Shown here: positions 1-64,000 of the stretch, piece after piece | Numbering within the stretch: position 1 is the first letter of the stretch | How the letters are laid out: the number at the start of each line of letters is the position of its first letter | Assembly: GCF_003386665.1 (NCBI RefSeq) | Contig: NZ_QTUB01000001.1 | Span: 248,001-312,000 of the forward strand | Length of the DNA: 64,000 nucleotides | DNA from: Xenorhabdus cabanillasii | GTDB lineage: Bacteria > Pseudomonadota > Gammaproteobacteria > Enterobacterales > Enterobacteriaceae | Direction: 5' to 3' | The notes under the pieces: model-generated | What the model was told of the DNA's origin: nothing | Databases searched by the model: none | The model's input: only the letters and a program-made list of their open reading frames with translations | Made by a program: the position numbers and the translations under genes

Positions 1-864
1 TGCTTTTATCAGTGGTTCATGCAGCCGCTTGCCAAGAGCACAAACCCCTAATTCAAACGGTTCAACCAACGAAATATTTTCCAGCAATAATATACGGTTG
101 CGTACCGGCTCTGGGCTATTTTCAACGACAACCGCAGGGATTAACGCAATACCACAACCTAAAGCGACCATGGAAACAATCGCTTCATGACCAGAAACTG
201 TAGCATAAATCTGTGGATGGTTAATTTTGTGCCGGCGGAACCAAAGTTCAATACGCTTACGGGAAGGCCCGTGTTCCGGCAAAATGAATGGGATTGCGTT
301 CCAGTCTGGTTGCTCTTGTGTAGCAAACGATCGTACTGCACAAGGCAAAGAAGGAGCGATCAGTACTAGCGGAATTTCACCAATCTTGGTAAAGCGGACA
401 TTATCAGGCAGCTTTTCTGGTTTACCTGCAATGCCTAAATCTGCTTCTTCAGATTGCACCTTATAAACAGCGTCTGCGGCATCCCCCGTTGTCAGTTTAA
501 TTTCCACCAAAGGATGTTCAGCCCGAAATTTATCCAGAACCTGCGGAAGATGGCTATAAGCGGCAGTAACCGAACAAAAAAGGCGTAATTCTCCCGTTAA
601 AGATGGGCTTTGGTGATTCAATGAATGGAGCAATTGCTGATATTGCAGCAAAGTTTGTTGGGCAAATTGCTTTAATTGCTCCCCTGCGGAGGTCAGTTTC
701 ACTGTCCGATTGTCTCGCAGAAATAGTGAATGCCCCAATTGTTCTTCAATACGTTGAATTTGGCGTGAAAGCGTGGATGGACTGACATGCATAGCTTTGG
801 CTGTGCGACCAAAATGACAACTTTCTGTAAGATGTAAAAATAATTTTAGATCACGTAAGTCCAT
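1..864 (-). CDS. ilvY: LysR-family activator IlvY (3' end beyond the window edge)
   Basis: Reading the minus strand from an ATG at 864 gives an open frame of 288 codons that reaches the window edge without a stop, so only the last few residues (about 10 by family length) are missing. The N-terminus, MDLRDLKLFLHLTESCHFGR followed by an HTH with SPSTLSRQIQRIEEQLG, is a LysR winged helix-turn-helix. The rest is the periplasmic-binding-like co-inducer domain. IlvY activates ilvC when acetolactate or acetohydroxybutyrate binds. Divergence from ilvC across a 185-bp gap fixes the identity. The family normally represses its own promoter from the shared operator. Confidence 0.93.
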   Translation of the reverse strand, partial: MDLRDLKLFLHLTESCHFGRTAKAMHVSPSTLSRQIQRIEEQLGHSLFLRDNRTVKLTSAGEQLKQFAQQTLLQYQQLLHSLNHQSPSLTGELRLFCSVTAAYSHLPQVLDKFRAEHPLVEIKLTTGDAADAVYKVQSEEADLGIAGKPEKLPDNVRFTKIGEIPLVLIAPSLPCAVRSFATQEQPDWNAIPFILPEHGPSRKRIELWFRRHKINHPQIYATVSGHEAIVSMVALGCGIALIPAVVVENSPEPVRNRILLLENISLVEPFELGVCALGKRLHEPLIKA

Positions 865-1049
865 CGTTCTTTTGCCTTTTACTAGGTTTTTTTGCTATAT
901 ATCCGCCGTATGGTGGGAGATTGTCACAAAAAAGACATGTTGCATAAATTGCAATATAGTCTTGTCAATATATCAATTTAAGCAATGGATTTCATGTCAT
1001 ATATTGGCTTTATGTAAACAACATCACACCTAATTATATCGGAGTCACC
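865..1049. promoter_or_regulatory. ilvY-ilvC divergent control region with candidate IlvY operator
   Basis: The 185 bp between the divergent ilvY and ilvC starts must hold both promoters. A perfect inverted repeat TTGCA-N5-TGCAA lies at 940-954, the size and symmetry expected of a LysR-type operator, and is the best candidate for IlvY binding. A TTGTCA hexamer starts at 963, but I see no convincing -10 partner. A GGAG ribosome-binding site precedes the ilvC ATG. Confidence 0.6.
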
Positions 1050-2528
1050 ATGGCTAATTATTTTGATACATTGAACTTACGCCAGAAATTGGCGCAGTTA
1101 GGCAAATGTCGTTTTATGACGCGGGAAGAATTTGCTGACGAGGCAGGGTATTTAAAAGGCAAGAAAGTGGTGATTGTCGGCTGTGGTGCGCAAGGATTAA
1201 ATCAGGGGCTGAATATGCGTGATTCTGGCCTGGATATTGCTTATGCTCTGCGTAAAGAAGCCATTGCAGAGAAACGTGCATCATGGCGTAAGGCAGCTGA
1301 GAATGGTTTCAACGTCGGCACATATGAAGAATTGATCCCACAAGCTGATTTGGTCATTAACCTGACTCCGGACAAACAGCACTCTGCGGTTGTACAGGCT
1401 GTTCAACCGTTAATGAAATCAGGTGCGGCTTTGGGATATTCCCATGGTTTTAATATTGTCGAAGTGGGTGAGCAGATCCGTAAAGACATTACGGTTGTGA
1501 TGGTTGCTCCGAAGTGCCCGGGAACCGAAGTGCGTGAAGAATATAAGCGCGGATTTGGTGTTCCGACACTGATTGCCGTACATCCAGAAAACGATGCAAA
1601 AGGCGAGGGCATGGCAATTGCAAAAGCATGGGCAGCCGCAACCGGAGGCCATCGTGCAGGGGTTCTGGAATCCTCTTTTGTGGCAGAAGTGAAATCTGAC
1701 TTAATGGGTGAGCAAACTATTCTGTGTGGGATGTTACAGGCGGGTTCTCTGTTGTGTTATGACAAGCTGGTGGCTGATGGCGCAGAGCCGGGTTATGCGG
1801 GTAAATTGATCCAGTTTGGTTGGGAAACCATCACAGAAGCCCTGAAACAGGGTGGCATTACATTGATGATGGACAGGCTTTCTAATCCAGCAAAACTGCG
1901 TGCTTATGCTCTTTCTGAACAGTTGAAAACCATTTTAACTCCACTATTCCAAAAACATATGGATGACATTATTTCTGGTAAATTCTCTTCCACTATGATG
2001 GCTGACTGGGCGAATGATGACAAAGATCTGCTGACCTGGCGTGCAGAAACAGGTCAAACGCCATTCGAAAACTATCCTGATTATAACGGTCACATCAGTG
2101 AGCAAGAATATTTTGATCATGGCGTACTGATGGTTGCTATGGTTAAAGCCGGGGTAGAGCTGGCATTTGATACAATGGTAGATTCAGGCATTATTGAAGA
2201 ATCCGCTTATTATGAATCACTACATGAGCTGCCATTAATTGCGAATACCATTGCTCGTAAGCGTCTCTATGAAATGAACGTGGTGATTTCTGATACGGCA
2301 GAATATGGTAACTACCTGTTCTCTTATGTTGCGGTGCCATTATTGCAAGAAAAATTCATGCCAACCCTACAGACCGGGGATTTAGGTAAGGCCGTTGTTG
2401 ATAAAGGTATCGATAATGCTCAATTACGCGATGTTAATGACGCTATCCGTAACCATTCAATTGAGGTTGTAGGCCGGACTTTACGTGGTTATATGACAGA
2501 TATGAAACGTATTGCTGTCGGCGGATAA
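1050..2528 (+). CDS. ilvC: Ketol-acid reductoisomerase, long (class II) form
   Basis: This 492-residue protein is the class II acetohydroxy acid isomeroreductase of enterics (E. coli about 491). It is cytosolic and converts acetolactate to dihydroxyisovalerate, and the aceto-hydroxybutyrate equivalent, with NADPH and Mg2+ in valine and isoleucine synthesis. The Rossmann nucleotide loop [17 protein letters not shown] is at about residues 45-61, with basic residues after it that suit NADPH. Two knotted helical domains follow, the duplicated arrangement of the long form. The start is supported by GGAG about 7 bases upstream and by the N-terminus [18 protein letters not shown]. Control is probably by IlvY from the divergent region. 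Confidence 0.98.
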
Positions 2529-2555
2529 TACCTACTGACAATGCCAATCTATTGT

Positions 2556-2588
2556 ATGCCCGATATTGTGTATCGGGCATAATTTTAA
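2556..2588 (+). terminator. Rho-independent terminator of ilvC
   Basis: A perfect 10-bp stem ATGCCCGATA / TATCGGGCAT (2556-2565 and 2571-2580) with a 5-base loop is followed by an interrupted T tract. It lies 27 bp after the ilvC stop and just before the 3' end of the convergent gene. Confidence 0.8.
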
Positions 2589-2594
2589 TCTCAG

Positions 2595-3710
2595 TTACAG
2601 GTTAAATCTTTGCTTCAGCTCATCAATTTCCTGGCGCTGGAACGCATCAAAACGTTCTCTCGGTTGTTGGGCCTTAACCATGTTCAGTAAAGGATCCTGA
2701 ACTTTAGTGCGGATGCCGCTCAATTCTTCCAGCACGGCCAAGCCACAGAACGGCACATAGAGTTCGGAATAACCACCTTCATGTACGACAACCAGCTTGC
2801 CATCGCATAATTCATCTGCTGCTTGCTGTATTTTACGCGTCATTTCCCGGAAACTCTCACTATGGAGCTGCATTCTGGCAAGTGGATCGAAGGAGTTGGC
2901 ATCATATCCACAGGCGACAATAATCAATTCGGGTTGATAACGCTGTAATGCGGGAAGAACGATTTGATCCATAGCATACATGTAACTATTGTGCCCGGTT
3001 CCTGCCATGAGTGGAATGTTGATATTGAAGCCTTCTCCTTTACCTGCACCGATATCATCTTCACCACTGTACCCTTCGGGGTAACAACCATCCTGATGCA
3101 ATGAAATTGTCAAAACATCATCACGTTCCCAAAAGATATGTTGTGTTCCGTTACCGTGATGGACATCCCAGTCAACGACTGCGACCCGGCCAAGCCCAAA
3201 CTGCTTTTTGGCCCGCTCAATGGCAAGGGAGATATTGGCAAGGTAACAAAATCCCATGGCTTTATCTGGTAGACAGTGGTGTCCGGGCGGACGGGACAGG
3301 CTATAAGCGTTGTCCAGTTTGCCATGCAGAACGGCTTCCACTGCCGCACAGGCTAATCCGGCAGATAATTTGGCGATTTCATAACTGCCTGGTCCTACAG
3401 AGGCTTCAGAGCCAAGCATACCTGTACCACCATCGCTCAGCGATTTAAAATTCTGTAAATACGCTTCTGGATGGATAAGTCTTAAGGTTTTTTCATCAAT
3501 AGGATCAGCCCCTAACAGTTGTAATGAGCGGCTTAAACCAGAAACATCCATTAAATTTTTCATTCTGCGCTTAGTTTCTGGTGACTCGGCATGACCCGCT
3601 CCGGATGGTGGTTGTACCCATCCGCCAACTGGAAGCGTTACGACATGTTGTAATCCGGTCGTGTGCCAGAAACAGCTTTCATCAAAGAAAAAACCTGTTT
3701 TGCGTAACAT
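2595..3710 (-). CDS. Histone-deacetylase-family (class II) zinc hydrolase
   Basis: This 371-residue protein belongs to the arginase/deacetylase superfamily that contains class II histone deacetylases and acetylpolyamine amidohydrolases. The diagnostic parts are present: the proton-relay pair HH at about 144-145 in SRPPGHHCLPDKAMGFCY, zinc ligands in VDWDVHHGNGTQ (D182, H184), and D270 in ACGYDANSFDPLARM. The active site therefore looks intact. Bacterial relatives remove acyl groups from polyamines or other amines, and the substrate cannot be read from sequence. AGAGGA seven bases before the ATG supports the start. No signal peptide is visible. It stands alone, convergent with ilvC, where E. 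coli carries ppiC, so it is probably an acquired or lineage-specific gene. Confidence 0.88.
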   Translation of the reverse strand: MLRKTGFFFDESCFWHTTGLQHVVTLPVGGWVQPPSGAGHAESPETKRRMKNLMDVSGLSRSLQLLGADPIDEKTLRLIHPEAYLQNFKSLSDGGTGMLGSEASVGPGSYEIAKLSAGLACAAVEAVLHGKLDNAYSLSRPPGHHCLPDKAMGFCYLANISLAIERAKKQFGLGRVAVVDWDVHHGNGTQHIFWERDDVLTISLHQDGCYPEGYSGEDDIGAGKGEGFNINIPLMAGTGHNSYMYAMDQIVLPALQRYQPELIIVACGYDANSFDPLARMQLHSESFREMTRKIQQAADELCDGKLVVVHEGGYSELYVPFCGLAVLEELSGIRTKVQDPLLNMVKAQQPRERFDAFQRQEIDELKQRFNL

Positions 3711-4042
3711 ATTGTATCCTCTTTAGCTGACTAATATGAAAATAAAAAATTTATTATTGCTATACCAATCAAACAGATAAAACAAGTGTTATTTTTACAA
3801 TGCATTGATAGCTACTATTACATATAGAAAAATAATAAATCTATGGTAGAACTGTGAATTTAATAGCTACTAAAATAATTATTTTTGATTGATAGATATC
3901 ATGATTAATGAGCAATTGAGAAATACCAGGATAATTAATTGGATAGGATTTATGACCCTGTAAAGAAAATCTCCTCCCGGTGTTGCTTTCTGCTACAATT
4001 TCATCCCTCGATCTTTCATCCTGACATAATCTTCAAAACAGT
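3711..4042. other. AT-rich intergenic region between the deacetylase gene and rep
   Basis: No gene is visible in these 332 bp. The region lies between two divergent starts and must hold promoters for both. A TACAAT hexamer at 3994-3999, about 45 bp before the rep ATG, is a possible -10 element, but no good -35 partner was found. Confidence 0.5.
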
Positions 4043-6074
4043 ATGCGATTAAATCCTAGCCAACAACAAGCGGTTGAGTTTGTAACAGGGCCTTGTTTGG
4101 TTCTGGCGGGTGCAGGCTCCGGTAAGACCAGAGTTATCACCAATAAAATAGCCTACCTGATCCGCACTTGTGGTTATCAAGCCCGTCATATTGCGGCTGT
4201 GACTTTCACCAATAAGGCGGCACGCGAAATGAAAGAGCGTGTAGCACAAACATTGGGTCGTAAGGAAACTAAGGGATTAATGATCTCAACATTCCATACG
4301 TTAGGGCTGGAGATCGTCAAGCGTGAATACAAAGCACTTGGAATGAAGAGTAACTTTTCTCTGTTCGATGATCAGGATCAAATGGCATTGTTGAAAGATC
4401 TGACAGCGGATTTATTAGAAGAAGATAAGGATCTGCTGCAAAAACTGATCTCAAATATCTCCAACTGGAAGAATGACCTGATATCACCGGAACAGGTGAT
4501 AAGACAAGCTCGTTCAGCGCAGGAACATCAGTTTGCGGAGTGCTATCGCCGTTACGACTTACATCTGAACAGTTGTAATGTTCTTGATTTTGATGATCTG
4601 ATTACCAAACCAACCTTGTTGTTAATGTGGGACGAAGAGGTCAGGGAGCGTTGGCAAAACAGAATTCGTTACTTGTTGGTGGATGAATATCAGGATACCA
4701 ATACCAGTCAGTATCAACTGGTGAAGTTACTGGTAGGCAACCGGGCGCGTTTTACCGTTGTCGGTGATGATGACCAGTCAATTTATTCATGGCGCGGTGC
4801 TCGCCCGCAAAACTTGATCCTGTTAAAGGAAGATTTTCCACAGCTCAATGTGATCAAGCTGGAGCAGAATTATCGCTCATCAGGGAGAATACTGAAATCG
4901 GCAAATATCCTGATTGAGAATAATCACCATGTATTTGAGAAGAAACTTTTTTCTGAACTCGGTTATGGCGATCCTCTACGTGTGATCGAAGCAAATAATG
5001 AAGATCATGAAGCTGAGCGCGTCGTAGGGGAACTGATCGCCCACCACTTTATCAATAAAACCGAGTATAAAGATTACGCTATTTTATACCGTGGTAATCA
5101 TCAATCCCGTATCTTTGAAAAGATGTTGATGCAAAACCGTATTCCTTACCGTATTTCTGGTGGAACGTCGTTTTTTTTCCCGGCCGGAAATTAAGGATTT
5201 GCTCTCTTATCTGCGAGTAATGACGAATCCTGATGATGACAGTGCATTTTTACGGATCGTCAATACACCACGCCGGGAAATAGGGTCAGTGACGATTCAG
5301 AAATTGGGAGAATGGGCAAGGCAGCGTAACAAAAGCTTGTATCATGCCAGCTTCGACCTTGGTTTGGAACAGAATTTGTCCGGTCGCGGATTGGCTGCTC
5401 TACAGCGTTTTACCCATTGGATGGATGAAATTTCCCGTCAAGCAGAGAGTGAACCATTACTGGCTGTAAGGGATTTATTGCACGGTATGGATTATGAAAG
5501 TTGGCTGTATGAGAACTCCCCCAGTCCCAAAGCTGCTGAAATGAGGATGAAAAATGTCAATCAGCTTTTCACCTGGATGAGTGAAATGCTTGAAGGCGAT
5601 GATCTGAATGAACCCATGACACTCTCTCAGGTTGTGGCTCGCTTTACTTTACGGGATATGCTGGAGCGTGGCGAAGAAGATGAGGAATTGGATCAGGTTC
5701 AGCTTATGACGTTGCATGCTTCCAAAGGCTTGGAATTCCCTTATGTTTTTCTGGTAGGAATGGAAGAAGGGTTATTACCACATCAAAGCAGTATTGATGA
5801 AGATAATATCGAAGAAGAACGGCGTTTGGCTTATGTCGGTATTACTCGTGCTCAACGGGAACTCTTTTTTACCCTTAGTAAAGAGCGTCGCCAGTATGGG
5901 GAACTTATCCGCCCTGAACCGAGCCGATTTTTGTTAGAGTTGCCACAAGATGATCTGGATTGGCCGCAAAGTAAGAGAGTCGTCAGTGCAGAAGAACGTA
6001 TGAAACGGGGGCAATCACGTCTTGCCGATATCAAATCCCGTTTTGGCCTTGGGCAAAAAAATGGTAGTAACTAA
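4043..6074 (+). pseudogene. rep: ATP-dependent DNA helicase Rep, split by a +1 frameshift in a T8 tract
   Basis: Two overlapping frames together encode a full Rep helicase of about 676 residues (E. coli 673). The first (4043-5194) has the UvrD-type Walker [12 protein letters not shown], motif [10 protein letters not shown] and motif [17 protein letters not shown], then runs into SFFFPAGN and a stop. The second (open from 5160) continues with the expected [15 protein letters not shown] and ends with the conserved [20 protein letters not shown] and VGITRAQRE motifs. The break is exactly the 8-T run at 5171-5178; seven Ts would restore the reading frame. Rep is the 3'-5' accessory replicative helicase that clears protein roadblocks. 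The lesion could be a real mutation, a homopolymer sequencing error, or be rescued by slippage. If real, the helicase loses subdomain 2B and the C-terminal motifs. Confidence 0.9.
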
Positions 6075-6091
6075 GCAGGTTAATATCTTTA

Positions 6092-6123
6092 CCCCAGTTT
6101 CATCACCAGTGATGTAGCTGGGG
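6092..6123 (+). terminator. Hairpin after rep, possible terminator
   Basis: CCCCAG (6092-6097) pairs with CTGGGG (6118-6123), and CATCAC / GTGATG pairs inside it. Ts follow, but only after about 14 bases, so termination strength is uncertain. It lies in the short convergent gap between rep and gppA. Confidence 0.45.
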
Positions 6124-6189
6124 AGCCTTTCCTTCGTTTTTTCTTATAATTTAAGAATTATTAGAATGAATAATTATCCTAACTTGTAA

Positions 6190-7689
6190 TTATTCAATAG
6201 CTTTCTCTTCAATAATTAGTGGCCGTTGAATATAACTTTGCCACTTGACTTCTTGATGTAATGTTTCGGCACTGAGTGGGTGTTGTGTTTGCCATTGATG
6301 AGGGAGAGTAATAGTAAGTATGTCATTTTCTGCCCGCAAACGCAGAGGTGCTAAAGAATCATCCCGTCGATGGCTGGCAAAGATAATGGCAAGGCGCAGT
6401 AAACGGCATAACCGCAGTGCCAGTAATGCTGGTAACGCATTTTGTTGACTTAATGATGCCAGATTGATGGATCCACTTTGATTTTTCAACAATGTCGCTA
6501 GTAAGCGTTTTTGAGCAGGAGTATAGCCGGGTAGGTCTAAATGGCTGATCAGATAAGCAGAATGGGCTGGCCCTTGGCGAAAATCGATACACAAGCCGAT
6601 TTTATGGAGCAAACAAGCGCTGACTAACAGTTCCCGACATCGCTCATCCAACTCCCACGTTTTAGCGATTTGTTGAAAAAGATACTCTGCCAGTTGTCTG
6701 ACTCGCTGTGCTTGTTCAGTATCGACCTGAAAACGTTGTTGAATATCTTGCAAGGTTCTGGCACGGATATCTCGCTCGACAGGTAGTTCCAGCATGCCAT
6801 AAACCAGCCCCTCACGCAGCGCACCTCCTGCCAGAGTCATACTTTTGATACCCAAGGCCTGAAAGATAGCAATCAGGATTGCCAAACCGCTTGGAAAAAC
6901 CAATGCTCGCTCTAGTGTCAGGCCATCTATCTCCAGCTCTTCCAGTTTTCCGCATTCAATCGCCTTAGATTTAAGCTGTTGCAATTTGGACAGGGTGATA
7001 AGCTCATCCATACCTTGGGCAATCATGATCTCCTGAAGAGCTTGCACTGTACCCGATGCTCCGACACAAATCTGCCAGCCTTGTTCCAGAAGTGTTGTGA
7101 TAACAGGAGCAAGGATATGGTGAGCGGCCGTTTCTGCTTTAGCAAAGTTCTCTTCTGTCAGACTGCGATCATTGAAATAGCGTTCGAGCCAGGTAACACA
7201 GCCCATTTCAAGGCTGAATAACTGTGTAGCCTTTGCACCAGTACCCGTGACGAGTTCTGTACTGCCGCCGCCAATATCCACCACGAGACGTTTTTCCGGC
7301 CCGCCTGTAGTATGGGCAACCCCTTGATAAATCAGCCGAGCTTCTTCTTCACCTTTGATGACTTTAACCGGAGTACCTAATATTTTAGAGGCTTTGCCAA
7401 TAAATTCATCGGAATTTTCGGCAAGTCGCAATGTTGCTGTAGCGACAATGCGGATCTGTGGAGCAGGGATATCCTGCAAATATTCTGCAAAAAGGCGAAG
7501 ACATTGCCATCCCCGCTCCATTGCCTGCTGTGATAAATGGTTATTTTTATCCAACCCAGCGGCCAGCCTGACTTTACGTTTAATGCGGGCGACCACTTGA
7601 ATACTATCGGATACTCTGCGGACAACCAGCATATGAAAACTGTTTGAGCCTAAATCGATAGCGGCATAGAGCGAAGAAGAACTCAGCAT
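6190..7689 (-). CDS. gppA: Guanosine pentaphosphate phosphohydrolase GppA (Ppx/GppA family)
   Basis: This 499-residue protein is the ASKHA-fold phosphatase that turns pppGpp into ppGpp (E. coli about 494). The phosphate-1 loop is [17 protein letters not shown] near the N-terminus. The second phosphate motif, [14 protein letters not shown], lies near residue 140, and an adenosine-type motif [15 protein letters not shown] follows near 285. The C-terminal third is the HD-like helical domain with the degenerate [17 protein letters not shown]. Paralogous Ppx is excluded mainly by context: the gene follows rhlB on the same strand 42 bp downstream, as gppA does in enterics. Confidence 0.95.
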
Positions 7690-7731
7690 TTTGTTATTCC
7701 AGAATTATATTAATCAGCCTGAACATTACGG

Positions 7732-9015
7732 TTACGAATTGCGTTTACGATTACGAACAGTATTACCACGGCGCGTCATATTGGTACGGCGCGGATGCCC
7801 TCCTGAGCGTGCGCGATTGTGGCGTTTGGGCACTGGTAAATCTTTCAGTAATGCATCGCTGTTATATTTGCTCACAGGGATCTGATGCTGGATATATTCT
7901 TCAATGGCTGGCAGATTCAGCGCATATTCTTCACAGGCCAGACTGATTGAATGGCCGCTTTCGCCGGCACGGCCAGTTCGGCCAATACGATGGACGTAAT
8001 CTTCACAGTCATCCGGTAAATCATAGTTAAACACGTGTGTTACGGAAGGAATATGCAGCCCACGTGCAGCAACATCGGTAGCGACCAAAATATCCAGATT
8101 GCCCAGACTGAATTCTTCCAATATGCGCAGGCGTTTTTTCTGTGCTACATCACCGGTCAGCAGACCGACACGATGTCCATCGGCAGCCAGATGAGCCCAG
8201 ACATCTTCGCAACGGTGTTTGGTATTCGCGAAAATAATGCAGCGGTCGGGCCACTCTTCTTCCAATAAAGTCTGTAACAGACGCATTTTTTCTTCATTAG
8301 AAGGATAAAAAAGCTCTTCCCGGATGCGGTGCCCTGTTTTCTGCAATGGTTCCACTTCCACATATTCAGGATTATTCATCTGTTCGAAGGCCAGTTCACG
8401 CACCCGATAAGATAAGGTGGCGGAGAACAGCAGATTCATACGTTCAGTTGCAGTAGGCATCCGACGGAATAACCAACGGATGTCCTTTATAAAACCAAGA
8501 TCGTACATACGATCGGCTTCATCCAGTACAACAACTTGAACAGCACCGAGATTGATATACCCCTGCTTGGCGTAATCAATAAGACGACCTGTTGTGCCAA
8601 TGACAATATCAACGCCAGATTCCAGCACCTTTAGCTGTTTATCATAGCCATCTCCACCGTAGGCCAGACCCATTTTTAACCCTGTGACTTCAGCTAGTTC
8701 TCCTGCGTCAGAATAGATCTGAACGGCCAGCTCACGGGTCGGAGCCATAATCAACGCTCTTGGTTGATTGGTTTTATGCTCCGCCTTGGCGGGATGAGTC
8801 AGTAAATAATGAAAAGTAGACGCCAGAAATGCGAGCGTCTTGCCCGTTCCGGTTTGTGCTTGCCCCGCAACATCTTGGCCTTCGACAGTAAAAGGCAATG
8901 TTAGCGCCTGTATCGGTGTACAGTTGGAAAACCCCTTTTTATTAAGGGCTTCAATGACCTTGGGGTGCAATGCGAAGTCGGAAAACTTCTTTTCTGTCAA
9001 ATGTGTTTTGCTCAT
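7732..9015 (-). CDS. rhlB: DEAD-box RNA helicase RhlB
   Basis: This 427-residue protein (E. coli 421) has all helicase motifs in order: Q motif in [13 protein letters not shown], Walker A AQTGTGKT, Ia [14 protein letters not shown] (Ib), [13 protein letters not shown] (II), LFSATLS (III), and [12 protein letters not shown] then [13 protein letters not shown] (V and VI). RhlB is the ATP-dependent RNA helicase of the RNase E degradosome. The C-terminal tail is basic and arginine-rich ([19 protein letters not shown]), as expected for RNA binding. The gene diverges from trxA across 119 bp and is followed by gppA. Confidence 0.97.
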
Positions 9016-9134
9016 AGTGTGGTAGAATATCAGCTAACTGTTGCTTTAAGAAAGTGTATCCGCTGAAATAAAGACACCTTATATTGGTTAATGTACACTG
9101 ATAACGTAAAAGATTTTACTTTGGAGTCCAAATA

Positions 9135-9476
9135 ATGAGTGAAAAGATTGTGAATGCTGGTGTTATTCATCTGGCTGACAGTGACTTTAATGGAGATAAA
9201 CTAAAATTAGAAGGTGTCGTCTTGGTTGATTTCTGGGCTGAATGGTGTGGCCCTTGTAAAATGGTTGCGCCTATTCTGGATGAAATCGCTGTTGAGTACA
9301 CAGGTAAACTGACCGTTGCTAAATTGAATGTTGATGATCATACCGAAACTGCACCGAAATTCGGTATTCGTGGTATTCCGACGATGATTTTGTTCAAAGA
9401 CGGCGAAAAAGTTGCGGTGAAAGTGGGAGCTTTGTCAAAAACTCAACTGAAAGAATTTTTGGAACCACACTTCTAA
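9135..9476 (+). CDS. trxA: Thioredoxin 1
   Basis: The 113-residue cytosolic disulfide reductase has the invariant active site [11 protein letters not shown] with redox cysteines C38 and C41, and the cis-proline loop [12 protein letters not shown]. It is four residues longer than the E. coli protein (109) because of a slightly longer N-terminal strand ([18 protein letters not shown]). TGGAGTCC eight bases before the ATG is the ribosome-binding site. Thioredoxin gives electrons to ribonucleotide reductase, methionine sulfoxide reductase and PAPS reductase. It stands upstream of rho as in other enterics. Confidence 0.98.
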
Positions 9477-10165
9477 TTTAGAGTTAGCTCACAGTAATTA
9501 TGGGCGTTTAGCAGATAAAGCGATTTATCTTATTGACAGCTAGACGTCCGCAACGAAGCATGGTAAGTTAGCTGCCACGTGCTTATATGAAACATGCATT
9601 AGAAAGATTTTCATAATTTATATGAAGAATTGACACCAGGCATGTTACATACTAAACAATCTATAGTGTCTGATAAATCTGTTATCTCTGGATCACCTTG
9701 AAATATCTGATAGCATATCGTATTTAGTAGAGTATCTGAAAGCATATATAGTGAGCCATTCAGTATATAGCTTGGTGCTGAAGACGTCTTTATGCTGTAC
9801 ATCCCGATGATGTTTTCGTACTGGGCGTTTTATGTCGAGGTCTTCTTTTACTGAATTTTTTTGCTGAGATAGTGTTTACTAAGACAATATTGTTAAACAG
9901 TATTTGCTGAAACAGTATTTACACTGAGATAGCTTTTGTATTGAGATTAATCACATTTCGTTATTGTCATCTCGGTTGTATTTTAACAGTTTGTTAGCCT
10001 TATTTTGAAATCAATTAGTGTACTTTAGACTATTGCCTTGTAATATAAATTAATATGTTAAAAGGTTGTATTTGTTTTGGGTACAAATAAACAGGCACCG
10101 ATAACGCTGCCATACCATTCACGTTCATAGTTCGAGATATACCCCGAGTTAAAGAACCCACCATT
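9477..10165 (+). promoter_or_regulatory. Long rho leader / trxA-rho intergenic region with degenerate direct repeats
   Basis: These 689 bp contain no credible gene. The last part before the rho ATG (GTTCATAGTTCGAGATATAC, then CCCCGAGTTAAAGAACCCAC) closely resembles the E. coli rho leader as I remember it, which carries the autogenous attenuation signal. I could not find a RhoL-like leader peptide. The middle is AT-rich and contains degenerate direct repeats: TATCTGATAGCATAT at 9704-9718 recurs as TATCTGAAAGCATAT at 9733-9747. A unit of the form TGCTGARAYAGTRTTTAC also recurs three times between 9862 and 9940. The rho start has no clear Shine-Dalgarno. Confidence 0.55.
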
Positions 10166-11425
10166 ATGAATCTTACCGAATTAAAGAATACGCCGGTATC
10201 AGAGTTGATCACTCTCGGCGAAAATATGGGGCTGGAAAACCTGGCTCGTATGCGCAAACAAGACATTATCTTCTCTATCCTCAAACAGCATGCGAAGAGT
10301 GGAGAAGATATTTTCGGCGATGGTGTGCTGGAGATATTGCAGGATGGATTCGGCTTCCTCCGTTCAGCAGACAGCTCCTACCTTGCAGGTCCCGATGATA
10401 TCTACGTTTCTCCTAGTCAAATTCGCCGTTTTAATCTCCGTACCGGTGACACCATTTCAGGTAAAATCCGCCCACCAAAAGAAGGTGAACGTTATTTTGC
10501 TCTGCTGAAAGTTAATGAAGTTAACTTCGATAAACCTGAGAATGCCCGTAGTAAGATCCTGTTTGAGAACTTGACTCCTCTCCATGCTAACAGTCGGTTA
10601 CGTATGGAACGTGGTAATGGTTCTACTGAAGATTTGACTGCCCGAGTTCTGGATTTGGCGGCACCTATTGGTCGTGGGCAGCGTGGTCTGATTGTTGCTC
10701 CACCAAAAGCAGGCAAGACCATGTTGCTGCAAAACATCGCTGCTAATATTGCCCACAATCATCCAGATTGTGTGTTGATGGTGTTGCTGATCGATGAACG
10801 TCCGGAAGAAGTCACCGAGATGCAGCGTCTGGTAAAAGGTGAAGTTATCGCTTCTACTTTTGATGAGCCTGCTTCCCGCCACGTTCAAGTGGCTGAAATG
10901 GTGATCGAAAAAGCAAAACGTCTGGTTGAACACAAAAAAGACGTTATTATCCTGTTAGATTCCATAACCCGCCTGGCTCGTGCCTATAACACCGTTGTTC
11001 CTGCTTCCGGTAAGGTATTAACCGGTGGTGTGGATGCAAACGCGCTGCATCGTCCAAAACGCTTCTTCGGTGCGGCACGTAATGTTGAAGAAGGTGGTAG
11101 CTTGACCATCATCGCGACAGCGCTGGTTGATACCGGTTCTAAGATGGATGAGGTTATTTACGAAGAATTTAAAGGTACAGGTAACATGGAGTTACACCTG
11201 TCCCGTAAGATTGCGGAAAAACGTGTTTTCCCTGCTATCGACTACAATCGCTCCGGTACACGTAAAGAAGAGTTGCTCACTGCGCAAGACGAATTACAGA
11301 AAATGTGGATATTGCGCAAAATTATTCATCCGATGGGTGAAATTGATGCAATGGAATTCCTTATCAACAAGCTGGCTATGACAAAAACAAACGAAGAATT
11401 CTTCGACTTTATGAAACGTTCGTAG
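10166..11425 (+). CDS. rho: Transcription termination factor Rho
   Basis: This 419-residue protein is identical in length to E. coli Rho. The N-terminal domain begins [20 protein letters not shown]. The primary RNA-binding cold-shock fold contains [20 protein letters not shown]. The ATPase domain has Walker [17 protein letters not shown], Walker [18 protein letters not shown], the Q-loop region [20 protein letters not shown] and the R-loop [14 protein letters not shown]. It forms the ring hexamer that terminates transcription at untranslated C-rich RNA. The long upstream leader is where Rho normally limits its own synthesis. Confidence 0.99.
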
Positions 11426-11482
11426 TCTGTAAACAAAAATTCGCACTCCATAAATAAAAAATAGTTAAGCGATCACTTCTCC

Positions 11483-11510
11483 AAAACGCCACTTTTTGTG
11501 GCGTTTTTTA
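11483..11510 (+). terminator. Rho-independent terminator after rho
   Basis: A 10-bp perfect stem AAAACGCCAC / GTGGCGTTTT (11483-11492, 11498-11507) with a T-only loop is followed by a continuous T run. It lies 57 bp after the rho stop and separates rho from the ECA operon. Confidence 0.92.
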
Positions 11511-11774
11511 TTAATAGTTTAATTTAATCGCAAAGATGGCATGTATTTTGCTTTTCTATTTTTAGGTACGTGTTCCCTGACGGTGCTTCATAGATATTCC
11601 GCAAATAATGATTGATCACGATCTATGACTGGCTTTACCAATGTGTAAATTTCCTACATTGTAGGCATCTTTTTGTTGACTAGATACTTATTGAGTGAGT
11701 TTGATGTTAAAGGAAATATAAGAGGTCAATGAATACTAGATGACCTATTGTTATTTTTGCAGAGAGTTATTATT

Positions 11775-12863
11775 GTGAATATTCCCAGCATAGCTGCCGA
11801 AATCTTATGCGTATTTATATTTTCATTTATATTTTTGTTTGTGGCGCGTAAGTTAGCACAGCAGATCGGACTTGTTGATAAGCCTAATTATCGTAAATGT
11901 CATCATGGAGTAATACCTCTGGTAGGGGGAATATCTATCTTTTTTGGGGTTTGTTTTGGTTTTGCCATAACAAAAGAATTTATCCCTCATAAATGGGTGT
12001 ACTTATCTTGTGCGGGGGCATTAGTTTTTGTTGGTGCATTGGATGATCGCTTTGATCTTAGTGTAAAAATCCGGGCAACAATCCAAGCTTTAGTAGGCAT
12101 TAGTATGATGTATTTCTCTGGGCTTAAGTTAGAAAGTTTGGGGGATGCGTTTGGACCATGGGAGATGGTGTTAGGGCCATTTAGCTATGTGGTTACACTG
12201 TTTGCGGTTTGGGCTGCCATTAACGCTTTTAACATGATGGATGGTATTGATGGTTTATTGGGAGGATTGTCCTGCGTCTCTTTCGGTGCATTAGGTATTT
12301 TGCTTTATGAAAGTGGCAATACTGCTTTGGCATTTTGGTGCTTTGCGTTTATAGCTGGGATATTGCCTTATATTTTTCTTAATCTGGGCCTGCTTGGTAA
12401 ACGCTTCAAAGTCTTTATGGGGGACGCCGGAAGTACACTGATTGGTTTCACCATCATCTGGCTGTTGACTGAGGTGTCTCAAGGGGAAAATCGTTCTATT
12501 AACCCGGTGACAGCATTATGGATCATTGCTATCCCATTGATGGATATGGTTGCGATTATGTACCGCCGACTGCGCAAGGGCATGAGTCCATTTTCACCGG
12601 ATCGTCAGCATATTCATCACTTGATCATGCGCTCAGGTTTTACTTCCCGTCAGGCATTCGTCTTAATTACCGTGGCGGCAGCTTTGCTGGCTGGAGTGGG
12701 CATTATAGGTGAAAGGTTAAGTTTTGTGCCTGAATGGGTAATGTTGGCATTATTTTTGCTTGCATTCATATTGTATGGTTGTTGCATCAAAAGAGCATGG
12801 CGGGTCGCTCGTTTTATCAAACGGTGCAAACGTCGGATGCGTCGGGTTGCAAGCCATCATTAA
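11775..12863 (+). CDS. wecA: UDP-GlcNAc:undecaprenyl-phosphate GlcNAc-1-phosphate transferase WecA
   Basis: WecA makes lipid I of ECA by moving GlcNAc-1-P to undecaprenyl phosphate at the inner membrane. It usually also starts O-antigen chains. This polytopic protein shows the PNPT-family motifs GALDDRFDLSVKIRA, NAFNMMDGIDGLLGG and VFMGDAGSTLIGF, and the HIHH carbohydrate-recognition motif in SPDRQHIHHLIMRSGF. I chose the GTG at 11775 (362 residues) because the N-terminus VNIPSIAAEILCVFIF then lines up residue for residue with E. coli WecA, and AGAGAG lies eight bases upstream. A TTG at 11748 in the same frame would add nine residues. It is the first gene of the ECA operon. Confidence 0.96.
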   Translation: MNIPSIAAEILCVFIFSFIFLFVARKLAQQIGLVDKPNYRKCHHGVIPLVGGISIFFGVCFGFAITKEFIPHKWVYLSCAGALVFVGALDDRFDLSVKIRATIQALVGISMMYFSGLKLESLGDAFGPWEMVLGPFSYVVTLFAVWAAINAFNMMDGIDGLLGGLSCVSFGALGILLYESGNTALAFWCFAFIAGILPYIFLNLGLLGKRFKVFMGDAGSTLIGFTIIWLLTEVSQGENRSINPVTALWIIAIPLMDMVAIMYRRLRKGMSPFSPDRQHIHHLIMRSGFTSRQAFVLITVAAALLAGVGIIGERLSFVPEWVMLALFLLAFILYGCCIKRAWRVARFIKRCKRRMRRVASHH

Positions 12864-12896
12864 AAAATAATCGGCTTATCAAAGAGGTTTGGCGCA

Positions 12897-13952
12897 GTGA
12901 AAAACTCAGAAACGAAATCTAATCAGGATCAGGCGGCTATAGAGCATGAACTGGATATTCGTGCACTATGTTATGCTCTGTGGCGTGGAAAGATATGGAT
13001 TATCGCACTGGCAATTATTTTCGCTGCTGTCGCTCTGGCTGCATCGTATCTGATGCAGCAAAAATGGAGTGCAACCGCTATTGTAGATTTACCGACGACG
13101 AATAATTTGGGGAGCTATTATTCACAACAGCAATTTCTGCGCAATTTAGATACTCACATCAATGCTTCGCCGGAAGCTCAGTTACCGACTATTCCCGACG
13201 GTGCATATAAAGAGTTCATGACGCAAGTTGAGGCATATGATACCCGTCGTGAATTCTGGCTTCATTCCAATTATTATAAACAGCGCCGAGATGGCAATAG
13301 TAGAGCGGATGCCGTGTTACTGGAAGAATTGATTAACAATATTCAGGTGACACGCCGTAATGAGAAAAATGTGCAGAATGAACACATTAAATTAACGGCA
13401 GAAACAGCAATAGAAGCCAACCGACTGCTGCGGGAATATATTGCTTTTGCTAATCACCGCGCAAGCACCCACCTGAACAATGAAATTAAAGGTGCATGGG
13501 CTACACGTACTCAATCAATGAAAGCATTGGTCAAACGACAAGAAATGGTGGCCAAAGCAATGTATAACCGTGAGTTGAATGTCTTGCAGCAATCATTGAA
13601 GGTTGCTGAAAAACAGGGCATTCAGCGTAATCAGACGAACATTCCTCTTGATGAACTGCCTGAATCCAAAATGTTCATGTTGGGAGTACCATTGCTGCAA
13701 GCCCAGATTGAAACTTTGCAAGCTACAGGCCCCAATTACAGCATCGATTATGATCAAAATATAGCAATGTTAGCGACATTAAATGTTGGCCCTACTTTGC
13801 AGAATATTTTTCAGACCTACCGTTATCTCAGAACACCTGAAGAACCTGTCAACAGGGACAGTCCTCGCCGTGCATTTATGATGATTCTGTGGGGAGCTAT
13901 CGGTATGTTGGTGGGTGCTGGAGCCGCGTTAGCGAGACGTTCGCGCACATAA
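12897..13952 (+). CDS. wzzE: ECA polysaccharide chain-length regulator WzzE
   Basis: This 351-residue polysaccharide copolymerase has two membrane anchors flanking a large periplasmic domain: IWIIALAIIFAAVALAASYL near residue 35 and a C-terminal segment within FMMILWGAIGMLVGAGAAL. The conserved proline-rich stretch RTPEEPVNRDSPRRAF precedes the second anchor. WzzE sets the number of repeat units in ECA made by WzyE. The start is a GTG preceded by AGAGG. It begins 33 bp after wecA. Confidence 0.95.
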   Translation: MKNSETKSNQDQAAIEHELDIRALCYALWRGKIWIIALAIIFAAVALAASYLMQQKWSATAIVDLPTTNNLGSYYSQQQFLRNLDTHINASPEAQLPTIPDGAYKEFMTQVEAYDTRREFWLHSNYYKQRRDGNSRADAVLLEELINNIQVTRRNEKNVQNEHIKLTAETAIEANRLLREYIAFANHRASTHLNNEIKGAWATRTQSMKALVKRQEMVAKAMYNRELNVLQQSLKVAEKQGIQRNQTNIPLDELPESKMFMLGVPLLQAQIETLQATGPNYSIDYDQNIAMLATLNVGPTLQNIFQTYRYLRTPEEPVNRDSPRRAFMMILWGAIGMLVGAGAALARRSRT

Positions 13953-14125
13953 TTTTATGTATATGATAACTATGTGAATTTCATTTATCGCAAGAAAAAA
14001 TGAATGACTGTTTCAGATGGTCTGTATTTTGTATACATATATATTGGAAGCAGGGATGAAAGTAACCGCAACAAATATCCCTTTGTGGAATGACCAGCGA
14101 TGATTGACAAAATAAGAGAGCCACT

Positions 14126-15256
14126 GTGAAAGTGTTGACTGTGTTTGGTACTCGCCCGGAAGCCATCAAAATGGCACCATTGGTACATGCTTTGGCCAGG
14201 GATAATGCTTTTGAGGCAAAAGTTTGTGTCACTGCACAGCATAGGGAAATGTTGGATCAAGTACTGCACTTATTCGGGGTCAAGCCGGATTTTGATCTCA
14301 ATATTATGAAACAAGGGCAGGATCTCACCGATATTACCTGTCGGATACTTGAATCCATGAAGCCTGTATTAAGTGAGTTCAAGCCAGATGTGGTGCTGGT
14401 GCATGGTGATACGACAACGACAATGGCAACCAGTCTGGCCGCTTTTTACCAACGTATTCCGGTAGGTCATGTTGAAGCCGGATTAAGAACCGGCGATTTG
14501 TACTCTCCGTGGCCGGAAGAGGCCAATCGTAAAATTGCTGGTCATCTGGCGACGTACCATTTCGCGCCGACGGAAAACTCTCGCAACAATCTCTTGCAAG
14601 AATCAATTGCAGATAACACTATTTTTGTCACGGGAAATACGGTCATTGATGCTTTGCTTTGGGTACGGGACCGCATTATGAATGATGCAGTGTTGAGTGA
14701 GCAATTTGCTGAGCTTTATCCCTTTATTGATCCCAATAAGAAAATGATCCTGGTGACAGGCCATCGCCGTGAGAATTTTGGTGGTGGGTTTGAGCGGATT
14801 TGTGAAGCGCTGGCGCAAATTGCCAGAATGCACCCTGATGTGCAGGTCGTTTATCCTGTTCACCTGAATCCTAATGTAGGAGAACCAGTAAAACGCATTC
14901 TGCATGATATTGATAATGTTATTCTTATCAATCCACAAGATTATCTGCCATTTGTTTATTTGATGGATCATGCTTATCTGATACTCACCGACTCAGGCGG
15001 GATTCAGGAAGAAGCTCCCTCTCTTGGAAAACCCGTACTGGTCATGCGCAATACCACAGAACGACCGGAAGCAATTGATGCTGGTACAGTGCGATTGGTA
15101 GGAACAAAAACCCAAACTATCGTTGATGAAGTCACACGTTTATTGACGGATGACTCTGCCTATCAACAGATGAGCCGAGCCCATAATCCTTACGGTGATG
15201 GTAAGGCTTGTCAGCGAATTCTGGAAGTATTGAAGAAAAATCAGGTGACATTATGA
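14126..15256 (+). CDS. wecB: UDP-N-acetylglucosamine 2-epimerase WecB
   Basis: The 376-residue non-hydrolysing epimerase makes UDP-ManNAc from UDP-GlcNAc for ECA. Family landmarks are the N-terminus [68 protein letters not shown] and [20 protein letters not shown]. The start is a GTG with AGAGAG upstream. A 173-bp gap separates it from wzzE, the largest within the operon, so an internal promoter is possible. It overlaps wecC by four bases (ATGA). Confidence 0.97.
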
Positions 15257-16515
15257 GCTTTGAAACAATTTCTGTTATCGGTCTTGGTTATATTGGCTTA
15301 CCTACTGCGGCAGCATTTGCGTCTCGCCAGAAAACGGTTATTGGGGTTGATGTTAATCAACATGCAGTAGAGACGATTAATCGTGGAGAGATCCATATTG
15401 TTGAACCTGATTTGGATAAAGTAGTCAAAACCGCTGTTGAAAATGGCTATCTGAAAGCAGTATCTTCTCCTCAACCCGCCGATGCATTTTTAATCGCGGT
15501 TCCTACGCCCTTTAAGGAAGCTCACGAGCCTGATATGGCTTATGTTCGTGCGGCGGCAGAATCTATTGCTCCGGTTTTGAAAAAAGGGGATTTGATTATT
15601 CTGGAATCAACATCACCTGTTGGTGCGACTGAACAGATGGCGGAATGGCTGGCAGAAGTTCGTCCTGATCTTTTGTTTCCACAGCAGGCAGGGGAAAATT
15701 CAGATATTGATATCGCATATTGCCCTGAGCGGGTACTACCGGGGCAGGTCATGGTGGAACTGATAAAAAATGATCGCGTTGTGGGCGGCATGACACCAAA
15801 ATCGTCTTCCAGAGCAAGCGAACTGTATAAAATTTTCCTTGAAGGCGAATGTGTTATCACCAATGCCAGAACTGCGGAAATGTGTAAGCTGACAGAGAAC
15901 AGCTTTCGGGATGTCAACATCGCATTTGCTAATGAACTCTCGCTTATCTGTGCCGAACAGGAGATTAATGTCTGGGAATTAATCAGTCTGGCAAATCGGC
16001 ATCCTCGCGTTAATATCCTGCAACCAGGTCCAGGGGTTGGTGGTCACTGCATCGCCGTAGATCCATGGTTTATTGTGTCACAGAATCCTGCACAATCCCG
16101 TTTGATTCATACTGCCCGCCTTGTGAATGATGGCAAGCCACTTTGGGTTGTTGATCAAGTAAAAGCTGCGGTGGCAGACTGTTTAGTTGAAAGTGGCAAA
16201 CGGGCAAGTGAAATAAAAATCGCCTGTTTTGGTCTGGCATTTAAATCAAATATTGATGATTTACGGGAAAGTCCGGCAGTTCATATCACCAAAATGGTCG
16301 CACAGTGGCATGCTGGCACTACTCTCGCAGTTGAGCCGAATATCCATAAACTTCCTCATTCACTAAAGGGGATAGTGGAACTGGCAGATTTGCAACAGGC
16401 ACTGAAAGAGGCCGACGTTGTGTTAATGCTGGTGGATCACAGCCAGTTTAAGGCCATTAATGGCAATCAAATAAAACAAAAATGGGTTGTTGATACCAAA
16501 GGAGTTTGGCGTTGA
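15253..16515 (+). CDS. wecC: UDP-N-acetyl-D-mannosamine dehydrogenase WecC
   Basis: The 420-residue NAD-dependent dehydrogenase oxidises UDP-ManNAc to UDP-ManNAcA, the acidic sugar of ECA. The nucleotide-binding motif is [17 protein letters not shown], the catalytic cysteine is in [16 protein letters not shown], and a conserved lysine lies in [21 protein letters not shown]. The ATG at 15253 overlaps the wecB stop as ATGA and gives [15 protein letters not shown], matching the family N-terminus. An upstream in-frame codon at 15208 has no support. Length equals that of E. coli WecC. Confidence 0.97.
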
Positions 16516-17594
16516 AACGTATTCTGATTACTGGTGGTGCAGGCTTTATAGGCTCAGCGGTGGTTCGTCATATTATTAATTACACCGAAGACAGCGTCGT
16601 TGTTGTCGATAGCCTAACTTATGCTGGCAATCTTGAGTCACTGGCCTCGGTTACCGGGCATCCTCGTTATGCGTTTGAGCGGGTGGATATCCGTCATCGT
16701 GATGCTTTAGATCGTATCTTTCAGCAATATCAACCTGATGCAGTGATGCATCTGGCGGCAGAAAGTCATGTTGACCGTTCCATTGATGGGCCTGCGGCTT
16801 TTATTGAAACCAATATCATTGGAACTTATACCTTATTAGAAGCTGCCCGAATGTTCTGGCAGCAATTGGATCAGGATAAGCAGGCTGCATTCCGTTTCCA
16901 CCATATTTCAACCGATGAGGTATATGGTGATTTGCATGGTGATGAGGGCTTTTTCACAGAAACGACACCTTATGCACCGAGCAGTCCTTATTCTGCATCG
17001 AAAGCATCCAGTGATCATCTGGTCAGAGCGTGGCGTCGCACCTATGGTTTACCGACAGTGATCACTAATTGTTCAAATAACTACGGGCCTTACCATTTCC
17101 CGGAAAAACTGATCCCTTTGATGATTCTGAATGCACTGGCAAGCAAACCTTTGCCCGTTTACGGTAAAGGAGAGCAGATCCGTGATTGGCTGTATGTAGA
17201 AGATCATGCACGAGCATTACATCTGGTGGTTACCAGGGCAAGACCTGGTGAAACCTATAATATTGGCGGCCACAATGAGCGCCGGAATATTGATGTTGTG
17301 GAAACTATCTGCGAATTACTGGAAGAGTTGTGTCCCGAAAAGCCAACAGGTGTTGCTTTTTATCGTGAGCTTATCACATATGTCACTGACCGTCCCGGAC
17401 ACGATATGCGTTATGCCATTGATGCAACCAAAATTGAGCGCGAATTGGGGTGGACACCACAGGAGACTTTTGAGTCAGGTATTCGTAAAACTGTGCAGTG
17501 GTATCTGGAGAATAAGAGTTGGTGGCGTAGTGTTCAGGACGGTTCTTATGCAGGAGAGCGTCTTGGTTTGGTTGATCACTGCGGGAATGAATAA
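16512..17594 (+). CDS. rffG: dTDP-glucose 4,6-dehydratase (ECA copy) RffG
   Basis: This short-chain dehydrogenase-fold enzyme converts dTDP-glucose to dTDP-4-keto-6-deoxyglucose on the route to Fuc4NAc. It has the Rossmann motif [17 protein letters not shown], the catalytic [15 protein letters not shown] segment and the [15 protein letters not shown] motif (Tyr-X3-Lys). I placed the start at TTG 16512: AAAGGAG ends seven bases upstream and the TTG overlaps the wecC TGA, so the two are probably coupled. A TTG at 16506 is an alternative that adds two residues. About 360 residues against 355 in E. coli. Confidence 0.96.
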
Positions 17595-17612
17595 ACCCGT
17601 CTGGGGGATAGC

Positions 17613-18488
17613 ATGAAAGGAATTATACTGGCAGGTGGCTCTGGTACTCGTCTCTATCCAATAACACGTGGCGTATCAAAGCAGTTATTGCCTATTTATG
17701 ATAAGCCAATGATCTACTATCCGTTGTCAGTCTTAATGCTGGCAGGAATACGCGACATACTGATTATTTCTACTGCGGAAGATCTGCCTGCTTTCAAACG
17801 GTTATTGGGTAATGGTGATCGTTTTGGTATTCATCTGAGCTATGCAGTACAACCTTCGCCGGATGGTTTGGCACAGGCATTTCTGATCGGTGAGGAATTT
17901 ATTGGCGATGATACCTGCTGTCTGGTACTTGGTGACAATATCTACTTTGGTCAGGCATTCAGTCCGAAACTGCAAGGTGTTGTGGCTCGCGGGCACGGAG
18001 CAACAGTATTCGGCTATCAGGTTATGGATCCTGAACGGTTTGGGGTTGTGGAATTTGATGAGCAGTACCGTGTACTTTCCATTGAAGAAAAGCCAGCGCA
18101 GCCAAAATCAAATTGGGCAGTAACCGGACTCTATTTTTATGACAATAAAGTTGTGGATTTTGCTAAACAGGTGAAACCTTCCGCCCGTGGTGAACTGGAA
18201 ATTACCAGCATTAATCAGATGTATCTGGAGTGCGGAGAACTGAATGTTGAACTACTGGGACGCGGGTTTGCCTGGTTGGATACTGGCACGCACGACAGCC
18301 TGATTGAGGCCAGTATGTTTGTTCAGACTGTCGAAAAACGGCAAGGTTTCAAAATTGCTTGTCTGGAAGAGATAGCATGGCGCAATGGATGGATGGATGA
18401 GGAACAGGTAAGAGCCTCTGCGACAGAGCTGGCAAAAACAGGTTACGGTCAATATTTGCTGGATTTACTCCATGTCTATTCACGTTGA
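17613..18488 (+). CDS. rffH: Glucose-1-phosphate thymidylyltransferase (ECA copy) RffH
   Basis: The 291-residue nucleotidyltransferase makes dTDP-glucose from dTTP and glucose-1-phosphate, supplying RffG. The signature [20 protein letters not shown] with the catalytic arginine is at the N-terminus. It is followed by [30 protein letters not shown], the metal-site region [12 protein letters not shown] and [13 protein letters not shown]. It begins 18 bp after rffG and overlaps wecD by 17 bases. Confidence 0.97.
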
Positions 18489-19248
18489 ACCTGTTTACGC
18501 TGATATTGAGCCTTTGGCATGGGATAGCCAGTTTTTTGGCTTATCTACTGCCCGTCTGAATTTTGTATCGGAGTTTTCGTCTGCTAAGGGGCGGATAACA
18601 GCAGCTCAGTTGGATGAATATGCTTTGGTGCAGGCGAAAATTCCTGCGCAACAACTCCATTTGGCTGATCAGTTATCTGCTCTGGGTTTTTCTCTGGTGG
18701 AAGGCGAAGCGGATTTACTGCTGTCTGTTAATTCATCATCTGTCAGTTCGTTACCTGCCGGTTCAGAAGGATGTGATAAATACCAGGCATTGATAACCGC
18801 AACGCCATCGGATATTCCGTTATTGAAAGCGGCAGCGACCCGTGTGTTTGCAGCCAGCCGCTTTCGTGCCCCCTGGTATCAACCGGATGACAGTGGCCGT
18901 TTTTACGCGACTTGGGTTGAAAACGCGGTTCTGGGAACCTTTGATCACGAATGTTTGCTCGTCAATGATGAATATGGCGGTCTTGCCGGCTTTGTCACTA
19001 TGAGAAACATCGGTTGCCATGAAGCACGAATAGGTTTACTGGCGGCATTACCGGGAAAATATCACCAGGGAATTGGAAAGAAATTGATGTCGGCGGCGCA
19101 GCAGTGGTGTCAGAACCATAGGATACAACGGCTGAGAATTGCAACACAAATCAGTAATATCACGGCTTTGCGCCTTTATACACGTAGTGGTGCGATAATC
19201 GAAAGCACCGCATATTGGTTATACAGAGGACGAAATGATTCCATTTAA
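18472..19248 (+). CDS. wecD: dTDP-4-amino-4,6-dideoxygalactose N-acetyltransferase WecD
   Basis: A GNAT-fold acetyltransferase that acetylates the amino sugar made by WecE, giving dTDP-Fuc4NAc. The recognisable parts are [18 protein letters not shown] in the first half, [20 protein letters not shown] in the middle, and the acetyl-CoA loop [17 protein letters not shown] with the C-terminal [10 protein letters not shown]. At 258 residues it is longer than E. coli WecD (about 224), with extra N-terminal and linker residues. The ATG lies inside the end of rffH and the 3' end overlaps wecE by 14 bases. Confidence 0.93.
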
Positions 19249-20383
19249 CAAACCACCGGTAGTTGGCACTGAACTGGAATATATGCAACAGGCGATGGCC
19301 AGTGGAAAATTGTGTGGTGATGGCAGTTTTACCAAACGTTGTGAAGAGTGGATAGAAAAGCGTTTTAATTGTTCAAACGCTCTTCATAGTTCAAAAGTGC
19401 TGCTGACACCTTCTTGTACCGCTGCATTGGAAATGGCAGCAATACTGCTGAATATCCAGCCGGGTGATGAAGTTATCATGCCCAGTTACACGTTCGTTTC
19501 GACTTCCAATGCGTTTGTGCTGCGTGGAGCGACAATTGTTTTCGTGGATATCCGTCCGGATACGATGAATATTGACGAAACCAAGATTGAAGCAGCTATC
19601 ACGGATAAAACCCGTGCTATCGTGCCAGTGCATTATGCAGGGGTAGCGTGTGAAATGGATACCATCATAGCGCTGGCGGAAAAATACAATCTGTATGTCG
19701 TGGAAGATGCGGCACAGGGTGTAATGTCCACTTACAAAGGCCGCGCGTTGGGAACCATTGGTCATATTGGTTGTTTCAGCTTTCATGAAACTAAAAATTA
19801 CTCTTCCGGAGGTGAAGGCGGGGCAATACTGATCAACGATAATTCCATGTTCTCCCGCGCAGAAATTATTCGTGAAAAAGGGACTAACCGTACGCAGTTC
19901 TTCCGTGGACAAGTGGACAAATACACATGGCGTGACATTGGCTCCAGCTATCTGCTGTCCGACTTACAGGCTGCTTTCCTGTGGGCACAGTTGGAAGTTG
20001 CTGAGGAAATTAATCAGCGCCGCCTGACTTTATGGGATAACTACTATCAGGCCTTGAAGCCATTGGCTGAGAAGGGGCTTTTAACTCTGCCGATTGTGCC
20101 AGAAAATGTAGAGCACAATGCGCATATGTTCTATATCAAACTGAAAGATGTGGAAGAGCGTAGCGAGTTTAATAGTCATATGAAAGCGGCTGATATTCTG
20201 ACAGTGTTCCATTACGTAGCGTTGCACACCAGCCCTGCCGGTGAGAAATGTGGTCGTTTTCACGGTGAAGACCGTTTTACCACCAGCGAAAGTGAACGTC
20301 TGGTGCGTTTGCCGATGTTTTACAATATTACTGATGAAGAGCAGCAGATGGTCATCAGCCGCATTAAGGAATTTTTTGCCTGA
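19235..20383 (+). CDS. wecE: dTDP-4-amino-4,6-dideoxygalactose transaminase WecE
   Basis: The 382-residue PLP-dependent sugar aminotransferase (DegT/DnrJ/EryC1 family) converts dTDP-4-keto-6-deoxyglucose to the 4-amino-galactose sugar. The PLP lysine is K187 in GCFSFHETKNYSSGGEGGAI. VEDAAQGVMSTYKGR supplies the aspartate that pairs with the pyridine nitrogen, and PSYTFVSTSNAFVLRG is the conserved substrate-side segment. It overlaps wecD upstream, and its TGA shares a base with the wzxE ATG. Confidence 0.97.
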   Translation: MIPFNKPPVVGTELEYMQQAMASGKLCGDGSFTKRCEEWIEKRFNCSNALHSSKVLLTPSCTAALEMAAILLNIQPGDEVIMPSYTFVSTSNAFVLRGATIVFVDIRPDTMNIDETKIEAAITDKTRAIVPVHYAGVACEMDTIIALAEKYNLYVVEDAAQGVMSTYKGRALGTIGHIGCFSFHETKNYSSGGEGGAILINDNSMFSRAEIIREKGTNRTQFFRGQVDKYTWRDIGSSYLLSDLQAAFLWAQLEVAEEINQRRLTLWDNYYQALKPLAEKGLLTLPIVPENVEHNAHMFYIKLKDVEERSEFNSHMKAADILTVFHYVALHTSPAGEKCGRFHGEDRFTTSESERLVRLPMFYNITDEEQQMVISRIKEFFA

Positions 20384-21663
20384 TGTCACTTGCCAAAGCC
20401 TCAGTCTGGACGGCTGGCTCTACACTAATCAAGATTGGCGTCGGGTTGCTGGTCGTAAAACTTCTGGCCGTCTCCTTTGGTCCGACAGGAGTGGGGCAGG
20501 CGGGCAATTTTCGTCAACTCATTACTGTTCTGGGTGTACTGTCTGGTGCGGGGATCTTTAATGGGGTTACCAAATATGTTGCGGAACACTATGTTGTAGA
20601 ACACCATGTTGTAGAACACCATCAGCAACCGGAAAAGCTCAGAGCAGTATTGGGAACATCATCCTCAATTATTTTAGGGTTTTCTACCCTGCTGGCGGTA
20701 ATTTTTCTCTTATTCAGCGACACCATCAGTATCAGTTTGTTTGGTCACAACCATTACAAAATGGTTGTGCAGGCGCTCGCATTTATTCAAATGGGAATCG
20801 CTTATGCCAACTATTTTCTGGCTATTTTGAAGGGATTTCGCGATGCTCAGGGAAACGCACTGGCAATAATACTGGGTAGTCTGGTCGGTGTAATTGCCTA
20901 TAGCCTTTGCTATTGGTTAGGGGGTTATGAAGGCGCTCTGATAGGATTGGCTTTAGTACCTGCTTTGGTCGTATTGCCGGCAGTGGTTATCCTTTTGCGT
21001 CGTAAAGTTATTGCGTTTTCGGCATTGAAACCCATCTGGGATCGTGCCATTGCCAGCCATTTGGGGAAGTTCACTCTGATGGCGTTATTGACTTCCATCA
21101 CTCTGCCAGTTGCCTACATCATGATGCGAAACCTGATGGCAGAACGTTATAGTTGGGAAGAGGTTGGTATCTGGCAGGGAGTGAGTAGTATTTCAGATGC
21201 TTATTTACAATTTATCACGGCTTCTTTCACGGTTTATCTACTGCCGACCCTTTCCCGATTGGAAAATAAAAACGAGATTGCCAGTGAGATAGTGAAGGCG
21301 TTGAAATTTGTCTTACCGGCCGTGGCTGTTGCCAGCTTTTCAGTCTGGTTATTGCGTGATTTTATTATTTGGTTACTGTTTTCTGATAAATTTACCGCAA
21401 TGCGGGATCTCTTTGCATGGCAGTTGGCAGGTGATGTTCTGAAAGTTGGTGCTTATGTTTTTGGTTATCTGGTGATAGCGAAAGCAGCACTGCGTTTTTA
21501 TGTATTGACTGAAGTCAGTCAATTTCTGTTGTTGACCAGTTTTTCTCATTGGCTGATCCCTGTTAATGGGGCGCTGGGAGCAGCTCAGTCATATATGGCT
21601 ACTTATATTGTTTATTTTATTCTTTGTTGTAGCGTATTTATTATTTATCGCGGACGAGCATGA
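20383..21663 (+). CDS. wzxE: ECA lipid III flippase WzxE
   Basis: A polytopic MATE/MOP-superfamily flippase (426 residues; E. coli 416) that moves undecaprenyl-linked ECA repeat units across the inner membrane. Conserved segments include [36 protein letters not shown] and [20 protein letters not shown]. It carries about ten extra residues near position 70 ([13 protein letters not shown]), produced by a short in-frame tandem repeat. The start overlaps the wecE stop by one base, and wecF overlaps its end. Confidence 0.96.
20584..20622 (+). repeat. 15-bp in-frame tandem repeat inside wzxE
   Basis: The unit GAACACYATGTTGTA occurs twice in full (20584-20598, 20599-20613) and a third time in part (9 bp). 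It encodes the repeated residues EHYVV / EHHVV / EHH. The unit is a multiple of three, so copy-number changes would preserve the frame. Confidence 0.9.
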
Positions 21664-22745
21664 CAACCTTAATCCACGTTTTGGGATCGGATATCCCACA
21701 TCACAATCAAACGCTACTGCGTTTTTTTAATGACGTCTTGGCACAGGAAATAAATTCTCCAGCCAAACCGTGTTTTATGGTGGTGGCGAAAGAGCACTCA
21801 TGGATAACAGCGAATTATCCTGCTTTAACCATCTCTGTTTATGAGAGTAAAACGGCACTGTCGAAGGCTGTAATAGCGCAGGCACAAGAAGACAGAGCCA
21901 GACGTTTCTTTTTTCATGGACAATTCAATACAGGATTGTGGATGGCTTTATTGATTGGAAAAATCAAAAGTCATCAATTCTGGTGGCATGTATGGGGAGC
22001 CGATCTGTACGAGGATTCCCGTCAGCTTAAATTTCGTCTTTTCTATCTGTTACGTCGTTTAGCGCAGAAACGGGCAGGAAAGGTGTTTGCTACCCATGGT
22101 GATCTCAATCATTTCGCAGCGTTCAACCCTAATATACCGGCTTCACTGCTGTATTTCCCAACGCGTATGGCACCTTCACTGGTGGTGAAGGAAAAATCCT
22201 TTTCATCTGAAGGGATCACTATTCTGTTGGGAAATTCAGGAGATAAATCCAACCGTCATATTGAAGCATTGCACAAAATTCATCGTCAATTTGGCACAGA
22301 AGCCCGTCTCATTTTGCCAATGGGTTACCCTGATAATAATCAAGCCTATATCCAACATGTAGAACAAACTGCATTGTCGTTGTTCCGGGCTGAGAATATC
22401 CGGATATTGAAAGCAAAACTGGCTTTTGACGATTACTTGTCATTGCTGCATCAATGCGATTTGGGCTATTTCATTTTTAAGCGCCAGCAGGGGATAGGAA
22501 CTCTTTGCCAGTTGATCCAGTCAGGTATTCCATTTGTTTTGAGTCGTCAGAATCCATTCTGGCAAGACTTAACCGAGCAGCAAATCCCCGTTCTGTTTGA
22601 TGGTGACGAGCTGAATAAGCACTGGGTGCAGGAAGCACAGCGTCAGATGCTGTCTCTTGATAAAAAGGCGATAGCCTTTTTTGATCCTAATTTTGTAGAA
22701 GGGTGGAAAATTGCCCTGTTGGAAGCATCTGGAGAGTTTCAATGA
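21660..22745 (+). CDS. wecF: TDP-Fuc4NAc:lipid II Fuc4NAc transferase WecF
   Basis: The 361-residue glycosyltransferase (family GT56; E. coli 359) adds Fuc4NAc to lipid II to complete the ECA trisaccharide lipid III. Its N-terminus [20 protein letters not shown] matches the family. [19 protein letters not shown] and [20 protein letters not shown] are conserved internal blocks. It has no membrane segment and acts at the cytosolic face. It overlaps wzxE by four bases and wzyE by four bases. Confidence 0.95.
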
Positions 22746-24157
22746 CCTTGGCGCAATTCGGTGGGTTATTTGTTGTTTACACCATCTCGCTGATCTTCAT
22801 TCTTACATTGATGTATCGGGAGTTTCGGCGTGTTCGGTTTAACTTCAATATCTTTTTCTCATTACTTTATTTACTGACATTTTATTTTGGTTTTCCACTG
22901 ACGAGCATATTGATCTTTCAGTTTGATGTACAGGTAGTGCCGGTAGATTCATTGCTACATGCGATGCTGGCGTCGGGCTGTTTTTATGCCATTTATTATG
23001 TCAGTTATAAAATACGGCTCAGGTATCGAATTCCTGACAATGATACAGCATCCGGTAATGTTGTATCTCGTAAGCCTTTGTTTACCATGAATCGGGTAGA
23101 AACCAATCTGACCTGGCTGCTGTTGGCAGGTATTGCGCTCTTCACTGTTGGCGCTTTCTTTCTGCAAAACGGTTTTCTGCTGTTCAAGCTACAGTCCTAT
23201 AGCCAGATATTTTCCAGTCAAGTTTCCGGGGTGGCACTTAAGCGCTTTTTCTATTTCTTCATCCCCGCCATGCTGGTGGTGTTTTTTCTGAAGCCGACTA
23301 AGATCCGCTGGCTATGCTTTTTAGTGGGAACGGTTGGGTTTGGTATTCTGACTTATGTCATCGTCGGAGGAACGCGGGCCAATATTATTATTGCGTTTGC
23401 ATTATTCCTGTTTATTGGAATTGTTCGGGGCTGGATCACCCTATGGATGTTGCTTGTGGCAGGAGTCATGGGGATCATTGGTATGTTCTGGCTGGCATTG
23501 AAGCGTTATGGCCTTGATGTGAGCGGTGAGGAAGCCTTTTATACCTTCCTGTATCTGACCAGAGATACCTTTTCTCCGTGGGAGAATCTTGCTCTGTTAT
23601 TGGATAACTACCGTAAAATTGATTTTCAGGGCTTGGCTCCGATAATCCGTGACTTCTATGTCTTTATTCCAGGCTGGGTTTGGCCGGACAGACCTAATCT
23701 GGTCTGGAACACAGCCAACTACTTTACGTGGGACGTACTGGATAATCACTCTGGTCTGGCGATTTCTCCGACTTTGATCGGTTCATTGGTTGTCATGGGC
23801 GGGGTGTTCTTTATACCGCTTGGTGCAGTTGCCGTTGGTATGATTATCAAGTGGTTTGACTGGATCTATGAAGCAGGAAAACAGGAAACAAGCCGTTATA
23901 AAGCAGCCATTTTACAGGCATTCTGCTTTGGGGCTATCTTCAACATGATAGTTCTTGCCCGTGAAGGTGTGGATTCTTTTGTCTCCCGTGTTGTGTTTTT
24001 TGGTATCGTCTTTGGTCTGAGCCTGATAGCTGCGAAATTGCTGTATTGGTTGTTCGACAGTGCAGGCGTTGTCCGAAAGTTTGTCAGCAATAATTTGTCT
24101 GTATCACAAAAAATGCCTGTTATGGTGGATGTAAGGAGAAAAAATGGCGATGAATAA
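22742..24157 (+). CDS. wzyE: ECA polymerase WzyE
   Basis: The polytopic inner-membrane polymerase (471 residues; E. coli 450) links lipid III units on the periplasmic side. About eleven hydrophobic segments are visible. Conserved soluble stretches are [58 protein letters not shown] and [20 protein letters not shown]. The ATG at 22742 overlaps the wecF TGA (ATGA) and gives [12 protein letters not shown], matching the family. The C-terminal tail is longer than in E. coli. It overlaps wecG by 14 bases. Confidence 0.95.
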
Positions 24158-24881
24158 CATTCCTAAATATCGTATCCGCGGGCTCAGCCTGTGGGGATTT
24201 CGTGGAATGCCACATTTTCTTGATCACCTTTTTCAGGATGGGCAGGTAAAAACAGGAATATTGGTGGCAATCAATGCGGAAAAAGTGCTCACTGCGGAGA
24301 AAGACAATGCGCTAAGCGTGTTGCTGGATGAAGCGGAATATCTTTATGCGGATGGTATCAGTATCGTACGTGCTATCCGGCGTAAGTATCCTGATGCACA
24401 GGTGTCCCGTATTGCAGGAGCTGATTTATGGGAATCTTTGATGGAACGCGCCGGGCGCGAAGGTACACCAGTATTTCTGGTGGGTGGAAAATCTGAAATT
24501 CTTATCCAGACAGCAAATAAACTTCGCAAGCAGTGGGGCGTTAACATTGTTGGCAGTCAGGATGGTTATTTTACTGCTGAAGAACGAGATGCGGTATTTG
24601 CACGAATCCATGCCAGTGGTGCGCAGATAGTCACGGTAGCGATGGGATCACCAAGACAGGAGATTTTCATGCGTGATTGTCGAAAAGTGTATCCTGGTTC
24701 ACTGTATATGGGGGTTGGAGGAACGTATGATGTGTTCACCGGACATGTTAAACGTGCGCCGAAAATCTGGCAGAATTTAGGTTTGGAATGGCTCTATCGT
24801 TTGCTATCACAGCCCAGTCGTATCCGCAGGCAAATCAAGTTATTGAAATTTTTGGGGTATTATTACAGCGGTAAACTGTAA
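24144..24881 (+). CDS. wecG: UDP-ManNAcA transferase WecG
   Basis: The 245-residue GT26 glycosyltransferase (WecG/TagA/CpsF family) adds ManNAcA to lipid I, forming ECA lipid II. Landmarks are [45 protein letters not shown] and [26 protein letters not shown] lies six bases before the ATG. It is the last gene of the ECA operon. The 251 bp after it contain an imperfect CCACTGT / ACAGTGG pairing but no clear terminator. Confidence 0.97.
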
Positions 24882-25132
24882 GTTACGATTTGATCGCTAT
24901 AACCCACTGTGTCCGGCTTAATATTGCTGCCTGATACAGTGGATTGTCTTATCCTGGCTGCGTAATTTGACCATCTCCATTGACTCTAATTTACAATTTT
25001 CTATTTCACTGATGGGCAAAACGTGTTTTGATCCCTGCCTTTTTACGACTGATCTTCACAACCATTGATTATCAATTCCTGTATTTTTTCTATTTGCAAA
25101 TATAGACATCATAAAAATGGATAGGGAGTTTT

Positions 25133-26518
25133 ATGAGTGATTCAAAACAGAGTCTGCAAAGGGGACTTGAGGCGCGCCATATTGAGTTGATTGCACTAGG
25201 CGGCACAATCGGTGTTGGGCTGTTCATGGGGTCCGCCAGCACACTGAAATGGGCTGGCCCATCGGTATTACTGGCTTATATTATTGCTGGTCTTTTTGTC
25301 TTTTTTATTATGCGGTCAATGGGAGAAATGTTGTTCCTTGAACCTGTCACCGGCTCATTCGCTGCTTTTGGACATAAATATCTTAGCCCTTACTGGGGAT
25401 GCTTGACAGCCTGGGGCTACTGGTTTATGTGGGTTTCAGTAGGAATTTCAGAAATTACCGCGGTGGGGGTTTATGCTGAACTCTGGTTCCCTGATTTGCC
25501 CCAATGGGTTTCTGCACTGATTGCTGTTGGTCTGGTAGCGTTGGCTAACCTGGCTGCCGTGCGATTGTATGGGGAGTTGGAATTCTGGTTTGCTATGATC
25601 AAAGTCACCACGATTATTGTGATGATCCTGGTCGGTATCGGGCTGATATTCTTTGGGTTAGGTAATAATTGGCAAGCTATTGGTTTAGATAACCTGACTT
25701 CTCACGGTGGTTTCTTCTCTGGTGGCTGGCAAGGTTTCCTGTTTGCCCTTTGTATTGTGGTTGCTTCATATCAAGGGGTAGAGTTGGTTGGTATTACCGC
25801 AGGTGAAGCCAAGAACCCACAAATTACGCTGAAAAAAGCGATCAACAATATTCTGTGGCGGATTTTGATCTTTTATGTCGGAGCGATTTTCATTGTTGTA
25901 ACCTTGTTCCCGTGGACAGAAGTGGGAACGCATGGCAGCCCGTTTGTGATGACTTTTGCTAAAGTTGGTATTACTTCTGCGGCAGCAGTAATCAACTTTG
26001 TTGTATTGACTGCGGCGCTTTCGGGATGCAACAGCGGAATGTACAGTGGGGGCAGAATGCTGTATGCCTTGGCTGCAAACCGTCAATTGCCGGCTTCATT
26101 GCTTAAGCTTTCGAAAAACGGTGTACCTGTAAAATGTATCGTGATCACTATTGGTTGCCTGATTGCAGGCTCCAGTTTGAATTATTTGATCCCGGAACCA
26201 CAGGCTGTTTTTGTTTATGTTTATAGTGCCAGTGTACTGCCGGGAATGGTGCCGTGGTTTGTTATTCTGGTGAGCCAGTTGCGTTTCCGCCAACACCACC
26301 AGGAAGCGCTGAAACAGCATCGGTTTAAGTCGATACTTTTCCCTTACGTTAATTACCTGACATTGGTTTTCCTGTCTTGTGTATTGATTGGCATGGCGAT
26401 TAATCCGGATACCCGTTTTTCATTGATCGTTGGTGGGGTCTTTTTGCTGATCGTGTCACTCATTTATTGGGGGGCAAAGTTTATCCGGGGAAGAAAACAG
26501 ATAGAAAATGTAGTTTGA
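25133..26518 (+). CDS. yifK: APC-family amino acid permease YifK (ThrP)
   Basis: This 461-residue, 12-helix transporter of the AAT subgroup of the amino acid/polyamine/organocation family matches E. coli YifK closely in length and sequence. It begins with [20 protein letters not shown], followed by [20 protein letters not shown]. The consensus [20 protein letters not shown] and [20 protein letters not shown] blocks are present. The E. coli protein has been assigned to threonine/serine uptake; that substrate is carried over by homology only. ATAGGGAGTTTT supplies the ribosome-binding site. It stands between ECA and the tRNA cluster as in E. coli. Confidence 0.94.
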
Positions 26519-26616
26519 TTTTTCATCAATGAAACAATTTGCGGTGGAAAAACGCTGGCTTTATCAACTAAGTGAATAAAGCATAATCAAACGCATCATT
26601 TCTTTAAAAAAAGCAC

Positions 26617-26645
26617 TGGACAGTTGGAGATTAAATCCGTACTAT
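26617..26645 (+). promoter_or_regulatory. Promoter of the Arg-His-Leu-Pro tRNA operon
   Basis: TGGACA (26617-26622) and TACTAT (26640-26645) are separated by 17 bases and followed by a C-rich discriminator (CCTCCACCGC). Transcription would start about 15 bp ahead of the tRNA-Arg gene. The C-rich discriminator is typical of stringently controlled stable-RNA promoters. Confidence 0.7.
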
Positions 26646-26666
26646 CCTCCACCGCAACGGCGTTAA

Positions 26667-26743
<77 letters not shown>

Positions 26744-26821
26744 TTTAAAGCGTGCAAGAGCAGTGACGCTGAGTTATCGTGGTCAGCGGCATTGTCGTTA
26801 GTAAGAAAAGATAGTTGTTAT

Positions 26822-26898
26822 GGTGGCTATAGCTCAGTTGGTAGAGCCCTGGATTGTGATTCCAGTCGTCGCGAGTTCGAGTCTCGTTAGCCACCCCA
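26822..26898 (+). tRNA. hisR: tRNA-His(GTG)
   Basis: 77 nt including the extra G at position -1 that is specific to histidine tRNA, with encoded CCA. The anticodon loop GATTGTGATT carries GTG. The T arm (CGCGAGTTCGAGTCTCG) has compensating changes relative to E. coli but still pairs. Confidence 0.97.
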
Positions 26899-26913
26899 TC
26901 TTTTTTATGATAT

Positions 26914-27000
26914 GCGAGGGTGGCGGAATTGGTAGACGCGCTAGCTTCAGGTGTTAGTGTCCTTACGGACGTGGGGGTTCAAGTCCCCCCCTTCGCACCA
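26914..27000 (+). tRNA. leuT: tRNA-Leu(CAG)
   Basis: 87-nt class II tRNA with a long variable arm (TGTCCTTACGGACG) and encoded CCA. The anticodon loop CTTCAGGT carries CAG. One acceptor pair is G-U. Third in the operon. Confidence 0.97.
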
Positions 27001-27032
27001 TAAAAAAGAGATAGATGTATTAAAAATATATT

Positions 27033-27109
27033 CGGCGAGTAGCGCAGCTTGGTAGCGCAACTGGTTTGGGACCAGTGGGTCGGAGGTTCGAATCCTCTCT
27101 CGCCGACCA
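27033..27109 (+). tRNA. proM: tRNA-Pro(TGG)
   Basis: 77 nt with encoded CCA. The acceptor CGGCGAG / CTCGCCG pairs perfectly and the anticodon loop GTTTGGGAC carries TGG. Last of the operon, followed within 15 bp by a terminator. Confidence 0.97.
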
Positions 27110-27123
27110 GATTATGAAGAAAC

Positions 27124-27147
27124 AGCCCTGCCGAAAACAGGGCTTTT
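27124..27147 (+). terminator. Terminator of the tRNA operon
   Basis: AGCCCTG (27124-27130) pairs with CAGGGCT (27138-27144), loop CCGAAAA, followed by TTT and a pyrimidine-rich stretch. Confidence 0.85.
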
Positions 27148-27328
27148 CTCGTTGTACCCAACAGAAAATCTTCTCTTTTTCTTGCCATTTCTTGCCATTT
27201 CTTTCCTTTCTTGTAATTAATTATTTTGAAATTAATTGTTTCTATATGGTTAAAATTATATTAACTTTTTGTTTTTAAGGTTATTTAATTTTCAGTGTTG
27301 TATTTCAACGACAATCCATACCCTCATG

Positions 27329-27346
27329 TGTCTCCAATAAGAGACA
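27329..27346 (+). promoter_or_regulatory. Candidate GlrR (QseF) activator site 1 upstream of glmZ
   Basis: TGTC-N10-GACA, exactly the reported GlrR binding consensus, about 210 bp upstream of the sigma-54 promoter. The inner bases also form the dyad GTCTC / GAGAC. Confidence 0.75.
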
Positions 27347-27348
27347 TT

Positions 27349-27361
27349 TAACTAATTGATT
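27349..27361 (-). promoter_or_regulatory. Candidate IHF site
   Basis: On the minus strand AATCAATTAGTTA matches the IHF consensus WATCAANNNNTTR without mismatch. It lies between the two GlrR-type sites. IHF is known to assist glmY/glmZ sigma-54 promoters. Confidence 0.5.
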
Positions 27362-27392
27362 AAACTTATCTATGTCTAACATGTGGAATGGG

Positions 27393-27410
27393 TGTCTCAA
27401 ATAAGAGACG
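27393..27410 (+). promoter_or_regulatory. Candidate GlrR (QseF) activator site 2 upstream of glmZ
   Basis: TGTC-N10-GACG, one mismatch from TGTC-N10-GACA. It shares 16 of 18 bases with site 1 and starts 64 bp after it. Confidence 0.68.
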
Positions 27411-27537
27411 GTATTTAGCGTGCTTTATGAAAAGGTGGCATATCAGCCATACTTCGGCCATATAGTCTGGGAGACATTCTCTTATGATTGTTGCTGTAAC
27501 TTGATATTAGGTTAGGAAGTTAGTGATATAAGAAAAT

Positions 27538-27554
27538 TGGCATGAAAAGTGCAT
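27538..27554 (+). promoter_or_regulatory. Sigma-54 promoter of glmZ
   Basis: TGGCATGAAAAGTGCAT carries the -24 GG (27539-27540) and the -12 GC (27551-27552) with exactly ten bases between. It differs little from the RpoN consensus TGGCACG-N4-TTGCA. The predicted start, about 12 bp beyond the GC, coincides with the conserved first base of GlmZ. Confidence 0.8.
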
Positions 27555-27564
27555 TATTAAATTT

Positions 27565-27775
27565 GTAGATACTCATCCTACTCCTTATGACAGCATAGCT
27601 TCATAAACCTCAGGATGATGTAGAGCTAATTGCCAGTGCCTATGGTCCACGTTATAGATGAGTAAGCGTATGGTCTTTTCATCACAAACCGGACACGACG
27701 TTGAGTGAGGCACTATACCGTCTGTAGACCTGATTGTATTTATACACCTGTCTTATTTGACAGGTGTTTTTTTTA
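27565..27775 (+). ncRNA. glmZ: Small regulatory RNA GlmZ (SraJ)
   Basis: A 211-nt non-coding segment begins GTAGATACTCAT and contains TTCATAAACCTCAGGATGA and GACGTTGAGTGAGGCAC, which closely follow E. coli GlmZ as I recall it. The second block (27691-27714) is where GlmZ pairs with the glmS leader to activate glucosamine-6-phosphate synthase translation with Hfq. Full-length GlmZ is inactivated by RapZ-guided RNase E cleavage close to this site. Position between the proM tRNA operon and hemY matches E. coli. The sigma-54 promoter and two GlrR-type sites upstream indicate control by GlrK-GlrR. The 3' end is a strong terminator hairpin. Confidence 0.88.
27744..27775 (+). terminator. Intrinsic terminator of glmZ
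   Basis: A 9-bp perfect stem ACACCTGTC / GACAGGTGT (27744-27752, 27759-27767) is followed by a run of eight Ts. Confidence 0.92.
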
Positions 27776-27925
27776 TCTCTTGTTTAGCGTTTTCTTACTC
27801 AGTCCCTTCATTTACTTCCTTAATATCTCTTTTGTCTTTGTATGTATCGAAATTTTTACCATGATTAACAATTCGGATTAAGAATTATTGTTAACCATGG
27901 CTAATTTTAATTTAAAGGAAAATAT

Positions 27926-29131
27926 TTATGCTTCTGTGCCACTCTCACGTTTCAGTGTCAGCATAAAGCCTTTAGTGCGTATTTGAGCGGCTTCTTCGCG
28001 TTTGTGCAGTCTGTCCAGTGCATCGGCAAGCCAGGCGTAATCGTGAGCATCAGGACGTTGTGCGAGAGCTGCTTTAAAGGCGCTTTCTGCTTTTGCCCAT
28101 TCGCCATGGCGCAATGCCACTTGCCCCAATGTACTGTTAAGTAAAGGTGTTGCACCGTGTTGTTTCAACAAATGTGAAAGCGATTTTTGCACAGCCTCAG
28201 CATTATCCGCCTTTAAGTGAGGGAGTAACAGTAACAGTCGTTCATCGTATTGCTGTTTTAGCCCATTGAGAATAATTTGCTGTGCAGTTTCATGATCGTT
28301 ACATTCAATCAGATGTTCAGCCATGGCAACCTGTAATGCAATGTCATTACGAACTTTGCGGCTTTGATCTTTCCACCATTCTTTCAGTCCAGCACTGCCT
28401 TTTTCTGCCATGATTTGATTCATCAAGCCGATATAAGCTTGCTGACGCAATTGAGCCACATGTTCTTCATCATGCAGATCAATTTTTGTTATTGAAGGTA
28501 AAATATCAATCAGGGATTGGTAGGCACCTGAACGTGTATATGCCTGCTCAGCCAGCCGCAATACTTCTGTATGTCGTGGCGCTTGATTGAGTAACTTATC
28601 CACACCGTTACGGGCTGCATGAACTTCTCCCTGTGCTAATTGGATGCGCACACGGGTAATATCGACAGGTAGTTGATCTTTATCGGCTACTTCTGCGGCA
28701 CGCTCAATATATTGATTGGTGCGAAAATAATCACCACGTTGTTGGGCAGCTTCAGCAGCAAGCAGATAGTTAACGACAGGGTTTTCCGCATGATCAACAT
28801 TGCGGGTCATTAAGTGTTCAACCTGCTTAAAATCCCCTTCAGCAAGCTTGAGCAATGCCTGCTTGGTCTGTAACCGAGCCCGGTTGCGCTTATATCCACC
28901 AAAGATCCAGCTATGGGTAAAAGTACCGGTACGTTTTAATCTGCGGTAACACCAACCGATGAAAATCAGCAGGAATTGCAGCAAGAGGAACATAATCACC
29001 AAACCGGTAACGCTGGTAGTGATATCGTAATTGTCTGTCTGGATAAGAACATATCCCTGATGCCCGGATAACAAAGGGCCAAGCACAACACCTATGATAA
29101 GGATGATGAACAGCAATAATATTTTTAGCAT
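27926..29131 (-). CDS. hemY: HemY, inner-membrane TPR protein of the hem operon
   Basis: A 401-residue protein (E. coli 398) with two N-terminal membrane segments (about 1-20 and 41-62) and a long cytoplasmic or periplasmic helical part with TPR-like repeats, for example ALLKLAEGDFKQVEHLMTRN and LRHGEWAKAESAFKAALAQR. Its exact role is unsettled. It is conserved with hemX downstream of hemCD and is linked to tetrapyrrole metabolism. It starts two bases after the hemX stop, with GGAGGG as ribosome-binding site. Confidence 0.94.
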   Translation of the reverse strand: MLKILLLFIILIIGVVLGPLLSGHQGYVLIQTDNYDITTSVTGLVIMFLLLQFLLIFIGWCYRRLKRTGTFTHSWIFGGYKRNRARLQTKQALLKLAEGDFKQVEHLMTRNVDHAENPVVNYLLAAEAAQQRGDYFRTNQYIERAAEVADKDQLPVDITRVRIQLAQGEVHAARNGVDKLLNQAPRHTEVLRLAEQAYTRSGAYQSLIDILPSITKIDLHDEEHVAQLRQQAYIGLMNQIMAEKGSAGLKEWWKDQSRKVRNDIALQVAMAEHLIECNDHETAQQIILNGLKQQYDERLLLLLPHLKADNAEAVQKSLSHLLKQHGATPLLNSTLGQVALRHGEWAKAESAFKAALAQRPDAHDYAWLADALDRLHKREEAAQIRTKGFMLTLKRESGTEA

Positions 29132-29133
29132 GT

Positions 29134-30321
29134 TCAGCCCTCCTTAGCGGGTGTTTCAGTCTGATTAGAGCCTTCTTCAGATTGCGGCTGAGGCTGAATT
29201 TCTGGTTGAACTTGGGACTGATAAAGCGGCTGGTGTGGCAAGTTATAAATACGTTTGCGCATTAAATCTGCTAGTACGGTCTGGCTACTTAACTGTTCTG
29301 GTATGTCAATGGAAAGTGGCCGTTTTTCCAGTTTATCTACCTCATTCAGAAAAGTTGCCGTATCTGGCATCGATGTATCAAAATAAGCCCTTACCCAGGT
29401 TGAAACAGATTTTAGTGATTCCTTATAAGTATCAATTTGTCGGCGAGGAGCTGCCTGGGCTGCTATCAACAGTTTGGAGCGGATATTTTCCCGTAGATAG
29501 ATTTCTTGTTTTGGTGCCAACAGAGGTTCTTTAGAGCCATCACGAGGTTTGATGGTAATGAAATTATCCATAAAGCTGTGCCAGCTTTTGCTCAGATTTT
29601 CGCGCCAGTCAGAGAGTGAAGCACTGATCCCTTTATCGTCACCATCCATCGGCTTCCCTTGTTCCACACTATCAACCAGCGGTAAGTTATCTACCTGATT
29701 TGATAGCTGATTCAAGGTTAGAATGATGCCATCTATATCTACCTGATTGATTTTGGATAGCATGTCGATATCTTGCATAATCGTTGAGCGAGCATACAGT
29801 AAGCTAGGATCATTCATTTCTGTAAGGCTGCTGTCTGCGTCTTTCAGCAGAGCGATAGCGGTAGCAATGTCCTGATCACTCCAGATCTTGCGGCTTGCCA
29901 TTTTTACGAGAAAATTTGCCTGTGCCAACCGCCAGTTTTCGATGTCAGAATTTGTCATTGCGGATATTCGATCCTGAAGTTCTGCCATGCGGTTGTCTAA
30001 TTGTTGTCTTTGCGTATTGGCCTGCTCCAGGGCATTTTTTATTGCTTCAATTTTGTCATCCGCATCTTGTTTATCCGCAGACTGTTGTTGCACAAGAGCA
30101 GCAACTTGCTGTTGCAGCGTGAGGTTTTCGGCTGCTAATGCTGCATTCTGTTGTTTACCATGATAAAAAAGACAAATTCCACCCGCACCGATTGCCAGCG
30201 TGATAGCAATTGAGAGTGTACTGCCCACCCATCCGTAACTTCTGGATTTACGAGGAGCCTTTTCAGGCTTCTGAGGGAGTGTTGTCTCAACCGCATCAGT
30301 GGATTTCTTTTGTTCCGTCAT
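29134..30321 (-). CDS. hemX: HemX, membrane protein of the hem operon
   Basis: A protein of about 395 residues with one N-terminal membrane span (LSIAITLAIGAGGICLFYHG), then a coiled-coil-like region rich in Q, A and L, and a conserved periplasmic part (WRLAQANFLVKMASRKIWSD; ILTLNQLSNQVDNLPLVDS). The C-terminal tail is Q/P/E-rich and low in complexity. It was once called a uroporphyrinogen III methyltransferase, but it lacks that domain and no enzymatic function is shown. I chose the ATG giving MTEQKKST (30321), with GGGA eight bases upstream, over an ATG nine bases earlier. Confidence 0.92.
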   Translation of the reverse strand: MTEQKKSTDAVETTLPQKPEKAPRKSRSYGWVGSTLSIAITLAIGAGGICLFYHGKQQNAALAAENLTLQQQVAALVQQQSADKQDADDKIEAIKNALEQANTQRQQLDNRMAELQDRISAMTNSDIENWRLAQANFLVKMASRKIWSDQDIATAIALLKDADSSLTEMNDPSLLYARSTIMQDIDMLSKINQVDIDGIILTLNQLSNQVDNLPLVDSVEQGKPMDGDDKGISASLSDWRENLSKSWHSFMDNFITIKPRDGSKEPLLAPKQEIYLRENIRSKLLIAAQAAPRRQIDTYKESLKSVSTWVRAYFDTSMPDTATFLNEVDKLEKRPLSIDIPEQLSSQTVLADLMRKRIYNLPHQPLYQSQVQPEIQPQPQSEEGSNQTETPAKEG

Positions 30322-30341
30322 AATGGACATCCCATATTGGT

Positions 30342-31118
30342 TTATTCCAGCGCCTGCATTAAGGCGTCATTATCTGCACTCTTAGCGACTTTTATTTCTT
30401 GCCAGCCCAGTGTTCGGGCAATATTGGCGAGGCGTTCGCTGACCACAATCAGTCGGCAACCTAATAACCACGCTTTGCCATTACCGCTACTCTCAGTGCT
30501 ACCATCTTCACTGTTATCACCTTCAGTAACTAAGTTATATAACAGTTGCAACATTTCGCCACTTGTAACAACGATGGTTCTTATACCACATTGTTGCCAA
30601 TGATGATTGAACTCAGTTGTACGATACTTGACTGGCTGACGTGAATAACATTCACAATAATCGATTGCTCCTCCGCGCATCCTTAAGGTTGAAGCAATCA
30701 CCTCCCGACCACCATTGCCGCGAAGTAATAAAATCTTTTTATTCTCCATTTTTTGTAAAGTAGGGAGTTGCAGGAGATCTTCACTTGTTTCTCCTTGCTC
30801 TGACCAGAGAATGTCTTTTCCCGTTTGTTGATGAAAGAGCAAGGACGTCGATTTGCCGATACCATAATAGGATAGTTTGTCAGGCCATGAGAGGCCTTCT
30901 TGTACAAGTTGTTCGTTGGCATAATGCACGGCATTTTTGGATAGCAGAAAAACGAAATCACCCGCCGATAGCTGTTGCAGTTTTTGTGCCAGCAAGGGCA
31001 ATTCAGCACCAGGGTAAATTGCAATAAGTGGCGCACTGAATGCTGTTTTACCGATGGCCCTTAACTGATTGACCAATGCTTCTCCTGCGTGGGCAGGACG
31101 GGTGACTAAGATGCTCAT
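30342..31118 (-). CDS. hemD: Uroporphyrinogen-III synthase
   Basis: A 258-residue HemD (E. coli 246). It closes hydroxymethylbilane to uroporphyrinogen III with inversion of ring D. N-terminus [18 protein letters not shown] and [15 protein letters not shown] are typical of this poorly conserved family. A serine- and acid-rich insert ([17 protein letters not shown], near residue 205) explains the extra length and probably forms a surface loop. The ATG overlaps the hemC stop by four bases, so the pair is translationally coupled. Confidence 0.95.
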
Positions 31119-32056
31119 GCAGGTGGGTTCCTTTGATATACGTCAGCCAGGATCTGGCGTGCACCTTTCTCTAATAACTCTTCTGCCAATGACACACCCG
31201 CCTGGCGGGCTTCTTCACTACGAATAATTCTTTCGCCACGAATAATGGCACTGCCATCAGGTGCACCAACAAGGGCACGCAACCAGATATTACTGTCCTG
31301 CCAGATGGCATAACTGCCAATGGGAACCTGGCACCCTCCTTCAAGGCGGGTATTCATGGCACGTTCAGCGAGGACACAAATTTCTGTTCTTTGATGATTT
31401 AAAGGAGCAAGCAGCTCACGAGTCTGTGTATCATTCAGGCGACATTCAATACCAACAGCACCTTGCCCCACAGCAGGAAGCAGTAATTCCGGTGCCAATG
31501 ACATTCGGATACGCTCTTCCAACCCTAGTCTCTTAAGGCCCGCAGCTGCAAGGATAATGGCGTCATAATCACCATTATCGAGTTTGCTCAAACGGGTGCC
31601 GACATTGCCACGTAAGTCGCGGATCACAAGATCAGGACGCAACTGGCGAAGCTGGCACTGGCGGCGTAAGCTGGATGTTCCAATAATACTGCCTGCGGGC
31701 AGTTCATCAAGCGAGGCGTATTCTACTGAAACAAAAGCATCTCGTGGATCATCCCTTTCACAGATTGTGACCAATCCCAAACCCTCAGGAAATTCGATAG
31801 GGACATCTTTCATGGAGTGAACAGCAATATCTGCCCGGTTTTCAAGCATTGCTAATTCCAGCTCTTTCACAAATAACCCTTTACCGCCAACCTTTGCGAG
31901 TGGCGTATCAAGGATGACATCTCCGCGAGTGATCATTGGAACTAATACAACTTTTAATTCAGGATGGAAATGTTCTAGTTGCTTTTGAACGTATCGAGCT
32001 TGCCACATAGCTAAAGGGCTTTGGCGAGTTGCAATGCGAATGGTTTTCATTGTCAT
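31115..32056 (-). CDS. hemC: Porphobilinogen deaminase (hydroxymethylbilane synthase)
   Basis: The 313-residue enzyme polymerises four porphobilinogens into hydroxymethylbilane. The dipyrromethane-cofactor cysteine is in [16 protein letters not shown] (about C242). [13 protein letters not shown] and [14 protein letters not shown] hold the catalytic and substrate-binding Lys and Asp residues. SSLRRQCQL and [17 protein letters not shown] are the arginine-rich pyrrole chain grooves. It is first of the hemCDXY operon and divergent from cyaA. Confidence 0.98.
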
Positions 32057-32726
32057 GGGTAATTATCTTGGATAATTGTATTAATTAACGGCAATTGGAG
32101 ATTTTTATCTCCAAAGAGTGAAAAAATAGAACAGTAAAAATGGCTCAGTTTTAACACTTCAATAATTTTTTTTCCAGTTAAGAAAAAGCCAGAATAGTAT
32201 ATAAATATACAGCCCGAAAAGATAAAAATAATTTTAAACATTAAAATAATGTTTTAATTAAATGGAGTAAATAAACAAAAAGATTGAATTAAAATCAAAT
32301 TGCTATTTGAAATTTATCTTTTTCGAAAAAAGAGAAAGATATTTATCAATTAAAAGTAATATTAATGAAACAGTTATGCAAAATTCGGCATTTACAATAC
32401 CTTACAGCAATGATACAGAAAATGGTCAGTTATAATACCTGTTTCAAAAAAACATATTTTAGTATCAAATTTGTGATTAACTTAATACTTTACAATGGGT
32501 TAATTGTATTTTAGGTGTTGTATGGAAGGTGAAAAGATGATATTGCGGACTTTACGCCTTGACTGCAAGGTGTTAAATTGATCACGTTTCCAATAATAAG
32601 TTTGTAAAAAAATTCTAAAAAATAGTCTTGTAACACGACCTGTTAACGAGTATCAGACGTTAACGGTGGCTGAGCATTAGCGGAAACTGGCGATTGTAAG
32701 CACTGAAACTGAAGCAGGCGAAACTC
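32057..32726. promoter_or_regulatory. hemC-cyaA divergent control region
   Basis: These 670 bp are strongly AT-rich, contain no credible gene and must hold the hemC and cyaA promoters. The cyaA-proximal 160 bp, including the CRP site at 32567-32588, resembles the E. coli cyaA leader. The AT-rich middle (32100-32500) holds nothing I can name. Confidence 0.5.
32567..32588 (+). promoter_or_regulatory. CRP-cAMP binding site upstream of cyaA
   Basis: AAGGTGTTAAATTGATCACG fits the CRP dyad TGTGA-N6-TCACA with a few mismatches and is essentially the site that gives negative feedback on the E. coli cyaA P2 promoter. It lies about 140 bp ahead of the TTG start. Confidence 0.78.
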
Positions 32727-35318
32727 TTGTATCTTTATATTGAAACGCTGAAGCAGCGACTGGATGCAATTAATCAGCTTAGGTTAGAGCGTGCGACTAA
32801 CTCAATGAGCGCCGCATTTAAGCAGGTTTATAATTTAATTCCAGTATTATTACACTACCATCATCCAATGATGCCGGGTTATATCAAAGATGACGTTCCT
32901 CATGGTGTCTGTTTTTTTGTGCCTGATGAAACCCAACAATTTTGGATTAATGATCTGGAATACCAGTTTACTGGTGTTTTCTCACCCTCCTTTAATGGTG
33001 AACTGCCAATTACGGGTATTTACTCAATGGGCAGTACTTCTTCTATCGGGCAGAGTTGTTTTTCTGATTTAGATATTTGGGTTTGTCATCAATCCTGGCT
33101 GGATAGTGGTGAAAAAGCGTTACTGGAACAGAAATGTATTTTAATAGAACAGTGGGCTGCTTCACTGGGTATTGAAGTAACCTTCTTTTTGATTGATGAG
33201 AATCGCTTTCGCCATAATACCTGCGGCAGCCTGAATGGTGAAGATTGTGGCTCAACTCAGCATATCCTTCTGCTGGATGAATTTTATCGCACTGCGGTCT
33301 GCATGGCAGGTAAACGCCTGTTGTGGGCGATGGTTCCTGTGGAAGAGGAAGGAAATTACGATGAATACGTGCTTTCTTTATATGCACAGGGTGTTTTAAC
33401 CCCGAATGAGTGGTTGGATCTGGGCGGCTTAGGTGAGTTGTCAGCAGAAGAATATTTTGGTGCCAGCCTGTGGCAGCTTTATAAAAGTGTAGATTCTCCT
33501 TATAAGTCGGTATTGAAAAGCCTGTTGCTGGAAGCCTATTCGTGGGAATACCCGAATGGCAAGTTGCTGGCGATGGAGATGAAACAGCATTTCCATGATG
33601 GCTCGATTGTTTCTTTTGGCCTTGATGCTTACAGCATGATGCTTGATCGTGTTACCCGATACCTTACTGATACTAATGACATGACGCGTTTGGATTTGGC
33701 GCGCCGCTGTTTTTACCTGAAGGTTTGTGAAAAAATTCAGGAAGGCGGTGACGATAAAGGGTATTCAGGATGGCGACAGCAGATTATCTCTCAGTTAGCG
33801 CAGGAATGGGGCTGGAATAGCGATAAACTGGCAATGTTGGATAACCGTAATTCATGGAAAATCGAGCAGGTACGCGCAGCTCACAATGAACTGCTGGATA
33901 CCATGATGCAGAGTTATCGCAATCTTATCCGTTTTGCCCGGCGTAACAATTTAAGTGTGAGTGCTAGTCCACAAGACATTGGCGTATTGACCCGTAAATT
34001 GTATGCTGCGTTTGAGGCTCTGCCCGGTAAAATCACGTTGGTAAACCCGCAAATTTCGTTGGATTTGTCAGAACAAGATTTGACATTTATTTATGTCCCA
34101 CCAGGGCGGGCAAATCGTAGTGGCTGGTATCTTTATAATCGAGCGCCTGCAATAGAATCCATCATTGGCCATCAACCGCTGGAATATAATCGTTATTTGA
34201 ACAAATTGGTGGCATGGACATATTTCAACGGATTGCTGGCGGAAAAAACCCGTATTCATATTCATCATGGTGAGTCTCAGACTGACAAGAAGAAGCTGCG
34301 CAATTTGGTGAGTGATATTTCTACTCATTTCCCCATCCGCTTGCCAGCCCCGACACCAAAGGCATTATACAGCCCTTGTGAAATCCGCCACCTGGCAATT
34401 ATTGTGAATCTGGAAACTGATCCAACCATAAATTTTTCCGATCAGATTGTACATTTTGATTTCAGAAAATTAGACGTGTTCAGCTTCGGTGAGTTACAGC
34501 AATGTCTGGTGGATAGTATCGATCTGCTTTACCGTAATTCATGGAATGAAGTGAGAACACTGCATTTCAGTGGCGAGCAATCCATGCTGGAAGCGTTGAA
34601 AACGATACTGGGAAAAATGCACAGGGATGCAGCACCGCCAGCCAGTGTTGAAGTTTTTTGTTATAGCGAGCATTTGTGTGGATTGATTCGTACCCGCATC
34701 CAGCAGTTGGTTTCAGAGTGTATCGGGTTGCGTCTCTCCAGTAACCGGCAGGATCCTAACCGCTTCAAGGCACTGCGCATTTCTGGTCAAACCTGGGGGC
34801 TGTTTTTTGAACGGCTCAACGTTTCAGTGCAAAAACTGGAAAATGCGGTGGAATTCTATGGTGCAATTTCAAATACTAAGCTACATGGTCTGCCAGTTAA
34901 AATTGATGCTAAAGAAAAACATCTGCCCTCTGTCATTGATGGATTTGCCTGTGAAGGGATCGTTCAGTTTTTCTTTGAAGATATTGACGGTGATCAAGGG
35001 TTCAATATTTATATTCTGGATGAATCAAACCGGGTAGAAATTTATTTCCATTGTGAAGGAAGTAAAGAAGAATTGGTGCGTGATGTCAGCCGTTTTTATT
35101 CTTCATCGCATGACCGTTTTACCTATGGCTCCAGTTTTATCAATTTTAATTTGCCACAGTTCTATCAAATCGTTAAGAAAGGCGAACGTACCCATGTAGC
35201 GCCATTTATGGATGGTAAGTCACCGTTGGATAATGAGACAAGAAGTATTATTGATTTGGAGCTGGATGAAGTATTCAGGGCAAATAATGATCCGTTTCAT
35301 TCTTTGTACCACTATTGA
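32727..35318 (+). CDS. cyaA: Class I adenylate cyclase
   Basis: This 863-residue protein (E. coli 848) is the cytosolic enterobacterial adenylate cyclase. The N-terminal catalytic half has the nucleotidyltransferase motif [20 protein letters not shown], continued by [12 protein letters not shown]. The C-terminal half is the glucose-PTS-responsive regulatory domain, with the conserved [20 protein letters not shown] and [20 protein letters not shown]. The start is TTG, giving (M)[18 protein letters not shown] exactly as in E. coli, where the rare TTG start limits expression. A CRP site lies upstream. The C-terminus differs most from E. coli. Confidence 0.98.
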
Positions 35319-35335
35319 GGGGTCATCGTTGTAGT

Positions 35336-35366
35336 AAGTAAAAGTGCCGTATTTTGGATACGGCAC
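35336..35366 (-). terminator. Terminator for cyaY in the cyaA-cyaY convergent gap
   Basis: A 9-bp perfect stem GTGCCGTAT / ATACGGCAC (35344-35352, 35358-35366). On the minus strand it is followed by TTTTACTTACT, so it best serves cyaY, though the hairpin could also affect cyaA readthrough. Confidence 0.75.
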
Positions 35367-35404
35367 AAGATGTCGATTATTTCAGTAAGGGGATAAAAAC
35401 TTCA

Positions 35405-35722
35405 CTAAAACTGAAATGGCTCGCCACTCTGTTCTGTGATTGCTTGTGCCAGCATGGAAAGAAAATCATTACCGCTACGGTCGCAAACCCACTTGTTATC
35501 CCGGTAATCGAAGTGATAACCGCCATTTTTAGTTGCCAGCCAGATTTGGTGAAAAGGTTCCTGGCGATTGATAATGATCTTACTGCCATTCTCAAAGCTT
35601 AGTGTCATTACACCACCATTGGTTTCACAGTCAATATCTGCATCACCCGCATAATTATCCAGTTGTTCTTCAAGATGAAGCATCAATTGATCTGCTAATT
35701 GATGAAATTCGCTATCGTTCAT
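35405..35722 (-). CDS. cyaY: Frataxin-like iron protein CyaY
   Basis: About 105 residues, bacterial frataxin. The acidic first helix and strand [20 protein letters not shown] and [17 protein letters not shown] provide iron-binding carboxylates. [20 protein letters not shown] is the family signature on the beta sheet that contacts IscS. CyaY modulates iron-sulfur cluster assembly. AGGAA lies six bases before the second of two closely spaced in-frame ATGs, which I take as the start; the other is six bases upstream. It is convergent with cyaA. Confidence 0.96.
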
Positions 35723-35798
35723 ATTCATTTCCTATTTGCTTTTCAGGGCCTAACTGCGATTATAGAGAGTATTGGCGTATGAATCACAGGCATTAATT

Positions 35799-36008
35799 AT
35801 GATGAACAAACAATTCCGTTGGTCACTTGCTATCATAACATTACTCTCTATTGCGGGATGTGGCTTGAAAGGCCCTCTTTATTTCCCGCCAGCAGAATCC
35901 GTTGTACCCCAAACTTCATTGAATAAGGCGCAACCGACGGGCAATATTTCTCAAAATCACATCTCTAAAAACGATATTATTAAAAACAATACCTCAGCGA
36001 ATGCTTAA
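35799..36008 (+). CDS. lptM: Small LPS-assembly lipoprotein LptM (YifL)
   Basis: A 69-residue lipoprotein precursor starting MMNKQFRWSLAIITLL, with lipobox SIAGC and the conserved mature start CGLKGPLYFPPAES. The tail is low complexity and rich in N, S and K. In E. coli LptM helps LptD-LptE reach its oxidised form in the outer membrane; that role is by homology. I chose the ATG-ATG pair at 35799 because it gives a proper signal peptide; an in-frame TTG upstream would spoil it. It is followed by dapF 40 bp later as in E. coli. Confidence 0.92.
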   Translation: MMNKQFRWSLAIITLLSIAGCGLKGPLYFPPAESVVPQTSLNKAQPTGNISQNHISKNDIIKNNTSANA

Positions 36009-36048
36009 TAAGCGTAAGCAGATGATGGAATTTCACTTGGAGTAGTAT

Positions 36049-36873
36049 ATGCAATTCTCCAAAATGCAAGGTCTTGGCAATGATTTTATGGTCGTTGATG
36101 CAGTGACCCAGAATGTTTATTTTTCACCGGAATTAATCTGCCGGTTATCGAATAGACATACTGGTGTGGGGTTTGATCAACTGCTGGTTGTTGAAGCGCC
36201 CTATGATCCTGACCTAGACTTCCACTATCGTATTTTTAATGCGGATGGCAGTGAAGTTTCTCAATGTGGTAATGGGGCTCGTTGTTTTGCTCGTTTTGTC
36301 CGTTTAAGAGGGTTGACGAATAAACGTGACATTAAAGTTAGTACGCGGTCTGGTCATATGACGCTGAGCGTGACGCACGATGATCAGGTCTGTGTCAATA
36401 TGGGCGAGCCAGTCTTTGAACCGCAGTCCGTTCCTTTCCGCGCTAACAAAGCAGAAAAAACCTATATTATCAGGGTCATGGATCGTACGGTGCTCTGTGG
36501 TGTTGTATCAATGGGGAATCCTCACTGTGTTATTCAGGTTGAGAATGTGGATACCGCAGATGTTGAGGTGCTTGGCCCCATTTTAGAGCGTCATGAACGT
36601 TTTCCTGAGAGAGCGAATATTGGTTTTATGCAGGTCGTGAATCGTAACCATATCCGATTGCGTGTCTTTGAGCGAGGTGTTGGAGAAACGCAGGCATGTG
36701 GTAGTGGTGCTTGTGCTGCTGTTGCTGTTGGCATCCAGCAAGATCTGTCAGATAAGCAGGTTCGTGTTGATTTGCCAGGCGGTTCCCTGAATATTCGCTG
36801 GGATGGGCCAGGGCAGCCACTTTATATGACCGGGCCTGCAACTCACGTTTATGACGGCACAATTCATGTGTAA
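36049..36873 (+). CDS. dapF: Diaminopimelate epimerase
   Basis: 274 residues, the same length as E. coli DapF. It interconverts LL- and meso-diaminopimelate for lysine and peptidoglycan. The two catalytic cysteines sit in [15 protein letters not shown] (C73) and [16 protein letters not shown] (about C217), and the N-terminus [19 protein letters not shown] is canonical. GGAG lies eight bases before the ATG. It heads the dapF-yigA-xerC-yigB run. Confidence 0.98.
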
Positions 36874-36906
36874 TTGATTCAGTGTGGCTGGAGTTATTTT
36901 TGAAAT

Positions 36907-37626
36907 ATGGGGCATTGGAAAATGGGTAAAGAAAACAAACCATTGCACACCGAAAACGAATTGGATGATCAGATAGTGGTGGATTATCTGCTGAATAACC
37001 CCAATTTTTTTATCCGCAATGCTAATGCGGTCGATAGGATAGAGGTTCCTCATCCAGTACGTGAGTGTGTTTCTCTGATGGAATGGCATATGAACCGTCA
37101 GAGAAAACGAATCCGCTATCTGGAAGAAGATCTGATACATCTGGTGGAACAAGCAAAACAAAATGAAATATTGTTTAACCGTCTGTTGCAATTGCTTGCT
37201 GAACTTTCTGCTGCCGACAGTTTGCAGGATTTTCTTTCCCGTTTAAGCTTATGGTCAAAAACACTGGGTCTGAGCAACTGCTATATCCGGTTATTTTCTG
37301 ACAAGTGGTTTCTTGGTGCCCCATTGAATACGCCGGATTTAGCGATATCCCGCAATGCTTTTGAGCCAGTCCGGATCCAACGATTCAGAGACAATAACCA
37401 TTATTTTGGTATGTTACACGGCCCGGAAATTTTATTGTTGATGCCTCAGGCTCGTCATGTCGGTTCAGTTGCTGTGTCTCTTTTAGGAGAACAGGGAGAG
37501 TTGGGCATGGTGATCTTCAATAGCCATGATAAACAACATTATCACGAAGGAATGGGAACTGACCTGTTGGATCAGTTAGTGAAATTGCTGCCGGGGTTAC
37601 TGTCCCGTTGGATTGAACGAGTATGA
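36907..37626 (+). CDS. yigA: DUF484 (GAF-like) protein YigA
   Basis: A protein of about 239 residues of the DUF484 family, always located between dapF and xerC. It starts with an acidic tail, then [16 protein letters not shown] and [20 protein letters not shown], a helical linker and a GAF-like C-terminal half ([20 protein letters not shown]). The function is unknown. The start is uncertain between ATG 36907 and ATG 36922. The stop overlaps the xerC ATG (ATGA), suggesting coupling. Confidence 0.9.
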
Positions 37627-38537
37627 GCCAGCCAATCGATTTACTCCTTGAGCCAGTAGAAGCTTTTTTGCACCATCTGCGGGTTGAGCGTCGTCTAAGT
37701 CCGGTGACAATAATCAATTATCGTCGTCATCTCACGGTATTGGCAGAAATGTCACTGGAAATGGGAGTAACAGAGTGGCAGTCGCTTGATGCGACTAAGG
37801 TCAGAATGTTCGCTACCCGTGGACGTCGTGCTGGGTTGCAGTCTGCCAGCCTTGCACTGCGTCTTTCTTCCCTGCGCAGCTTTTGTGACTGGATGGTGAC
37901 ACAGGAAAAAATAGAGGCTAATCCTGCTAAAGTCGTCAGTACTCCACGCAAAAAGCACCACTTACCCAAAAACATAGATGTGGACGGAGTCAACCAACTA
38001 CTCAATATCAACCTGAATGATCCTTTGTCTGTGCGTGACAGAACAATGATGGAAGTCATGTATGGTGCGGGCTTACGCCTATCTGAACTGGTTGGCCTGG
38101 ATTGTCAGCATCTGGATTTGGAAAATGGTGAGATCTGGGTGCGGGGTAAAGGCAGTAAAGAGCGTAAAGTCCCGGTCGGGAGGATTGCATTGGAATGGCT
38201 GCAACGTTGGCTGGAAATGCGGGAGCTGTTTGAACCGGAAGAGAATGCCGTTTTCATTTCCACTCAAAGTGGGAAACGGATCTCAGCCCGCAATGTACAG
38301 AAACGATTTGAACAGTGGGGAATTCGTCAGGGGATAAACAATCATATTCATCCCCATAAACTGCGCCATTCGTTTGCGACACATATTCTGGAATCCAGTG
38401 GTGATCTCCGGGCTGTACAAGAATTGTTGGGTCATGCAAGCTTATCGTCTACCCAGATCTACACCCATCTGGATTTTCAACACTTATCCAAAGTCTATGA
38501 TGTGGCTCACCCTAGAGCAAAAAGAGGGAAATCATAA
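37623..38537 (+). CDS. xerC: Tyrosine site-specific recombinase XerC
   Basis: The 304-residue recombinase acts with XerD at dif to resolve chromosome dimers. The N-terminal core-binding domain runs to about residue 110. The catalytic residues are visible: R in [16 protein letters not shown] in [14 protein letters not shown], HxxR in [14 protein letters not shown] in [15 protein letters not shown], and the nucleophile Y in the same segment. Translation overlaps yigA upstream and yigB downstream. Confidence 0.98.
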
Positions 38538-39253
38538 TGCGTTTTTATCGGCCTCTCGCGCCATTTGTTGCGATGACATTCGATCTGGATGATACACTTT
38601 ACGATAACCATCCAGTCATCGATAAAACCGAAAAAGAAGTATTGTGTTTTATCAGGCAGTACGATGCCAAATTCAGCCATTTTGACAGCGAAGATCTGTA
38701 TGTATACCGTCAGGCTGTTCTTGAGATGGAACCAGAAATTTACCATGATCTGACAGCATGGCGACGACAGTCCGCAGAACTGATGTTCAGCTACCACGGT
38801 TTTGACCGTGAAGCAGCCATACGTGGCGCGGATGAAATTATGTCATGTTTCACCTATTGGCGTAATCAGATCACCATACCAGAATCGACCCATAACATCT
38901 TATCAGTACTGGCAGAAAAAATGCCGCTGGTGGCGATCACCAATGGGAATGTTGAACCTGCTGAATGTGGTCTTGCCCGTTATTTTAAATTTGTTCTGAA
39001 AGCAGGCGTGGACGGACGTTCCAAGCCTTGTCCGGACATGTATTATCTGGCGGCTGAACGATTGGAGCTGCCAACAAATCAAATTCTGCATGTTGGTGAT
39101 AATCTGAAGACAGATGTCGAAGGGGCGCTTTGCAGTGGTATGCAGGCTTGCTGGATTAATGTTGAAAATAAAAACCTGTTACAAGAACCAGAAGGTCGGC
39201 TGGTTCCACATGTTGAGATTTCTGACTTGGATTCTTTGATCGCACTGATATAA
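38537..39253 (+). CDS. yigB: HAD-family phosphatase YigB (FMN/5-amino-6-ribitylamino-uracil phosphate phosphatase)
   Basis: 238 residues, as in E. coli. HAD motif I is TFDLDDTLYDN, motif II AITNGN, motif III lysine in DGRSKPCPDMYYLAAE and motif IV HVGDNLKTDVEGAL. E. coli YigB dephosphorylates the riboflavin intermediate ARPP and FMN; the substrate here is inferred. The ATG shares its A with the xerC stop. Confidence 0.95.
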   Translation: MRFYRPLAPFVAMTFDLDDTLYDNHPVIDKTEKEVLCFIRQYDAKFSHFDSEDLYVYRQAVLEMEPEIYHDLTAWRRQSAELMFSYHGFDREAAIRGADEIMSCFTYWRNQITIPESTHNILSVLAEKMPLVAITNGNVEPAECGLARYFKFVLKAGVDGRSKPCPDMYYLAAERLELPTNQILHVGDNLKTDVEGALCSGMQACWINVENKNLLQEPEGRLVPHVEISDLDSLIALI

Positions 39254-39318
39254 TTTCAGACTGTAATTCTGTATAAAAAAACAGTGACAAAAGTCATTGT
39301 TAACAACTGATGGTAATT

Positions 39319-41484
39319 ATGGACGTCTCTTATCTACTCGAAAGCCTGAATGATAAACAACGTGAAGCCGTTGCTGTACCTCGTACCAATATGCTGGTAC
39401 TGGCAGGTGCTGGCAGCGGTAAGACTCGCGTATTGGTGCACCGTATCGCCTGGTTACTGTCAGTTGAACATGCCTCATCTTTCTCCGTGATGGCAGTAAC
39501 ATTTACCAATAAAGCAGCGGCAGAGATGCGCCACCGCATTGAAAATCTGATTGGCACCAGTCAGGGAGGCATGTGGATTGGAACGTTTCATAGTCTGGCT
39601 CACCGTTTACTGCGCGCCCATCATCTGGATGCTAACTTACCGCAGGATTTTCAGATCCTGGACAGTGAGGATCAGCACCGTCTGATTAAACGTATCATCA
39701 AGGCGATGAATCTGGATGACAAACAGTGGCCTGCACGTCAGGGTATGTGGTACATCAACGGCAAAAAAGATGAGGGATTGCGCCCTCAGCACATTGAAAG
39801 CTACGGCAATCCGGTGGAAGCAACATGGCTGAAAATTTATCAGGCCTATCAGGAAGCTTGTGATCGTGCCGGATTGGTGGATTTTGCTGAGTTATTGTTG
39901 CGTGCCCATGAGCTGTGGTTGAATAAACCACAAATATTGCAACATTATCGTGATCGTTTCACTAATATTCTGGTAGATGAATTTCAGGATACCAACAGCA
40001 TTCAATATGCCTGGATCCGTTTGTTGGCTGGCGATTCCGGTAAAGTGATGATTGTCGGGGACGATGATCAATCTATTTACGGCTGGCGGGGAGCGCAAGT
40101 AGAAAACATTCAGCGTTTCCTCAAAGATTTCCCGGCTGCGGAAACCATCCGTTTGGAACAAAATTACCGTTCCACCAGCAATATACTCAAGGCAGCTAAT
40201 GCCCTGATTGCTCATAACAATGATCGACTGGGTAAAAACTTATGGACAGAAGGCAGAGAAGGAGAACCGATCTCACTTTACTCTGCTTTTAATGAATTGG
40301 ATGAGGCACGTTATGTTGTCAGCCGCATCAAGCATTGGCTGGACAACGGCGGAGCCTTGAAAGAGTGTGCGATCTTGTACCGCAGTAATGCCCAGTCCCG
40401 CGTATTAGAAGAAGCTTTATTGCAGGCTTCTATACCTTACCGTATTTATGGCGGTCAACGTTTCTTCGAACGTCAGGAAATCAAAGACGCTTTGTCTTAC
40501 CTGCGTCTGGTGGCAAACCGTAATGATGATTCCGCCTTTGAACGTGTGGTTAATACACCTGCGCGTGGGATTGGAGACAGAACACTGGATGTTGTGCGTC
40601 AGATGGCGCGGGATCAGCAGAAAACACTGTGGGAAAGCAGTCTGATGCTGATCCAGGAAAAAGTGCTGGCAGGGCGGGCCGCATCTGCCTTACAGCGTTT
40701 TATTGAGTTAATTGATGCGCTGGAAACTGAAACACAAGAGATGCCATTACATATACAGACTGACCGGATTATCCGTGATTCTGGCTTATGGGTGATGTAT
40801 CAGCAGGAAAAAGGCGAAAAAGCGCAAGCACGTATCGAAAACCTTGAGGAATTAGTCACGGCGACCCGCCAGTTCAGCTATCAGGATGAAGACGAAGATT
40901 TGATGCCATTGCAGGCTTTCTTGTCCCATGCTGCGCTTGAAGCAGGTGAAGGGCAGGCAGATGCCTATCAGGATTCTGCCCAGTTGATGACTCTGCACTC
41001 GGCGAAGGGATTGGAATTCCCGCAAGTTTTTATTGTCGGTATGGAAGAGGGTATGTTTCCAAGCCAAATGTCCATTGAAGAAGGGGGGCGTTTGGAAGAA
41101 GAGCGCCGTCTGGCTTACGTGGGTGTGACAAGGGCGATGGAAAAACTGACCCTGACCTATGCCGAAAGTCGTCGCCTGTACGGAAAAGAAGTGTATCACC
41201 GCCCATCCCGTTTTATCGGGGAGCTACCGGCAGAATGTGTCACTGAAGTTCGCCTGCGGGCAACAGTGTCCCGTCCGGTGAATCATAAACGGCTGGGAAC
41301 ACCGATCAGCACTAATGACAGCGGTTATGCCCTGGGGCAACGCGTCCGCCATCCTAAATTTGGTGAAGGGACGATTATCAATATTGAAGGCAGTGGGGAG
41401 CATTGCCGTTTGCAAATCGCGTTTCAGGGTGAAGGCATCAAGTGGCTGGTGGCTGCTTATGCCAGACTTGAAACCGGCCAATAA
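39319..41484 (+). CDS. uvrD: DNA helicase II UvrD
   Basis: A superfamily 1A 3'-5' helicase for excision and mismatch repair (721 residues; E. coli 720). Walker A is [19 protein letters not shown], motif II LVDEFQDTNSIQYAW, motif [17 protein letters not shown], motif IV LEQNYRSTSNILKAAN, motif V TLHSAKGLEFPQVFIVGME and motif VI RRLAYVGVTRAMEKLTL. The C-terminus ends in the Tudor-like domain that binds UvrB and RNA polymerase. The ATG giving MDVSYLLESLNDKQREAV matches the family; a weaker in-frame ATG lies nine bases upstream. Intact, unlike its paralogue rep in this window. Confidence 0.98.
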   Translation: MDVSYLLESLNDKQREAVAVPRTNMLVLAGAGSGKTRVLVHRIAWLLSVEHASSFSVMAVTFTNKAAAEMRHRIENLIGTSQGGMWIGTFHSLAHRLLRAHHLDANLPQDFQILDSEDQHRLIKRIIKAMNLDDKQWPARQGMWYINGKKDEGLRPQHIESYGNPVEATWLKIYQAYQEACDRAGLVDFAELLLRAHELWLNKPQILQHYRDRFTNILVDEFQDTNSIQYAWIRLLAGDSGKVMIVGDDDQSIYGWRGAQVENIQRFLKDFPAAETIRLEQNYRSTSNILKAANALIAHNNDRLGKNLWTEGREGEPISLYSAFNELDEARYVVSRIKHWLDNGGALKECAILYRSNAQSRVLEEALLQASIPYRIYGGQRFFERQEIKDALSYLRLVANRNDDSAFERVVNTPARGIGDRTLDVVRQMARDQQKTLWESSLMLIQEKVLAGRAASALQRFIELIDALETETQEMPLHIQTDRIIRDSGLWVMYQQEKGEKAQARIENLEELVTATRQFSYQDEDEDLMPLQAFLSHAALEAGEGQADAYQDSAQLMTLHSAKGLEFPQVFIVGMEEGMFPSQMSIEEGGRLEEERRLAYVGVTRAMEKLTLTYAESRRLYGKEVYHRPSRFIGELPAECVTEVRLRATVSRPVNHKRLGTPISTNDSGYALGQRVRHPKFGEGTIINIEGSGEHCRLQIAFQGEGIKWLVAAYARLETGQ

Positions 41485-41517
41485 TAATCCGGTCGAATGT
41501 TGACAGGTTTTTTCTTC

Positions 41518-41638
41518 TATACCCAATGGATTTCAAGTTGCGTCGCGGTGGCAAGGGAATGACAAATTCGTCGGGAACGAATTTGCCCAGCCAAACGCTG
41601 GCCTCCTGTGAGAGGTAGTTTGAAATACAACGGGTATG
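41518..41638. repeat. ERIC-like intergenic repeat between uvrD and corA
   Basis: A 121-bp element whose ends are imperfect inverted copies: ATACCCAATGGATTTCAAGT at the left and, on the other strand, ATACCCGTTGTATTTCAAAC at the right. The terminal sequence and the internal GAACGAATTTGCCCAGCC resemble enterobacterial repetitive intergenic consensus elements. These are non-autonomous, transcribed and often hairpin-forming. Confidence 0.7.
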
Positions 41639-41694
41639 AGCGTAACATTCGCGCCTTACGATAAACGTAGGGAGTATAAGGAGACTTATGGTAC

Positions 41695-42645
41695 ATGCTG
41701 AACGCATTTAAATTAGAGAATAATCGCCTGCTCCGTCTCGAACTTGAAGAAGGTGATAAGTTATCCGACTCCATGTGGGTGGATTTGGTTGGACTGGGAG
41801 ATAATGATCGGCTCCGGGTCCAGAACGAATTAGGACAAGCCCTGGCGACCCGCACTGAACTGGATGATATCGAGGCTTCGGCTCGTTTTTTTGAAGATGA
41901 AGATGGTATGCACGTCCACTCATTCTTCTATTTTGAAGACGCTGAAGACCATGCTGGCAACTCGACAGTCGCATTTACCATTCGTGACGGTCGTCTCTAC
42001 ACACTGCGAGAGCGTGAACTCCCTGCATTCCGATTGTACCGAATGCGCGCCCGTAACCAGACTATGGTTGACGGGAATGCTTATGAATTGTTGATGGATT
42101 TGTTCGAAACCAAGATCGAACAGTTGGCTGATGTGATTGAAAATATCTACAGCGTACTGGAATCCCTGAGCCGGGTGATTATGAACGGTAAACAAGGGGA
42201 TGAATTTGATTCCGCTTTGTCTAACCTTGCTGAACAGGAAGATATTGGCTGGAAAGTGCGCCTCTGTCTGATGGATAGCCAGCGCGCCCTGAACTTTCTT
42301 GTGCGCCGGGCCCGTTTGCCTGCCAACCAGTTAGAACAGGCGCGTGAGATCCTGCGGGATATTGAATCCCTGCTGCCACATAACGAATCCCTGTTCCAGA
42401 AAGTTAACTTCCTGATGCAGGCGGCAATGGGCTTTATCAACATCGAACAGAGCCGGATTATCAAAATCTTCTCTGTTGTTTCCGTGGTCTTCCTGCCACC
42501 AACGCTGGTAGCTTCAAGCTACGGTATGAACTTCGAATTTATGCCGGAGTTGCACTGGACATTCGGCTATCCTGGAGCCATCGGTCTGATGATTGCAGCG
42601 GGACTGGCGCCTTACCTCTACTTTAAGCGGAAAAACTGGCTGTAA
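41695..42645 (+). CDS. corA: Magnesium/cobalt transporter CorA
   Basis: 316 residues, same length as E. coli CorA. A large cytoplasmic N-terminal domain (for example [20 protein letters not shown]) leads to a long stalk helix and two C-terminal membrane helices. The hallmark [11 protein letters not shown] loop lies between the helices and forms the pentameric pore entrance. The C-terminus [10 protein letters not shown] is basic as expected. AAGGAG is 10-15 bases upstream of the ATG. Confidence 0.98.
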
Positions 42646-42702
42646 TCATTCCGATCCTCATTCTTTCTTTTAAGTAGCAGCTTTGCTGGCTACTTCAACT
42701 GT

Positions 42703-42736
42703 CCCCCAGTTACATAGTCAGCTATGTTTCTGGGGG
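42703..42736. repeat. ERIC-core-like hairpin downstream of corA
   Basis: CCCCCAG (42703-42709) pairs with CTGGGGG (42730-42736), and inside it ACATAG pairs with CTATGT. This looks like the central dyad of ERIC elements without their ends. It could also act as a transcriptional roadblock after corA, but lacks a T run. Confidence 0.55.
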
Positions 42737-42867
42737 CTGTCTCTCGTTATACTGCGATTTGAAATCTATTAGAGTGGTATCTGTATTCAGTAATTTCACT
42801 TAATACAGATAGTTGTTGTGGGAACTATCAAATTTGGCAGAGCGCTTATGCTTAATTGAGGGGGAAT

Positions 42868-43187
42868 ATGTTCCAACTAGAGTTTCACCTTGAAGTGCTG
42901 AATGAAATTTCCCGGTTAAATAAAATAATAAAAGCTAAAGTTTTGAATGCACTGGATAAGCTGGAAATGCGAGGTTATGAATTGCGTTACCCAGATACGA
43001 AACCTATCCAAGGACAGCTTCTTGAATTAAGGACAAACGGGAAAGATGTATCGAGGACTTTTTTGCATTTAAGAAAGACAGAAAAATCTATATTCTTCGT
43101 ACCTTTATCAAGAAAAGTGAAAAAACACCAACCTCAGAAATTGAACTGGCATTAAAACGACTGAAGGAGTTACTTGATGAAAGTTAA
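42868..43187 (+). pseudogene. HigB/RelE-type (phage Gp49-like) toxin, frameshifted
   Basis: The first part reads MFQLEFHLEVLNEISRLNKI through PIQGQLLELRTNGKDVSRTF, the usual start of Gp49-like/HigB RNase toxins. The frame then continues as LHLRKTEKSIFFVPLSRKVK, unlike the family. One base over, the expected FAFKKDRKIYILRTFIKKSE and a tail with ALKRLKELLDES appear and stop at 43187. The break coincides with the six-T run at 43059-43064; one extra T restores the full toxin. It overlaps the antitoxin start by 11 bases, typical of toxin-first HigBA operons. GAGGGG before ATG 42868 is a strong ribosome-binding site. Mutation or sequencing error cannot be separated here. Confidence 0.8.
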
Positions 43188-43482
43188 AGGTATTCCATAC
43201 TCTGACGTTAAAGCTACACTGCTTCAAGATCCTGATGTTTTATCAGCGTATTTGGCTGAGAAGAAAAAAGAAGAGATGAGAGAGTTTCTCATTAATATGA
43301 GGAAGAAAGCAGGTTTAAATAGTAGCCAACTTGCTGAAAGGATGGGAATTAGTCAACCAGCAGTCAGCAAATTGGAAAACAACGCAATCAACGCGAACTT
43401 ATCCCGACTTGAACGCTATGCTAAGGCGTGTGGTACTTCATTGAAAATAAGCTCAGAAGATGGCGAACTTCGCCTATTTTGA
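43177..43482 (+). CDS. HigA-like XRE-family antitoxin
   Basis: A 101-residue protein with a helix-turn-helix of the Xre/Cro type, KKAGLNSSQLAERMGISQPA followed by VSKLENNAINANLSRLERYA. The N-terminal part (YSDVKATLLQDPDVLSAYLA) is common to antitoxins paired with Gp49-like toxins. It would neutralise the toxin and repress the operon. AAGGAG seven bases before ATG 43177 supports the start. The pair is inserted between corA and rarD, where E. coli has yigF and yigG. Confidence 0.87.
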   Translation: MKVKGIPYSDVKATLLQDPDVLSAYLAEKKKEEMREFLINMRKKAGLNSSQLAERMGISQPAVSKLENNAINANLSRLERYAKACGTSLKISSEDGELRLF

Positions 43483-43555
43483 ATCTATTCTTCTTTTTCA
43501 ACAAGAACTGACCCTATACCAAGACAGTTTCGGGTCAGTTCAGTAATAATACGAT

Positions 43556-44446
43556 TTATTTCCGCAAACGACGCTGTGTATAAAGCGCATCCAGCGTAAA
43601 CAGAATCAGGGCAGCCCAGATAAAACCAAAAGTGATCAAACGATCTGGCCCAATCTTCTCACCATAAACTAGGGTCGCTAACAAGAACATTATGGTTGGG
43701 CCAAGATACTGGAAGAAACCTAGCGTGGATAAACGCAGATGTGCAGCTGCTGCGGTAAAGAACAACAGTGGCACAGTCGTAATAATACCGGCAGCAATCA
43801 GCATCAGGTTCAAGGAATAGGTATTATCCAACATATTACTGGTTGGGCTGTCAGTGAAGAACAGCAGGTAACTCAGAGCGACAGGGAATACCCAGACTGT
43901 CTCAATTAACATGCCCGTTTGTGCATCCACCCCCAGCTTTTTGCGGATCAAACCGTAGACGGCAAATGTTGTCGCTAAATACAGACCAACCACAGGTACA
44001 GAGCCAAATTGCACGACTTGGATGAGTACTCCTGTAAAGGCTAAAGCCACGGCAATCCACTGCATACGCCGGAACCGCTCACCAAGAAACATCATACCAA
44101 GTAACACACTCACCAAAGGGTTAATAAAATACCCCAGACTTGCTTCAATGAGATGGTTATTATTGACTGCCCAAATATAAGTTAGCCAGTTACTAGTAAT
44201 CGTGAAGGCAGTAAAACCTAACAATAGCAAGAGCTTTGGTTGACGGATAACTACCCGGACCTGACGCCAGTGACGAGTTACTGTCAGCATCAGCACCATA
44301 AAAAATACAGACCATATAACACGGTGCGATACGATTTCATCGGGAGGAACATATTGTATGCTCTTGAAGTAGATGGGAGCTAACCCCCAAATCAGGTAGG
44401 CACCTAAGGCATACAGGATACCTTTGGCTGTCTGTGGTTTGTTCAT
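43556..44446 (-). CDS. rarD: EamA-family transporter RarD
   Basis: 296 residues with about ten membrane helices, the same length as E. coli RarD. It belongs to the drug/metabolite transporter superfamily. Conserved blocks are IWAVNNNHLIEASLGYFINP, MMFLGERFRRMQWIAV, LGVDAQTGMLIETVWVFPVA and STLGFFQYLGPTIMFLLA. The name comes from a chloramphenicol-sensitivity link and the physiological substrate is not established. The 3' side faces the antitoxin gene. Confidence 0.94.
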   Translation of the reverse strand: MNKPQTAKGILYALGAYLIWGLAPIYFKSIQYVPPDEIVSHRVIWSVFFMVLMLTVTRHWRQVRVVIRQPKLLLLLGFTAFTITSNWLTYIWAVNNNHLIEASLGYFINPLVSVLLGMMFLGERFRRMQWIAVALAFTGVLIQVVQFGSVPVVGLYLATTFAVYGLIRKKLGVDAQTGMLIETVWVFPVALSYLLFFTDSPTSNMLDNTYSLNLMLIAAGIITTVPLLFFTAAAAHLRLSTLGFFQYLGPTIMFLLATLVYGEKIGPDRLITFGFIWAALILFTLDALYTQRRLRK

Positions 44447-44746
44447 AATATCCTTGAATGTTCAGAGAGTGTTCAGAAAACGAGAAGAGCTTGTTAGATG
44501 TTAGCCCATAGAGCCGTACAATGTGTCATTGGGTTAAGCAATTTACAAGAAGTTAATGATGTAAATAATCAATAAAATTTTTCCATCCATATTATCAGGT
44601 TTTTATGCTGATTTAATATTTATTTTTGAAACAATACTCTAAATTAGACTGAATAATGTATTTTTTACATAAGTAATTTGAATATCAGATAGGATATAAA
44701 AATGTTCTAACTTGGTAAGTGAAGTTTACACATTTACATCATCAAA
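44447..44746. other. AT-rich gap between rarD and the T6SS cargo island
   Basis: 300 bp with no credible gene. It contains the rarD promoter region and the 3' flank of the orphan effector-like gene, and is the likely left boundary of the inserted island. No direct repeat or att-like sequence was recognised. Confidence 0.4.
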
Positions 44747-45553
44747 TTACCTGAATCCCATTATCGTTCTAATTGGTAATTCAGATTTATCAGGGCAATC
44801 CAGTCCTCGTATTTTGACCGCAAGATCGTTATTTCTCAATTCATTACATAGTTGTGCAATGTCTTTTGGAGTCCAGTAGATGTTTTTTCCATATCCTATT
44901 CTCTGAATTGGGTTTAATAAACTTTCCACACCACCCGCTTTTAATATTCTGGCAACGATTGTTGCGCAATTTTTACTGAAAGTACTATAACTATGGCTCA
45001 CATGGTAATTGCCATATGTTTTCCCAATATAGATTTCATTCTTTTTTTCCTGCATTTTTTCAACATCTAAGTTGATAAGCAAATATTCCAGATGGGGTTG
45101 TATTATAAAATCTTTCTGAATATTAACGAAGGTTCCTGCAAATGATAAACCTCCCCGAGGCCTGTTGGGGTCAGAATAGAAACTGACATAATTATTATCT
45201 GTTGGGCGCAGTGCAGATGTTGAAGGCCAATCTCTTTCGGTAACGTTGTAAGGAACAGGAGAGCCGGCACCCCGTGAGAAGATAGAACCCCCTGAAGGGC
45301 TTCTTTCATGTCTTGAAAAAATGGAAGAAGCTGAACGTCTTCTTTCATTTGGTGGTATGGGGCTTGCTGGAGTGGAATTTGACGGCGTTGAATCTTCTGT
45401 AACCCCAATTGGCCAGGGGCATTTTGGGACTCCACCGATATAAATAGAGGCGTGTCCTACAACAAATCTGTGGCAGGGATACCAGATATAGACAACGGCA
45501 GAGACGGGTTTCCCTGCGAGGATTTCTTGTTCTGCTTTGGTTCTTGGGATCAT
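44747..45553 (-). CDS. Putative effector with permuted papain/NlpC-P60-like cysteine peptidase motifs
   Basis: A 268-residue protein I cannot assign to a named family. It has a possible catalytic histidine in FVVGHASIYIGG (H34), a conserved-looking NNYVSFYSDPNRP (about 121-133), and an asparagine-cysteine pair in TFSKNCATIVARILKAGG (C196). This order, His first and Cys near the C-terminal third, is seen in circularly permuted NlpC/P60 and papain-like enzymes used as secreted effectors. Residues 52-105 are a Pro/Ser/Arg-rich linker with two SIFSR copies. No signal peptide or membrane segment is visible. It lies downstream of the Rhs-immunity pair on the same strand, which suggests type VI cargo. 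No immunity gene follows it. Confidence 0.55.
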   Translation of the reverse strand: MIPRTKAEQEILAGKPVSAVVYIWYPCHRFVVGHASIYIGGVPKCPWPIGVTEDSTPSNSTPASPIPPNERRRSASSIFSRHERSPSGGSIFSRGAGSPVPYNVTERDWPSTSALRPTDNNYVSFYSDPNRPRGGLSFAGTFVNIQKDFIIQPHLEYLLINLDVEKMQEKKNEIYIGKTYGNYHVSHSYSTFSKNCATIVARILKAGGVESLLNPIQRIGYGKNIYWTPKDIAQLCNELRNNDLAVKIRGLDCPDKSELPIRTIMGFR

Positions 45554-45734
45554 GGCTAGTTCTCTGGTTGGTGTTTCAATAAATGACTTTATAAAACAAG
45601 TTGTTGTGGTTTTTTGTATTGCCGGAATTGTGGTTATTGAAATGAGTGCTGTGTAACGGCTGATGCAGCACGGTTTGTTATAAGTAGGGGTATCATATAC
45701 CCAGAGTGAAAGGGTGTTAATAGGTGATTTGGGT

Positions 45735-45985
45735 TATTTGTGGTTGGAATACGTGCCGCAAAACGGCAGGCCAAACCAACCCGCCGCCTGCGAACACCTT
45801 AAGAGGTAGTGGCTAAACAGGCAGGGTTTGATATTGGCGGCACACTCATCGTTAAAATTATGGACGACTGTCTGGTACTGATTCCTGACAGCGACGACAT
45901 ACGCGGCTATCCAGCAGCAGTACAGCGCCAAAAAGACCAGCTCAGTGAAATTAAACTTAGGATGCGGGAGGTGATTGGAGTATAA
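45735..45985 (+). pseudogene. Remnant of a SymE-like toxin gene
   Basis: In one frame the plus strand reads EYVPQNGRPNQPAACEHLKR, then a stop, then WLN. After a frameshift (open from GTG 45809) it reads QAGFDIGGTLIVKIMDDCLV followed by LIPDSDDIRGYPAA and stops at 45985. Together these match the order of SymE-family toxins (AbrB-like fold, RNA-cleaving type I toxin), with their WLxxAGF and V+V+M..C+VL signature. The in-frame stop and the frameshift indicate decay. SymE genes often sit beside rhs loci, as here. The minus-strand frame across it is a shadow. Confidence 0.7.
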
Positions 45986-46102
45986 TTAAAAGGCCAGAAT
46001 ATCACGTGGATCGGGTTTTTCTGGTTTTTTACTCATAATCATTAAGCGATATTTTAAATAGTAATTTATTAAATAACCCGAATTCCTTATCCAGAATTCA
46101 GG

Positions 46103-47005
46103 TTAAATAATAAAAGGAAATTTCATGCCATAATATTTTCCTATATTATCTCTTATTTTTTTATGTTCTATTATAGAGTTATGATCTCCATTGATTATTT
46201 TAGTAACACTAAAAAATTCAAGATTAGGTAGTTCATTTAAAAAGTAAATATTTTCTGCTTTCTCGACATGAAGAGATTTTAATTGTTGCATTTCTTTTAT
46301 GAACCCCCAATCAGAATTTTTAATATGAGAGCCAAACCAAAGATGCTTTATATTTTTAATTTTAATAACTCCTTTGAGATCGCTCAAAGAGCGGGCTTTA
46401 TCTATGTATAGCATTTCAAGGTTTTCTAAAGATTCTATTCCGTCAAAGTTTTTTATGGAAGTGTTTATTATAGCTAATTTTTTTAGTGAGTGAATTTTAC
46501 TAATTTTTTCAAAATTAGACTCTTTAAAATCAAACAATTTTAGGCGTGATAAGCTATACATATCATTTAAGTCAAGGCCATTTATCTTGTATTGACAAAT
46601 AAACCTATCTAAGTTTCTGAGAGATGAGAGATCTATGCTAGGAAAAGAATCAAATGAAAATATTGACAAAGATTTTAGATTTATAAAATTTTCTAAATCA
46701 AAAAGATTCCAGCCTTTATCTATAGAGTCATTATTCTCAGATGATATACTGATATTATATATTTTCTCTATTTGAGGTATTTTTTCATATATAAATCTAA
46801 AGTTTTCTGAGTCCAGACCTACAATATTAACAATGTCACAATTATAGTCAGCTATTAGATGAGCATAATCATGGAAAATACCAGCAGCACAGGTAAATTG
46901 TATTTTACCATAATATTCAGGTATCCTCATTATATTATAAAAGCCTTGATAAGGGAATTTATGATGATTGTTATCAATCAGACCAGAGAGTAATAATTCG
47001 CTCAT
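46103..47005 (-). CDS. Leucine-rich-repeat protein, probable immunity protein for the Rhs toxin
   Basis: A 300-residue protein built of leucine-rich-repeat-like units, for example LENFINLKSLSIFSFDSF, LSSLRNLDRFICQYKIN, SLKKLAIINTSIKNFDGI and SLENLEMLYIDKARSLSDL. No signal peptide is present, so it should be cytosolic. The ATG at 47005 is 11 bases past the Rhs stop, and its ribosome-binding site GGGAGGTAG contains the Rhs stop codon, so the two are coupled. Base use is far more AT-rich than in the Rhs core and matches the Rhs C-terminal end, the usual sign of a swapped toxin-immunity module. Immunity is inferred from position and was not recognised from a named family. Confidence 0.7.
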   Translation of the reverse strand: MSELLLSGLIDNNHHKFPYQGFYNIMRIPEYYGKIQFTCAAGIFHDYAHLIADYNCDIVNIVGLDSENFRFIYEKIPQIEKIYNISISSENNDSIDKGWNLFDLENFINLKSLSIFSFDSFPSIDLSSLRNLDRFICQYKINGLDLNDMYSLSRLKLFDFKESNFEKISKIHSLKKLAIINTSIKNFDGIESLENLEMLYIDKARSLSDLKGVIKIKNIKHLWFGSHIKNSDWGFIKEMQQLKSLHVEKAENIYFLNELPNLEFFSVTKIINGDHNSIIEHKKIRDNIGKYYGMKFPFII

Positions 47006-47015
47006 AATAGATATC

Positions 47016-50000
47016 CTACCTCCCAATACCTGAATTAAGCCCAAGAAAGTTATATAAAATATCACAAGCTTCTGTGTTAACTGCATGCTGTACTGTTGGA
47101 CTAGAAATTTTAAATTTAGTTGCACCAGGTGAGTTTTTTTCATTCAATAGATTAAAATTATTATGAAAACGGAAACCATGTAACTCCATCAGACGATATT
47201 CAACCATTTCTGCAAAATCTTTCGCTCTGACTCCATGTTGAGAGGCTATGCTCCTTAAATCTTTGTGCATTCCTTTGTCAATAGCTGCATCATAATAAGA
47301 CTGTTGTGTTTTACCATTACCTAAATTAGTCTGTGTTGCACTGTAGCTACCATCCTGTTTTGTACGACACCGTGTAGACTTCATATAACGACGACGATCT
47401 CCCATGCCAATATACCGATTTCCCAGTTTCGTTATAAAGATATAAACACCACTTAATCCTAGGGAATCAATCCAAATTAGCGGATTAGGTACATATTGGT
47501 AGAGATTAACTCCACCCATTAATTTGATTGGATCTGGCGTCAGGTAACATCCTGCAACCGGCGAGTAATACCTGAACCGATTGTAGACCAGCCCACTTTC
47601 TTCATCCCGCCACTGCCCGGCGAACTGGTTCCCCGGATTCAGTTCCGCATTTTCCCCCAACACCCCCAGACGCAGCCCGTACAGGCTCTGCGGCGGCTGG
47701 CGCCAGACCCGGTGCCCGGCGGTATCAAACAATGCCAGCGGCTCGCCGGTCGGGGCACAGACCGCGTACTGGGTCTGGATGTCTCCGGCGACCAGCTCGT
47801 GGCGGTTTTCCGGGTTCAGGCTAAAAAACTGCACCTGCTGCGCCAGCAACTGCCAGCCATCAAAAACTAAATGCCGTATGCTGTACAGCCGGTTGTGCCG
47901 GTATTCGCGGATTTCCGCCGGCACATCGCCGTCCCACAGATAGGTGGTGCGCATATTGCCCTGTTCATTCACTTTCTCGGTGCGCCGCCCGAAGGCATCA
48001 TAGCGGTAGGTCCAGTGCTGGCCGCCCGGGGCCATCACCCCAATCAGCTGGTTCTGGCTGTTCCAGCGGAACTTGGTCAGTTGCGGCCGGTGGCCGTCCT
48101 GCCACAGCTGCATGGCGGTCATCCGGCCGGCGTCGTCATACTCAAACAGGTGTTGCCCGAGCTGGCGCAGCCGGTGCCCTTTCTGGTACAGCCGCTCCCC
48201 GTCCACCTCGTTGACGCCATCGAAACGTCGGGCTGGATAACCGCAGGTGTCATATTGATAATGTTCCCGTAATCGATCACCGTCACTGACTGAGGTCACT
48301 TGTCCATTACCATTAACCATATAACGCAGCCACTGCCGTTCATCATTCGCTGCCACCAGATTAAGTGCATCATCGTAACGATATTCGCGATCTAACCCCG
48401 CCAATGTGGGTTGCGGGATATCGGCCACTTCATGAGCAGCAAAAAACTCGGTGTTACGTCCGGCACGTTGGGAAGTGAGCAGCCCCATTAACGAGTGTTC
48501 CTGTCGCAGGATAAAACCCTTATCGGACTGGCGATGCCATTCGTTTCCATCCTTATCCCGCTCAACGGTCAGAGAATGGTCTCCGTTGATTGCCAGTAAG
48601 CTGAGTTCCCCAACTTTATTAACCGCGGTTTTTGCCTGCCAGAGCCGGCCATCGGGTGTGTGGAGCTGCCTTTCTGTTGTAGTGTTGTCGGGATACTCGC
48701 GGCGAATTTCCCCGTGTGGCTGGGTTTCCCGGATAAGGCGGCCTTGTTCATCGTATTCGAATATTAAAGGAAGGATGTCAGGTGCAGTGACTTCCAGCAG
48801 ACGGCCAATAATGTCATAGCGGTAACGGGTAGTTCCTTCCGGCGTATGTACGGCTGTCAGCCGTTGTGCGGCATCGTATTCATAGCGAGTGATATTGCCC
48901 AGCGCATCGCGTTTTTCAGTGCAGTTATCGTTGAGGTCATAAGCGTAGTGCCATTGGGTATCCGCATAGTCGGTTTCGGTAATCACCCGCCCGTCTGCAT
49001 CCAGCGTATAGCGGTAGCTTTCGCCTTGTGGTGTGATAACTTCCAGCAATTGCAGACTGTCGGGGTCATAACGGTACTGCCAGCGGTTTCCTTCTCCATC
49101 CACACGTGCGAGAGGTAAATCAAATGGCCCGTATTCAATCTGCCATTTTACTCCATGAGCGTCCGTCCATTCGGTCAGATTACCGTGGCGATCATGGCGG
49201 AAACGTTCGATACTGTTATTGGGACGGTCACTTAAAGAAATGCGGTGATGGCGATCGTAATCCCAGCGCCAGAGTGCGCCGCCACCCGTGGTCATGCGTC
49301 GCAGGCGATCCTGACTGTCATAGCCCAGTTGCAGGCTGCGGTTCTCTTCATCAAACAGTTTAGTCAGGCGTTGATGACGGTCATATTCCCAACTGCGCTT
49401 GTTGCCGTCACTGTCTTCTATGGCAGTGACCAGACCAAATTCGTTCCGCGTCAGAGTGGTTTTGTGTCCATCCGGTGCGATAAAACATTCAGGGTTGCCT
49501 TTATCATCATATTGCTGCCACCAGACTTGTCCGAGTGGGTCCGTCATGCTGATAAGGCGATCGGCATCATCATAGTGATAACGCCATGTTGCGCCGAGGG
49601 CATTAGTAAAGGCAGTCACTAATCCGGTATCAGCAAGATAGTCGAAGGTAAGAATTTCACCTTTCGGTAAAATCTGGCGGCGCAAATTTCCCCATTCATC
49701 GTATTCATAGCGAGTGATGCTGCCGCACGGTGTTTCCACCTGTGTTACTTGTTGCTCATCATTGTAATGCCAGGTTGTCGTGTGACCTTGTGGCGTGGTT
49801 GAATGGGTGATGCCCGGTTCATAGGAGAGATGAACCGGATAGAACCCTCCAGAACCCACGCTATAGATGCAGCGCCCCTGTTGATCGTAGACGTAATCCA
49901 CCGCCGTTTGATCATGATCAGACCAGCGGCTGATTAGTCCTTGCTCGTTGTATTCATAAAACAGGTGATAGGTCTGTGTACTGTCTGCATCGGCCAGCCA

Positions 50001-51455
50001 GCCGTTATCGTGATAGCCGTAACGCGCCAGCATTTCATTCAGGCCATTATCGGTACGACGGATCTCTTCCAGTAATCCATCTTCGCGATACAACAACGCT
50101 AATTCAGGGCCATCGCTATGGGTAACTTTTATCAGTTGATTCCGTTCACTGTAATGGAACTGGATGGTGTTATCGTTATGGTCGCGATATTCGCTCAGCC
50201 ACAAACGTTGGGTACTCTCTTTGTCTGGATCACTTTCCGTGGTTGCAGGGAAGACAGTAGCGGGGAAAGTAAAATACTTACTGATTAAGCGGTCGCGATC
50301 ACTCAGGATAAGCCCTTGCTTATATCGGCTCAGTTTGAAATTGGGGTGTTCAGGGTTAATGCTGTGGTCGTAACTGGCTGGCAGGGCAAAGAGGAGTGAG
50401 GCGCCTTCTGTCGTCAGAATTTCTATCCGATCGCCTGTGATAAGCACACATTCCGAGAAGTTATCCAGCCAGTTTTCCCCCAGCAATCCGCGATGGCCGG
50501 GAGACCAGCTGCGGATAAATTGCAGCGGTATTGTCTGCCCTAACTCGATATCAATACGTTGGTCAAACAGAGTGCCGGTGGTCACGTCTATCGGATCACC
50601 TGTAAAGAATTTCTTGACGCTTTCCGTATAACGCTTCAGGCCTTTATTCTGCTTGAAAGCGTTTTTGGCACAACTGATGTTGTTAGTGATTTTTCCGGGG
50701 AGATTTTTGATTTTTTGGGCCGCTTTTTCAGCACCTGCTTTGGCACCGTCAATAACAGCTTTCCGGCCCGTTTTAGTCAATAGTTTTGCAAAGCCTTTTA
50801 TGGCGCCTCGTGATGGTGGGATAATAAACTCCACCGCAACGAGCAAAGCCCGCTGCCAGGCTGGAAACTCTTCCTGTATTTCAAGATAGGTGCCTTGGCC
50901 TGAGCCGATAAAGACTTTACTTGCACCACCTTTGATAGTTGAGCCACACTCCAGTTTATCTTTGATCCGCGCGGCGGGCTTTTCGTTGATAAATACACTT
51001 TCACTGCCCTGAGCGATGCGGGGTGCTGGATGATTTTTGCAAGCTGCTGTGTCTGACTCCACCCGTGCCGCGGGTTTGCCTTCAATAAAGACATTAGGTG
51101 AACCCGTGGCAATCACCCCGGCTGGCGGGTTACAACTCTCGATAGCATCTGTGACTGCCGAGCTGGCTTTACTGATGAGATCACCAAAAGCAAATGTGGC
51201 CAGAGTGCCAACAGCTATCACAGCCAAGCCGCCTGTTGCGCCGATCAAAAATGCCGCCGCACCAAAAATCGCGGCACCGATCAACGCTCCCACAATGACA
51301 CCCACAAGTGCTCCTAAAAAACTTTTGTGTTGAATAGGATCTCCCATACGTGCAGCCGCAGGGCCTAATTCTCGTGCCGCTGGTTGCAGTTGCTTGCCAG
51401 CATGGGTTGCACCCACCCGCGCAGTGCGAGTGACAATTTCATCCATCAGTCCCAT
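47016..51455 (-). CDS. Type VI prePAAR-Rhs effector with GIY-YIG-like C-terminal toxin
   Basis: 1,479 residues. The N-terminus has the prePAAR motif AARMGDPIQH (34-43), two membrane segments (about 46-90) and a PAAR domain (about 110-190, with VFIEGKPAARVESDTAACKN and FINEKPAARIKDKLECGS). DPIDVTTGTLFDQRIDIEL begins the Rhs region (near 290), followed by many YD repeats (YxYDxxGRL) that form the toxin cocoon. The core ends with YLTPDPIKLMGGVNLYQYVP, then NPLIWIDSLGL. The last 145 residues are the variable toxin. GVY at about 1336 and RYIG at about 1347, nine residues apart, with later AEMVEYRLMELHGF and NLLNEKNSPG, suggest a GIY-YIG nuclease. VgrG and an Eag chaperone are encoded upstream and immunity downstream. 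Confidence 0.88.
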   Translation of the reverse strand: MGLMDEIVTRTARVGATHAGKQLQPAARELGPAAARMGDPIQHKSFLGALVGVIVGALIGAAIFGAAAFLIGATGGLAVIAVGTLATFAFGDLISKASSAVTDAIESCNPPAGVIATGSPNVFIEGKPAARVESDTAACKNHPAPRIAQGSESVFINEKPAARIKDKLECGSTIKGGASKVFIGSGQGTYLEIQEEFPAWQRALLVAVEFIIPPSRGAIKGFAKLLTKTGRKAVIDGAKAGAEKAAQKIKNLPGKITNNISCAKNAFKQNKGLKRYTESVKKFFTGDPIDVTTGTLFDQRIDIELGQTIPLQFIRSWSPGHRGLLGENWLDNFSECVLITGDRIEILTTEGASLLFALPASYDHSINPEHPNFKLSRYKQGLILSDRDRLISKYFTFPATVFPATTESDPDKESTQRLWLSEYRDHNDNTIQFHYSERNQLIKVTHSDGPELALLYREDGLLEEIRRTDNGLNEMLARYGYHDNGWLADADSTQTYHLFYEYNEQGLISRWSDHDQTAVDYVYDQQGRCIYSVGSGGFYPVHLSYEPGITHSTTPQGHTTTWHYNDEQQVTQVETPCGSITRYEYDEWGNLRRQILPKGEILTFDYLADTGLVTAFTNALGATWRYHYDDADRLISMTDPLGQVWWQQYDDKGNPECFIAPDGHKTTLTRNEFGLVTAIEDSDGNKRSWEYDRHQRLTKLFDEENRSLQLGYDSQDRLRRMTTGGGALWRWDYDRHHRISLSDRPNNSIERFRHDRHGNLTEWTDAHGVKWQIEYGPFDLPLARVDGEGNRWQYRYDPDSLQLLEVITPQGESYRYTLDADGRVITETDYADTQWHYAYDLNDNCTEKRDALGNITRYEYDAAQRLTAVHTPEGTTRYRYDIIGRLLEVTAPDILPLIFEYDEQGRLIRETQPHGEIRREYPDNTTTERQLHTPDGRLWQAKTAVNKVGELSLLAINGDHSLTVERDKDGNEWHRQSDKGFILRQEHSLMGLLTSQRAGRNTEFFAAHEVADIPQPTLAGLDREYRYDDALNLVAANDERQWLRYMVNGNGQVTSVSDGDRLREHYQYDTCGYPARRFDGVNEVDGERLYQKGHRLRQLGQHLFEYDDAGRMTAMQLWQDGHRPQLTKFRWNSQNQLIGVMAPGGQHWTYRYDAFGRRTEKVNEQGNMRTTYLWDGDVPAEIREYRHNRLYSIRHLVFDGWQLLAQQVQFFSLNPENRHELVAGDIQTQYAVCAPTGEPLALFDTAGHRVWRQPPQSLYGLRLGVLGENAELNPGNQFAGQWRDEESGLVYNRFRYYSPVAGCYLTPDPIKLMGGVNLYQYVPNPLIWIDSLGLSGVYIFITKLGNRYIGMGDRRRYMKSTRCRTKQDGSYSATQTNLGNGKTQQSYYDAAIDKGMHKDLRSIASQHGVRAKDFAEMVEYRLMELHGFRFHNNFNLLNEKNSPGATKFKISSPTVQHAVNTEACDILYNFLGLNSGIGR

Positions 51456-51468
51456 AACTGACCCCCTG

Positions 51469-51888
51469 TCAGGTCGCCTGAAAACTACTGACTATTGCCA
51501 GCAGAGCGTTACGCTGCCCTTCTTCAAACGGCTGTGGAGAAGTCAGGTTAAAAGCCAGCAGCAAATTGCCCCGTATTTGCAGTACTACAGTCTGGTGCAT
51601 CTCACCTTCCGGGCTTTGCCATTGGTAGTCCAGCCGCCAGGCGGGTGCACCGCTGAGTTCTATCTCCAGCCTTTGGTGCTCTTTATAGCCGGGGAGATGG
51701 GTTTCAAACTGAGTCAATGTCTGGGCGTAGTAGGCGGTGTGGTCAGAGCCCATCGGCACGGGTGTGCGGTTAATCACTAAATTGACGCCACTGTCATCCG
51801 GCAGAACAAATACCTGCATTGACTCATCACGCCAGCCAGCGGGTATAGCTAAGGTTCCTTCATTCATCTGGTAGATTTGTTTACTCAT
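51469..51888 (-). CDS. Eag (DUF1795) chaperone for the Rhs effector
   Basis: A 139-residue protein of the DcrB/Eag (DUF1795) family: MSKQIYQMNEGTLAIPAGWR, NLVINRTPVPMGSD, AWRLDYQWQSPEGEMHQTVV. Eag chaperones hold the N-terminal membrane segments of prePAAR effectors and load them on VgrG. That fits its place between vgrG and the prePAAR-Rhs gene, 13 bp upstream of the latter. The ATG at 51888 follows GGAAG; an upstream codon adding six residues is less likely. Confidence 0.88.
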   Translation of the reverse strand: MSKQIYQMNEGTLAIPAGWRDESMQVFVLPDDSGVNLVINRTPVPMGSDHTAYYAQTLTQFETHLPGYKEHQRLEIELSGAPAWRLDYQWQSPEGEMHQTVVLQIRGNLLLAFNLTSPQPFEEGQRNALLAIVSSFQAT

Positions 51889-51926
51889 GGGTGCTTCCTT
51901 TATCACTCTGTTTTTATCGTCATGGT

Positions 51927-53831
51927 TTAGTTCAGCTGAATCTGATCCTTACCGTTGATAATGATGTTTTTGCCGGTGATATGAATGTTGCCCTCTTTAT
52001 CCAGCGTGATACTGGCACCGCCTGCGCTGACTTGGATGCCACCGTTGACAGACTGGATAGAAATGTCTTCTTTGGCGCTTAACTGGCTGCTTTTCTCCAC
52101 CGTAACTTGCCGCTTGCCGTGAATGGTGCTGGTTTCTTCGCCGGTCACTTCCTTGATGCGATCTTTACGCACCGATATCACCTGATTGTTGCCGATGCTT
52201 TCGGTGTGATCGTGTTTCACCTGCATGGTACAGTCGTTGAGGACAGTGGTGCACATATTGTTCAAAACGGTAGTATTCATATCCTTCTGCGCATGCAGGG
52301 CAAGTCGTTCACTGCCTTTCGCATCCTCAAACAGCATCTCGTTATAGCCCTCTCCCTTATGGGTTTTGGAGCGAAATGACATCTGGGTTTTGCTGCCGGG
52401 TAAGCCGCCGGGAGGGATATTGCTGGCGTGATAGGTTCTGCCGATAACGATAGGCTGGTCTGGATCCCCATGTAAGAAATCAACCACCACCTCCTGACCG
52501 ACACGGGGAATGGCGAGCATCCCCCAACCCTGTCCTGCCCACGGGTGGGTAACACGTATCCAGCAAGAACTTTGATCATCACTGCGGCCATAACGATCCC
52601 ACGGAAACTGGAGGCGGACACGGCCATATTGGTCACAGAAAATTTCCTCTCCGGCAGGGCCGACGACTTTGGCGATTTGCGGCCCATCGACGATGGGTTT
52701 TGGCAGTGGAGAAGGGCGCCAGGTCTGGGTCTGGCGGATAAAACTAAACTGGCTGTTCAGTGTCGTACCGCTGCCACTGATTTCCTGTTCTAACGCTTGT
52801 GGTTGATAACCAGTATGGCTGGCGGAAATCACCTGCCACGGTTGATTCCATTCTTCACGCGGATGGTTGGTCAGGGTGAAGAGCCGCCCCGGTTGGATGG
52901 CGATGGCATAGCCGTTGCCATGTCCTGTCATCGCATCGTTGCGCAGTGCTTCGAGCCGGTAGCGGGTAAAAGCCGCACCATGCTGTTCATCTTTGAAGCG
53001 TCCGGGATAATCGTAATGCTCGTAATAGAGCTTCTGGAGATTGTCCTCTTTCATTTGCTGGCTGAATTCTGCTGCCCAGGCCGGATTCTTAAAGGTGTAA
53101 TCCTTAAGTTGTACCTGTGCCGGCCGGACCTGCGCGCGGTTGGTGATACTACTGACAGAAACATCACCGGTAGAGCTTTGTTCACTGGGTTGGTAGGGAA
53201 GTTCGATACCCAACGGTACTGAGCCAGCATCATCGGCAAAGACCAGCGTATTACGCCCGTTGCCACACTCAAAAAAGTAGAAAATGCCCTCTTCTGCCGT
53301 TAAACGCTGAATGAAAGTGAAATCGCTTTCCTGATATTGCACACAAAATTCACGCTCTGGATGTGGCTGGCGCAAACTAAATACCACATCACGAATGCCG
53401 TGTTCCTTTAAAATGGTGGTGATAATGGTCACGATATCCCGCTGTTGGAAGATACGTGAATTTTGGCGCAGTGTTGTACGCCATAAATCCGGACGGATAG
53501 TCATCTGATAGGTGGTCTGATGTAATCCGGTACTTCCCTGTTCAAAGCTGGATACCATGCCACTGATGTTGCGCTGTTCGGTTTCTCCCTGCAAAATCGT
53601 GAGGGTGGCCGTGTGATCGAGCACAGTAGAAAAATCGATAGCCGGATCAGCACTTGCCAGACCAATATTCAGTTGAAAAGGTTGTGAAAAAACCTCTGTC
53701 AGCGCGAAATCAGTGACCACAAAAGTTTGGGGTGGCAGGCTGCCTGCGGTCAGAGTGAACAGAAGTCCGCCGGATGAATTACCGCCAGTTTGCCGGCTCT
53801 TCTGAGAAATAATGCTCTTTTTCAGTGACAT
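51927..53831 (-). CDS. vgrG: Type VI secretion spike protein VgrG (TssI)
   Basis: 634 residues with the gp27-like N-terminal barrels (FVVTDFALTEVFSQPFQLNI; CVQYQESDFTFIQRLTAEEG) and the gp5-like OB domain (FCDQYGRVRLQFPWDRYG; RVTHPWAGQGWGMLAIPRVG). A beta-helical needle follows (MNTTVLNNMCTTVLNDC to ITLDKEGNIHITGKNIIING). There is no C-terminal extension, so it is structural rather than an evolved effector. It carries the PAAR-Rhs cargo. No other T6SS structural genes are in this window, so the apparatus must be encoded elsewhere. It is first of the vgrG-eag-rhs-immunity run. Confidence 0.95.
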   Translation of the reverse strand: MSLKKSIISQKSRQTGGNSSGGLLFTLTAGSLPPQTFVVTDFALTEVFSQPFQLNIGLASADPAIDFSTVLDHTATLTILQGETEQRNISGMVSSFEQGSTGLHQTTYQMTIRPDLWRTTLRQNSRIFQQRDIVTIITTILKEHGIRDVVFSLRQPHPEREFCVQYQESDFTFIQRLTAEEGIFYFFECGNGRNTLVFADDAGSVPLGIELPYQPSEQSSTGDVSVSSITNRAQVRPAQVQLKDYTFKNPAWAAEFSQQMKEDNLQKLYYEHYDYPGRFKDEQHGAAFTRYRLEALRNDAMTGHGNGYAIAIQPGRLFTLTNHPREEWNQPWQVISASHTGYQPQALEQEISGSGTTLNSQFSFIRQTQTWRPSPLPKPIVDGPQIAKVVGPAGEEIFCDQYGRVRLQFPWDRYGRSDDQSSCWIRVTHPWAGQGWGMLAIPRVGQEVVVDFLHGDPDQPIVIGRTYHASNIPPGGLPGSKTQMSFRSKTHKGEGYNEMLFEDAKGSERLALHAQKDMNTTVLNNMCTTVLNDCTMQVKHDHTESIGNNQVISVRKDRIKEVTGEETSTIHGKRQVTVEKSSQLSAKEDISIQSVNGGIQVSAGGASITLDKEGNIHITGKNIIINGKDQIQLN

Positions 53832-54361
53832 AATTTTTCGTCCTTATTTAATGTCGCTATTGGTGCGATATTTGGGTAGCTGTTATCCTTAATTTCTCTT
53901 TTAACCAACGATTCGCCGGGAATATTTAATGTGGGAATATTGAGGGCGATCAGGAACTGTATTGTTTAAACTTTTGTCGCTCAGATAATAATCTACAAGA
54001 TATAGCAGGTGTTTATTTAGTATGAAAAATAGTCACTGCAATGTGATTGCAATCACTCAATAATTTATATAAATCAAATAATTAAAAACAAAATATGGTG
54101 TTGAAAATCAAAGTGCTTGTCTGCGGGTAGTGAGATAGGAATGTGTTATTTATTCAACATGATGGAATTATAAAATAACTGAAAAATGACACGAGTATTT
54201 CTAAATAAAGTGATAAATTGACAAGAAATTAGTGGGAATTAATATTTCAGGTTCAATCATAATTTAATAATTGGCGGGTTTATCTTGCAAAAAAGGAATG
54301 TGTTTTTTATCACATCCCCCTATTTCAGAATTCAGAACATTATATTTAAGAATATTGAATA
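53832..54361. other. AT-rich region upstream of vgrG
   Basis: 530 bp with no credible gene in either strand. It probably contains the promoter of the vgrG operon and the right boundary of the island next to yigI. No repeat or att-like sequence was recognised. Confidence 0.45.
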
Positions 54362-54847
54362 TCACCCAATCAGATAAGTCCCTGTTGCACTGGCGATATG
54401 TACCTGTTTTTCATTGTGCAATTCTATTCTGGCGACAGATACTTTATTTCCGGCACGAATGATATTACTGCTGGCAGTAAATACTTCACCACGTCCGGGA
54501 CGCAGGTAATCAACACGCAGATCTATAGTACCTATTGTAGGCAGGCGCTTTTGTAGCTCTTCCATCGTAATGACTTTCATCGTGGACAATGCACAGCCAG
54601 TACAGACCAAGCCTCCAGCAACATCAAGTATTGAAGCTATAACGCCACCATGCAGGATCTTCTGGATTATATTACCCATCAGCTTATCTTGATTGAAAAA
54701 CTGAAGCTCTGCGTAGTCTTCTTCAAAACGAACCAATTCAAGCCCCAAGAGTTGGTTGAATGGCATATGATAAACAAACACCTCACCTATAAATTTACGC
54801 GCCTCTTCTTGTGTTAAAGGTTGGGTTGGTTGCTGTATCGTTTCCAT
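54362..54847 (-). CDS. yigI: Hotdog-fold thioesterase YigI
   Basis: 161 residues (E. coli about 155) of the PaaI-like acyl-CoA thioesterase superfamily. [22 protein letters not shown] carries the HGG-V motif with the conserved catalytic-loop residues, and [20 protein letters not shown] is the second family signature. E. coli YigI acts on medium- and long-chain acyl-CoAs; the substrate here is inferred. AGGAAAT precedes the ATG by eight bases. It is backbone sequence flanking the island. Confidence 0.93.
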
Positions 54848-55051
54848 ATTGGATTTCCTGAAAATTAAAAAATAAATTTACTGATATTAGATAGTTATTT
54901 TTGGTTAATAACTTGTTAAGTTTATGCTTTTATTTTCCAGCTTGCCAGTCTGAGAAGCGCTTCGAAAAAACAATTTTCTGAAGAAAAAGTTGCTATAAAA
55001 AATGCTCATTTCGTGTTTAGAATGTCTCAGCAATAAACAAGCAGTGGTTAA

Positions 55052-55201
55052 TGGTGGTGGAGAGCGGGGTTGGATTACCTATTGTCGAAACATGTTCGCT
55101 TTTATACACAAGTATTTAGTGGGCATGGTGAGCCGATAATTGATGACAACTTCAAGCAGACCCAATTTGGCATCAATGCCATGCTGAATGATATACTGTA
55201 A
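55052..55201 (+). pseudogene. pldA: 3' remnant of pldA (outer membrane phospholipase A)
   Basis: The plus-strand frame ending at TAA 55199-55201 reads SKHVRFYTQVFSGHGEPI, then IDDNFKQTQFGINAMLNDIL. This matches the last 35-40 residues of PldA (the final beta strands, with QVYSGYGESLIDYNF in E. coli as I recall). Clear similarity begins at about 55085. The rest of pldA, including the catalytic His-Ser-Asn region, is absent. pldA stands between yigI and recQ in E. coli, exactly this place, so this is a deletion scar. Confidence 0.82.
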
Positions 55202-55269
55202 TAGCTTCTATATGTAAATCGTTTAAATAAATAGCTTTGAATAAATAATTTCAATAATTGAGGAAAGGC

Positions 55270-57096
55270 GTGTCTACCGCAGAAGTCATCAGCACGGCAT
55301 CGCTGGCTGAACAAATATTACGAAAAACATTCGGATATCAGCAATTTCGTCCCGGACAGCAGCAGGTAATAGACGCCGTTCTTGATGACCGTGATTGTCT
55401 GGTTATTATGCCGACAGGTGGCGGTAAGTCGTTGTGTTATCAGATCCCTGCTTTGGTCAAAAATGGGTTGACGCTGGTCGTTTCTCCATTGATCTCATTG
55501 ATGAAAGATCAGGTTGATCAATTGAGAACAAATGGCATAGAAGCGGAGTGCTTAAACTCAACTCAAAGTCGTGAGCAACAATTCGATATTATCCGGCGTT
55601 GCCGTCAGGGAAATATCAAACTGCTTTATATTGCACCGGAACGGATGGTAACTGATAACTTTCTCGATCATTTACATGACTGGCATCCGGCTTTGCTGGC
55701 AGTTGATGAAGCGCACTGTATTTCTCAGTGGGGACATGATTTTCGGCCGGAATATCGTGCGCTTGGACAACTGCGCAGACGCTTGCCTGATCTTCCTGTT
55801 ATCGCACTGACAGCCACAGCAGATAAGACCACCCGACAGGATATTGTTCGCTTGTTGGAGTTGCGTGATCCCATCATTCATATCAGCAGCTTTGATCGCC
55901 CTAACATTCGCTATACATTGGTTGAAAAATATAAACCTCTTGATCAACTCTGGTCATTTGTTCGTAGCCAGCAAGGAAAAAGCGGGATTATTTACTGCAA
56001 CAGCAGGAACAAAGTGGAAGAGACCGCAGAACGACTACAAAAACGGGGATTGAGTGTCGCTCCTTACCATGCGGGGCTGGAGAACAATCAGCGTGCCTGG
56101 GTGCAGGATGCTTTCCAGCGGGATGATTTGCAGGTAGTTGTTGCGACAGTTGCGTTTGGTATGGGGATCAACAAACCCAACGTACGTTTTGTCGTGCATT
56201 TTGATATTCCCCGTAATATTGAATCTTACTATCAGGAAACGGGGCGTGCAGGGCGGGATGGTCTGCCAGCTGAAGCAGTACTGTTCTACGACCCGGCAGA
56301 TATGGCGTGGCTACGCCGTTGTCTGGAAGAAAAACCCGCTGGCGAACAGCAGGATATTGAGCGCCATAAACTTAATGCCATGGGGGCGTTTGCTGAAGCG
56401 CAAACCTGCCGACGCCTGGTATTGCTCAACTATTTTGGCGAAAGCCAGCAAACCGCCTGTGGCAACTGTGATATCTGCCTTGATCCACCGAAACGTTATG
56501 ATGGTTTAGTCGATGCGCAGAAAGCCTTGTCCTGTATCTACCGCGTTGGACAACGATTTGGTATCGGCTATATTGTAGAAGTGTTGCGCGGTGCTAATAA
56601 TCAACGTATCAGGGAGTTCGGGCATGATAAATTGCCCGTTTACGGTATTGGCAAAGAACATAGTCAGGAACACTGGATGAGCATCCTGCGTCAGCTTATC
56701 CATCTGGGGTTAATCAACCAAAATATTGCCAATTATTCTGCATTACAACTGATGGAAGCGGCACGGCCTGTTCTGCGTGGCGAGGTGTCTTTGCAGCTTG
56801 CTGTGCCTCGAATTCAAAGTCCAAAAAGCAGAAATCAACAAAACAAATCATACAGTGGAAACTATGATCGTAAGTTATTCGCTAAGCTGCGGAAATTGCG
56901 AAAATCCATTGCTGATGAGAACAATATTCCGCCTTTTGTCGTTTTCAATGACGTAACGCTGATTGAAATGGCAGAACAGTGTCCAATAACACCCAATGAA
57001 CTTCTGCTTATTAACGGGGTCGGGCAGCGTAAACTGGAACGTTTTGGTGATGCCTTTATGGCACTGATCCGTGATCATTTCGAAGGATTTGAATAA
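55270..57096 (+). CDS. recQ: ATP-dependent DNA helicase RecQ
   Basis: About 608 residues (E. coli 609). Motif 0 is FGYQQFRPGQQQ, Walker A MPTGGGKSLCYQIPAL, DEAH box LLAVDEAHCISQWGHDFRPE, motif VI ESYYQETGRAGRDGLPAEA. The zinc site is in CRRLVLLNYFGESQQTACGN, continued by CDIC. Winged-helix and HRDC domains complete it (FAKLRKLRKSIADENNIPPF). It unwinds DNA 3'-5' in recombination and repair. I take GTG 55270 (VSTAEVISTAS) with AGGAAAGGC upstream. A TTG 12 bases earlier is the alternative. Confidence 0.97.
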   Translation: MSTAEVISTASLAEQILRKTFGYQQFRPGQQQVIDAVLDDRDCLVIMPTGGGKSLCYQIPALVKNGLTLVVSPLISLMKDQVDQLRTNGIEAECLNSTQSREQQFDIIRRCRQGNIKLLYIAPERMVTDNFLDHLHDWHPALLAVDEAHCISQWGHDFRPEYRALGQLRRRLPDLPVIALTATADKTTRQDIVRLLELRDPIIHISSFDRPNIRYTLVEKYKPLDQLWSFVRSQQGKSGIIYCNSRNKVEETAERLQKRGLSVAPYHAGLENNQRAWVQDAFQRDDLQVVVATVAFGMGINKPNVRFVVHFDIPRNIESYYQETGRAGRDGLPAEAVLFYDPADMAWLRRCLEEKPAGEQQDIERHKLNAMGAFAEAQTCRRLVLLNYFGESQQTACGNCDICLDPPKRYDGLVDAQKALSCIYRVGQRFGIGYIVEVLRGANNQRIREFGHDKLPVYGIGKEHSQEHWMSILRQLIHLGLINQNIANYSALQLMEAARPVLRGEVSLQLAVPRIQSPKSRNQQNKSYSGNYDRKLFAKLRKLRKSIADENNIPPFVVFNDVTLIEMAEQCPITPNELLLINGVGQRKLERFGDAFMALIRDHFEGFE

Positions 57097-57161
57097 CCGC
57101 AGTCAACCGTAGTCAACAAATAAAAAATAACTGGAAAGACGACGGATATAGAGGATGATAA

Positions 57162-58157
57162 ATGCCGCCTGAGATATTGAAAGCAAGCTGGTTAAACCGC
57201 GAACCTCAGTTCTCTGCGTTTACGAATGGATTATTACTGGATTTTTGGAATACCAGAGACGAACGGGAATTTATAGGCGTTGATAATATTCCTATCCGTT
57301 ATGTCTCTTTCTGTTCGCCCCATCATGATAAGACATTGGTGATATCTCCGGGTCGTAGTGAAAGCTATATGAAATACCCGGAAGTGGCTTACGATTTTTA
57401 CCATCTGGGCTACAACATCCTTATTATTGATCATCGCGGTCAGGGGCTTTCAGGCAGAATGCTGACAGATCCTCAAAAAGGACATGTTGAAGCATTTGAA
57501 CACTATGTGGATGACTTAGCAAAATTCATCGAATTAGAAATCGTTCCACTTCAATCGCATCGCTGTTATGCCCTCGCTCACTCAATGGGCGGGGCCATAC
57601 TGAGTTCTCTTCTATTACGCCAAGAATCAATATTTTGTGCTGCGGCACTGTGTGCACCCATGTTTGGTATTAACTTACCAATGCCTCGCTGGTTGGCAAA
57701 TTTTCTGGTCAACCAGGCAGAACCTTACCCTAAAAGACGTAACAGATATGCGATATCAACAGGGCATTGGCGACCATTGCCCTATTTTATCAACCTGTTA
57801 ACTCATAGCTATGCACGTTATCAGCGGTATCTACGCTATTATGTTGATTATCCTAAGTTACGCCTTGGAGGGCCGACTTACCGTTGGATGCGTGAAAGCA
57901 TGCGAACGGGAGATAACTTAATTGAAAATGCAGGAAAAATTCAGACACCACTTATTGTTTTAGAAGCTAGTGAAGATAAGGTAATTAGTAATCGGGAGTT
58001 ATTGGCTTTTTGCGAAGCGCGTCAAAAAGCCGGAGCGGGAAAAGAAGAACATAATCCTCTGGTTATCCAAGGGGCACACCATGAAATCCTGTTCGAAAAA
58101 GATGTATTACGGGCGCAGGCCCTTAATGCGATTTGTGATTTTTTTGATCAACACTGA
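57162..58157 (+). CDS. pldB: Lysophospholipase L2 (alpha/beta hydrolase)
   Basis: 331 residues (E. coli 340). A Ser-His-Asp hydrolase with nucleophile elbow YALAHSMGGAILSSLLLR, oxyanion region VISPGRSESYMKYPEVAYDF, acid in LEASEDKVISNRELL and the catalytic histidine in VIQGAHHEILFEKD. The conserved middle HSYARYQRYLRYYVDYPKLR is typical. It removes acyl chains from lysophospholipids at the inner membrane. GAGGATGATAA precedes the ATG. rhtC and rhtB, which stand between recQ and pldB in E. coli, are missing. Confidence 0.95.
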   Translation: MPPEILKASWLNREPQFSAFTNGLLLDFWNTRDEREFIGVDNIPIRYVSFCSPHHDKTLVISPGRSESYMKYPEVAYDFYHLGYNILIIDHRGQGLSGRMLTDPQKGHVEAFEHYVDDLAKFIELEIVPLQSHRCYALAHSMGGAILSSLLLRQESIFCAAALCAPMFGINLPMPRWLANFLVNQAEPYPKRRNRYAISTGHWRPLPYFINLLTHSYARYQRYLRYYVDYPKLRLGGPTYRWMRESMRTGDNLIENAGKIQTPLIVLEASEDKVISNRELLAFCEARQKAGAGKEEHNPLVIQGAHHEILFEKDVLRAQALNAICDFFDQH

Positions 58158-58160
58158 TTT

Positions 58161-58193
58161 ATACCCAATAGATTTCAAGAAAGATGCGGGTAT
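58161..58193. repeat. Short ERIC-like remnant between pldB and yigL
   Basis: ATACCCAATAGATTTCAAGA shares 18 of 19 bases with the left end of the repeat at 41519, and 33 bp later comes the outer end GGGTAT. It looks like an internally deleted copy. Confidence 0.55.
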
Positions 58194-58211
58194 CGCTTAG
58201 GAATTTGAACC

Positions 58212-59012
58212 ATGTACTATGTTGTTGCTTCAGACTTAGATGGCACACTGTTATCTCCCGATCACGTATTAACGCCGTATACTAAGAAAATTTTGAATCT
58301 TCTGACAGATAAAGGGATTCATTTTATTTTTGCGACAGGGCGTCATCACATTGATGTAGGGCAGATCCGCGATGGATTGGGCATTAATGCTTACATGATC
58401 ACATCGAATGGGGCGAGAGTGCATAATACGCAGGGAGAATTGGTGTTCAGCCATAATCTGGCACCGGAAATTGCCCGTGATTTATGTTTGCTGGAGTTTG
58501 ATAACCCAAACGTTTTGACCAACTACTATAATAATGATGAGTGGTGGGTTAACCGTGAAAGCTCGGAACAAACTGAATTTTTTAAGGTGTCTGATTTCCA
58601 TTATCAGCTTTTCCAACATGAGAATTTTCCTGTTGATGGTGTGTGTAAGGTCTATTATACCAGTGAAGATCATGATTATTTGATTCAGCTGGAAGAGAGA
58701 ATTGAAGCGCGCTGGGGAGATAAAGTAAACGTGAGTTTCTCTCTAAGAAATTGTCTGGAAGTAATGTCAGGAGGCGTATCCAAAGGGGAAGCATTGGCGC
58801 AGGTCTGCCAATCCATCGGGTATCAATTAAGTGACTGTATTGCTTTTGGTGATGGAATGAATGATCTGGAAATGCTGAGCGTCGCGGGTAAAGGTTGCAT
58901 TATGCAGGGTGCCCATCAGCGCCTGAAAGACATTTTGCCGGACATGGAAGTGATAGGCTCTAATGCCGATGATGCGGTTTCGTGTTATTTGCAGAAAATG
59001 TATCGGGTTTGA
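58212..59012 (+). CDS. yigL: HAD-family sugar/pyridoxal phosphatase YigL
   Basis: 266 residues, as in E. coli. HAD motif I VASDLDGTLLSPDHVLTP, motif II ITSNGARVHN, Cof-type IIB cap domain, lysine in MSGGVSKGEALAQVCQSIG and motif IV IAFGDGMNDLEMLSVAGKGC. E. coli YigL dephosphorylates pyridoxal phosphate and sugar phosphates and is induced through SgrS under sugar-phosphate stress. That regulation would depend on an sRNA-stabilised pldB-yigL transcript, and here a repeat remnant lies in the pldB-yigL junction. Confidence 0.94.
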   Translation: MYYVVASDLDGTLLSPDHVLTPYTKKILNLLTDKGIHFIFATGRHHIDVGQIRDGLGINAYMITSNGARVHNTQGELVFSHNLAPEIARDLCLLEFDNPNVLTNYYNNDEWWVNRESSEQTEFFKVSDFHYQLFQHENFPVDGVCKVYYTSEDHDYLIQLEERIEARWGDKVNVSFSLRNCLEVMSGGVSKGEALAQVCQSIGYQLSDCIAFGDGMNDLEMLSVAGKGCIMQGAHQRLKDILPDMEVIGSNADDAVSCYLQKMYRV

Positions 59013-59036
59013 TATTCATTTAAGTAATCAATTGAA

Positions 59037-59065
59037 AACAGCACCCTGATGGGTGCTGTTTTTTT
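59037..59065 (+). terminator. Rho-independent terminator of yigL
   Basis: A 10-bp perfect stem AACAGCACCC / GGGTGCTGTT (59037-59046, 59051-59060) with loop TGAT is followed by a T run. Confidence 0.93.
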
Positions 59066-59077
59066 GCATTCATATTA

Positions 59078-59956
59078 GGGCGTGTTGACATTTGATGAAG
59101 GGAATTTGAACGGCATGATAATTTGGTATCCTTGTTTGCGCTAAAAAACCCTTAACCAGAACTATCATGCTACGACGAATGTTATCAGATCCTGTGTGGG
59201 ATAAGCTATCCCTATTCATGCTACAAAGCAGGCTCGTCTATCATAAACCAGAACATCGCCTGGCTCTTGAAGGTATCCTTTTTCGAATGAGAACCGGGAT
59301 CCCTTGGCGCGAACTGCCTTCTGAGTACGGGAAATGGAATACGGTCTTTAAGCGTTTTAATGAATGGTCAAGGAAAGGTATTTTTGATTTATTATTCAAA
59401 GAATTCTCTAAAGACTCTGATACGGAATGGCTGTTCATTGACAGCAGTATTGTCCGCGCTCATCAACACAGTTCAGGCGCAGCATCAAAGAAAGATGAAG
59501 CGATTGGGAAAAGCCGGGGAGGACGCTCAACTCAAATCCATTTGGCCGTAGACAGTTATGGACTGCCGGTTGATTTTGAATTGTCCGGGGGGCAAGCTCA
59601 CGATATTGTTCATGCGGAAAATTTGGTGGTGCAGTCACCGCCTTCGGACTTTGTGATAGCTGACAAGGGGTACGATAGTCAGGCATTCAGAAATGATATC
59701 GAACAACAAGGGGCAACAGCGGTTATTCCCTACCGAAAAAATAATCGAAAATCGGATAAAAAGATTGATAAGGGTTTATATCGTTATCGTCATTTAGTCG
59801 AAAATGCGTTTGCCAGAATCAAACATTTTCGTGCAATCGCAACAAGATACGATAAATTGGCGCGAAATTACGCCAGCACATTGGCACTGGCATTTGTCAT
59901 GATATGGCTACCCATGTGGGTCGAGTAAATGATGAATACAAAACGTCAACACGCCC
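59078..59956 (+). mobile_element. IS5-family (IS427-type) insertion sequence, complete
   Basis: An 879-bp element. Its ends are inverted: GGGCGTGTTGACATTTG at the left and, on the other strand, GGGCGTGTTGACGTTTTG at the right. The dinucleotide TA directly flanks both ends (59076-59077 and 59957-59958), the target duplication expected of this group. One intact transposase gene lies inside. It has inserted just after the yigL terminator. Confidence 0.88.
59167..59928 (+). CDS. IS5-family transposase
   Basis: A 253-residue DDE transposase. The catalytic triad candidates are D92 in WLFIDSSIVRAHQHS, D166 in VIADKGYDSQAF and E212 in HLVENAFARIKHFRAIATRY, the last being the Y/H-(x)-E-x6-K/R motif of IS4/IS5 enzymes. 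IPWRELPSEYGKWNTVFKRF is the N-terminal domain signature of the IS427 subgroup. In many relatives the gene is split with a programmed frameshift; here it is a single frame and appears functional. Confidence 0.93.
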   Translation: MLRRMLSDPVWDKLSLFMLQSRLVYHKPEHRLALEGILFRMRTGIPWRELPSEYGKWNTVFKRFNEWSRKGIFDLLFKEFSKDSDTEWLFIDSSIVRAHQHSSGAASKKDEAIGKSRGGRSTQIHLAVDSYGLPVDFELSGGQAHDIVHAENLVVQSPPSDFVIADKGYDSQAFRNDIEQQGATAVIPYRKNNRKSDKKIDKGLYRYRHLVENAFARIKHFRAIATRYDKLARNYASTLALAFVMIWLPMWVE

Positions 59957-60151
59957 TAGTAACGATAATTTTTTGTTTTGATATAAGAATACCCACTGAT
60001 TTTAACATTTTATCTATGCTCTACAAATAATAGTGTTGTTAATTTATTTAATTTTAGGAAAAATTTCTTATTTTTAAACATATTTTTTTCCTAAATATAG
60101 TTTTTAATTTGGCTTTGGTATCTTTATTAGAAGAGAATTCTAAAATATGTA

Positions 60152-61305
60152 TAAATAAGCTTTCAAAATAGTAGATCACTTGAAGGGAACTCAGCCCGGT
60201 TTTTGCGATCTGATTAATCGCCAAATCAAAAAAATCCCAAAATGGACTGAGTAATGCCAATCATAGCACCCATACCCCGAAGTGAACGACGTCAGATGAA
60301 AAAATTTATTCATAAAACCCGGGATAAAGATTATGCACGCCGACTCATGGCACTCTTAATGTTACATGAAGGCAAGACCGTTTCTGCCATCTCCAGAACC
60401 CTTCATTGTTCACGTTCTTCGGTTAATCGTTGGATAAATTGGTTTACATTATATGGGCTGGAAGGATTAAAAAGTTTACCGTCAGGAAGACCTGCTATCT
60501 GGAATTTAGCACCACTTTTTAGTTTGCTGTCGTTCTTATTACAGCACTCCCCACAGGATTTTGGCTGTCTGCGTTCACGTTGGAGCATTGAGCTGATTAC
60601 TCGAATAATCAATGAATTATTCTGTTTGTCGCTTTCGCAAAGTACGTTCTATCGTTATTTCTGTCAGGTCGGTATTGTCTGGCGAAGGGCAGCACCTACC
60701 GTAAAAAAGCCTGATCCTGAGTATGACGAAAAAATGGCAAAAATCACTGAAGCTTTATCCAACGTGTCAGAACCACATCCTGTTTTTTACGAAGATGAAG
60801 TCGATATTGACCTTAACCCAAAAATCGGGGCGGACTGGTGTCTGAAAGGGCAACAAAAACGGGTCATGACGCCGGGAAAAAATCAAAAACACTACCTCGC
60901 GGGCTGCCTTGACGCCCAAACAGGCCAAGTGACTTATGTCAGCGGTATAAAGAAAAATTCTGATTTATTTATCAACATGTTAAAGGAACTGAATGGCCAA
61001 TATCGCCATGCAAAAAACATCACGTTGATTTTAGATAACTATGGCATTCATAAAAGCCGGAAAGTCAGGGCATGGCTAAAACAAAATCCTAAATTTAATT
61101 TGTTGTTTTTACCGGTCTATTCGCCATGGATAAATAAGATTGAACGCCTATGGCAATCATTGCATGAAACCGTCACACGGAATCATTGTTGTCAGTATAT
61201 GTGGCAACTCTTGAAATGCGTTGAAGCGTTTATTAACGCATTTTCATCAGGGCAACAACCGGGAATGAGAAAAATGGGTGTATCACTATTATGAAAACTT
61301 ATTTA
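60152..61305 (+). mobile_element. IS630-family insertion sequence, complete
   Basis: An element of about 1.15 kb. The left end TAAATAAGCTTTCAAAATAG and the reverse complement of the right end TAAATAAGTTTTCATAATAG are clear terminal inverted repeats. TA dinucleotides at 60150-60151 and 61306-61307 fit the TA target of the IS630/Tc1 superfamily. One intact transposase gene extends almost to the right terminal repeat. I defined the ends by comparing the flanks, so they could move by a base or two. Confidence 0.78.
60254..61294 (+). CDS. IS630-family transposase
   Basis: 346 residues. The N-terminal half has a helix-turn-helix DNA-binding region (KTVSAISRTLHCSRSSVNRW) and a winged-helix part. 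The catalytic half has the IS630 triad: D181 in HPVFYEDEVDIDL, D261 in ITLILDNYGIHKSRK and E297 in PVYSPWINKIERLWQSLHE. No frameshift or internal stop is seen, so it could be active. Confidence 0.93.
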   Translation: MPIIAPIPRSERRQMKKFIHKTRDKDYARRLMALLMLHEGKTVSAISRTLHCSRSSVNRWINWFTLYGLEGLKSLPSGRPAIWNLAPLFSLLSFLLQHSPQDFGCLRSRWSIELITRIINELFCLSLSQSTFYRYFCQVGIVWRRAAPTVKKPDPEYDEKMAKITEALSNVSEPHPVFYEDEVDIDLNPKIGADWCLKGQQKRVMTPGKNQKHYLAGCLDAQTGQVTYVSGIKKNSDLFINMLKELNGQYRHAKNITLILDNYGIHKSRKVRAWLKQNPKFNLLFLPVYSPWINKIERLWQSLHETVTRNHCCQYMWQLLKCVEAFINAFSSGQQPGMRKMGVSLL

Positions 61306-61307
61306 TA

Positions 61308-61735
61308 CGCATAAAGATAATGTCATATGTTTTTTTTGGTTAAAAATTGCTCAAATGAGTGTGTTGGAGGATGGGTTTATTAAAATAATCTAATTTTTGA
61401 TTAGTTAGGTTTTAATGTTTTATTCTGATTTTTTTAGAATGTTTTCTATTGGTAAATGGGAGTTATTATATTTTTATAAATATCTTTTTTTTATGTTTTT
61501 TCATTATCATTAAATAAATTTTAATATAAGATGTCTATTTTTTGTATCTTGCAAAAAATAATTTTTATCTTAGTATTCTGGATTATAAAAATAATTATAA
61601 TTTTTAATTTCCATAATAAATCTACTCGAGTAGATAAAATGAAGCTCGATATAAAAATATAACTATGAAAAAATAATTTTCCGATTTATAACATCGGCAT
61701 TGATAAATTACTGTTCCAACATTCAGGGAACATTT
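61308..61735. other. AT-rich region upstream of the MFS transporter gene
   Basis: About 430 very AT-rich bp after the IS630 element with no credible gene. It holds the palindrome at 61620-61635 and should contain the transporter promoter. AGGGA, seven bases before ATG 61736, is the ribosome-binding site. Confidence 0.5.
61620..61635. promoter_or_regulatory. Perfect 16-bp palindrome, candidate operator of the LacI-family regulator
   Basis: ATCTACTCGAGTAGAT is a perfect dyad with a central CG, the geometry of LacI/GalR-family operators. It lies about 100 bp before the transporter gene, whose downstream neighbour encodes a LacI-family repressor. Confidence 0.6.
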
Positions 61736-63139
61736 ATGCAGTTTGAAAATGTAGTTTCGCCCTTTATGGGAAAACGACATGCATCCGAAGTGTGTTTGTT
61801 GACTCAAAAAGGGCGAAAAGATTTTTGTCGAGCAGTTTTTTCTTGTTGGTTAGGTACAGCAGTAGAATATGCTGATTTTGCACTTTATGGGTTAGCTGCG
61901 GGGATGATCTTTAGTGATGTATTTTTTCCTAATATGACACCAGCAGTAGCATTGCTTTCTAGTTTTGCAACGTATTCTGTTGGGTTTATTGCAAGACCAA
62001 TTGGGGCCTTATTGTTTGGATGGTTGGGAGATCGTAAAGGGCGAAAAGTCGTTATGGTTGCGACAATAGCGCTTATGGGAGGTTCAACAACACTTGTTGG
62101 TGTGATCCCGAGCTACGCTCAAATTGGTATTTGGGCTCCAATTTGCCTAGTTATTTTGCGCTTGACCCAAGGGTTGGGTGCGGGAGCTGAACTTTCTGGT
62201 GGAACTGTGATGCTAGGAGAATATGCACCGTCGAAAAAGCGTGGCTTAGTGTCTTCTGTTATAGCTATTGGTTCAAATAGTGGAGTGTTAGTAGCATCAC
62301 TAGTTTGGTTGCTGATACTAACTATGGATCAAAAGGACCTCTTAGAATGGGGGTGGAGAATTCCATTCTTATCTAGCTTCTTACTTGTGATGATTGCACT
62401 GTATATCCGTAAGTACTTAAATGAGTCGCCAGTATTTCAACGTCATAAGATGGAGTCCGGCACTCGAAGTGTACAGTTAAAAGTATTTTCAGAGGAATTT
62501 AGCTACAAAACTGAATACAGTCATCGAAATTTTTGGAGACGGACAAAGGCATTTTGGATCATGGTTGGTCTGCGTATTGGTGAGAATGGCCCATCCTATT
62601 TAGTTCAAGGTTTTATCATTGGTTATGTTACTAACGCACTGATGATAGATAAATCCATACCTACAATTGCAGTGTTTATTGCTTCAATCTTAGGCTTTTT
62701 GATCATTCCATTGTCGGGATATTTATCTGATCGTTTTGGGCGTCGAATCGTTTATCGTTGGTTTTGCTTATTAATAATTTTGTACGCGGTACCTGCTTTT
62801 ATCTTGTTGGAAAGCCGAGAACCTATTGCTGTTATTTTGACTATTATAGTGGGCATGGGGTTAGCTTCCCTCGGCATTTTTAGTGTTCAAGCCGCTTGGG
62901 GAGTTGAACTGTTTGGTATGACGAATCGTTACACTAAGATGGCTTTTGCAAAGGAAATTGGATCCATTTTATCTGGTGGCTCTGCACCATTAGTTGCATC
63001 TGCTTTGTTATCTTTTACTGGGCATTGGTGGTCTATCGCAATTTATTTTGTATTTATGGCAGGAATTGGATTTATAACAACGTTCTTTGCGCCAGAAACT
63101 CGTGGTAGAGATTTAAATTTGCCTGAAGATGCTATTTAA
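61736..63139 (+). CDS. MFS metabolite:H+ symporter family transporter
   Basis: 467 residues and 12 predicted membrane helices. The MHS-family signatures are visible: GTAVEYADFALYGLAAGMIF, then LLFGWLGDRKGRKVVMV (the loop 2-3 motif) and RLTQGLGAGAELSGGTVML in helix 4. A second-half repeat SGYLSDRFGRRIVYR also occurs. Relatives such as ShiA, ProP, KgtP and citrate carriers import organic acids or betaines with protons; the substrate is not apparent. ATG 61736 with AGGGA upstream is chosen over a TTG 36 bases earlier. It is probably controlled by the adjacent LacI-type regulator. Confidence 0.85.
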   Translation: MQFENVVSPFMGKRHASEVCLLTQKGRKDFCRAVFSCWLGTAVEYADFALYGLAAGMIFSDVFFPNMTPAVALLSSFATYSVGFIARPIGALLFGWLGDRKGRKVVMVATIALMGGSTTLVGVIPSYAQIGIWAPICLVILRLTQGLGAGAELSGGTVMLGEYAPSKKRGLVSSVIAIGSNSGVLVASLVWLLILTMDQKDLLEWGWRIPFLSSFLLVMIALYIRKYLNESPVFQRHKMESGTRSVQLKVFSEEFSYKTEYSHRNFWRRTKAFWIMVGLRIGENGPSYLVQGFIIGYVTNALMIDKSIPTIAVFIASILGFLIIPLSGYLSDRFGRRIVYRWFCLLIILYAVPAFILLESREPIAVILTIIVGMGLASLGIFSVQAAWGVELFGMTNRYTKMAFAKEIGSILSGGSAPLVASALLSFTGHWWSIAIYFVFMAGIGFITTFFAPETRGRDLNLPEDAI

Positions 63140-63287
63140 TGCTTTAGTAACCTATCCCATCGTTAATAACTTTGGCATGAATTAACATTATTTGATTCGT
63201 GCCAAGTGTTTATTACATTTCAAATCATGGTATTTAACTCCTAAATTATTTAAATTATTACTTTCTCCTATACGTAAATTAAATATC

Positions 63288-64000
63288 ATGAAGTTACATG
63301 TTAAAAGAGTGACTCGTACTGATGTTGCTAAAGAAGCAGGGACATCAGTAGCTGTAGTTAGCTATGTTGTTAATAATGGTCCAAGACCCGTTGCGGAAGC
63401 AACTCGGAAGCGTGTGTTAGAGGCTATAAAAAAAACAGGTTATCGTCCAAACGGTATTGCGAAAGCTCTTGTCTCTGGAACTACACAAGCTTATGGGCTT
63501 GTTGTACCAAATATATCTAATCCTTTTATTTCGTCTATAGCTCATGCCTTGCAACAAGAGGCTTTTAAGCATGGTCAGGTATTGCTATTGGGAGATTCAG
63601 GAGACGATAGAAAACGTGAAAAAGAGTTGATCAATAATTTGTTGCAACGTCAGGTTGATGGGTTGATATATGTCAGTGTTGATCGCCATCCTTGTATTGA
63701 GCTTATCCAAGAAAGTGGAACACCATATGTCATGTTAGATCGCGTTGATACGAATCTAAATGTTAGCGCGATTATTGTGAATGAGCGTCTTGCCGCGTTT
63801 AAAATTACTCAACATCTGGCTCAACATGGTTATCGTGATATAGCCATTATTTGTGGACCATGTGATATGTTGAATACACAGGACCGTATTGCTGGTTGGC
63901 GGGATGCATTACAACACGCCAACTTGGCTGTACATGAAGAGTGGATTTTTTCTACGGATTACACTCGCATGGGAGGTTATGAAATGACATTGAAGATGTT
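63288..64000 (+). CDS. LacI-family transcriptional regulator (3' end beyond the window edge)
   Basis: An open frame of 237 complete codons reaches the window end. The N-terminus VTRTDVAKEAGTSVAVVSYV continues VNNGPRPVAEATRKRV, a LacI helix-turn-helix with hinge helix region IAKALVSGTTQAYGLVVPNI. The periplasmic-binding-like sensor domain begins there: SNPFISSIAHALQQEAFKHG, QVDGLIYVSVDR, HGYRDIAIICGP. A full protein would be about 330-340 residues. It follows the MFS gene by 148 bp on the same strand and is the likely repressor of that gene. The start ATG 63288 has no strong ribosome-binding site; an in-frame GTG at 63309 is the alternative. Confidence 0.9.
   Translation, partial: MKLHVKRVTRTDVAKEAGTSVAVVSYVVNNGPRPVAEATRKRVLEAIKKTGYRPNGIAKALVSGTTQAYGLVVPNISNPFISSIAHALQQEAFKHGQVLLLGDSGDDRKREKELINNLLQRQVDGLIYVSVDRHPCIELIQESGTPYVMLDRVDTNLNVSAIIVNERLAAFKITQHLAQHGYRDIAIICGPCDMLNTQDRIAGWRDALQHANLAVHEEWIFSTDYTRMGGYEMTLKM

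Follow-up and report, generated by a model that had tools for sequence, protein, structure and literature searches.

We find that a 64,000-nt stretch of the Xenorhabdus cabanillasii genome (hereafter, the window) carries what is, with a probability of roughly 93%, a true glmZ gene, whose transcription would be driven by a GlrR-activated sigma-54 promoter and whose product would serve the glmS circuit; this reading best explains the observations as a whole. GlmZ is an ordinary bacterial small RNA that aids the making of the first envelope building block. Sigma-54/GlrR control of glmZ has precedents in relatives such as Yersinia and, judged by the sequence features reported here, is unsurprising in this genus. 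Across the loci compared, the GlrR-type sites keep fixed distances from one another and stand at a highly variable distance from the promoter.

The glmZ gene and the other genes of the circuit

The preliminary description of this region had placed GlmZ between proM and hemY, and a search with Rfam covariance models bears this out. RF00083 matches the plus strand with 137.9 bits (E = 1.1e-33; gathering score 60) and is covered from model position 1 to 214 of 214, so that the match is full length (Table 1). The only other above-threshold Rfam matches in the window are four tRNAs, which ARAGORN calls as tRNA-Arg, -His, -Leu and -Pro. The predicted RNA folds better than its shuffled versions (z = −3.1), of which 1 in 200 is as good, and carries at its 3′ end an intrinsic terminator of nine pairs and a T run, as had been proposed. 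Because no open reading frame (ORF) of at least 60 amino acids in the ORF list of the window overlaps GlmZ, an annotation built from ORFs only would, as foreseen, leave the gene blank; the match confirms, in an insect-pathogenic genus, a regulatory RNA that such annotation would miss. Just past the 3′ end of hemY, an imperfect palindrome, CCATGATTAACAAT ... ATTGTTAACCATGG (27859–27900), was spotted by eye and is absent from the repeat-finder output; it is possibly the hemY terminator.

Table 1 Features of the glmZ region, by position in the window
Feature	Position	Strand	Details
Flanking tRNA-Pro (tgg)	27033–27109	+	ARAGORN
GlrR/QseF-type site 1	27296–27313		TGTTGTATTTCAACGACA; one mismatch; missing from the preliminary description
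GlrR/QseF-type site 2	27329–27346		Exact match to the pattern TGTC-N10-GACA
IHF-type match	27349–27361	−	AATCAATTAGTTA; exact to the consensus used; between sites 2 and 3
GlrR/QseF-type site 3	27393–27410		TGTCTCAAATAAGAGACG; one mismatch; 64 bp after site 2
Sigma-54 −24/−12 element	27538–27554	+	TGGCAT-N6-TGCAT; GG 27539–27540, N10, GC 27551–27552
GlmZ small RNA gene	27565–27773	+	RF00083; start predicted from the Rfam match
glmS-pairing block	27727–27737	+	GACCTGATTGT; GlmZ nt 163–173; predicted to pair with ACAATCAGGTT, which begins 61 nt upstream of the start codon of glmS
Intrinsic terminator	27744–27774	+	9-bp stem, then T run
Flanking hemY	27926–29131	−	Convergent to glmZ; HemY 717 bits, cut-off 608

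The genome, a single contig of 4,335,622 bases, contains a second RF00083 match of 58.3 bits, which is the GlmY locus. GlmZ and GlmY share the Rfam clan CL00011, and the RNA in the window might on that ground be a GlmY-like decoy or another member of the clan; this is exceedingly improbable, as a separate GlmY (RF00128, 137 bits) adjoins the histidine kinase gene, and the RNA in the window has RF00083 as its best match, contains the glmS-pairing block and lies between the tRNA cluster and hemY.

The genome also encodes further components of a GlmZ circuit. On one side of GlmY lies a region that we take to be purL, and on the other the genes follow in the order kinase, QseG (294 bits; cut-off 234) and GlrR (equivalog, 944 bits; cut-off 763). 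For the kinase, no NCBIfam equivalog scored above cut-off among the matches listed (25 of 80 families), and it is therefore named GlrK by its position. Sigma-54 (902 bits; cut-off 817) is encoded near RapZ (364 bits; cut-off 244), so that both glrR and rpoN are present, and glmS lies downstream of an ORF that is presumably glmU.

The glmY locus itself resembles the glmY–qseEGF locus of Proteus mirabilis, for which the available parts of PMC8745638 describe a glmY gene before the kinase gene, co-transcription of glmY with qseEGF, three QseF sites and a sigma-54 element. According to the same parts of that paper, which concern the promoter of glmY and not that of glmZ, the P. mirabilis promoter also has an overlapping sigma-70 site, and its GlmY lacks a Rho-independent terminator; here, by contrast, a highly stable hairpin of 13 bp, whose T tail is broken, stands after GlmY and before the kinase gene (L002:1729–1761, near 2374950) and is terminator-like in our scan.

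The sigma-54 element and a putative three-site enhancer array

For sigma-54, IHF and sigma-70 we used general consensus sequences, with assumed sigma-70 frequencies for scoring, and the GlrR/QseF site is TGTCN10GACA, as printed in PMC8745638. Upstream of glmZ, the −24/−12 element with GG-N10-GC spacing, the exact IHF match and the exact GlrR-type site with a near-copy exactly 64 bp later were all found, as had been described. The −12 GC is separated by 12 bases from the predicted start, which puts the element at −24/−12. Two GlrR-type sites had been listed; a third, with one mismatch, lies upstream of the exact one, and the feature thus begins 33 bp further left than had been described. Site 2 follows site 1 at 33 bp, and site 3 follows site 2 at 64 bp.

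Taken singly, these motifs are weak evidence. At up to one mismatch, TGTCN10GACA occurs 24 times in the window against 22 expected, with no enrichment, and genome-wide the exact pattern occurs 41 times per strand against 102 for a reversed control. The IHF pattern (13 matches against 5.3 expected) and the sigma-54 pattern (3 against 0.36) are over-represented in the window, although most of their matches fall elsewhere; the two other sigma-54 matches, to TGGCAYN6TGCWT, are at 11537–11553 and 12745–12761, both on the plus strand. The arrangement, by contrast, is strong and significant: at the observed site density, a hand calculation puts the expected number of three-site sets with gaps of 31–33 and 63–65 bp at about 3e-5 per window. 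The genome-wide count renders the exact pattern uninformative as a search for GlrR targets, and a scan for further targets was dropped. One close pair of sites away from glmY, 29 bp apart at 3075633–3075679 (L154:2134–2180; starts 3075633 and 3075662), stands directly ahead of an ORF with an apparent resemblance to TyrR; these sites may be TyrR boxes, and we do not count them as a GlrR target.

Of 128 glmZ loci, 125 entered the comparison of the array: a pattern scan of named genomes supplied 95, and relatives, together with the present genome, the other 30. Three loci were left out, one for want of a sigma-54 element (L003) and two for too short an upstream sequence (L036 and L050). As the 95 loci were preselected by a pattern that contains the sigma-54 element, and many species are present twice, the counts that follow are not independent. 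Sites 1 and 2 lie 31–33 bp apart in 110 of the 125 loci (site 1 with at most two mismatches; 28–37 bp allowed), and sites 2 and 3 lie 63–64 bp apart in 120 (58–69 bp allowed). An IHF-type match falls between sites 2 and 3 in 58 loci, invariably 20 bp from where site 2 begins; at the stringency used, the other 67 have none there. The 330-bp upstream regions of 124 loci hold on average 2.46 sites with at most one mismatch, whereas two control motifs average 0.07 and 0.27. Where preselection plays no part, among 30 related glmZ loci chosen without regard to the element, the −24/−12 element is present in 29. The sole exception is L003, which we take by its sequence to be E. coli-like; it belongs to the same RNA family and differs in lacking both a −24/−12 element and, within 330 bp, any GlrR-type site at one mismatch or fewer.

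The distance between the array and the promoter behaves differently. Measured between site 3 and the −24 element, it ranges from 70 to 235 bp across 122 loci (site 2 with at most one and site 3 with at most two mismatches); a value of 239 bp, from L057, whose site 2 has three mismatches, was kept out of this range. An alignment of 11 Xenorhabdus-group and two Photorhabdus loci has conserved islands at sites 1 to 3, in the IHF region and at the −24/−12 element, whereas the arm that links site 3 to the promoter (27411–27537) is poorly conserved. Most Xenorhabdus have an arm shorter than the present one by about 33 bp, and that of X. innexi (L075) holds a CATCATCGC-type tandem repeat. Helical phasing of the array–promoter distance was considered and rejected: with one value per group (29), the Rayleigh test at 10.5 bp gives p of about 0.2, and the p of about 0.02 obtained from all 62 distinct values comes from values that are not independent, with a period of 11.5 bp doing equally well or better.

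The same arrangement precedes glmY. In the present genome, three exact sites spaced by 32 and 63 bp precede glmY, together with a −24/−12 element of its own; the element occurs at all 18 glmY loci compared, and where the upstream sequence was long enough (17 loci), three sites are present at 15 and two sites at the other two (at most one mismatch each). The three-site arrangement recurs both at the glmY of this genome and at the glmZ of other genera. That the sites are chance matches, before a promoter unrelated to GlrR, would agree with the lack of enrichment of TGTCN10GACA by itself in window and genome. This explanation is nonetheless very unlikely, given that the fixed-gap array returns across genera and at glmY and that the arm beside it, unlike the array, aligns poorly. 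With its conserved spacing and variable arm, the array, as a putative GlrR enhancer, would lend itself to simple tests of enhancer geometry.

A possible sigma-70 contribution to glmZ transcription

The preliminary description had found no evident sigma-70 promoter, and at the start site this stands. The best sigma-70 score overlapping the glmZ start is 3.5, a value reached by 42% of 2480 random placements and thus within the range of chance, and a simple, stricter scan of 27110–27930 returned no promoter-like site (shuffle mean 3.4). Further upstream the statement is less apt, as higher sigma-70-like scores occur there. The peak under the looser scoring, 10.5, comes from the hexamers TTGAAA and TAAAAT (27226–27231 and 27251–27256), upstream of the enhancer; they are separated by a poor 19-bp spacer, and the score is the best of 341 placements, with no null for the maximum. 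A weak sigma-70 promoter further upstream of glmZ is possible, and the absence of a sigma-70 consensus does not prove the absence of sigma-70 transcription.

A mixed promoter, in which sigma-70 takes a share beside sigma-54, has several observations in its favour. CATTAT, a four-of-six hexamer, overlaps the −12 region of glmZ, and the upstream pair just described could contribute. Overlapping scores elsewhere are higher: the E. coli-like locus reaches 7.0 (7.03) and the glmY of the present genome 7.06, each attained by 7% of placements, and of 27 same-genus relatives, 12 have glmZ scores of 7.03 or more, 10 of them above the 95% null level. Across the family, a TATAAT match of at least five of six in one of four registers accompanies 70 of the 150 sigma-54-type glmZ elements among the matches listed; the present genome has none. 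At glmZ itself, the −35 partner in the best overlapping placement, ATAAGA, matches three of six positions, and this, with the chance-level overlapping score and the empty stricter scan, makes a mixed promoter here rather unlikely. The genus need not be uniform: with 12 of 27 relatives at the level of the E. coli-like locus, pure sigma-54 control may not be a genus trait, and a mixed glmZ promoter is possible in sister species. Similarly, glmY of the present genome may keep a sigma-70 share.

Given the lack of an evident sigma-70 promoter at the start, GlmZ is probably made at a low basal level in X. cabanillasii, unlike the constitutive E. coli GlmZ; if sigma-70 contributes nothing, GlmZ synthesis itself would be gated by GlrR, again unlike E. 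coli. A broader reading, to which we give slightly less than even odds, is that this lineage makes GlmZ without a basal sigma-70 supply, so that the activator RNA as well as its decoy GlmY would be produced on the command of GlrR, and that the enhancer of both genes is a rigid three-site module (gaps of about 32 and 63–64 bp, near three and six helix turns) acting over an elastic arm of 70–235 bp.

Predicted glmS pairing and relation to known systems

The proposed glmS-pairing block is supported as a prediction. It would form an 11-bp helix with the glmS leader, GACCUGAUUGU:ACAAUCAGGUU, containing one G-U pair. We compared the best gapless helix between GlmZ and the glmS leader in 31 genomes, leaving out three in which the start-codon pattern was unmatched (G001, G007 and G012) and one with no glmS match (G024); two more (G008 and G010) have no glmZ locus in the set. 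This helix or a variant of it, of 9 to 15 bp, is the best in 23 of the 24 analysable same-genus genomes, the present one included, and in one relative (G022) a compensatory double change preserves the pair. The best helix lies elsewhere in the remaining same-genus genome (G003) and in three genomes outside the genus (G030, G031 and G032), and in the present genome the runner-up is close (20.5 against 24.5). The comparison across relatives replaced an earlier measure, the duplex energy of the whole GlmZ and glmS leader regions, which was dropped; it was not significant, with 123 of 400 random window pieces as good.

Together, these elements are consistent with the following model. Envelope signals sensed by GlrK and QseG would lead to phosphorylation of GlrR, which would oligomerize on the array while IHF bends the DNA, and would then remodel sigma-54 polymerase at the −24/−12 element to start GlmZ near 27565. 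Acting on the copy of the array that belongs to glmY, GlrR would switch on that gene in parallel. GlmY would titrate RapZ, both being encoded in the genome, and GlmZ would thereby escape RNase E, pair with the glmS leader and open it, raising GlmS and in turn glucosamine-6-phosphate.

The promoter of glmZ takes different forms in known systems. In the available parts of PMC4585118 and PMC6602413, E. coli glmZ is given a single sigma-70 promoter, and PMC6602413 describes constitutive transcription with control by decay. Salmonella and others are reported to have overlapping promoters (parts of PMC4585118, PMC4773443 and PMC4098024); our locus shares with that form (PMC4098024) the RNA and the sigma-54/GlrR logic, but has no convincing overlapping sigma-70 promoter. 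For Yersinia pseudotuberculosis, parts of PMC4585118 and PMC4773443 describe sigma-54 promoters at both glmY and glmZ, activated by GlrR and accompanied by putative IHF sites, as shown in an E. coli surrogate. In Photorhabdus asymbiotica, homologues of glmY and glmZ are expressed (part of PMC4683029). In a literature search over a limited collection, no title among the matches listed concerned the Xenorhabdus glmZ promoter.

The likeness to Yersinia proposed at the outset is a fair comparison, although such control is not peculiar to that genus and is common among relatives. A pattern scan of named genomes found a sigma-54-type element before glmZ at 97 loci, in Xenorhabdus, Photorhabdus, Proteus, Providencia, Morganella, Yersinia, Serratia, Pectobacterium, Dickeya, Hafnia and others, and 154 of 295 family genomes have such an element. 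In a separate list of 295 genomes drawn in the same way, RF00083 scores above cut-off in 179, and some of these matches may be GlmY, since 10 of the second matches seen in relatives pass the cut-off. These comparisons support the view that sigma-54/GlrR control of glmZ is widespread and the sigma-70-only form of E. coli less common. Y. pseudotuberculosis, for which the primary study of the glmZ promoter is reportedly that of Gopel et al. (2011), resembles the present locus in combining GlmZ with a sigma-54 promoter, upstream GlrR sites and IHF-type sites. At four other Yersinia loci, sites 2 and 3 are present in all four and site 1 in three (at most one mismatch each), and the array–promoter distance is 161–162 bp, against 145 bp here.
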